A stretch of DNA of 29,926 nucleotides from a virus. The notes under the pieces were generated by a model, which worked only from the letters and a program-made list of their open reading frames with translations, made no database searches and was not told the DNA's origin. Made by a program: the position numbers and the translations under genes. Of the stretch, positions 1 to 29,926 are shown piece after piece. Numbering within the stretch: the stretch's first letter is position 1; each line of letters opens with the position of its first letter. The stretch lies in IMG/VR virus record IMGVR_UViG_3300024262_000170, positions 1 through 29,926 of that record, one strand, 5' to 3'.

Positions 1-926
1 CGGGGTTGCCTGCTGGTGGCTGGATCACCAAACTAAAGAGGGTAGGCGATAAAATACTTGTTAACATCAAAGAAGTGCCAAAAGTCTTATATGATTTGAT
101 TAAAAACGGAGCATATAAGAGGATATCTAGTGAGATTTTAGACAATTATAATGAGCCCAGCACTAAGAAAATATATAAAAAGGTTCTCTCGGCAATAGCT
201 TTTTTGGGTGCTGATCTACCGGCAGTAACCAATTTAAAAGATATTGCTGCCTTATATGATTTTGATGAAAATGCTAAATTAATTATATATGAAAAGGTCG
301 AAAATAAACAGACTGAAAAGGTCGAAAAAACAAGAAAGGAGTATATTATGCCAAACGGAATCAAGATCACTGAAGTAGAAGGAAAGAAATATGTCGCAGT
401 GGAAGATTTTGAGAAACTAGAAAAGGAGAAAGAGGCAGCAGATAAAGAGAAGGAAACAGCCAAAGGATTCAAAGAAAAATTTGAAGCCGAAGAGAAAAAA
501 GCTAAAGAAGCACAAGAAAAATTAGATAAAACTAACGAAGAAAAACGAGCTGCTGAAATTAAAACCTTTATTGATATTAATTGCTCAGAGACCAATATGC
601 GGTTTCTTCCTAAACAGAAGGAGATTATGATGGCTCTTGTAGAGTCGGCTTCTGATGAAAAGAAGATAAAGTTTACCGCAGATGGTAAAGAGACAGAAAT
701 TTCTCAAAGATATCTTCTGGAAGAATTTATCAAATTACAACCTAACTTTTCAGATTCTATCTTTACTGAATTAAGCAAAGGTGGAGAAGAAGAGGAAGAA
801 GGGGAAGATAAATTAACTTCGGAAGAGAAGAAGGTTCAGAAATACATAGATGAGCATAAAGGCGTATCTTACCGCGATGCGGTATTGGCCGTTTTAGATA
901 CTACTGAACCTAAGAAGAAAAAATAA
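1..926 (+). CDS. Capsid maturation protease/scaffold fusion (partial, 5' end missing)
   Basis: The frame is open from the window edge, so the true start lies upstream; the TTG at 6 has no ribosome binding site. The visible first ~95 residues (GAYKRISSEI, then LGADLPAVTNLKD) resemble the end of Mu protein I-type head maturation proteases and related clostridial phage proteins. The catalytic part would lie upstream and is not seen. Residues ~130-185 (numbered from the TTG) are a Lys/Glu-rich coiled coil typical of a scaffold, and the tail is acidic then lysine-rich. The gene sits immediately before the decoration and major capsid genes, the usual place for protease plus scaffold. An internal start at 348 probably gives a free scaffold. 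The protease assignment rests on weak similarity; the scaffold character is clear. Confidence 0.7.
   Translation, partial: GLPAGGWITKLKRVGDKILVNIKEVPKVLYDLIKNGAYKRISSEILDNYNEPSTKKIYKKVLSAIAFLGADLPAVTNLKDIAALYDFDENAKLIIYEKVENKQTEKVEKTRKEYIMPNGIKITEVEGKKYVAVEDFEKLEKEKEAADKEKETAKGFKEKFEAEEKKAKEAQEKLDKTNEEKRAAEIKTFIDINCSETNMRFLPKQKEIMMALVESASDEKKIKFTADGKETEISQRYLLEEFIKLQPNFSDSIFTELSKGGEEEEEGEDKLTSEEKKVQKYIDEHKGVSYRDAVLAVLDTTEPKKKK
348..926 (+). CDS. Nested scaffold protein from internal start
   Basis: An in-frame ATG at 348 lies 6 nt after the Shine-Dalgarno AAAGGAG (335-341), as strong as those of free-standing genes here. It would yield a 192-residue protein beginning MPNGIKITEVEGKKYVAVED. The product contains only the coiled-coil and C-terminal scaffold part. 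Separate in-frame expression of the scaffold from the 3' part of the protease gene is known for Mu I/Z and lambda C/Nu3. Inference: this phage makes both a long protease-scaffold and an excess of free scaffold for prohead assembly. Confidence 0.6.
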   Translation: MPNGIKITEVEGKKYVAVEDFEKLEKEKEAADKEKETAKGFKEKFEAEEKKAKEAQEKLDKTNEEKRAAEIKTFIDINCSETNMRFLPKQKEIMMALVESASDEKKIKFTADGKETEISQRYLLEEFIKLQPNFSDSIFTELSKGGEEEEEGEDKLTSEEKKVQKYIDEHKGVSYRDAVLAVLDTTEPKKKK

Positions 927-963
927 TTTAATAAAATTAACTAAAGAAAAGAGGTGTTAAATA

Positions 964-1362
964 ATGTCTCAAGCTACTGCTGGAACTTTAGATATAACTT
1001 TTAAAGCTGGTGAGGCCTTAACTAATTATCAATATCATTTTGTAAAACTTGATGGGTCTGGTGGTATTGTTCATTGTGATACTGCCGGCGAACTTTCTAT
1101 CGGAATTTTACAGAATTATCCTGCTGACAAAAAGGCTGCCAGGGTAAGATTATTAGGTACGAGTAAATTGGTTATGGCTGCAACATGCAGTGAAAATGCA
1201 CTCTTAACTCCTACTGTTACTGACGGACACGGGGCCGTAGCAGTTACAGATAAAGATTATGTCGGAGCAATAGCTCTGGAAGAATCCACTGCTGCAGTAG
1301 GTGGATTATATGATGTAATAGAAGTTTTAATTACTAAATTGCATCTTAAAGTTACCGTTTAA
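964..1362 (+). CDS. Capsid decoration protein (DUF2190-like)
   Basis: The 132-residue protein is rich in beta-strand, Gly, Ala, Thr and Val, with the layout of small capsid decoration or head-fibre proteins of the DUF2190 type (ITFKAGEALTNYQYHFVKL near the start, SIGILQNYPADKKAARVRL in the middle). Such proteins bind the outside of the assembled HK97-fold shell and stabilise it. Its position between scaffold and major capsid protein is the canonical place. The start is an ATG 8 nt after AGAGGTG. The family name is recalled from general features and is less certain than the role. Confidence 0.7.
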   Translation: MSQATAGTLDITFKAGEALTNYQYHFVKLDGSGGIVHCDTAGELSIGILQNYPADKKAARVRLLGTSKLVMAATCSENALLTPTVTDGHGAVAVTDKDYVGAIALEESTAAVGGLYDVIEVLITKLHLKVTV

Positions 1363-1396
1363 TAAATAATTAATAAAAGAAAGGAGTTGAAAATAA

Positions 1397-2323
1397 ATGC
1401 CAGAACTTAATAATGTTCATAGAGATCAAATATTAACTAATATTTCCGTACAATACCGTAATGCGGCTTATGTCGGAACAGAAATAATGCCGATTGTACC
1501 GGTTAAAAAGAAATCGGATATATATTATATATATGATTCTAAGGCTGATCGGTTTAGGATTCCCAAGACTTTAAGGGCACCCAAGACCGAATCAAGAACT
1601 GTGGATTGGAAAGTAGACACTGATGGTTATGTCTGTGATGAGCATGCCTTAAATGATTTAATCGATGATATAGAAAGAGACAACGCAGACAAACCTCTAA
1701 ATCTTGAAGTAGATACCGTAGAATTTTTAACCGACATTGTTACTTTAGGTTTAGAGATGAGGATTAAAGATATGTTGGAAGCAAGTTTAACTAAGGTTAC
1801 TCCGACCATTAAATGGGATGTTTATAATCAAGCTACCCCTGATTTAGACTCTGATCCTATAGGAGATATTGAAACCGGGAAGGCTGCTATACATGCAGTA
1901 ATTTTCAGAGAGCCCAATGTATTGCTATTAGGAAAGGCCGTCTATGATAAGCTGAAACACCATCCCCAGATTTTAAAACTGATTCAATATAGCCAAAAGG
2001 GTGTACTCACTACTGATCTTATGGCTGAATTATTTGGAGTAAAAAAAGTAATCATCGGCGAAGCTGGTTATAATACAGCCAAAGAAGGTAAGACCGCGGT
2101 TTTATCTTATCTCTGGGGCAAGAATGCCATATTAGCCTATGTAGAGCCTAAGCCCGGAATAAAGAAATTCTCTTTGGGTTATACCTTTCAGTCTCAAAAA
2201 TTTCAAACCAGAAGGGCAAGAATAGAAGTAAAACATAGTGATTGGTTTGAAGTGGGCGACATAGAAACTGAAAAAATAGTTTGTGTTGATTGTGGATATA
2301 GAATAGAACCAGCAATTACCTAA
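1397..2323 (+). CDS. Major capsid protein
   Basis: The 308-residue protein has the size and features of an HK97-fold capsid protein. Its N-terminal segment (NVHRDQILTNISVQYRNAAY, then GTEIMPIVPVKKKSDIYYIY) matches the start of major capsid proteins of the Mu T / gpE-like group. The C-terminus carries VEPKPGIKKFSLGYTFQSQ and a Cys-Val-Asp-Cys motif. It follows the decoration gene, with AAGGAG placed 8 nt before the ATG. A stem-loop (2335-2363) follows the stop and may separate its expression from the next gene. It forms the head shell. Confidence 0.85.
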   Translation: MPELNNVHRDQILTNISVQYRNAAYVGTEIMPIVPVKKKSDIYYIYDSKADRFRIPKTLRAPKTESRTVDWKVDTDGYVCDEHALNDLIDDIERDNADKPLNLEVDTVEFLTDIVTLGLEMRIKDMLEASLTKVTPTIKWDVYNQATPDLDSDPIGDIETGKAAIHAVIFREPNVLLLGKAVYDKLKHHPQILKLIQYSQKGVLTTDLMAELFGVKKVIIGEAGYNTAKEGKTAVLSYLWGKNAILAYVEPKPGIKKFSLGYTFQSQKFQTRRARIEVKHSDWFEVGDIETEKIVCVDCGYRIEPAIT

Positions 2324-2334
2324 TAAATAAAATT

Positions 2335-2363
2335 AGAGGGGGAGGATTATGTTCTCTCCCTCT
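2335..2363 (+). promoter_or_regulatory. Hairpin after the capsid gene with a short leader ORF
   Basis: AGAGGGGGAG (2335-2344) pairs with CTCTCCCTCT (2354-2363) over 10 bp, one of them G-U, with a 9-nt loop. No T-run follows, so it is not a classical terminator. The arm contains a GGAGG just before an ATG (2349) that opens a 15-codon frame ending at 2396, inside the next gene. It could be an mRNA processing or stability element that boosts capsid protein, or a translational-coupling leader. Confidence 0.5.
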
Positions 2364-2382
2364 GATTATAAGGGAGATTTAG

Positions 2383-3090
2383 ATGTCTTTTTGTGATGAT
2401 ATTGATGTATTGACTAATCTAAATATGTCAGCAACCGAAGTGCCTACTTTATTATTGGCTAAGGCTATTATTAAAGCTGATGCAGAAGTAAGGGCAGCTT
2501 TTTCGTCTGATATGTTGGCTGCCCTTGATGTCTTTGGTGAGAAGGATGAATCGATAACTACTGCAGAAGTCGAGATTACCGAAGATAAAATTACCGTAGA
2601 TATCGATATTCCTACCGGGGCAAGGATTCAATTTAAGACTACTGATAAATTGCCCGATCCTTTGGTAGCAGATATCGTATATTATGCCATACGTTTGGAT
2701 TCTACTCATATAAAAGTGGCTATCAGGAAAGACGATGCAATATCCGGTATTCAAATAGATATAACCGATCAAGGGACAGGAACGCATACAATTAAACGAT
2801 TATTCCCGGCTATCGTAGAATCTTTAACTGAGGATATTGCCTCTTATTATGTAATGCGGGGCCTGTATTCAGGGAAATCACCGAGCATAAATACCTGGAT
2901 CGATAAATATAAAGACGCAAAAGAGACCCTTAAAGATATTGCCGAAGGTAGGAAACAGATTGAAGGTATTACCATAGACGTGGGGGCAATTCAATCTACT
3001 ACAAAAGACTATAAACGGACCTTCGATGAAAGGGATGAAACTAATTGGAAAACTGATCCTAATAAATTAGAGGATCTGGCCGATGACTAA
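2383..3090 (+). CDS. Head-tail connector (gp6/DUF1320-like) with inserted beta domain
   Basis: Residues 1-50 (VLTNLNMSATEVPTLLLAKA) and 140-235 (helical, SLTEDIASYYVMRGL, ending in a D/E-rich tail) are those of a small helical head-completion or adaptor protein, normally ~130-150 residues. Residues ~60-138 interrupt it with a strand-rich domain (DPLVADIVYYAIR, then GIQIDITDQGTGTHTIKRL). That phrase is characteristic of small beta-sandwich modules seen in phage tail and fibre proteins. The gene lies between the capsid and gpG-like genes and overlaps the latter by 8 nt. The connector role is inferred mainly from position and fold type. AGGGAG precedes the ATG. Confidence 0.7.
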   Translation: MSFCDDIDVLTNLNMSATEVPTLLLAKAIIKADAEVRAAFSSDMLAALDVFGEKDESITTAEVEITEDKITVDIDIPTGARIQFKTTDKLPDPLVADIVYYAIRLDSTHIKVAIRKDDAISGIQIDITDQGTGTHTIKRLFPAIVESLTEDIASYYVMRGLYSGKSPSINTWIDKYKDAKETLKDIAEGRKQIEGITIDVGAIQSTTKDYKRTFDERDETNWKTDPNKLEDLADD

Positions 3091-3640
3091 TGGAGCATTA
3101 ATCAGTTATGAGATTAAAAACGACGAGAAGGTAAAGGCTCTATTAAAAAAAGCCGGGAATAAAGCTAAAGATCTTAGGATTCCTTTAAAACGGTGCGGTA
3201 TTTTAATGCTTAGATCTATTGATAAAAACTTTAGAGCAGAGGGCAGGCCTAAAAGGTGGGCTCCACTTTCCCCTATGACTATAGCTATGCGGAGAAAAGA
3301 AGGAAAAGGAGCGAAGATCCTGCAGGATACCGGACATGGAAAAGGCTCTATTGTCTATAAAGTAGTATCTAATCAGAAAGCACAGATCGGAACTAATCTT
3401 GGTTATATGAAAATACACCAGGAAGGCGGGTCAATTAAGATACCGGCCAGGGATATTTACCCGGTAAAAGCGAAGGCTTTACATTTTGTTATCGGTGGAG
3501 AAGATATATTTGTTAAACACGTTCACCAGAAGGCAAGAATAGTCAAGATACCACAAAGGAAATTTTTGCTCTTCCAGGAAGAGGATAAAAAGAATATAGT
3601 TAAAGTTTTTACTGAATATTTAGAGGAGATAACCAGATGA
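3083..3640 (+). CDS. Virion morphogenesis / tail completion protein (Mu gpG-like)
   Basis: The 185-residue basic protein belongs to the phage virion morphogenesis family (Mu gpG). Typical marks are SIDKNFRAEGRPKRWAPLSP near residue 50, ILQDTGHGKGSIVYKV near 90, and the C-terminal PQRKFLLFQEED followed by a helix. These proteins act at the head-tail junction during tail completion. The start overlaps the connector gene by 8 nt and the end overlaps the next gene by 4 nt (ATGA), consistent with translational coupling. Confidence 0.85.
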   Translation: MTNGALISYEIKNDEKVKALLKKAGNKAKDLRIPLKRCGILMLRSIDKNFRAEGRPKRWAPLSPMTIAMRRKEGKGAKILQDTGHGKGSIVYKVVSNQKAQIGTNLGYMKIHQEGGSIKIPARDIYPVKAKALHFVIGGEDIFVKHVHQKARIVKIPQRKFLLFQEEDKKNIVKVFTEYLEEITR

Positions 3641-4083
3641 AATTAGAGACAATCTGGAATAAAATTAAAACCATTTTAGAAGAGGATACCGTTTTAAATC
3701 CTTATATTCAGGTGGTATATTCGGGGACCAGGGATAATATTCCGGTTAATATGTTTCCCTGTATTATATTAGAGCCTACCAATGCACCGGAAGAACCGGT
3801 AACCATGCCTCACAAAATGGAGATAAATTTTACTGTCACTATCTGGGCCTATATAAAAATATTTGATGTGGATAAACAGATAGTCGGAGATGCCACCACC
3901 AAAGGGGTGCTTGACATTAATTTCGATATTAAGAAAGCCCTGGGGGCTCACATAGATCTGGATGGAGAATGTCTATATTTTAGCTTCCCGAATACCAGAT
4001 TTGATTTTGACTCTTATCCGTTCAGGGGGGTAGGAATTGATATGCAAATAACTTTAAGGCAAAATTTTGTAACCAGGGAATAA
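3637..4083 (+). CDS. Probable tail terminator protein
   Basis: The 148-residue alpha/beta protein starts with a helix (LETIWNKIKTILEED) and continues with strands (NMFPCIILEPTNAPE, then KMEINFTVTIWAYI). This is the usual layout of phage neck and tail-terminator proteins such as Mu gp37-like and lambda gpU-like. These cap the tail tube and set its end. The position right after the gpG-like gene and before the tube gene supports the call. The ATG overlaps the previous stop (ATGA). No catalytic motif is visible. Confidence 0.65.
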   Translation: MKLETIWNKIKTILEEDTVLNPYIQVVYSGTRDNIPVNMFPCIILEPTNAPEEPVTMPHKMEINFTVTIWAYIKIFDVDKQIVGDATTKGVLDINFDIKKALGAHIDLDGECLYFSFPNTRFDFDSYPFRGVGIDMQITLRQNFVTRE

Positions 4084-4098
4084 AAAGAGGGTGATCTT

Positions 4099-4287
4099 AT
4101 GTTATTAAAATATAATCGTAATAGCGAATTGGAAGTAGTCGGATTAGGAACTTTCAAGCCTAATGAATTCGTAGTAACTGATGATGAAGCAAAGGCAAAA
4201 AAATATTTAGACTCCGGCTATTTTGATTTAGTCAAAGAGAAAAAGAGAAAAGTTAAAAAATCTAAAAAGAAAGGAGTTGACAAATAA
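4099..4287 (+). CDS. Small basic protein before the tail tube gene
   Basis: The 62-residue protein has a short folded N-terminal part (LLKYNRNSELEVVGLGTFKP) and a strongly basic C-terminus (KEKKRKVKKSKKKGVDK). Small proteins at this position occur in Mu-like and other phages, often as accessory tail proteins of unknown role. AGAGGGTG lies upstream of the ATG, and its TAA overlaps the ATG of the tube gene. The basic tail suggests nucleic acid or acidic-surface binding, but this is only inference. Confidence 0.6.
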   Translation: MLLKYNRNSELEVVGLGTFKPNEFVVTDDEAKAKKYLDSGYFDLVKEKKRKVKKSKKKGVDK

Positions 4288-5795
4288 TGCCACAAGGAAA
4301 CAGAGGATTTATAGGAATTAAAAAAGAGGTTAAATGGAAAACAAGAGTAGATGGTGTTAACGATGTTTATTTACCTTTTGTATCTGAAGGTTTAACCAGG
4401 GATATTGAGGATGTTATAAGCGCTATACAAAGAGGGATACTTGATGAGCCAAAATCCTACCAGGGCGAAAAAGCCTTTGGGGGTCCTTTGGTGGTAGAAG
4501 TGCATCCGTTGAGTATCGGTCATATATTTAGAAGTGCTTTAGGTGCTCCCTCTGATGGCGGGTTTGCCGATTTTACCGAGACCGAGATATGTGATTGTGA
4601 AACAGAATGGGATTCTGTTGATACAACTATAACCAGCTTGGATTCTGTTGATAAGAAAAAAGGTTCATATTCGTCTAAAATACAAGTTACTAAGGGGCAT
4701 GTTACTACCAATGTTATAGCCTCTGCTGTAATAGTTGAACGTGATTTAGTTGGGCCTCCGGCTGTTACTCAATATAAGTTCTGGTTAAAGTGTGATAAAG
4801 TTACTGCTGATGGTAATTTAAAGTTTAGAATTAGTGAAGATGAACTCGGTGGGGCTACAGGGACCCATGACGACGTAGATATTCCAGCGATGCTTGTAGC
4901 GGGAGTTTGGACAGAGCATACCATTAATATAGTTAACATAGCTGAAATGGATAAAGCAATTAGTATTGCTTTAATAATGGAAGACGAGATGGATGAATTT
5001 GCAGTCCGGATTGATGATGTTAAGGTAGTAGTTGCTGGTGAAGCTACCAAAGCCTATAAGCATATATTTACCCCAATGCAGACCTTAGCTGAAGAATTTG
5101 GTGCAGGTCAAAAGGATACTCCATTATGGCCTTATACTCTGGAAGTATTCCGAGATGAAAGTAATAAATCTTATCAGTTCTTAGGCTGTGTGGTTAATAC
5201 TCTTGGTTTGAGTTTTTCCATTACCGATAAAATCTTAAAAGCTAATCTGGGAATTATTGCTGGGAATGCTGGTTATGTAGATCCAAAGACTGGAAACTCA
5301 CTTGAAGCCACTAATCCATTTGTCTGGTCCGATGCCAAGATTTATTTGGGTTTAAAAGCTACAACTTTAGTTGAGGATGATAGATATAATGATTTAGAAA
5401 GTTTTACTCTAAACTGGGATAATAAGTGTGTAGCTAAATATGCCTTAAATAATACGGCCACACCTAGAAAGATAATTAGAACCGGTTATAGGGAAATACC
5501 TGTTAGCTTTACGGTGGACTTTACCGATAAAACTGAATATGATTTATTCCTTGCTGGAACTGAACGGCAGATGATAATTAAATTTGAAGGCGCAGTTATT
5601 ACGGGTGATGCCGCTTCAACTAAATTTAGCTTACAGTTCGATATACCTTTACTTAGATATTTAGCATGGCCTATTGGTATAAGCGGTCCGGGAAGGATAT
5701 CCGTTGCGGTTACCGGAAAGGCAAAGTATAGCTCTACTTACGCACTTTTAGTTACTTTGATTGATGATCAACCGCATACTATATATGCAGGTTAA
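4287..5795 (+). CDS. Tail tube protein with inserted carbohydrate-binding-like domain
   Basis: Residues 1-98 and 255-502 form a siphovirus tail tube protein: GGPLVVEVHPLSIGHIFRSA, then KHIFTPMQTL, LEVFRDESNKSYQFLGCVVN and TLGLSFSITDKILKANLG. Residues ~100-252 are extra and sit in one loop of the tube fold. The insert starts ETEWDSVDTTITSLDSVDKK, is strand-rich, and ends DEFAVRIDDVKVV, which is the usual closing strand of jelly-roll carbohydrate-binding modules. The 502-residue length exceeds a plain tube protein by about this insert. Each copy along the tail could display one such domain. The start ATG follows AAAGGAG. Confidence 0.8.
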   Translation: MPQGNRGFIGIKKEVKWKTRVDGVNDVYLPFVSEGLTRDIEDVISAIQRGILDEPKSYQGEKAFGGPLVVEVHPLSIGHIFRSALGAPSDGGFADFTETEICDCETEWDSVDTTITSLDSVDKKKGSYSSKIQVTKGHVTTNVIASAVIVERDLVGPPAVTQYKFWLKCDKVTADGNLKFRISEDELGGATGTHDDVDIPAMLVAGVWTEHTINIVNIAEMDKAISIALIMEDEMDEFAVRIDDVKVVVAGEATKAYKHIFTPMQTLAEEFGAGQKDTPLWPYTLEVFRDESNKSYQFLGCVVNTLGLSFSITDKILKANLGIIAGNAGYVDPKTGNSLEATNPFVWSDAKIYLGLKATTLVEDDRYNDLESFTLNWDNKCVAKYALNNTATPRKIIRTGYREIPVSFTVDFTDKTEYDLFLAGTERQMIIKFEGAVITGDAASTKFSLQFDIPLLRYLAWPIGISGPGRISVAVTGKAKYSSTYALLVTLIDDQPHTIYAG

Positions 5796-5898
5796 GGTAA
5801 AACCCTAAGGGCGGAGTTAAAATTTCGTTAAATAGGCTATCCTAGTTAGCGATTTTGGGGTATTCTGTTTAGTTATCTAATAATAAGGAGGGATTATT

Positions 5899-6318
5899 AT
5901 GCCTAAAAATAAAAAAGATATTAAAAAAGAAACAAAACTTGAAGGATTAAAAGTTGTAGGTGGAAAAGATAGTTACAATCCGGCCAAAGAAAAGAAAGTT
6001 GAAAAGGAAAAGTTCTATACTTCTCCGGTTAAAATAGGGGATAAAGAGTATATAATCAAGCCTCTTTCTATGCTGGATATTAAGAAATTAAACATAGAAA
6101 AGAAGAAAGTAAAAAATGAAGATGAGATTGCAGTTTACGATTATAGTTTTTATACCCTATTGACTGTAATTAAAAAATGGAATCCAGAAGCAAAGGATAT
6201 AACTATAGATCAATTTGAAGAGATGATTGATGTTGATGATTTTGAAAGAGTACAGGCAGCAATCGTGCAAATAGCCGGGTTAAAAAAATATTTCAGGCCG
6301 GGGGGTTCCGGGAAATAA
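5899..6318 (+). CDS. Tail assembly chaperone (gpG-type, zero-frame product)
   Basis: The 139-residue charged protein lies between tube and tape measure genes, the fixed place of tail chaperones. Residues ~40-135 (PVKIGDKEYIIKPLSMLDIK, then FEEMIDVDDFERVQAAIVQI) match the helical, acidic pattern of this group. It coats the tape measure during tail assembly and is absent from the virion in known cases. The gene has AAGGAGGGAT upstream. It ends GGSGK-stop just after a run of six G, where a -1 frameshift gives the longer product. Confidence 0.8.
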   Translation: MPKNKKDIKKETKLEGLKVVGGKDSYNPAKEKKVEKEKFYTSPVKIGDKEYIIKPLSMLDIKKLNIEKKKVKNEDEIAVYDYSFYTLLTVIKKWNPEAKDITIDQFEEMIDVDDFERVQAAIVQIAGLKKYFRPGGSGK

Positions 6319-6476
6319 CAAAAGTCTTATCTTTTGCCTATGGTTATGGGTATAAAGATATCCTGGCAATTCCCCCTAATGATCTAGACTGGATAATGGA
6401 AGATGCCCGCGAAGTCTATAATCTAAAAATGACTTTTTATAAGGCATTTTTGGCTTTTATGGGGGTGAAAAAGTAG
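5899..6476 (+). CDS. Tail assembly chaperone, -1 frameshift product (gpGT-type)
   Basis: The heptamer GGGGGGT at 6300-6306 is read in frame as CCG GGG GGT. Slipping back one base lets both tRNAs re-pair on GGG GGG. The -1 frame is then open from the slip site to TAG at 6474-6476, adding a helical segment that begins FREITKVLSFAYGYGYKDIL and ends FLAFMGVKK, giving about 192 residues. The extension has no start or ribosome binding site of its own and ends 1 nt before the tape measure start. A G/GT pair made by -1 slippage is conserved in long-tailed phages (lambda G/GT), so this is a confident inference. Confidence 0.85.
6300..6306 (+). promoter_or_regulatory. -1 ribosomal frameshift slippery site
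   Basis: G GGG GGT fits the X XXY YYZ pattern for tandem -1 slippage. It lies 10 nt before the zero-frame stop (6316-6318), so frameshifting bypasses that stop. No strong downstream stem is obvious by eye. Confidence 0.75.
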
Positions 6477-6477
6477 A

Positions 6478-9087
6478 TTGGCTGATATTTGGATTAATAT
6501 TTTAGGTGACGCTTCAAAATTAAAAGGTGAATTAGATAAATCCAGCAAGAATGTAACTAGCTTTACTGAAAAGGTAGGTAAGATCGGTAAAATTGCCACC
6601 GTTGCTGGGACTGCAGTTACCGCTGCTTTTACTGCTATTGTCTTGAAAACTGCCTCGGTTGGTGATCAATTCGATAAGATGAGCCTCCGAACTGGAGTCG
6701 CAGTCGAAGATCTTTCTTCTCTGGCCTATACTGCAAGTATTTGTGGTACTGATGTAACTACTCTCGAAAATTCACTTAGATTTTTAGCAAAAGGCATAAA
6801 AGAAACTTCGGATGGAACAGGAATAGCTAAGGATGCTTTTGAGGAATTAGGTATATCTGTTATAGATATCGAAGGCAATTTAAGGCCTACGGTTGACGTA
6901 ATGAAAGAGGCAGCTACGAAATTAGCAGCAATGGATGATGAAACCCGAAAAGTAGCTCTGGCCGGTGAAATATTTGGATCAAGATATGGTTCTCAATTAT
7001 TACCGATGCTAAAAATTGGTGGTGAAGGTATTGAGGAATTGATGGAAAAAGCTAAAGAGCTGGGTATAACTATAACCACCGAAGCAGCCACCGCAGCAGC
7101 CGAATTTACCGATAGGATGACCGATTTAAAAGGATCTTTTGCTGGTGCGGGAAGGATGATTGGAGATACCTTGATCCCGGCCATTACTCCCCTAATAGAA
7201 AAAGCTACTGAAATGGTAGTCAAAATTAAAGAGTGGGCTGAAGAAAATACTCCATTGGTTGAAGGAATACTCAAATGGGGAGCTGGTTTAGGTATAGCTT
7301 TAATGGTGCTCGGACCAATAGCGGTAATATTGCCAAGTCTAATTACTGGAGTTACGTTATTATCGGGGGCTTTTTTACCTTTTGCGGTTACTGCAGGTAT
7401 AGTTATAGGGTTTAAGAAATTATCGGAATATATTAAGGAAACAAGAGAAGAAGCCTATAAACTTAAGTTAGGTCTTGCTGATATGGCTTTAGCAGATATT
7501 GATAGAGAAATAGATGGACTTGCTGTCAGGGCAAATGAATTGCAATTAGCAATGAGCGAAATTGATTGGGATACTGAAGATGCAATGGCCGCTACTATCT
7601 ATTACAAACAATATGCAGCCGAGCTGGTTGATATAAATAGAAAACTGGGCATCCTCTATAAAACAAGGGAAGAACTTACAAAGGCTGAAAAAGAGGGGAT
7701 TGATGTAACCGAAGAAAAGCTAAAATTAGATGAAGAAGCCAAAAAACTAATGGATGAACTGACTCAGAAAGAGACAGAACAGCAAAAAGCATTGGAAGAA
7801 AAAACAAAAGCTGCAGAACTTGCAAATGCTCAAACAGAAATTGAAAATAAACTGTTTGACCTAGAGCATAACGATTATGAAGTGGCTGAAAGGGAATTGT
7901 ATTCATTGGCAGAGGCCTATCGTAAAAAGGGAGTAGATCAAGAAGTTGTAAATAAATGGATTGAGTTAGAAATTAAAAGACTAAAAGAAGTAAATGAAGA
8001 AATTGGCAAAAATAAAGATATTATGGAAGAGGTGGCAAGGGTTACAAAGGCAGTAGAAGATAGATTTTTTGAATTAACAAAACTTCCTTATGAAGTAAAA
8101 ATAAAAAATATAAATGAGAAATATGATGACTATATAAAAGTAATAAAAAAATCAGAATTAAGTACAGATGAACAAAGAGAAGCAATAGAACGAATGAACG
8201 AAGTAAGAAATAAAGAGATAGAAGGGATAGATAAAACTACCGAGGCAGAAAAGACTTTAAAAGAGACTACTAAAGATGTTACAGACAGGACACTTGAATT
8301 AACCGATTCAGTAGCTTATGATATCCTAAAACTTGATGAGCAAAGAGAGATGTTTGAAAAGGCTGGGGTTGCTGCAGAACTAATTACTTTATGGTATAAG
8401 AAAGCAAGAGAAGCATTAGAGGAGCCTCCTAATATAAGCCCCTGGGAAACATTTTTTAATAGATTAAAAGATAAGTTTAAGGATACATTTGAAACAACGA
8501 TGCAGGCTGGCATATTAAATGTTATAGATGCTTCCCAAAATGCCCTCGCTGATGCTTTTTATAATATATTATCTGGAACTGAAACTCTCGGAGAATCCAT
8601 GAAAGGACTTTTTCAAAGTATAGTAGATACTGTTATTAAGGAGTTGGCTCGGCTTGCAGCCTTTTATGTATTTAAATGGATCTTCGGAGTTCCAACTATT
8701 CCAATTATTGGTGGCATAGGCTATCATCAATTAGGTGGAGAAGTAAAAAGGTTTCAAATAGGCGGTGGAACTGATAGTATTATTGCTGCAGTAACTCCAG
8801 GCGAATATATAATCGATAAGCCCATGACCGACTTCATTAAGAGATTTAAGATGTTCCCTTCTAATTTAATCGATGCTATTGCCGGGGGATTTCCTACCCC
8901 TGCCCCTGCTTTTGCCGGCGGTGGCCCAGTGGGTATTTCGAGTATTACCGCACAGGGTTTTGGAGAAACCAAAATAAATATTGACATTCATGATAACAGG
9001 ATTGCCAGTGATGTAGATATTAAGAGATTGGCGGTAACCATAAGTGATGAAGTATTGAGAAAGATAGAATTAAAGAGGAGACACTAA
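6478..9087 (+). CDS. Tail tape measure protein
   Basis: The 869-residue protein starts with TTG, 9 nt after GGGGGTG, directly behind the chaperone frameshift stop. The N-terminus (LGDASKLKGELDKSSKNV) and KMSLRTGVAVEDLSSLAYTA are typical of the phage tape measure family. Residues ~265-310 are hydrophobic, ~330-610 are a long coiled coil, and ~690-745 (ISGTETLGESM-type region, then FYVFKWIFG) are the usual C-terminal hydrophobic part. It sets tail length and may form part of the DNA channel. At about 0.15 nm per residue it predicts a tail near 130 nm. Peptidase or lysozyme motifs were not seen. Confidence 0.9.
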   Translation: MADIWINILGDASKLKGELDKSSKNVTSFTEKVGKIGKIATVAGTAVTAAFTAIVLKTASVGDQFDKMSLRTGVAVEDLSSLAYTASICGTDVTTLENSLRFLAKGIKETSDGTGIAKDAFEELGISVIDIEGNLRPTVDVMKEAATKLAAMDDETRKVALAGEIFGSRYGSQLLPMLKIGGEGIEELMEKAKELGITITTEAATAAAEFTDRMTDLKGSFAGAGRMIGDTLIPAITPLIEKATEMVVKIKEWAEENTPLVEGILKWGAGLGIALMVLGPIAVILPSLITGVTLLSGAFLPFAVTAGIVIGFKKLSEYIKETREEAYKLKLGLADMALADIDREIDGLAVRANELQLAMSEIDWDTEDAMAATIYYKQYAAELVDINRKLGILYKTREELTKAEKEGIDVTEEKLKLDEEAKKLMDELTQKETEQQKALEEKTKAAELANAQTEIENKLFDLEHNDYEVAERELYSLAEAYRKKGVDQEVVNKWIELEIKRLKEVNEEIGKNKDIMEEVARVTKAVEDRFFELTKLPYEVKIKNINEKYDDYIKVIKKSELSTDEQREAIERMNEVRNKEIEGIDKTTEAEKTLKETTKDVTDRTLELTDSVAYDILKLDEQREMFEKAGVAAELITLWYKKAREALEEPPNISPWETFFNRLKDKFKDTFETTMQAGILNVIDASQNALADAFYNILSGTETLGESMKGLFQSIVDTVIKELARLAAFYVFKWIFGVPTIPIIGGIGYHQLGGEVKRFQIGGGTDSIIAAVTPGEYIIDKPMTDFIKRFKMFPSNLIDAIAGGFPTPAPAFAGGGPVGISSITAQGFGETKINIDIHDNRIASDVDIKRLAVTISDEVLRKIELKRRH

Positions 9088-9088
9088 A

Positions 9089-11839
9089 TTGGGTATATCG
9101 GTTAAAATCGGTGGGGTGGATAAAACTGAATATGTGGATGCCCGGACCCTTAGCATAAGAGATGAGCTAACCAGCAAGGTTAATTCTGCCTCCTTTGACT
9201 TTATCTGTAATGATGTAGCTGTTGCCCCTATTCCCGGGGAAGAAGTTTTAATTGAGGAAGGCACTAAAAAATTATTTTCAGGTAGGATCTTATCTAAAGA
9301 AGAAAGTTTTTTGCCTCCTAATCTCTTAAAATATCCAGTTGAATGTATAGATCACACGCGGGATCTTGATAAGCGGTTGGTGGCAGAACACTACGTAAAT
9401 CAAAAAGCTGGAGATATCATAAAAGATATAATTACTAAATATACTGCTATTGAATCCTGGATGTCACCTATCGGCCACTGGGATGAACATGATAAATGGG
9501 AATCTGAAACTAATGCCTATGATGATGATGATTCTACTTATGCTTCTACTCTAATTCCACCAAACCTATGGGGGTCCTATCTCCATTTATTTATATCAGG
9601 AATTACTTGTACTAAAGTTCGTTTCAAAGCAGGTATTCCATCTGGCATATCTGCAATATTTCTTCATGTTCGGTATGAGAAGGTCTGGCATTGGATATAT
9701 GCTGGGTCTTTCAAAGACTGGCCCGCCTGGAACGAAATATCTCTAAATGGATTTTATCCTGTAACGGTAGCAGCGGTAACATTTCAAAATTCGAGCGATG
9801 AAGAAGCGATTGCCCACTTTCATGAATTTGATTTTGGCGTAGCTATCCCTGACTTCACCACTAATAATGTAGCTGATGGTCCTATCATAAGTGATATATC
9901 TTTTGATTATATTCAAGTTTCAGATGCTATAACTAAAATAGCCGAGATTTGTGGTTATGAATGGTATGTGGATTATGACAAAGATATCCATTTTTTTGCT
10001 AAAAATACTTATCCGGCACCTTTTCAATTAGATGATAATCAGGCAGACTATAAAGACTTAATAATTAATACTAATATATCTCAAATAAGGAATAGGATTT
10101 TTGTAAAAAGCTCAAACATAAAAGATTTTATGGGAGAAGCTTTTGTTGCAGATGGCGTAAGTAGTGAATGGAATTGTATGTTTAAGGCTGAGAATTTACC
10201 GTTAACCTTCTTAACAAGCAACTTTCCCTTAGGTGCCACAGCTACAAAAATACAATTCTCACATAATGATGTTTATTTAGCCGTTGGTTATACAAAATAT
10301 CATTGTTTAAAAGTGTGGAAAAGGGAAGGTGACGAGTTTACTGCCTTATCATTCTTTAGTGTAACACCAGATACCGATGTTTTTGCAGTGGCTTGGTCAA
10401 GTGATGATATATATTTAGCGGCTGCTTACAATGCTGGAAGTAAGATAAGAGTATGGAAACGAGATAATGATCAGTTTACTGCCTTACCTGCATTTGCTGA
10501 TTTACCAGCAGGGATTGCAAATGATGTTCAATTTTCCCCAGATGACACCTATTTGGCTGCTGTTAATGACGGCACTCCTTATATAATTATATATAAAAGA
10601 GCTGGGGATATTTTTACTAAACTAAGTAACCCAGCCGACTTACCTGCTGGAAATGGTAATGGTGTAGGATGGTCACCCGATGGTGTATATTTAGCAGTGG
10701 CACATGATGTCAGTCCTTTTGTTACAATCTATAAACGTGATGGGGATACTTTTACCAAATTAGGCAATCCTGCTAACTTACCTACCGGAAACGGAAATAG
10801 CATATCCTGGTCACCAAATGGAATATATTTAGCAGTAGCGCATGCTGTTACACCTTTCATTACAATATATAAAAGGGATGGGGATACATTTACTAAAATG
10901 GCTGATCCTGATTATTTACCCACTGGGGATGCTAATGATGTAGATTTTTCTGCTGATGGAATGCAATTAGCTGTAGGACATAACACTACACCCTTCTTAA
11001 CAGTTTACAAACACACTGTAGACCTATTTATTAAACAAGATGACCCAGAAGATTTACCTGCTGCCAGGGTTATTGGAGTTGACTTTTCTTCTTCAGGCAT
11101 ATATTTAGCTGTAGGATATGAAACTTTCCAATATTTAACAGTATATATACAACATCTTCCTACTATAACGGTGGATGGAGTGATTAAGACAATCGGTTGG
11201 GATGGGGTAGACAACCCGCTTTATTATGATTTTATGTTAAATGGAACTACAAAGGCATTGTCTCTTGGAACTAACACCTCTACCCCTGCGAATGGGGTTG
11301 AGTTATTGGTTGGTTATTATTCTATTGGAGTACCAATTTGTCTTAAAAGAGATGATCAAGATTCTATAGATAGTGTTAAAGCCATTGAAGGGGGGGATGG
11401 CATCTTTGAATTTTGTATAACTGATAATAATATTGACAATATAGCCTGGGCTAGTGAAGTAGCCAAAGCCGATTTATTACAGAATGCCAATCCTGTTGTT
11501 AATGCCACTTTTATAACTAATAGAAGTGATATTAAGAGCGGTCAGATAATAACCTTGAATTCTACAAAGAGAAACATTAATCAGCAATTTATAGTACAGA
11601 AAATAGAATTAATTCGGGTTGATGTAATTGAGTATTATGGTACTGCCGAAGTTCCTTATAAACCGGCTGCTGAAGCAGTGATAGGCTATAAACCGGCTGC
11701 TGAAGCCGAAGTACCTTATAAACTTGCTGATTCAGGTGGAGAGATTATATATTATGTTTTCAATGTTACTATCGCTAATAAGTTTAGAAAATTAGAAGAT
11801 CTGTTTCTTTATTTATTAAGTCGTAGTGAAGAAAGTTAA
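9089..11839 (+). CDS. Baseplate hub/tail protein with jelly-roll and seven-bladed propeller inserts
   Basis: The protein has 916 residues and a TTG start after AAGAGGAG. Residues 1-120 (DELTSKVNSASFDFICND, then PGEEVLIEEGTKKLFSGRIL) and 265-365 (IQVSDAITKIAEICGYEWYV) look like a phage tail hub protein, resumed at 690-880 (PTITVDGVIKTIGWDGVDNP, FITNRSDIKSGQIITLNSTK). Two extra domains interrupt it. Residues ~124-251 are strand-rich and aromatic, resembling a jelly roll. Residues ~370-690 are seven copies of a ~46-residue repeat with consensus (F/W)SPDGxYLAVAH...PFxTIYKRDGDTFTKL, i.e. WD40-like blades. The C-terminus has a tandem EVPYKPAAEA repeat. The hub probably sits at the tail tip, and the inserts are candidates for host binding. 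Confidence 0.8.
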   Translation: MGISVKIGGVDKTEYVDARTLSIRDELTSKVNSASFDFICNDVAVAPIPGEEVLIEEGTKKLFSGRILSKEESFLPPNLLKYPVECIDHTRDLDKRLVAEHYVNQKAGDIIKDIITKYTAIESWMSPIGHWDEHDKWESETNAYDDDDSTYASTLIPPNLWGSYLHLFISGITCTKVRFKAGIPSGISAIFLHVRYEKVWHWIYAGSFKDWPAWNEISLNGFYPVTVAAVTFQNSSDEEAIAHFHEFDFGVAIPDFTTNNVADGPIISDISFDYIQVSDAITKIAEICGYEWYVDYDKDIHFFAKNTYPAPFQLDDNQADYKDLIINTNISQIRNRIFVKSSNIKDFMGEAFVADGVSSEWNCMFKAENLPLTFLTSNFPLGATATKIQFSHNDVYLAVGYTKYHCLKVWKREGDEFTALSFFSVTPDTDVFAVAWSSDDIYLAAAYNAGSKIRVWKRDNDQFTALPAFADLPAGIANDVQFSPDDTYLAAVNDGTPYIIIYKRAGDIFTKLSNPADLPAGNGNGVGWSPDGVYLAVAHDVSPFVTIYKRDGDTFTKLGNPANLPTGNGNSISWSPNGIYLAVAHAVTPFITIYKRDGDTFTKMADPDYLPTGDANDVDFSADGMQLAVGHNTTPFLTVYKHTVDLFIKQDDPEDLPAARVIGVDFSSSGIYLAVGYETFQYLTVYIQHLPTITVDGVIKTIGWDGVDNPLYYDFMLNGTTKALSLGTNTSTPANGVELLVGYYSIGVPICLKRDDQDSIDSVKAIEGGDGIFEFCITDNNIDNIAWASEVAKADLLQNANPVVNATFITNRSDIKSGQIITLNSTKRNINQQFIVQKIELIRVDVIEYYGTAEVPYKPAAEAVIGYKPAAEAEVPYKLADSGGEIIYYVFNVTIANKFRKLEDLFLYLLSRSEES
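11657..11706 (+). repeat. 30-bp tandem repeat in the hub gene
   Basis: TATAAACCGGCTGCTGAAGC occurs exactly at 11657-11676 and 11687-11706, a 30-bp period, with a degenerate third copy from about 11717. It encodes the repeated YKPAAEA motif and preserves the frame. The near-identity of the first two copies suggests recent slippage or duplication. Confidence 0.85.
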
Positions 11840-11865
11840 AAATAAACAAAAGGAGATGATTCAAA

Positions 11866-12924
11866 ATGTTAAAAAATAAATTATGGTTAGGGATAATCTT
11901 ATCGATTATCTTCCTGGTATTTAGCATAAATGGCCTTACCGCGTATTACAAATATACCCAGGAATCCGGTACTAATTTCTATGTGGGTACCGCTGATAAA
12001 GCCGATGCCCTGGAAGATTCCAATGAGGTTAGGCAAATCCTCGATGATCTGGGGAATTTATTAGGCCATTCTAAAAGAGATGATCTATATCCTAAAAACG
12101 GTACTACCGGGGGCTATTTAGGCCGGTTAAATTATGGAGTAGATGCCTCTAAACCTGCTGTTCCGGTGGTAAATGATATGTATTTAGCTACCGATACGGT
12201 TGAAATTTACCGGTGTTTTGTGGCCGGGAACTGGGTTAAAGTTTATCCGGGGGCAGGTGGAATTACTACATTTTTGGAATTGACCGATACCCCGGCCTCT
12301 TATACTGGAAAAGAGGCGGAGATACTTCGGGTAAATACTTCTGCTAATGTTGTAGAATTTTCAGGTATAACTATTGAAACTACTTTAACGGTTGATTCTA
12401 ACTATGAGATACCTACCTCTCAAGCGGTAAATACTTTTTGCGAAACCACTAAAGACTATATGCAGAATTTAGAAGATGATCCTTCCCCTGATTTGGGTGA
12501 TAATTTAAGATTAAATGAAAAAAATATTTATATTGATGCTGCTTTATCAAGCGATCATACCTATTCAGGTTTATTGGATTATCAGGTTGTCGGTGAATCG
12601 GTAGTTTTTGGGGATCTATTATATTTTGATTGGACTACCAAAAGATGGAAAAAAGCCGATACAGATTTAGCAGTTAATATGCCGGGATTGAGAATTGCCC
12701 TTGAGTCCGTATCCGATGGTCAAGTCTGTAATATGTTAGTTATGGGCTATATCCGGGATGACGACTGGGATTTTACCGGAGCAATGATTTATGCCAGTGC
12801 CACTGCAGGGGCTATGACTTCTACCGCCCCTTCTACCACTGGCCAGCAGGTTCAAAGGGTAGGACAAGCTAAATCTGCCGATATTCTATTTTTTGACCCA
12901 AGTATAGACGTAGGAGAGATTTAA
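11866..12924 (+). CDS. Secreted tail-fibre-like protein
   Basis: The 352-residue protein opens with a clear Sec signal or membrane anchor (LWLGIILSIIFLVFSINGL, likely cleaved after LTA). Residues ~140-175 carry FLELTDTPASYTGKEAEILR, a phrase found in tail fibre and other phage structural proteins. The C-terminus (YIRDDDWDFTGAMIYASATA, then TGQQVQRVGQAKSADILFFD) is typical of phage fibre or decoration modules. It directly follows the hub gene with AAAGGAG before the ATG. A signal peptide on a virion fibre is unusual, because virions assemble in the cytoplasm. It may instead be surface-displayed on the lysogen or infected cell. Confidence 0.7.
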   Translation: MLKNKLWLGIILSIIFLVFSINGLTAYYKYTQESGTNFYVGTADKADALEDSNEVRQILDDLGNLLGHSKRDDLYPKNGTTGGYLGRLNYGVDASKPAVPVVNDMYLATDTVEIYRCFVAGNWVKVYPGAGGITTFLELTDTPASYTGKEAEILRVNTSANVVEFSGITIETTLTVDSNYEIPTSQAVNTFCETTKDYMQNLEDDPSPDLGDNLRLNEKNIYIDAALSSDHTYSGLLDYQVVGESVVFGDLLYFDWTTKRWKKADTDLAVNMPGLRIALESVSDGQVCNMLVMGYIRDDDWDFTGAMIYASATAGAMTSTAPSTTGQQVQRVGQAKSADILFFDPSIDVGEI

Positions 12925-12926
12925 TT

Positions 12927-13514
12927 ATGAAAAAAATATTATTAATAATTGCTATCACACTTTGCATATTCCAGATGGTGGTTTTGGCTACTGCAATTGA
13001 TATAGGAATGCCAGCGATAGACAGAAATGCTTATGTTAACGACAAAACACTTATTAACAAAGGTAATCCTGCAAATGCAGACGGAAAGATTACAGATGTA
13101 GAAATTTATGCAGTATATGAAGATTTAACAGATTGTTACGTTGCAACTTTTTATCGTCCAGACCCTTCGGGATTTCCCAATAATTTTACTGCCCGTGACC
13201 GTTTTTACCTTGGAACTGTGGCAGAGGGATATTCGAGCCGTGAAGTCGACCTTGATGTACATACTGGTGATTATTTAGGAATATGGGTTTCTAATGATGG
13301 TTATATAGAAAATACCTCAGCTGGAGAAAGTGGAGTTTGGAGCTGCACAGGTAACGCAACTAATGTTACAGATTATACTTTTGATTGGAATTATACCGAT
13401 GATGCTATAAGTCTTTATGGAACAGGTGAGACAGTTGCAGGCATTAAATGGAATGGCGTAACGATTACTAAATGGAATGGTCAAGTGATTACAAAATGGA
13501 ACGGGTTAGAGTAG
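12927..13514 (+). CDS. Secreted beta-domain protein with WNG repeats
   Basis: The 195-residue protein has a signal peptide (residues 1-23, ending VVLATA). Residues ~37-165 form a strand-rich domain with the marks NKGNPANADGKITDVEIYA and VHTGDYLGIWVSNDGYI. The same domain forms the C-terminal part of the lipoprotein at 14707-15729. Residues 172-195 are three short repeats of (I)TKWNG(V/Q), a type seen at the ends of phage tail and surface proteins. It lies 2 nt after the preceding gene. Its specific function is not recognised; cell-surface or ligand binding is inferred from the domain type and secretion signal. Confidence 0.65.
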   Translation: MKKILLIIAITLCIFQMVVLATAIDIGMPAIDRNAYVNDKTLINKGNPANADGKITDVEIYAVYEDLTDCYVATFYRPDPSGFPNNFTARDRFYLGTVAEGYSSREVDLDVHTGDYLGIWVSNDGYIENTSAGESGVWSCTGNATNVTDYTFDWNYTDDAISLYGTGETVAGIKWNGVTITKWNGQVITKWNGLE

Positions 13515-13645
13515 AGATATTTGTTCGATATTTTACAGAGGCGAATTCTATCTTGAAAAAAGATTTACAATATTAACGGTAACTTCCCTTTGCTTATATC
13601 GTATTATATATTGGGAGTTTAAAGATAATTTAGGGGGTATAAGCA

Positions 13646-14071
13646 ATGAAAAGGAAAGTATTGTTATTAGTTTCTATTATTTTTTTAATTTTAACATTAA
13701 CGAGTTGCGAGATGCTTCCGCCAGGGAATCCTGATTGGACTGAAGAGGATACAATAGAGGAATTAGTTGATTATTATTGGTATGCGATCTCTCAAGGTTG
13801 GTATAGATTAGCCAAAGGTTGTTGTATTCCAGATGGGGATGCTTATAATATAGTCGGGGAATATGAAGCCATTTTATATCCATTATCTTCAACCCTTGAA
13901 TTTGTTATTTGTTACAATAAAATCGAGATAATGGAAAACGATGCTACTGTAAATCTTGATCTTACTATAATTAATACTTCTGGTTATGGGGATAGTTATT
14001 TAGCTGAAGAAGAGACATTATATAATTACATTATGTATCTGGTCAAACCCAAAACTTGGAAGCTCAAATAA
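13646..14071 (+). CDS. Lipoprotein, first of a tandem pair
   Basis: The 141-residue protein has a type II signal peptide: basic start MKRK, hydrophobic core and lipobox LTSC with the lipidated Cys at residue 21. The mature part contains a helix-loop pattern, VDYYWYAISQGWYRLAKGCC, shared with the next gene (YDYWQAIINRQYELAKYYCI). The layout suggests a small NTF2-like alpha/beta fold, but this is a guess. It has TTTAGGGGG upstream of the ATG. A 131-bp spacer separates it from the upstream gene, so it may begin its own transcript. It probably acts on the outer face of the host membrane. Confidence 0.65.
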   Translation: MKRKVLLLVSIIFLILTLTSCEMLPPGNPDWTEEDTIEELVDYYWYAISQGWYRLAKGCCIPDGDAYNIVGEYEAILYPLSSTLEFVICYNKIEIMENDATVNLDLTIINTSGYGDSYLAEEETLYNYIMYLVKPKTWKLK

Positions 14072-14607
14072 AATCTAAAAATTAAATAAATTTTATCTTG
14101 GGAGGGATAAAATGAAAAGAAAAGTTTTGTTATCGGTTTTGGTAATAATCTTGATTGTAGTATTAACCGGTTGTGGGACTGGTAATGGGATAATTCCTCC
14201 AGGGATACCTGAATGGATGAGGGCAGAAGAAGCGGTTTATGACTACTGGCAGGCAATTATTAATCGACAATATGAATTAGCTAAATACTATTGTATAACT
14301 GGTGGAATCTGGTATAATAAAGTTGATGAATGGGAGGAATACATAAATACTAATTCTGAGGGTGATGCCTCACTGATAATTTATCTCGATAAATTTTATA
14401 AACAAACCGAGGTAATCGGAGAGGATATTTACGATCCTGATATTAGATATGAGGCTATTGCGTATGTAAAAATTATTACTCACAAAAGACTTTTTGTTGA
14501 TTCTTATATAACGGATGTTGATATCTTTGAATATGAAACAGAGTTAATTAAGCAAAATTACCCACCTGGAGACTGGGAACTTAAATAGAATCTAAAAATT
14601 AAATAAA
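14072..14607 (+). repeat. Duplicated 3' flank of the lipoprotein pair
   Basis: The 19-nt sequence AATCTAAAAATTAAATAAA lies right after each lipoprotein gene, at 14072-14090 and 14589-14607. The two genes have diverged while these untranslated flanks have not, which suggests either a constrained role or a fairly recent duplication with conversion. Confidence 0.75.
14112..14588 (+). CDS. Lipoprotein, second of a tandem pair
   Basis: The 158-residue protein is a paralogue of its upstream neighbour. It has the same MKRKVLL start, lipobox LTGC (Cys 21), the PPG-P/IP-(D/E)W motif after the anchor, and the DYW-AI-YELAK-YC helix. It ends in W-ELK-stop as the neighbour ends in W-KLK-stop. The 19 nt after both stops are identical, so gene and flank were duplicated together. 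GGGAGGGAT precedes the ATG. A terminator follows at 14627-14677. No function is recognised. Confidence 0.65.
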   Translation: MKRKVLLSVLVIILIVVLTGCGTGNGIIPPGIPEWMRAEEAVYDYWQAIINRQYELAKYYCITGGIWYNKVDEWEEYINTNSEGDASLIIYLDKFYKQTEVIGEDIYDPDIRYEAIAYVKIITHKRLFVDSYITDVDIFEYETELIKQNYPPGDWELK

Positions 14608-14626
14608 ATTAGAGCTCCATTTTTAG

Positions 14627-14677
14627 AGAGCCAAGTTTAAAAAGGTTAAAAACCTTAATAGATTTGGCTCTTTTTTT
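14627..14677 (+). terminator. Intrinsic terminator after the lipoprotein pair
   Basis: AGAGCCAA (14627-14634) pairs with TTGGCTCT (14664-14671). An inner stem is formed by AAGGTT (14642-14647) and AACCTT (14651-14656), and a seven-T run follows at 14671-14677. It ends the lipoprotein-pair transcript 30 nt before the next start. Confidence 0.85.
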
Positions 14678-14706
14678 ATTAAATAATGAAAGGAGGTGAA
14701 AAAATA

Positions 14707-15729
14707 ATGAAGAAATTAATAATAATTGGAGTTTTGATTTTGGCTTTAGTATGTTTAGGTGGTTGTGGAGGAGATATAACTCGTTTTTATTTTAACCTTA
14801 CGGGATGGAGTTCTGCTAATGCTACTTTTAATAATTGTATAGCAAGTTTAGATACCCCAGAGGAAATTTGTACGTATGGGATGGATAATTTCTTTTCCGA
14901 TGGCGACCAAATACCGCCTTATAGTCCTTATCAACAATGGTTATATGAAGATGGAGATTGTAATGACAGATCTACTTTTAATGTATATGCAGCTCATACA
15001 CACGGATACGAAGTCTATCAAATCCACGTAGAGAAAACAACGGCTGCTGGTAAAAAAGATGCTCACGCATTAGGTGTCTTTGTGGTAAATGGCAAACTAG
15101 ATTATTCAAGCCATGTGAGTTATTACCCAATTCAGGCGAGTTCCTTTCAGACGATTGTAAATCATTATCTATCCAGGATAGGAGAAACACTGAGATGGTG
15201 GCGTGCTATGGATTATAATTTGGATAAAGTAAGTGAATATAACATAACAAGAGCTATAGAAATGCACAGTCCTACTCCTAACCCAGATTATGTTGGAACA
15301 TTTATAGGAGAAGAAGCGAAAGAAAGAGGGTATGGTATGAATTACAATACTACATCCGTAAACAAAGGTAATCCAGCTTCATATTCAGGAGCAATCAGAC
15401 AAGTAATGCTCTATGCACAATCAGCTTTAGGTAATGTTCAAGTGGCAAGTTTTTATACAGTAGGTGTAAATCGTTTATCTACAAGAGACTATGAAACAAT
15501 TGGTTCTGTTAGTGCGGGTTATCATGAATACGATGTAAATATAACAGTTCATGCAGGTGATTATATAGGGATATATTATGGTGGTATAGCAGGTTATATT
15601 TGTAGGAGCAATGACGGTGATGGTATATGGGCTCGGGGTAGGGACGTTATCCCTTGTTCAGACGAAGAATTTACTCTTATAGAAGATTTTGTTATAAGCC
15701 TTGAAGGAATAGTAATCAGCCCACAATAA
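14707..15729 (+). CDS. Transglutaminase-like lipoprotein with shared C-terminal beta domain
   Basis: The start at 14707 is preferred because AGGAGGTG (14691-14698) precedes it; an ATG at 14686 would place that site inside the gene. The protein has 340 residues, with a lipobox LGGC (Cys 20). Residues ~48-150 form a transglutaminase-like papain-fold domain with Cys 85 in GDCNDRSTF, His 120 in AHALGVFV and a plausible third residue Asp 132. Residues ~212-335 share the NKGNPA...VHAGDYIGIY domain with the secreted protein at 12927-13514. The fold can cleave peptides or crosslink amines; which applies is unknown. It probably acts on the cell envelope of the host. Confidence 0.7.
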   Translation: MKKLIIIGVLILALVCLGGCGGDITRFYFNLTGWSSANATFNNCIASLDTPEEICTYGMDNFFSDGDQIPPYSPYQQWLYEDGDCNDRSTFNVYAAHTHGYEVYQIHVEKTTAAGKKDAHALGVFVVNGKLDYSSHVSYYPIQASSFQTIVNHYLSRIGETLRWWRAMDYNLDKVSEYNITRAIEMHSPTPNPDYVGTFIGEEAKERGYGMNYNTTSVNKGNPASYSGAIRQVMLYAQSALGNVQVASFYTVGVNRLSTRDYETIGSVSAGYHEYDVNITVHAGDYIGIYYGGIAGYICRSNDGDGIWARGRDVIPCSDEEFTLIEDFVISLEGIVISPQ

Positions 15730-15742
15730 AAATAACAAATTA

Positions 15743-15780
15743 AATATCGCTTGGTTTTAACGCCAAGCGATATTCATATT
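15743..15780 (+). terminator. Terminator-like perfect hairpin
   Basis: AATATCGCTTGG (15743-15754) and CCAAGCGATATT (15763-15774) form a perfect 12-bp stem with an 8-nt loop, 14 nt after the lipoprotein stop. The following CATATTTTGATT is only weakly T-rich, so termination may be partial. Confidence 0.6.
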
Positions 15781-15813
15781 TTGATTATAAAAAAGGATAA
15801 GGGGGATATTATT

Positions 15814-15984
15814 TTGGAGAGATTAGCTAAAGAGGTTGAACAGATATTCAATCAATTTGCCACTGAAGAATTGGGGAATAGACTTAGCCAATTCTCGATG
15901 ATTTCCTTTAAGGATATGATTTTAAATAAAATAAAAACTTATAAACCAATCGTAAAGGAAACAACTAAAGAAGTTAAGAAGTAA
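15814..15984 (+). CDS. Small helical protein before the lysis genes
   Basis: A TTG at 15814, 8 nt after AAGGGGGA, gives a 56-residue protein (MERLAKEVEQIFNQFATEEL at the start, ending in lysines). An upstream TTG at 15751 is rejected because it lies inside the terminator hairpin. The protein is largely helical with no membrane segment. Its place just ahead of the holin-like gene suggests a structural or lysis accessory role, but none is recognised. Confidence 0.55.
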   Translation: MERLAKEVEQIFNQFATEELGNRLSQFSMISFKDMILNKIKTYKPIVKETTKEVKK

Positions 15985-15999
15985 AAGGGGATGATATAA

Positions 16000-16329
16000 A
16001 TGAATCCAATAGAATTAGGAAAGGCAATATCTGAATATGGAACACCAATAATCACAGCTATAATGTTAATTTTGGTAGTTGCCCTGGTATGGTATTTGAT
16101 AAAACGACAGACTAAAAGGGAAGATAAGCACGATAAAATACAAGAAGAAGAAAGGCTATTTTACAGGACTTTAGTCAATAATGATTTAAAGAGTTTACAT
16201 AATGACAGCGTAAAAAATGCCGACTTGAATAATCAGAGCATAGTATTACTCAAAGATATCGGCGAGAACCAAAATAAATTGTGTAAATTAATAGAAAGTG
16301 TTGATAGGAGAATAAATGGACGAAAATAA
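16000..16329 (+). CDS. Holin-like single-span membrane protein
   Basis: The 109-residue protein has one N-terminal membrane segment (TPIITAIMLILVVALVWYLI, residues ~15-34). A charged coiled-coil tail follows (KRQTKREDKHDKIQEEER). This resembles BhlA-type holins or holin-associated proteins with one span and a cytoplasmic coil. It overlaps the start of the M15 peptidase gene, the standard neighbour of a holin. It would permeabilise the membrane or control the timing of endolysin release. A phage-encoded spacer or antiholin role is possible. Confidence 0.65.
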   Translation: MNPIELGKAISEYGTPIITAIMLILVVALVWYLIKRQTKREDKHDKIQEEERLFYRTLVNNDLKSLHNDSVKNADLNNQSIVLLKDIGENQNKLCKLIESVDRRINGRK

Positions 16330-16828
16330 AAAATCTTTAGGTAATCTTTCAACTAATTTTTGTAAATGGGAATTTCGATGTCCTTGTCCTAAATGCAGAA
16401 GAAAAAAGGTCCGGGTAAGTAGTCTATTACTATTTAAACTTGAAATGATGATAATGATTATTGACCGGGGGATTAATTTTCATAAACCTGTAACTGTTTT
16501 GAGTGGTAATAGATGTGAAGAAGAAAATAAAAGAATAGGCGGTTTCCCGGGATCTGAACATATACCGGACCCTGACGGAGAGGCGGCAGATATAACAGTT
16601 GATAGTCTAACACCAATAGAGTTAGGTTTAATAGCTGAAGAAGTAGGAGGTTTGAGGATAGGGATAGCTAAATGGGGTATTCATGTTGATGTTAAACCAC
16701 CATGCCCGAGTAAATTCTGGATCTACCTGGGTGGAAAAATTATCTATTCCGGTCCTATAGAAAATAATAATCTAATTGAATTTTACCAAAAAATAACAGG
16801 AAAAGGAGGTGAAAAAACAGATGACTAA
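16316..16828 (+). CDS. Endolysin, peptidase M15 family
   Basis: The 170-residue protein shows the zinc carboxy/endopeptidase pattern of family M15: SGNRCEEENKRIGG near residue 63, zinc ligands His 82 (GSEH) and Asp 92 (EAADI), and IHVDV with His 123 and catalytic-side Asp 125. It should cleave the stem-peptide cross-links of peptidoglycan. An extra N-terminal cysteine set (Cys 16, 22, 24, 27; CPCPKC) may bind another metal. It has no signal peptide, as expected if the holin lets it out. ATAGGAG precedes the ATG, which overlaps the holin-like gene by 14 nt. Confidence 0.85.
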   Translation: MDENKKSLGNLSTNFCKWEFRCPCPKCRRKKVRVSSLLLFKLEMMIMIIDRGINFHKPVTVLSGNRCEEENKRIGGFPGSEHIPDPDGEAADITVDSLTPIELGLIAEEVGGLRIGIAKWGIHVDVKPPCPSKFWIYLGGKIIYSGPIENNNLIEFYQKITGKGGEKTDD

Positions 16829-17090
16829 GATATTACAGTTAATCGGGATATTAGGGGGGTTAATTCCTTTGGTTCTGAGCTTAATTAAGCAATTTGAAAC
16901 CCCTGGATTCGGAGCAGAAAAAAAGCAGGTTATATTAGATAGCGTTGCTTCAATTTATGACAACCTAGAATTTACCTTTATTACCAAAGAAAAATTACTG
17001 GGCATTGTAAGTAATTTTATCGATATAGCTGTAGGTTTCTTTAATGCAGTCGGTTGGTTTAAAAAGTCAAACCCTACGCCCAATACCTAG
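16821..17090 (+). CDS. Small membrane protein of the lysis module
   Basis: The ATG at 16821 follows AAGGAGGTG; the GTG at 16809 is part of that site and is rejected. The 89-residue product has a hydrophobic N-terminal segment (ILQLIGILGGLIPLVLSLIK) and a second hydrophobic stretch near residues 60-78 (LGIVSNFIDIAVGFFNAVGW). Placement after the endolysin, overlapping it by 8 nt, fits a second holin or antiholin-like protein. Near the stop, the -1 frame is open and runs into the next gene. Confidence 0.6.
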   Translation: MTKILQLIGILGGLIPLVLSLIKQFETPGFGAEKKQVILDSVASIYDNLEFTFITKEKLLGIVSNFIDIAVGFFNAVGWFKKSNPTPNT

Positions 17091-17125
17091 GTGATTCCTG
17101 GTTAGAGAAGAATGCAACTATCCCT

Positions 17126-17344
17126 TTGTGGACCAAAATATTCAAGTCTTTAGGAATCTATGATCAGGACTATCACGAAAAATACAGGGAATACATTCAT
17201 AGTGAGAGATATGAAACCTATATAAATTTAGTAGCCAATGATATACAAGAGAAGATATTGCATATAAATAAAAAACAGATCCGGGAGTTAATGGATAAAA
17301 AATTCCCTGAAAAAGAATTTGTATGCCCGGATCTTCCTAAATAA
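17126..17344 (+). CDS. Hypothetical protein with uncertain start
   Basis: A TTG at 17126 gives 72 residues (WTKIFKSLGIYDQDYHEKYR at the start), but no good ribosome binding site precedes it. The same frame is open back to 17063 and its upstream codons (PYAQYLGDSWLEKNATIPLW) look like real protein. The protein may therefore be made by a -1 frameshift from the preceding gene near GGTTTAAAAAGTC, or may have lost its start. It is largely helical. No family is recognised. A strong terminator follows 57 nt after the stop. Confidence 0.5.
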   Translation: MWTKIFKSLGIYDQDYHEKYREYIHSERYETYINLVANDIQEKILHINKKQIRELMDKKFPEKEFVCPDLPK

Positions 17345-17677
17345 AATTGTCTACACTTTGCCCGCACGTGCTTTTTCATTAAAATTACCTCCATAATTTT
17401 GCTCCCTGGAAAATCAAAAGTTCCAGGGAGTTTTTGTTATATTATAAAATTCTACGCTAATTCTGCTATATTTATGTGCTTAATATTTTATATTATGTAA
17501 AGCATTATAAGCGGAAGGCACAATTTGCGTCTACGTTAATCCTGGTGCATATATGGGCATTTTGCCTTTTTTACTTATATTTCTCAGATTATTTGTTCCA
17601 AAAAGAAGGATATTCAATCCTCTATGTAGTAATAAGATGTAAAAGATAAAAAAATATGTGTTTAAGGGGGTAGTCGG
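17345..17677 (+). other. 333-bp intergenic region between late and early genes
   Basis: Besides the terminator at 17402-17438 the region is AT-rich. A weak second hairpin is possible, GGCA-TTT-TGCC followed by six T (17550-17570). A small inverted repeat, AGGAT-ATTCA-ATCCT, lies near 17610-17623. No promoter with both boxes is convincing, and no gene is supported. It may hold the start of the next transcript, since the GTG gene at 17678 follows. Confidence 0.5.
17402..17438 (+). terminator. Intrinsic terminator of the late operon
   Basis: CTCCCTGGAA (17402-17411) and TTCCAGGGAG (17421-17430) form a perfect 10-bp stem with a 9-nt loop, followed by TTTTTGTT. It ends the virion-lysis transcription unit. 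Confidence 0.93.
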
Positions 17678-17983
17678 GTGGGTCAATATAAAATTACTAA
17701 TAATAATATTATATCTTTTGAAATGACTGTAAAAATACAATATAAAGATTGTGAAATGATCTTTAAAAAAACTGACCAGGTTTTTACAATTGGTGTGGTG
17801 GACATCACAAAAAAAGGATATATCGTTGAATTTTACGAAACTTTTATATCAAAGAAAAAAATATATCCCAATTTACTTAACTATTTAAATAATGTGGTGG
17901 ATCAAGAACTTAATATCGTATATCAAAAATTAAAGATGAAAAAGAATTTTAGTAATAAAATAAGAAATAACAATAATTATTAA
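17678..17983 (+). CDS. Hypothetical small protein, first early-region gene
   Basis: The 101-residue protein starts with GTG, about 7 nt after AAGGGGGTAG. It is mixed alpha/beta (MTVKIQYKDCEMIFKKTDQV, then FTIGVVDITKKGYIVEFYET) with a basic Asn/Lys-rich C-terminus. A possible long helix near residues 60-90 precedes the basic end. No family is recognised. It lies between the late terminator and the promoter of the HTH gene, so it may be a regulator or a transfer-acquired accessory gene. Confidence 0.5.
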   Translation: MGQYKITNNNIISFEMTVKIQYKDCEMIFKKTDQVFTIGVVDITKKGYIVEFYETFISKKKIYPNLLNYLNNVVDQELNIVYQKLKMKKNFSNKIRNNNNY

Positions 17984-17998
17984 AATATTATAAAAAAT

Positions 17999-18028
17999 TT
18001 GACATATTATACATTCATATGTTATTAT
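17999..18028 (+). promoter_or_regulatory. Sigma-70-type promoter for the HTH gene
   Basis: TTGACA (17999-18004) matches the -35 consensus exactly. TATTAT (18023-18028), 18 bp downstream, is the likely -10. The ATG of the HTH gene follows at 18046 with AGAGGA before it, giving a short leader. It is the best promoter seen in the window. Confidence 0.8.
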
Positions 18029-18045
18029 ATCCATAGAGGAAAATC

Positions 18046-18264
18046 ATGGGAAAAAGAAATGTAATAGATATAAATTTAATAAAAGATGATAGAATCAAGA
18101 AGCTGGTTAATCTCGCTATAAAGCATGATATAAGTCCTACCTCAATGGCTCATTTTATCGGGGTAAGTTATGGCACATACAATAGATACCAGCAAGGTAA
18201 GACTATCCCTCAGAGCGAGAATACCAGGGCAGTTATAGATAATATAATAGATAAATTAAAATAA
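18046..18264 (+). CDS. Small HTH (XRE-like) DNA-binding regulator
   Basis: The 72-residue protein is almost only a helix-turn-helix. Helices HDISPTSMAHFIGVSYGTYN and RYQQGKTIP, near residues 28-56, match the Cro/C1-type pattern (turn glycine then a recognition helix). The size is that of a Cro-like or other phage control protein. It has its own strong promoter, and the long terminator at 18455-18532 lies downstream. It probably binds operators in this region, but no repeated operator sequence could be identified with confidence. Confidence 0.75.
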   Translation: MGKRNVIDINLIKDDRIKKLVNLAIKHDISPTSMAHFIGVSYGTYNRYQQGKTIPQSENTRAVIDNIIDKLK

Positions 18265-18340
18265 AACTAAAAAAGTAATTTAGGAAGGTGAAAACCGCAA
18301 TGGTGCTCAAGTATCCAGGGTCAGCCAAAATTGAATATTG

Positions 18341-18485
18341 GTCGGGTATTCGGGAAATATTTTATTTTTTATAGATTTTACAACGTCCTATAATGTATCA
18401 TATGCATACCAGATGTAAGTATCACTAAAAAAGTTTAATAATTTAAAATTTAATATAGCCAGATAATTAAGACCGAATATCCGAC
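18341..18485 (+). promoter_or_regulatory. Possible antiterminator pairing
   Basis: GTCGGGTATTCGG (18341-18353) can form 13 consecutive pairs (one G-U) with CCGAATATCCGAC (18473-18485). The latter is also the left arm of the terminator, so the two structures exclude each other, as in attenuators and riboswitches. It could equally be an antisense relic, since ~120 nt separate the arms. Confidence 0.4.
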
Positions 18486-18532
18486 AGGTTCGCGGTGCTC
18501 CTGTTGGTATTTGGTCTTTTTTGTTTTGGCTA
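18455..18532 (+). terminator. Large intrinsic terminator
   Basis: The arm at 18469-18488 pairs with 18500-18518 as an 11-bp and an 8-bp helix around one bulged T, with an 11-nt GC-rich loop, and a T-run follows at 18517-18522. An outer stem ATAGCCA (18455-18461) with TGGCTAT (18526-18532) may extend it. It ends the HTH transcript or a short RNA started near 18400. Confidence 0.9.
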
Positions 18533-18558
18533 TTTTTATTTTAGGGATAAATGTAAAA

Positions 18559-18633
18559 CAGGCCCCCGCAAGGTTGAGTTAAGGTTTTTGCCAAGACTTT
18601 GGATCTTAACTAAAGAACCTAAACGGGGGCCTG
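18559..18633 (+). promoter_or_regulatory. Long leader hairpin A, related to the one at 26989
   Basis: Nested stems form one rod: CAGGCCCCCG/CGGGGGCCTG (10 bp), AGGTT/AACCT (18571-18575 with 18616-18620), AGTTAAG/CTTAACT (18577-18583 with 18605-18611) and CCAA/TTGG (18591-18594 with 18599-18602). It is followed by A-rich sequence and AGGAGGTG, not by a T-run. The interior (TTAAGG-TT-GCCAA-AC...CTTTGG-TC) recurs in hairpin B. A processing site or a translation control element are both possible. Confidence 0.7.
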
Positions 18634-18655
18634 ATAAAAAAGGAGGTGAGAATAA

Positions 18656-18844
18656 TTGATAATTATTGAAGAAGATATGAAGTTAGGCACTAAAAGAAAA
18701 GTAACTTTTGACGAAACCTTTCGTAATTTATTAGTCACCAATGGATTAACAAGAGTTGCATTAAATTGTCTTTTATTAAGTAATATTAAAATATTAAATG
18801 AAAGATTTGCATATCACAGGCAAATCACAGGTTCAAATCAATAA
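18656..18844 (+). CDS. Hypothetical 62-residue protein
   Basis: A TTG start lies 9 nt after AGGAGG (18641-18646), right behind hairpin A. The residues (RKVTFDETFRNLLVTNGLTR, then ALNCLLLSNIKILNERFAYH) suggest mainly helices. No family is recognised and no membrane segment is clear. The ATG at 18677 is an alternative start but lacks its own binding site. It may form an operon with the zinc-ribbon gene 23 nt downstream. Confidence 0.5.
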   Translation: MIIIEEDMKLGTKRKVTFDETFRNLLVTNGLTRVALNCLLLSNIKILNERFAYHRQITGSNQ

Positions 18845-18866
18845 TAAATAAAGGGGGTGAATATCG

Positions 18867-19007
18867 ATGCCAAAAGTAAAGTGTCCTAAATGTGGGAAGG
18901 TCTGGCATGGCTGGGCCTTGAAATACAAAGTTTGTTTTTGTGATTGTGGAGAGAAATTAAAAATAATTAAGGAAGATATAAAAAATAATAGAAGTGGCAA
19001 AAATTGA
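18867..19007 (+). CDS. Small zinc-ribbon protein
   Basis: A 46-residue ORF (ATG at 18867, stop at 19005-19007) follows GGGGGTGA. It contains CPKCGK at residues 6-11 and CFCDCG near 23-28, two cysteine pairs that would bind zinc as a ribbon. The C-terminus is basic (IIKEDIKNNRSGKN). Such tiny zinc proteins are common in phage early regions and may bind nucleic acid or a host protein. No specific function is known. Confidence 0.6.
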   Translation: MPKVKCPKCGKVWHGWALKYKVCFCDCGEKLKIIKEDIKNNRSGKN

Positions 19008-19051
19008 AGAAAAATAAGAGTAAGGACCCATAAGATATTTAAATTAAAATC

Positions 19052-19129
19052 GGGTCTGGCTTGGTTATTGTAGATTATGGTGAAGTAAGGACCACTATAA
19101 TTTATCGACCCTTTAACCGGGCCAGGCCC
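19052..19129 (+). promoter_or_regulatory. Leader hairpin C before a lipoprotein gene
   Basis: A 15-bp stem pairs GGGTCTGGCTTGGTT (19052-19066) with AACCGGGCCAGGCCC (19115-19129), with three G-U pairs. Inside it, ATTATGGTG (19074-19082) pairs with CACTATAAT (19093-19101). It is followed by CACAAG and the ribosome binding site AAAGGAGGTG, with no T-run. The sequence GTAAGGACC occurs in the loop (19085-19093) and again upstream (19020-19028). Confidence 0.7.
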
Positions 19130-19155
19130 CACAAGAAAGGAGGTGAAAAAAAACA

Positions 19156-19698
19156 ATGAAAAAGCTAACTGTGTTGGTGGCAGTTATATTGATTGCTGGT
19201 TTACTTACCGGTTGTTGGTTATTTCCTGAACCAGAAAAAACAATTACCATTAACTGGTTTGAAGATGCTATAAGATATCATCCTGACGGAGAAATAATCA
19301 TTGGTGGTATATGGTATAACGACCCTCTTGGCCCTGCAACATTGATCCAGGATGGTGAAGGCTGGTGTTTCGTTGATCCAAACGAATTCTTCAATTACAA
19401 CATGACCCCAGAAATGGAACTTGAAGGAATCGTATTTATCAAGGAAACAGGATTATTATCCGGATACGCTACATATACTTTATATGAATTAAAGACAGAA
19501 AATAATTTTGTAGGTCAGGTAGAAATAGTTGTTGATGAAGATGGAACCAGCGGTACAATGATCGGAACTTACACTCAATTTAAGTATGCTTTTGGAACTG
19601 AAGACGAAGTGAAAGAAAAATATTCAAAGGCCGTTGAGTGCGTAGATGAAGGTAAGTGGTTCGTACAATATACTGATTATACTACTTACCCACGTTAA
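19156..19698 (+). CDS. Lipoprotein of unknown function
   Basis: The 180-residue protein has a lipobox LTGC (Cys 20). The mature part is strand-rich and acidic (WFEDAIRYHPDGEIIIGGIW, then VGQVEIVVDEDGTSGTMIGT), suggesting a small beta-barrel or sandwich. It has no cysteines beyond the lipidated one and two in the mature domain (Cys in GWCFV and VECV). It has a very strong AAAGGAGGTG site and lies between hairpins C and D. It probably faces the outside of the host membrane. No family is recognised. Confidence 0.6.
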   Translation: MKKLTVLVAVILIAGLLTGCWLFPEPEKTITINWFEDAIRYHPDGEIIIGGIWYNDPLGPATLIQDGEGWCFVDPNEFFNYNMTPEMELEGIVFIKETGLLSGYATYTLYELKTENNFVGQVEIVVDEDGTSGTMIGTYTQFKYAFGTEDEVKEKYSKAVECVDEGKWFVQYTDYTTYPR

Positions 19699-19714
19699 AT
19701 AAGCATTAAGGAGA

Positions 19715-19742
19715 AGGGGGCTTGAGGTCTGACAAGCCCCCT
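19715..19742 (+). promoter_or_regulatory. Leader hairpin D
   Basis: AGGGGGCTTG (19715-19724) and CAAGCCCCCT (19733-19742) form a perfect 10-bp stem with the loop AGGTCTGA. It is followed by AAATAAAAAATG and AAAGGAGG of the next gene, not by a T-run. It may be a weak terminator or an RNA processing site between the two lipoprotein genes. Confidence 0.7.
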
Positions 19743-19771
19743 AAATAAAAAATGAAAGGAGGTAAATTATT

Positions 19772-20302
19772 ATGAAAAAAACACTTTTAATTATTAGTAT
19801 TCTATCAATAGTCTTATTTCTTACCGGTTGCGGGGTTTTCAATCTTAATGGCTGGATTTGGCCTGAAGATGATTTAGAGTTTGCTAAATTAATTAGTGAA
19901 TTAAATACCCCAGAATTAATAGGTAACTATATGCACAAGAACTTCAAATATGAAGCACACAAAATTTATGCACCTGACCCTTATACGTTATGGAAAACAG
20001 GTAAGGGAGATTGTAATGACTTCTCTACCTTTGGGCAATTTATGGCTTATAGGAATGGTATTGAAGCATATACAATATTGATATCATTCAAGGGTACTTT
20101 TTATAATCACATGATAGCAGTATATGTGGAAGATTATGGAAAATCTTTTACCGACAACCGAAGGTATCTTAATAATAATGGTTTTTACTTTAATTCATTT
20201 CGAGAAATTGTAGATTATGATACTGAGAACTACATAGGTTTAAGATGGACAAAATATATTGTCTATGACTATAACATGGAAAAAATAGAGGAAGGAGAAT
20301 AG
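19772..20302 (+). CDS. Transglutaminase-like lipoprotein, second copy
   Basis: The 176-residue protein has a lipobox LTGC (Cys 20). Residues ~38-150 are a transglutaminase-like papain-fold domain: LNTPELIGNYMHKNF, then GKGDCNDFSTFGQFMAYRNG with catalytic Cys 81, NHMIAVYVE with His 113, and SFTDNRR with Asp 128. It parallels the lipoprotein at 14707-15729 (GDCNDRSTF, His in AHALGVFV) but lacks that protein's C-terminal beta domain. It would act on the outside of the membrane. Substrate unknown; processing or crosslinking of envelope peptides or proteins is possible. AAAGGAGG precedes the ATG. Confidence 0.7.
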   Translation: MKKTLLIISILSIVLFLTGCGVFNLNGWIWPEDDLEFAKLISELNTPELIGNYMHKNFKYEAHKIYAPDPYTLWKTGKGDCNDFSTFGQFMAYRNGIEAYTILISFKGTFYNHMIAVYVEDYGKSFTDNRRYLNNNGFYFNSFREIVDYDTENYIGLRWTKYIVYDYNMEKIEEGE

Positions 20303-20304
20303 TT

Positions 20305-20499
20305 ATTTTAACTAGAAATATATATAGTCTTATAAAATTGGCAGCGTTATTAATTCTTGGTATTGGGGCAGGTTTTTTATCTATTAAGAAAATTAAAGTA
20401 AAAAAAGGAAGTGAATTTCGAAATGAAAAAATGGATTTCAATAGCAAAAATAATCTGGGCTCTAACCGTGCTTATTCTTTTAATAGTTATATGTTTTAA
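20305..20499 (+). CDS. Possible small membrane protein with a non-standard start
   Basis: The frame beginning ATT at 20305, 7 nt after GGAG (20294-20297), encodes 64 residues with one membrane segment (LIKLAALLILGIGAGFLSI). No ATG, GTG or TTG start with a ribosome site is visible; a TTG at 20338 lacks one. The 3' half overlaps the next gene in another frame. An ATT start is rare but known (infC). It is kept because of the clear membrane segment. Confidence 0.35.
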   Translation: MLTRNIYSLIKLAALLILGIGAGFLSIKKIKVKKGSEFRNEKMDFNSKNNLGSNRAYSFNSYMF

Positions 20500-20584
20500 A
20501 GTTTTTGAATTAAAAGCAGATATTAACGAAACACATAGATTAATAATCAATACCGGATTATCTATAATTCAAAGAATAAAATAA
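20423..20584 (+). CDS. Small single-span membrane protein
   Basis: A 53-residue ORF starts at ATG 20423 after AAGGAAGTG. It begins KKWISIAKIIWALTVLILLI, a positive N-terminus followed by one membrane segment to about residue 26. A short polar tail follows (FELKADINETHRLI). It overlaps the preceding possible membrane frame. It is a candidate for a small regulatory or exclusion protein; no family is recognised. Confidence 0.55.
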   Translation: MKKWISIAKIIWALTVLILLIVICFKVFELKADINETHRLIINTGLSIIQRIK

Positions 20585-20601
20585 ATAGGGGGTAAATTAT
20601 T

Positions 20602-20937
20602 ATGAAAAAATCCTATAATATTTTCTCGAAACTTCCTTTTATTAAATTAAGTGATAAGGAAGTTAAGGTAATGGAGGAAGCTATAAAAATTTGTGATAAA
20701 GGGGATAAATTTGCCTGGAAAGTTTGTGAAGGGGAAGAATTTGAAAATCAAAGAAGTGATTTTGCACGGGCAAAAATATACCTAAATAATATTTTAGTGG
20801 ATGGTAATTTAGATTATTACCAGAAAAAGATAAAATATCTGGAGAATTTTTCAAAGTGGAATAGAGCCACGCATGAAGCCTGGAAAAGAAAAGGGAATCT
20901 TCCTATCTTTGATTTAAAAAATGGGGAAATAATTTAG
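20602..20937 (+). CDS. Hypothetical 111-residue protein
   Basis: The protein is mostly helical and charged (SDKEVKVMEEAIKICDKGDK, then KYLENFSKWNRATHEAWKRK). It has no signal peptide, membrane segment or metal site. GGGGGTAAATT precedes the ATG. It lies 17 nt after the small membrane gene and 11 nt before the 3D-domain gene, so it is probably in one transcript with them. No family is recognised. Confidence 0.55.
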   Translation: MKKSYNIFSKLPFIKLSDKEVKVMEEAIKICDKGDKFAWKVCEGEEFENQRSDFARAKIYLNNILVDGNLDYYQKKIKYLENFSKWNRATHEAWKRKGNLPIFDLKNGEII

Positions 20938-20948
20938 GGGTAAAGAAT

Positions 20949-21338
20949 ATGAAAAAGTTAATAATCATAATTGAAATTATAATATTAATCTTAATAATTT
21001 ATATAGCTATACCTAAACAAGGAAATGGAGAAGAGCCAAAATATTTTATCCTGGAAGCCACCGGATACTATCCGGGGCCTGAATGTACTTATCCCTTTGA
21101 TGATGGCTTTACTGCCATAGGCGACGTGGCTGGTAGGGGATCAGTCGCTATAGACGATAAAAACGGTCCTCTACGCATGGGTCAAAGGGTTTGGATTGAA
21201 GGTTATGGCCTGGGTAAATGTAATGACCGGGGTTCGGCAATTAAAGGCTGGAAAATCGATTTGTGTTTTTCCACTTTTAAAGAGGCTAAAAAGTGGGGTC
21301 GGAAACTAACAAAAGTTTATTTATTAGGAGGGGAATAA
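20949..21338 (+). CDS. Membrane-anchored 3D-domain protein
   Basis: The 129-residue protein has an N-terminal membrane anchor or signal (residues 4-21, IIIIEIIILILIIYIAI). Residues ~35-127 form a 3D domain, the double-psi beta-barrel of MltA-like lytic transglycosylases: ATGYYPGPECTY, SVAIDD, VWIEGYGLGKCNDRGSAIKG and WKIDLCFSTFKEAKKWG. The aspartates that name the domain are Asp 69/70, Asp 93 and Asp 104. Such domains cleave or bind peptidoglycan glycan strands. Unusually, it lies in the early region, not with the endolysin. The stop overlaps the next ATG (TAATG). Confidence 0.75.
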   Translation: MKKLIIIIEIIILILIIYIAIPKQGNGEEPKYFILEATGYYPGPECTYPFDDGFTAIGDVAGRGSVAIDDKNGPLRMGQRVWIEGYGLGKCNDRGSAIKGWKIDLCFSTFKEAKKWGRKLTKVYLLGGE

Positions 21339-21598
21339 TGGAAATAATAGGCAAAGAATATAAAAAGAAATTGGTAAACTCCAAAGTAGAGGTTACGCAT
21401 TTTGTTAAAGTAAAATGCTCAATGAAAAATGATTTAACAAGACTTATTTGGAGCAAAAGAAAGTGCTTTATTTGTGGCGGTAAATTTAAGGATGGAGATA
21501 GTCCGGTGGCCTGTATTACTAAAAAAGGAAAGAATAAAATAATTTGCGAAAAATGTTATTCAAAATTGATAGGAGGAAGAATTGAGCAAATATCTTGA
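21338..21598 (+). CDS. Small CxxC zinc-finger protein
   Basis: The ATG at 21338 follows GGAGGGGAATA and overlaps the previous stop; the upstream frame start at 21293 is rejected since it would overlap the 3D gene by 46 nt. The 86-residue product has CFICGGKF and later ICEKCYSK, two CxxC pairs ~25 residues apart that would bind one zinc. This matches phage HNH-like or ribbon-type small zinc proteins, but no HNH histidines are visible. It probably binds nucleic acid or protein. Confidence 0.6.
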   Translation: MEIIGKEYKKKLVNSKVEVTHFVKVKCSMKNDLTRLIWSKRKCFICGGKFKDGDSPVACITKKGKNKIICEKCYSKLIGGRIEQIS

Positions 21599-21788
21599 AT
21601 TTAACGTGATAGGGAAAAAGCCCAAAACAAAAGTTATCGAAGTAACATCTAAACTTTATGGCGATAGACTTGGAATTATTAAATGGTTTGGAAGGTGGAG
21701 ACAATACGCCTTTTTCCCGGAAACCGGAACTATATTTAATGTGGATTGCCTTAATGATATCCAGTCTTATATAAAGGGGTTGCGATAA
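21582..21788 (+). CDS. Hypothetical 68-residue protein
   Basis: A TTG start follows AGGAGGA. The protein is strand-rich and aromatic (GDRLGIIKWFGRWRQYAFFP, then ETGTIFNVDCLNDIQSYIKG). This pattern recurs in small phage early proteins of unknown function. It overlaps the previous gene by 17 nt. No signal or metal site is seen. Confidence 0.6.
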   Translation: MSKYLEFNVIGKKPKTKVIEVTSKLYGDRLGIIKWFGRWRQYAFFPETGTIFNVDCLNDIQSYIKGLR

Positions 21789-21809
21789 AAGAGGAAATAA
21801 ATAATAAAA

Positions 21810-22142
21810 ATGTGCGATTGTATTAATGTAAAAATGGGTAGTTATGATAATCAAATTACATTAAAAATGCCTAATGGCGAGTTGATGGGAATAGATAAAT
21901 GTATAGTTGAAGAAATTAAATATTTGTGGTCATTAAAAATTAATACGAATGGTTGCTGTTGTGGACACAATATTAATAAGGGCTATATAGGTGTTGATGA
22001 TAAAGATATTGAGTTCATGAAAAAATTAGGATACAAAATAATAATATTCAAAAACGACCTAGGAAATGAAAATCATTTTTATCCTAAAAGTCATAAAGAT
22101 AAAAATGGAAAATTGGAATATATGCACTATGAAGGAGAATAA
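21810..22142 (+). CDS. Hypothetical Cys-rich protein
   Basis: The 110-residue protein begins MCDCINVKMGSYDNQITLKM and has CCCGHN near residue 50 followed by GYIGVDDKDIEFMKKLGYKI. The cysteine run plus histidine suggests metal binding. Similar small proteins with a (C)CCGH motif occur in phages, function unknown. The ribosome site is weak (AAAGAGGAAA), with the ATG about 11 nt after it. The stop is 2 nt before the next ATG. Confidence 0.55.
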   Translation: MCDCINVKMGSYDNQITLKMPNGELMGIDKCIVEEIKYLWSLKINTNGCCCGHNINKGYIGVDDKDIEFMKKLGYKIIIFKNDLGNENHFYPKSHKDKNGKLEYMHYEGE

Positions 22143-22144
22143 AA

Positions 22145-22321
22145 ATGAAAAAATACAGACTACAAGAAGGACTTGCCTGGGTATGCTTTAAGTGTAAAAA
22201 GAAGATCTTTAGTTTAGACGATATGATTATGTATGATCATAGACTTTACCACCGAAGATGCGCTTTATCCTTATTGGAAAAAATAAAGAAAAAAGTAATT
22301 GAAAAAATAGTTGGGAGGTAA
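22145..22321 (+). CDS. Small C2HC-type zinc-binding protein
   Basis: A 58-residue ORF (ATG at 22145 after GGAGAATA) contains VCFKCKKKIFSLDDMI and DHRLYHRRCALSLLEK. Cys 14, Cys 17, a His near 32/36 and Cys 39 give a single-finger layout resembling half of a LIM or ribbon domain. The C-terminal helix is basic. It is one of several small metal-binding proteins in this early cluster. It has no known function. Confidence 0.55.
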   Translation: MKKYRLQEGLAWVCFKCKKKIFSLDDMIMYDHRLYHRRCALSLLEKIKKKVIEKIVGR

Positions 22322-22327
22322 AAAATA

Positions 22328-22480
22328 ATGCAAAAAGCAATCGAAAATTATATTGATGTTCAAAGTAAACTTGGGAAATTCTTTGACGAGATTAAAGATG
22401 AAATTGATAAGGTTGAAGAAGTTGCAATTCAGAAAGCAAGACAAAAACAACGAATACAATGGAGAAAATTAAAGAAATAA
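22328..22480 (+). CDS. Small helical protein
   Basis: A 50-residue ORF begins ATG at 22328, 9 nt after GGGAGG. It is a charged helical protein (NYIDVQSKLGKFFDEIKDEI) with a basic C-terminus (RQKQRIQWRKLKK), suggesting a short coiled coil with nucleic-acid contact. No family is recognised. Confidence 0.5.
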   Translation: MQKAIENYIDVQSKLGKFFDEIKDEIDKVEEVAIQKARQKQRIQWRKLKK

Positions 22481-22499
22481 TAAGTTAAATGGAGAGCCA

Positions 22500-22700
22500 A
22501 TGATGTTTAAAGACGTATATCAAAGAAAAAATATAAAAAGAGGTTTGGCAAGAAAAAGTAAATTCCGCAGAAATTTAAAAGAATTAAAGGAATTTATCAA
22601 AGAGAATGATATTAAATTATTGGAATTATTGGAATGCCTAAGAAGAAGAAATAATAAAAAGATTCAAAAGGAAACTATAAATGTCAAAAATAATCCTTGA
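22500..22700 (+). CDS. Small basic protein upstream of the methyltransferase
   Basis: The 66-residue protein is highly basic and helical (MFKDVYQRKNIKRGLARKSK, then ELKEFIKENDIKLLELLECL). Two adjacent ATG codons (22500 and 22503) could start it, and TGGAGAG lies just upstream. Its last 20 nt overlap the methyltransferase gene, implying coupled translation. It probably binds nucleic acid or a partner; no family is recognised. Confidence 0.55.
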   Translation: MMFKDVYQRKNIKRGLARKSKFRRNLKELKEFIKENDIKLLELLECLRRRNNKKIQKETINVKNNP

Positions 22701-23304
22701 TTTATGCGGTGGGACAGGGGCTTGGAGTAAAGATTATAAAGAAGCTGGTTACATTGTAATTAATGTTACCCTGCCATTTTATGATGTTTTGAAAACAGAA
22801 ATTAAAGGCGAATATATAATATTTCAAGGTGATAATAAAGAACCTCTTAAAGTAAGGATTTCAGATATCTACGGTATATTGGCTTCCCCAGTTTGTACTA
22901 TGTTCAGCCTGGCCAGGACAAGGGCTAAGATACCGAGAGATTTTAGGCAAGGTATGAAATTGGTAATAGCCTGTCTAAATATAATCTGGGAATGTCGTTA
23001 TGATCATAAATTGGCTTTTTGGTGCTTAGAGAATCCTACAGGTTATTTAAGGCAGTTTCTAGGTAAACCGGTATTTACTTTTGACCCTTGTGATTTTGGA
23101 GACCCTTATACAAAGAAAACTGATTTGTGGGGATATTTTAATATACCAAAAAAGAAACCGGTAGAACCGATTTTTTATATTTCGGGTGGTAAGAAATTCC
23201 CGCCACTCTGGGGCAAAACAGGCGGTAAATCAAAAAACGGAAAAGTGTTAAGAAGTATAACTCCACCGGGTTTTGCCAAAGCGTTTTTTGAAGCGAATAG
23301 ATAA
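22681..23304 (+). CDS. Phage C5-cytosine DNA methyltransferase-like protein
   Basis: The 207-residue protein has the motif order of phage short C5 methyltransferases: motif I DLCGGTGAWS (SAM site), motif IV region ASPVCTMFSLARTR with the candidate catalytic Cys, and motif VI-like LENPTGYLRQF. It ends with a Gly/Lys-rich segment before ITPPGFAKAF. It is shorter than typical 300-400-residue C5 enzymes, as in a known small phage subgroup. The usual Pro-Cys pair reads Pro-Val-Cys here, and ENV reads ENP, so activity cannot be assumed. It probably marks phage DNA against host restriction. Confidence 0.7.
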   Translation: MSKIILDLCGGTGAWSKDYKEAGYIVINVTLPFYDVLKTEIKGEYIIFQGDNKEPLKVRISDIYGILASPVCTMFSLARTRAKIPRDFRQGMKLVIACLNIIWECRYDHKLAFWCLENPTGYLRQFLGKPVFTFDPCDFGDPYTKKTDLWGYFNIPKKKPVEPIFYISGGKKFPPLWGKTGGKSKNGKVLRSITPPGFAKAFFEANR

Positions 23305-23307
23305 TAA

Positions 23308-23327
23308 TGGCTCGGGGCCCCGAGCCA
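23308..23327. promoter_or_regulatory. Perfect 20-bp GC-rich palindrome between two methyltransferase genes
   Basis: TGGCTCGGGGCCCCGAGCCA is an exact palindrome, 3 nt after the C5-type methyltransferase stop and 15 nt before the next methyltransferase start. It is far more GC-rich than its surroundings. It could be an operator, a methylation-sensitive control site or a cruciform element. Confidence 0.7.
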
Positions 23328-23342
23328 GAAAGAAGTTTATTA

Positions 23343-24896
23343 ATGATTAATACCATAATCTTAGGACACGCTTTAAATGTCTTACCACAATTACCGACAG
23401 AATCAGTCAGTTGTGTTACTTGCTCCCCACCATATTGGGGACTCCGGGATTATGGTATTGAACCCGTTATCTGGGATGGAGTGAAAGGGTGCGAGCATGA
23501 TTTTAATGAATATGATTCAAAATTACTACACGAAAACAGACAAAATTTAGATGGTGGCACTTTAGGCAATCCAGAATATAGAGAAAATCTGCATGGTTTT
23601 GGTAATGCAAAAGCGGGATTTTGTATTAAATGCGGAGCCTGGCATGGCAGCCTGGGCCTCGAGCCAACCTTTGAATTATATATTAAGCACTTATGCGATA
23701 TCTTCGATGAGGTTAAAAGGGTATTGAGGAAAGACGGGACCTGCTGGGTGAATATAGGAGATAGTTACAATGGCTCAAAAGTAGGGAATACGAACGCCTC
23801 TACTGGTGCAATAGGCAAACCAAAATACAGCGGGGATTTTACTAAAACATTTAAAAAGGAGAATCAAAATAGTATACCAACCAAATCCCTTTGCGATATC
23901 CCTTACCGATTCTCAATAGAAATGATTAACCGGGGCTGGATTAAAAGAAATACAATTATCTGGCATAAACCGAATTGCATGCCCGCAAGTGCAGACGATC
24001 GGTTCACGGTAGACTTTGAATATCTATTTTTCTTTACAAAAAATAATAAAACTCTATTCTGGACTAACGAGAAATCTTTAGAATGTGTAAGTAAGCAGCC
24101 ACCGGGAATTAAGGGGATAGAAGGCAAAGATTGGGAATGGGGCATAAACAGCAAAGGAAAGCCAAAAAAAATATCCCTCTGGACTGGCCACGATTATTGG
24201 TTTGAACAGCAGTTTGAAGAATATGCACCTGACACATTACCTAGGATGGATAGGGGAGTAAATTTTAATAAATGGACATTAGGAGCTGATGGCCAGACCC
24301 CACACAACTTAAGTCAACCGAGATTAAATAAAAAAAGGGGTTATAAAACAAAGCAACCGGAAAAAGAAATACAAAGACCACAACATCATGGTAAAGACAT
24401 CAACTATGGTGAACATGGCCGTAATAAGCGCTGTGTCTGGAAGATACCAACAAAAAGTTTTAAAGAAGCACATTTCGCAGTATATCCTGAAACATTAATT
24501 GAACCGATTATCAAAGCTGGATGTCCTGAGTTTATTTGCAAAAAATGCGGTAAGGCAAGGGTGAAAATATATGAAACAATATTTCATAAACGCCCTACTA
24601 ATGATAAACCAGGTAATTATAAATCTATCAAAGCAGAAAAAGAAGGCAATAGAGACCAAATGATTGTAGCAAGAAAAGGGATAGGGTTTAATGAGCATAT
24701 CGAAACTGGCTATTCCGATTGTGGATGCAATGCAAGTTGGGAAAGCGGGATAGTTTTAGATCCGTTTATGGGGGCCGGGACTACCGCGCTGGTGGCTTTA
24801 AAGCAAAGAAAAAGGTTTATCGGTATTGAGATAAAACAAGAATATATTGATATGGCTAAAAGGAGAATAACTAACGTCCAGCAAAGAATTTTTTAA
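23343..24896 (+). CDS. Beta-class DNA methyltransferase (N4-C or N6-A)
   Basis: The start ATG at 23343 follows AGAAAGAAG; an upstream ATG at 23307 would translate the palindrome and lacks a ribosome site. The 517-residue protein has motif IV SPPYWGLRDYG near residue 30 and motif I DPFMGAGTTALVALKQRKRF near its end, followed by the SAM-binding GIEIKQEYIDMAKRRI. This order is that of the beta class. Two Cys clusters (CIKCGAWHG; CKKCGKAR with SDCGC) suggest zinc ribbons, as usual in this phage family. The SPPY motif fits N4-cytosine or N6-adenine methylation. It probably protects phage DNA from restriction. Confidence 0.88.
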   Translation: MINTIILGHALNVLPQLPTESVSCVTCSPPYWGLRDYGIEPVIWDGVKGCEHDFNEYDSKLLHENRQNLDGGTLGNPEYRENLHGFGNAKAGFCIKCGAWHGSLGLEPTFELYIKHLCDIFDEVKRVLRKDGTCWVNIGDSYNGSKVGNTNASTGAIGKPKYSGDFTKTFKKENQNSIPTKSLCDIPYRFSIEMINRGWIKRNTIIWHKPNCMPASADDRFTVDFEYLFFFTKNNKTLFWTNEKSLECVSKQPPGIKGIEGKDWEWGINSKGKPKKISLWTGHDYWFEQQFEEYAPDTLPRMDRGVNFNKWTLGADGQTPHNLSQPRLNKKRGYKTKQPEKEIQRPQHHGKDINYGEHGRNKRCVWKIPTKSFKEAHFAVYPETLIEPIIKAGCPEFICKKCGKARVKIYETIFHKRPTNDKPGNYKSIKAEKEGNRDQMIVARKGIGFNEHIETGYSDCGCNASWESGIVLDPFMGAGTTALVALKQRKRFIGIEIKQEYIDMAKRRITNVQQRIF

Positions 24897-24907
24897 GGGA
24901 GGTAAAT

Positions 24908-25645
24908 ATGAAAAATAAAATAGGTTGGTGTACGATGACGTTCAATCCGTGCTGGGGTTGTCTTAATCATTGTGAATATTGTTATGCTCGAAAGATAGCG
25001 AAGAGATTCTGGGCTAAAATGATTGAAATTGAAAGAGATTATCATTTCAAAAAACATCAGTCTTGGGCCTGGACAGGTGACCAACTAAGAGATTTACATG
25101 ATTTTCTCCCTACCTGGTTAGAAGCCCAATTTGATAAAAAATTTCCCCAAAAGACCCAAAAGATATTCGTGGGATCAATGAGTGAAATCTATTACTGGGA
25201 TAAAGTATGGATTCAAAAAGTAATTGATAAGACTAAAGAATATCCGCAGCATATTTTTCAGTTTCTAACGAAAGATCCCAGAGTATATGAAGATTGGGTA
25301 TTCCCGGAGAATTGCTGGTTAGGGGTAACTGTAACAAAAAAAGATGATATTAAAAAAGATAGCTTAGATCATCTAAATGATTCTCATTTATTTAAAAAAA
25401 CCTTTATCAGTTTTGAACCATTATTGGAAGAAATTAATCCAAATGATTATATTGGTTTTTGGGATATTGACTGGGTAATAATCGGAGCGGAAACTGGAAA
25501 TAGAAAAGGGAAAATTATACCAAAAAAAGAATGGATAGTAAATATAGTTAATTATTGTAAGGAAGCAAGTATCCCAGTTTATCTAAAAGATAGCTTAAAA
25601 AATATCTATCCGGAGAAGATAAAGATGTTCCCTAACTATAAATAA
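24908..25645 (+). CDS. DUF5131 radical SAM-like protein (phage Gp37/Gp68 family)
   Basis: The 245-residue protein matches the phage Gp37/Gp68 (DUF5131) family: TFNPCWGCLNHCEYCYAR with the CxxxCxxC cluster (Cys 18, 22, 25) that binds a [4Fe-4S] cluster in radical SAM enzymes. Later motifs are VGSMSEIYYW, FLTKDPRVYEDW, WLGVTVT and IIGAETGNRKGK. Radical SAM chemistry is expected but the substrate is unknown. GGGAGG precedes the ATG, 11 nt after the methyltransferase stop, so it may work with nucleic acid modification. Confidence 0.85.
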   Translation: MKNKIGWCTMTFNPCWGCLNHCEYCYARKIAKRFWAKMIEIERDYHFKKHQSWAWTGDQLRDLHDFLPTWLEAQFDKKFPQKTQKIFVGSMSEIYYWDKVWIQKVIDKTKEYPQHIFQFLTKDPRVYEDWVFPENCWLGVTVTKKDDIKKDSLDHLNDSHLFKKTFISFEPLLEEINPNDYIGFWDIDWVIIGAETGNRKGKIIPKKEWIVNIVNYCKEASIPVYLKDSLKNIYPEKIKMFPNYK

Positions 25646-25717
25646 ACTATAAATATACTATAAGAAATTATCTTAAAATATTAGAAAAACTTTAAAAAAG
25701 GTAAATAAAATTGACAG

Positions 25718-26548
25718 ATGATTCCAAAAGATTCTACTCCAATAAAAAATAAAATATTAATAAATATACTTGCCAAAGGTTTATTAAGCAAAGATGAGAT
25801 GAGGATAATATTTTATATTATCCGGTGGAGCTGGGGTTTTAATGGAATAGGGAGAAGGCAAGACTGGACTAAGAAATTAAAAAAAAGAAAAATGTCTGAT
25901 GATATAGGGATGGCTGAACAGCATATTGGGAAAAATATTAATAGAATGATTGATAAAAATATAATAATTGTAAAAGACGGTTGTTATCAATTTAATGAAC
26001 ATTATGAAAAATGGAAAAACTCACCAAAAAGGTTAGTTTTAAATGATAAAAAACTAACCAAAAAGGTTAGTAAAACTAACCAAATTAGTTATAAAAACTC
26101 ACCAAAAAGGTTAGTAAAACTAACCAAAAAGGTTAGTTTAGGCACACCTAATAATACAGGAGATAGTATAAAAAATAAAGATGTCAGGGAGGGCGAACAT
26201 ACGTCTAAAGAAACTCTTAAAGATAATAAAGAAAAGAAAGAGAGAGATAACATACGCTCTGAAATTATTAATTACTTAAATCAAAAGACCGGGGCTCATT
26301 ATAAAGTTAATACACCGGAAACGATCAAACATATAAACGCTAGATTGAAAGAAGGCTTTACTCTAGATAATTTTAAATATGTTATCGATGTTAAATGGGA
26401 TGAGTGGAAAGGTAAATTTACTAAAGATGGAAAAAATATGGAAGATTGGTTAAGGCCTATAACCTTATTCGGTACTAAATTTGAAAGCTACCTTAATCAA
26501 GCTAAACCCGATCCGTTCCAAAAATATTATAAAAAGGGGGTAAATTAA
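25718..26548 (+). CDS. Replication initiator (phage O-like, with internal origin)
   Basis: The 276-residue protein has an N-terminal winged helix of the phage replication O type (residues 1-95; EMRIIFYIIRWSWGFNG, then GMAEQHIGKNINRMI). The C-terminal domain is of the conserved phage C-terminal type TIGR02220 (residues ~183-268; LNQKTGAHYKV, then WRP-like EDWLRPITLFGTKFESYLN). It binds the origin and recruits the replication machinery. The linker (residues ~100-140) is encoded by the iteron array, as lambda ori lies in gene O. The ribosome site is weak (AAAGGTAA, far upstream). The neighbour at 26551 may be a helper. Confidence 0.85.
   Translation: MIPKDSTPIKNKILINILAKGLLSKDEMRIIFYIIRWSWGFNGIGRRQDWTKKLKKRKMSDDIGMAEQHIGKNINRMIDKNIIIVKDGCYQFNEHYEKWKNSPKRLVLNDKKLTKKVSKTNQISYKNSPKRLVKLTKKVSLGTPNNTGDSIKNKDVREGEHTSKETLKDNKEKKERDNIRSEIINYLNQKTGAHYKVNTPETIKHINARLKEGFTLDNFKYVIDVKWDEWKGKFTKDGKNMEDWLRPITLFGTKFESYLNQAKPDPFQKYYKKGVN
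26015..26137. repeat. Iteron array, candidate replication origin
   Basis: GGTTAGT occurs at 26031-26037, 26065-26071, 26109-26115 and 26131-26137. Its reverse complement ACTAACC occurs at 26053-26059, 26075-26081 and 26119-26125. The 19-nt palindrome ACTAACCAAAAAGGTTAGT is repeated exactly at 26053 and 26119, and a 23-nt segment is identical at 26015-26037 and 26093-26115. AT-rich flanks surround it. The position inside the initiator gene is that of lambda-like origins. Confidence 0.85.
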
Positions 26549-26550
26549 TT

Positions 26551-26982
26551 ATGGGAGTAACCGAAGAAATATTAAAGGAAATGCCTCAAAGAGGTGAAAG
26601 TGCAGCTATAGCGAATACTATGTTTAAGTTATTAAAGAATAAGAAAATTACCTTAAAAGAATACCTGAAAAGGTGCGCTTACTGGGGAGTAAAAACTTTA
26701 GATGATATATATTTTAGATCATTACCAAGTAAATCTTTAGAAATTATTGAATATGAGCAATTGTCTAAATATAAAAGACAAAACCTAACCTGGGGATTTT
26801 TTATAGACAATCCGGGAATAATGAAATATTACGAGGAGAGGGACCGGGTTATCAGGATAAACAAAACTCACTTGTGGGCAATGGAAACTTATAAATTATA
26901 CATACCGGAAAGTGACATAGAAAATCATAAGAAATTAGATAAAGCAATATTGGATTTTAAAATGAAAATAAAGGGTTATTAA
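26551..26982 (+). CDS. Hypothetical protein after the replication initiator
   Basis: The 143-residue protein is helical (EILKEMPQRGESAAIANTMF, then LKNKKITLKEYLKRCAYWGV). It has no Walker A site, so it is not a DnaC-type ATPase loader. It follows the initiator at 2 nt with AAGGGGG upstream, so it probably aids replication, for example as a small loader or adaptor. No family is recognised. A hairpin (26989-27071) follows its stop. Confidence 0.55.
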   Translation: MGVTEEILKEMPQRGESAAIANTMFKLLKNKKITLKEYLKRCAYWGVKTLDDIYFRSLPSKSLEIIEYEQLSKYKRQNLTWGFFIDNPGIMKYYEERDRVIRINKTHLWAMETYKLYIPESDIENHKKLDKAILDFKMKIKGY

Positions 26983-26988
26983 AATTAA

Positions 26989-27071
26989 AAGGCCCTTCTG
27001 TAAGGGGAAATTAAGGGTTGCCAAAACCTGAACTTTGGCTCCTGGCTCGAGTATCTAAATAGAAGGGCCTT
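26989..27071 (+). promoter_or_regulatory. Long leader hairpin B, related to the one at 18559
   Basis: AAGGCCCTTCT (26989-26999) and AGAAGGGCCTT (27061-27071) form a perfect 11-bp stem. Inside, GCCAAA (27020-27025) pairs with TTTGGC (27034-27039). The interior shares TTAAGG-TTGCCAA-AC...CTTTGG-TC and CTAAA with hairpin A, while the closing stem differs but still pairs. It precedes an AAAGGAG site, with no T-run. Confidence 0.7.
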
Positions 27072-27116
27072 ATAAAGAAAAAAACAGATCTAAATTAAAA
27101 AAGAAAGGAGATTAAA

Positions 27117-27281
27117 ATGGAAAGCACTGAGCAAATGGTAAAAGAATTATTAGAATTATTTCTATACCAGGACACCGTAAACAGAATGGACTCAAAGGAT
27201 AAATTGATAAAGGTTTATAGAGTAAACGATAATATTGTTAGAGTGGATATAAAAATTAAAAAAGGAGGGAGAATATGTTAA
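27117..27281 (+). CDS. Small hypothetical protein behind hairpin B
   Basis: A 54-residue ORF (ATG 27117 after AAAGGAG) begins MESTEQMVKELLELFLYQDT and continues with strands (DKLIKVYRVNDNIVRVDIKI). Its stop overlaps the next start. The function is not recognised. It follows the hairpin-plus-small-gene layout seen at 18559-18844, though the two proteins are not alike. Confidence 0.55.
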   Translation: MESTEQMVKELLELFLYQDTVNRMDSKDKLIKVYRVNDNIVRVDIKIKKGGRIC

Positions 27282-27556
27282 CGATTTTTAAATATCCGGT
27301 CCCTGCGGAAGACCATTTCACTTTAGAAATGCCTAAAGGCGCTAAAATATTAACGGTTCAAGCCCAGAGAGGTGATCCTCAGTTATGGGCGATGGTAGAT
27401 TCAGAAACAAAGAAAGAAAAAAGATATTTTAGATTAGCCGGTACAGGTCATCCTTTGGGCGATGATTACCTTAAAATAATTAATTATATAGGAACGTTTC
27501 AAATGGGAAACGGAGTATTAGTATTTCATTTATTTGAAATTAAAGGAAGTGATTAA
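27275..27556 (+). CDS. DUF7352-like phage protein
   Basis: The 93-residue protein shows a pattern known from small phage proteins: KYPVPAEDHFTLEMPKGAKI, then LTVQAQRGDPQLWAMVDSET and RYFRLAGTGHPLG. It ends FQMGNGVLVFHLFEIK. The fold is mainly beta. It is found in many phage early regions, function unknown. AAAGGAGGGAG precedes the ATG; the gene overlaps the preceding stop by 7 nt. The family name is recalled and less certain than the pattern. Confidence 0.75.
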   Translation: MLTIFKYPVPAEDHFTLEMPKGAKILTVQAQRGDPQLWAMVDSETKKEKRYFRLAGTGHPLGDDYLKIINYIGTFQMGNGVLVFHLFEIKGSD

Positions 27557-27558
27557 CT

Positions 27559-27792
27559 GTGAAACCTAAAGTTAATATCGAATCTAATTTTTCTAAAACT
27601 ATTGTGGAAAGAGTATTTGATGAGTTTGAATTTATGCTCCGGAACAACGCAACCTTAGAAACTACTGCTCTAAAATTTAAAGTTTCTATAACTACAGTTT
27701 GGAGAGATATGAGAAAAAGGCTACCCCTTATAAATCCGGCAAGATATGAAGATATAGACTATTTTATCGACTCTCATAAAAGAGGTAATTAA
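27559..27792 (+). CDS. SpoIIID-like helix-turn-helix regulator
   Basis: A GTG start gives a 77-residue protein (MKPKVNIESNFSKTIVERVF at the start). Residues ~28-60 (LRNNATLETTALKFKVSITT, then VWRDMRKRLPLINP) closely follow the sporulation transcription factor SpoIIID (ENKATVRQTAKVFGVSKSTV, then H-D-ERLP-INP). It should bind DNA through this HTH. It could act on phage promoters or alter host development. GGAAGTG precedes the start, 2 nt after the upstream stop. Confidence 0.75.
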   Translation: MKPKVNIESNFSKTIVERVFDEFEFMLRNNATLETTALKFKVSITTVWRDMRKRLPLINPARYEDIDYFIDSHKRGN

Positions 27793-27871
27793 TATGAATA
27801 AATTAAGCACTCTAAAAAAGAAAAAATTGCTTAAGAATTAGAGCAAAAATACTTCCCGAAGGAGGAAAAGA

Positions 27872-28072
27872 GTGAAAATTGATAAGGGAAAGAGATTAGA
27901 ATTATTGATATTAGATTTTACTAAATGGCTCGATAAAAATTATGAAACCATAACAGTAAATGACATAAAAATTTATTGGAAAAAATTAGTAGAAGATTAT
28001 GTTTTTGAAAATATTGCGAAAGTTATCGAAGCATTAAGTGAAGCTAAGGAGGCGAAAAACGATGGAAGTTAA
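27872..28072 (+). CDS. Small hypothetical protein
   Basis: The 66-residue protein has a GTG start after GAAGGAGG. It is helical (RLELLILDFTKWLDKNYETI, then WKKLVEDYVFENIAKVIEAL) with a charged end (EAKEAKNDGS). Its stop overlaps the next gene. No family is recognised. Confidence 0.55.
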   Translation: MKIDKGKRLELLILDFTKWLDKNYETITVNDIKIYWKKLVEDYVFENIAKVIEALSEAKEAKNDGS

Positions 28073-28253
28073 GGGAATTAAGAAATTTTTCAAAAATGAA
28101 GTCGACCCTATTCACAATAGTAACGATGCTTTTTATTTTTGCTTAGGATACATAGTAGCCTTACGGAAAAATGAATTAATAAACCAAAAAGAATCAGAAA
28201 AGTTAATAAAATATAATCTTAATAGGGCAAGAAGAAGGGAGATGACCAAATGA
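28062..28253 (+). CDS. Small hypothetical protein, basic end
   Basis: The ATG at 28062 follows AAGGAGG (28045-28051); the GTG at 28038 lies before it and is rejected. The 63-residue protein contains IKKFFKNEVDPIHNSNDAFY and a helical basic tail (YNLNRARRREMTK). It overlaps the neighbours on both sides. No family is recognised. Confidence 0.55.
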   Translation: MEVKGIKKFFKNEVDPIHNSNDAFYFCLGYIVALRKNELINQKESEKLIKYNLNRARRREMTK

Positions 28254-28402
28254 GTATAAAATGGGGCGAAGAAAAGCTTAAAGAACTTAGCAGTCCGGTT
28301 AAAAAAGCAGAAGAAGTTAATGAGTGGGGTTGGTGGGCGCTTTTTGGCGTAATAGTGATCATGGAAATTCTGTTTGCATTAAAAATATTTGGGAAGATTT
28401 AA
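28250..28402 (+). CDS. Small membrane protein before the PAPS reductase-like gene
   Basis: The 50-residue ORF overlaps the previous stop (ATGA) and its own stop overlaps the next ATG (TAATG). It has a charged first half (KWGEEKLKELSSPVKKAEEV) and one C-terminal membrane segment (WWALFGVIVIMEILFALKIF). Tight coupling suggests it acts with its neighbours. No family is recognised. Confidence 0.6.
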   Translation: MSIKWGEEKLKELSSPVKKAEEVNEWGWWALFGVIVIMEILFALKIFGKI

Positions 28403-29073
28403 TGAATAATATAGTCAGTCTTTCGGGTGGCAAAGACTCAACAGCAATGCTATTAATGATGATAGAGAAGAAAATTAAAATAGACCATATTGTATTTTTT
28501 GATACAGGCTGGGAATTCCCCGAAATGTATAAACATATCGAAAGGTTAGAAAAATATATAGGCAGGGAAATTATAAGGCTAAAGCCAAAAATACCATTTG
28601 ATGAAATGTTTATAAAATACGGTTTTGCTTCTTTTAATTATCGCTGGTGTACTGGTAGAAAAATGAATAGTATAAATAAATTTTGTAGACAGAATAAACC
28701 TTTTACACAGTGGATAGGATATGGCTATGACGAAGCAAGACGAATTAAAAAGACCATAGGATATTGTTACCCACTTATCGATTGGAAGGTAACCGAAGAA
28801 GATGCCCTTAAATATTGTTTAGAGAAGGGTTTTGATTGGGGTGGTTTATATAAAATATTTAGAAGGGTCAGTTGCTGGAATTGTCCATTACAACCCTTAA
28901 AAGAACTTAAAGCATTATGTTTATATTTTCCAGATTACTGGAAAAGGTTACTTGAAATGCAGGAACAGTGTAAGTGGCAGTTTAGGAAAGATTACACATT
29001 AGACGAATTAGATGAGAGATTTAGAAGAGAAGAAAATTATTACCAATTAGATATTTTAGAGGACAATAAATGA
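28402..29073 (+). CDS. PAPS reductase-like PP-loop protein
   Basis: The ATG at 28402 overlaps the previous stop; an earlier in-frame start at 28324 would overlap that gene. The 223-residue product has the PP-loop ATP pyrophosphatase signature SGGKDST (residues 8-14), FFDTGWEFPEMYKHIERLEK and Cys pairs (Cys 83; CWNC at 158-161). Such proteins activate a substrate with ATP and often carry out sulfur or nucleotide chemistry. The true substrate is unknown. It is coupled by ATGA to a radical SAM gene, which suggests a joint modification. Confidence 0.8.
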   Translation: MNNIVSLSGGKDSTAMLLMMIEKKIKIDHIVFFDTGWEFPEMYKHIERLEKYIGREIIRLKPKIPFDEMFIKYGFASFNYRWCTGRKMNSINKFCRQNKPFTQWIGYGYDEARRIKKTIGYCYPLIDWKVTEEDALKYCLEKGFDWGGLYKIFRRVSCWNCPLQPLKELKALCLYFPDYWKRLLEMQEQCKWQFRKDYTLDELDERFRREENYYQLDILEDNK

Positions 29074-29926
29074 AGATCGGTTTATTTGATATCGATTCAA
29101 AATACCATAATTTGGCCTTAATGAAATTGTCTGCTTATCATAAGCGGAGAGGGCATAAAGTGGAATTTTATCAACCCTTATGGCATGCCTCTTATGATAT
29201 AATTTATTGCTCTAAAATATTTCAGAAAAATAACAGGAATGATGGTTATATAAATAAAGACATGGTATGTGGTGGATCAGGTTTTGAATATTTAACATTA
29301 TTGCCCGATTATATTGAACATATTAAACCCGATTATTCTCTTTATAATCTTGATTATTCTCTGGGCTTTACTACCCGGGGCTGTATCAGGAATTGTGAAT
29401 TTTGCATAGTACCGGAGAAGGAAGGGAAGATCAAAGAACATGCGAAAGTAGAAGAATTTCTAAATCCTAAGTCTAATATAGTGGTTTTATTAGATAATAA
29501 TTTTCTGGCCTTACCTTCTCATATTAAGAAACTACAAAAATATATCAAGAAGGGTTGGAGAATGGACTTTAACCAGGGATTGGATGCCCGGCTTATAAAT
29601 AAAGAAAATGCCAAACTGCTGGCCAAGATAAAATATAAGGAAATAATAAGATTTGCCTGGGATAATATCAAAGATGAAACCGAGATAATAAGTGGATTAG
29701 AACTTGTTATTAAGGCGGGGATCAGGCCCAGAAATATAACCGTATATGTCTTAATTGGCTTTGATACTACATTTGAAGAAGATCTTTATAGAATACAAAG
29801 ATTAAGAGATATTAAGGATGAACGAGGATCGATTAAGGCTTACGTTATGAATTACAATAATTCATTAAAAAGCAGGAAATATAAAGATTTTATGAGGTGG
29901 GTAAACAGACCCTGGATATTCAAATC
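29070..29926 (+). CDS. Radical SAM protein (partial at 3' end)
   Basis: The ATG overlaps the preceding stop (ATGA), and the frame runs off the window end without a stop, giving at least 285 residues. It starts KIGLFDIDSKYHNLALMKLS, a B12-binding-like or nucleotide-binding N-terminal region. The cluster motif CIRNCEFCIVP follows (Cys 105, 109, 112; CxxxCxxC), then NFLALPSHIKKLQ and FNQGLDARLI, as in radical SAM enzymes of the MiaB/B12-type group. The substrate is unknown. Confidence 0.82.
   Translation, partial: MKIGLFDIDSKYHNLALMKLSAYHKRRGHKVEFYQPLWHASYDIIYCSKIFQKNNRNDGYINKDMVCGGSGFEYLTLLPDYIEHIKPDYSLYNLDYSLGFTTRGCIRNCEFCIVPEKEGKIKEHAKVEEFLNPKSNIVVLLDNNFLALPSHIKKLQKYIKKGWRMDFNQGLDARLINKENAKLLAKIKYKEIIRFAWDNIKDETEIISGLELVIKAGIRPRNITVYVLIGFDTTFEEDLYRIQRLRDIKDERGSIKAYVMNYNNSLKSRKYKDFMRWVNRPWIFK

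Follow-up and report, generated by a model that had tools for sequence, protein, structure and literature searches.

Prediction of a seven-bladed WD40 propeller inserted into the tail hub protein of a tailed virus, and occurrence of the same module in other phage tail proteins

The window, i.e. the whole stretch of 29,926 nucleotides that was analysed, is a contig of a tailed virus in which head, tail, lysis and replication genes follow each other in this order. Since no sheath gene was found among the genes identified in the contig, the tail is probably non-contractile. Among bacterial and archaeal genomes, the search for a host yielded a single related hub, which is distant and belongs to a Gammaproteobacteria MAG (L027), and the capsid matches were scattered across many hosts. 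The features that are relevant to the hub protein and its genetic neighbourhood are as follows (related loci carry L numbers):

6-926, head maturation protease
1397-2323, major head protein
3083-3640, neck protein
4287-5795, tail tube
6478-9087, plus strand, tape-measure protein immediately 5' of the hub reading frame (PHROG tape-measure families, E down to 1e-44)
9089-11839, plus strand, tail hub protein with the propeller, 916 amino acids, TTG start, a single open frame
9449-9850, plus strand, insert 1, the first inserted hub domain, residues 121-254, predicted to be all-beta (model strands; presence and absence among relatives)
10127-10201, plus strand, first part of an anchor-like beta-sandwich, residues 347-371 (homologous to residues ~212-242 of the L006 hub)
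10202-11161, plus strand, predicted seven-bladed WD40 propeller, residues 372-691 (repeats, Pfam, AlphaFold2 model, superposition, blade HMM)
10202-10222, plus strand, predicted Velcro strand LTFLTSN, residues 372-378, completing blade 7 (model strand E372-375)
11162-11338, plus strand, rest of the anchor-like domain, approximately residues 692-750 (contiguous with residues 347-371 in L006, L034, L036 and L037)
11339-11839, plus strand, C-terminal hub part, ending without the FN3/lambda-J-like extension of the empty-site relatives
11866-12924, plus strand, tail-protein-like product of 352 amino acids encoded by the next gene 3' of the hub (phrog_11660 tail protein, E 1.5e-6)

The hub reading frame starts right after the tape-measure gene, the Pfam PhageMin_Tail match of which is below its cut-off, and the relatives keep this gene order. 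The gene at 11866-12924 is likewise conserved 3' of the hub in L006, L034, L028, L029 and L031. Further downstream, the signal peptides of five short genes (13646-14071, 14112-14588, 14686-15729, 19156-19698 and 19772-20302) end in a lipobox-like cysteine, with the motifs LTSC, LTGC, LGGC, LTGC and LTGC, respectively. This is an unusual number of lipoprotein-like products for one tail-to-lysis region; they possibly represent superinfection exclusion or surface proteins, and the product of 19772-20302 is transglutaminase-like.

The central part of the hub protein consists of seven repeats, each of exactly 46 residues, located within residues 372-691. A self-comparison of the hub with BLOSUM62 yielded scores of 659 at lag 46, 401 at lag 92 and 268 at lag 138, compared with a best score of -55 in the shuffled control (1000 shuffles, all lags). 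The spacing of the b-strands across the seven repeats is 46, 46, 46, 46, 46 and 46, a blade HMM detected seven copies in the hub reading frame, and the Pfam WD40 profile PF00400 matched with 36.8 bits (cut-off 27, E 4.8e-9). The seven repeats of about 46 residues that a sequence-only reading of the window had noticed are thus real, and the propeller was placed there at 10196-11158, which is roughly correct; the domain itself spans 10202-11161. The preceding stretch WNCMFKAENLP is hub sequence, although its final LP resembles the linkers of the repeats.

An AlphaFold2 model of the hub was built on an alignment of 14 sequences and reached a pLDDT of ~72-94 across the propeller; elsewhere, the values are low in much of the hub and the full-length model is weak (pTM 0.44). 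Model residues 371-690 were superposed on the designed seven-bladed protein 7big with Z 39.0 and an rmsd of 1.9 A over 286 of 286 residues, followed by the WD40 domain of Thermomonospora curvata (5yzv, Z 38.5) and CIAO1 (3fm0, Z 38.4), and the superposition spans the full length of solved closed seven-bladed WD40 structures (Z 35-39). Repeat 7 comprises strands a to c only; in place of a d strand of its own it uses LTFLTSN, with which the insert begins. According to the model, the seven blades, of four strands each, therefore form a ring that is closed in Velcro fashion, an arrangement that brings the ends of the ring together, as insertion into a loop requires. The structure prediction run on the proposed seven-bladed closed propeller accordingly showed neither fewer nor open blades, the match to closed seven-bladed structures extending from end to end.

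The identity of the protein carrying the propeller was deduced from relatives with empty insertion sites. Related viral hubs were found by means of a two-sequence hub alignment. The L006 hub is the same protein in uninterrupted form, with 68% identity over the compared positions, and L006, L034 and L036 encode hubs without the propeller and without insert 1, as does L037 as far as it is covered. Empty sites are also present in THSA-485A. The empty-site hubs run straight through the insertion point, as exemplified by the sequence CKYQANALPAPSLTLKGVAKTVGW. A search of the PDB with the hub-core sequence returned zero hits. The empty hub of L006 was predicted with moderate confidence overall (pLDDT 59.5), and Foldseek matched this model to the MuSo2 tail protein (3cdd, E 2e-9) and Mu gp44 (1wru, E 1e-7); further fold matches were VgrG proteins and the 80alpha Tal and, at lower significance, the T4 gp27-gp5 device. 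The best hub structures gave Z 8-10 in VIA against the N-terminal ~170 residues of this moderate-confidence model. On the basis of the predicted fold, the protein is identified as a tail-tip hub of the gp27/Tal/Mu gp44 type. The proposal that the propeller lies between two halves of an ordinary hub protein is hence supported with regard to the flanks, which belong to one hub, and needs correction with regard to the word ordinary, since a second inserted domain is present at residues 121-254.

The propeller interrupts a hairpin in a small beta-sandwich domain of anchor-like type. In the uninterrupted hub this domain corresponds to L006 residues 212-295, which match T7-type tail-fibre anchor domains and the anchor domain of CBA120 TSP4 with Z about 7-8 and an rmsd of mostly 2-3 A over about 65-75 residues. 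These Z values are near background, so that the assignment of the predicted domain as T7-fibre-anchor-like has the status of a lead, which gains weight from the uniform kind of matches.

Three inserts vary among the hub relatives, namely insert 1, the propeller and insert 3. Insert 1 is present in the hub of the window and in L016-L020 and absent from L006, L007-L013 and L034. Insert 3, of about 150 residues, occurs in L007-L017 as far as these cover the region and is absent from the hub of the window and from L018/L029. This insert (residues 727-883 of the L016 hub) is homologous to separate genes located 3' of the hub in the window, specifically to the secreted-looking gene 12927-13514 (48% identity, E 1.6e-34) and to the C-terminal part of the lipoprotein-like product of 14686-15729 (42%, E 3e-21). 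A search for the propeller insertion in other hub proteins, as suggested by the sequence-only reading, was successful: nine propeller hubs could be counted in addition to the empty-site relatives, and all nine contain seven blades according to a pattern count and the HMM (in L013 the pattern count misses one blade and the blade HMM finds all seven).

In the tree of the hub core, the propeller hubs are all located on one side of a single branch and the empty hubs on the other side, with a support of 100/100; the tree derived from the N-terminal 205 hub residues was unresolved. As one branch divides the two types, one event is sufficient to explain the distribution, and the sequence tree thus indicates that the propeller was gained or lost once in the hub family. 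The empty hubs have a C-terminal extension with FN3 domains and a region resembling lambda J (phrog_31 central tail fiber J, E 5e-13), and this extension is missing from the propeller hubs. A repeated replacement of the J-like fibre by the propeller was considered and rejected as a statistical claim, since the same single branch separates both types; the swap counts as one evolutionary change and not as a repeated correlation. An empty-type hub occurs in two open frames of 217 and 739 amino acids at positions 6001-8970 of L035, which may be due to a frameshift, a sequencing error or a small intervening element.

With respect to sequence divergence, comparisons with the window revealed ~50% identity in the propeller versus 70-89% in the surrounding hub. 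The dN/dS values are 0.15-0.32 in the propeller and mostly 0.02-0.17 in the hub around it. The divergence of insert 1 is faster still than that of the propeller (42% identity, dN/dS 0.24-0.71), and this insert may represent a second binding module. Positive selection was looked for by dN/dS and was not found, the ratio staying well below 1.

A search with part of the propeller detected 31 viral loci, many of which encode proteins other than hubs. In L046, the propeller lies inside a tail-collar-type domain. The protein SLPG_00037 of Salicola phage CGphi29 (L003 8383-10071) carries a 320-residue propeller insert within a collar-type fibre-tip domain, and the adjacent SLPG_00038 (L003 10075-10887), in which a Collar domain is recognised, is a paralogue with an empty site. 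This arrangement resembles that of the hub family in that the same module is inserted into a tail protein, with the difference that the scaffold is a tail-collar fibre-tip domain and not a hub. A tail fibre encoded by a Massilia plasmid consists of a Collar domain followed by the propeller, L055 combines a LamG fibre with the propeller, and a phrog_376 tail protein of L043 (4064-8158, E 1e-133), suspected to be a podovirus nozzle-type protein, is interrupted by two separate seven-bladed propellers. The blade HMM recognised seven blades in most non-hub carriers of the module and fourteen in the Manatee Spring phage protein; fourteen blades, twice seven, make up the free-standing protein L002 8743-10887 (MW202701). 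Exceptions are L065 and L067, in each of which just two blades are clear, and POR1 orf76, which is too diverged for counting. The presence of the module in several unrelated parts of phage tails makes a swappable host-recognition module its most likely nature. A more general view is put forward tentatively, as an idea of slightly less than even standing: a mobile WD40 cassette, with seven blades in almost all cases, would be shared among phages and repeatedly inserted into loops of unrelated scaffolds as a general-purpose host-recognition module.

Propellers in phage tails, predicted WD40 domains in phage-type receptor-binding proteins and the insertion of domains into hubs are already known. 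In the evolved Tal proteins of siphophages, carbohydrate-binding modules (CBMs) are inserted in the gp27-like domain of the hub (PMC7291167). Evolved Tal and Dit proteins share with the present hub a foreign binding domain in loops of a hub-level tail-tip protein that is optional between close relatives (PMC7291167), here absent from L006, L034, L036, L037 and THSA-485A; the inserts there are CBMs, whereas the largest insert here is a WD40 propeller in an anchor-like domain. For this reason, the hub was not classified as a strict evolved Tal and is regarded only as working like one. For the diffocin receptor-binding protein RtbM of C. difficile, which sets the killing spectrum, WD40 domains have been predicted, and WD40 folds also for a second putative tail fibre of phages phiMMP03 and CDKM15, for which the authors suggest S-layer recognition (PMC13324602). 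These proteins likewise combine a WD40 fold with a phage-type receptor-binding protein; likened to the hub by fold, they are large separate tail fibres and not hubs. The receptor-binding proteins of phi11 (gp45) and 80alpha contain a five-bladed propeller, in phi11 with a Velcro-type closing blade (PMC4901313, PMC7048315), and gp131C of PhiKZ has a seven-bladed one (PMC4901313). Common to these is a beta-propeller that is located at the tip of the tail or at the periphery of the baseplate and is thought to bind the host; they differ in that none is a WD40-type hub insert, and the phi11 propeller has five blades. The sequence-only reading had known of no described propeller of this kind in a phage hub. 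For hubs this holds provisionally, since in the open-access literature searched we found no description of a WD40 propeller inserted in a tail hub that has relatives with empty sites and shares its module with other scaffolds; it does not hold for tails in general, as propellers of tail adhesins and nozzles have been described.

A functional proposal can be based on what was computed, namely the fold, the number of blades, the site of insertion, the relatives with empty sites, the occurrence of the module in other tail scaffolds, and its single gain or loss in the hub family. The best reading of an optional, self-closed and faster-diverging domain that recurs at exposed sites of the tail is a module for host binding, and by analogy with the CBMs of evolved Tal and Dit proteins we consider it reasonably probable that the hub propeller is a decorating receptor-binding domain. 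The complete propeller of ~320 residues would sit in a surface hairpin of the anchor-like domain, and the pairing of its N- and C-terminal strands would allow the ring to be plugged into a loop while the hub is left undisturbed. Hubs with the gp27-type fold form trimers at the end of the tail, so that the tail tip would be surrounded by three propellers. Each would most probably recognise a structure of the host surface, such as the S-layer, another envelope protein or a glycan, and would thereby take over the adhesion role of the lambda-J-like C-terminal fibre of the propeller-less relatives.

Alternatively, the propeller might not bind a receptor directly and might offer other tail proteins a platform for docking, for example the product of 11866-12924 or other fibres. 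WD40 domains are typically protein-binding platforms, the domain hosting the propeller resembles the fibre-anchor domains of T7-type phages and the gene at 11866-12924 is conserved beside the hub. However, homologues of this gene also adjoin the propeller-less hubs of L006 and L034, which makes the downstream gene independent of the propeller, and the module is also found at fibre tips of unrelated phages, where further attachment is unexpected; docking is therefore rated as unlikely. Even less probable is a structural role like that of the channel-lining propellers in the podovirus nozzle proteins of T7 (gp12) and SU10. The core of the SU10 nozzle protein is indeed a seven-bladed propeller in a tail-end protein, yet the nozzle propellers constitute the protein core, line the channel and are not optional insertions (PMC9509320), whereas the propeller of the hub is an optional insert that evolves faster than the hub and is absent from 68%-identical hubs, the tail thus working without it. 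That the propeller is an enzyme acting on a host surface polysaccharide is highly improbable: polysaccharides are the target of many phage tail enzymes and the seven-bladed lactonase family PF10282 is weakly similar (19.8 bits, below the cut-off of 21.7), but the top sequence and structure matches were mostly non-enzymatic WD40 domains, and no family-wide conserved non-repeat residues hinting at a catalytic set were seen.

The significance of the propeller lies in the use of a self-closing ring as a loop insertion in the hub, along with its reuse across unrelated tail proteins. The module also provides a testable handle on tail proteins that are now annotated merely as 'hypothetical' or 'WD40 repeat'. 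If the proposal is true, phages could change their binding target without rebuilding the tail.
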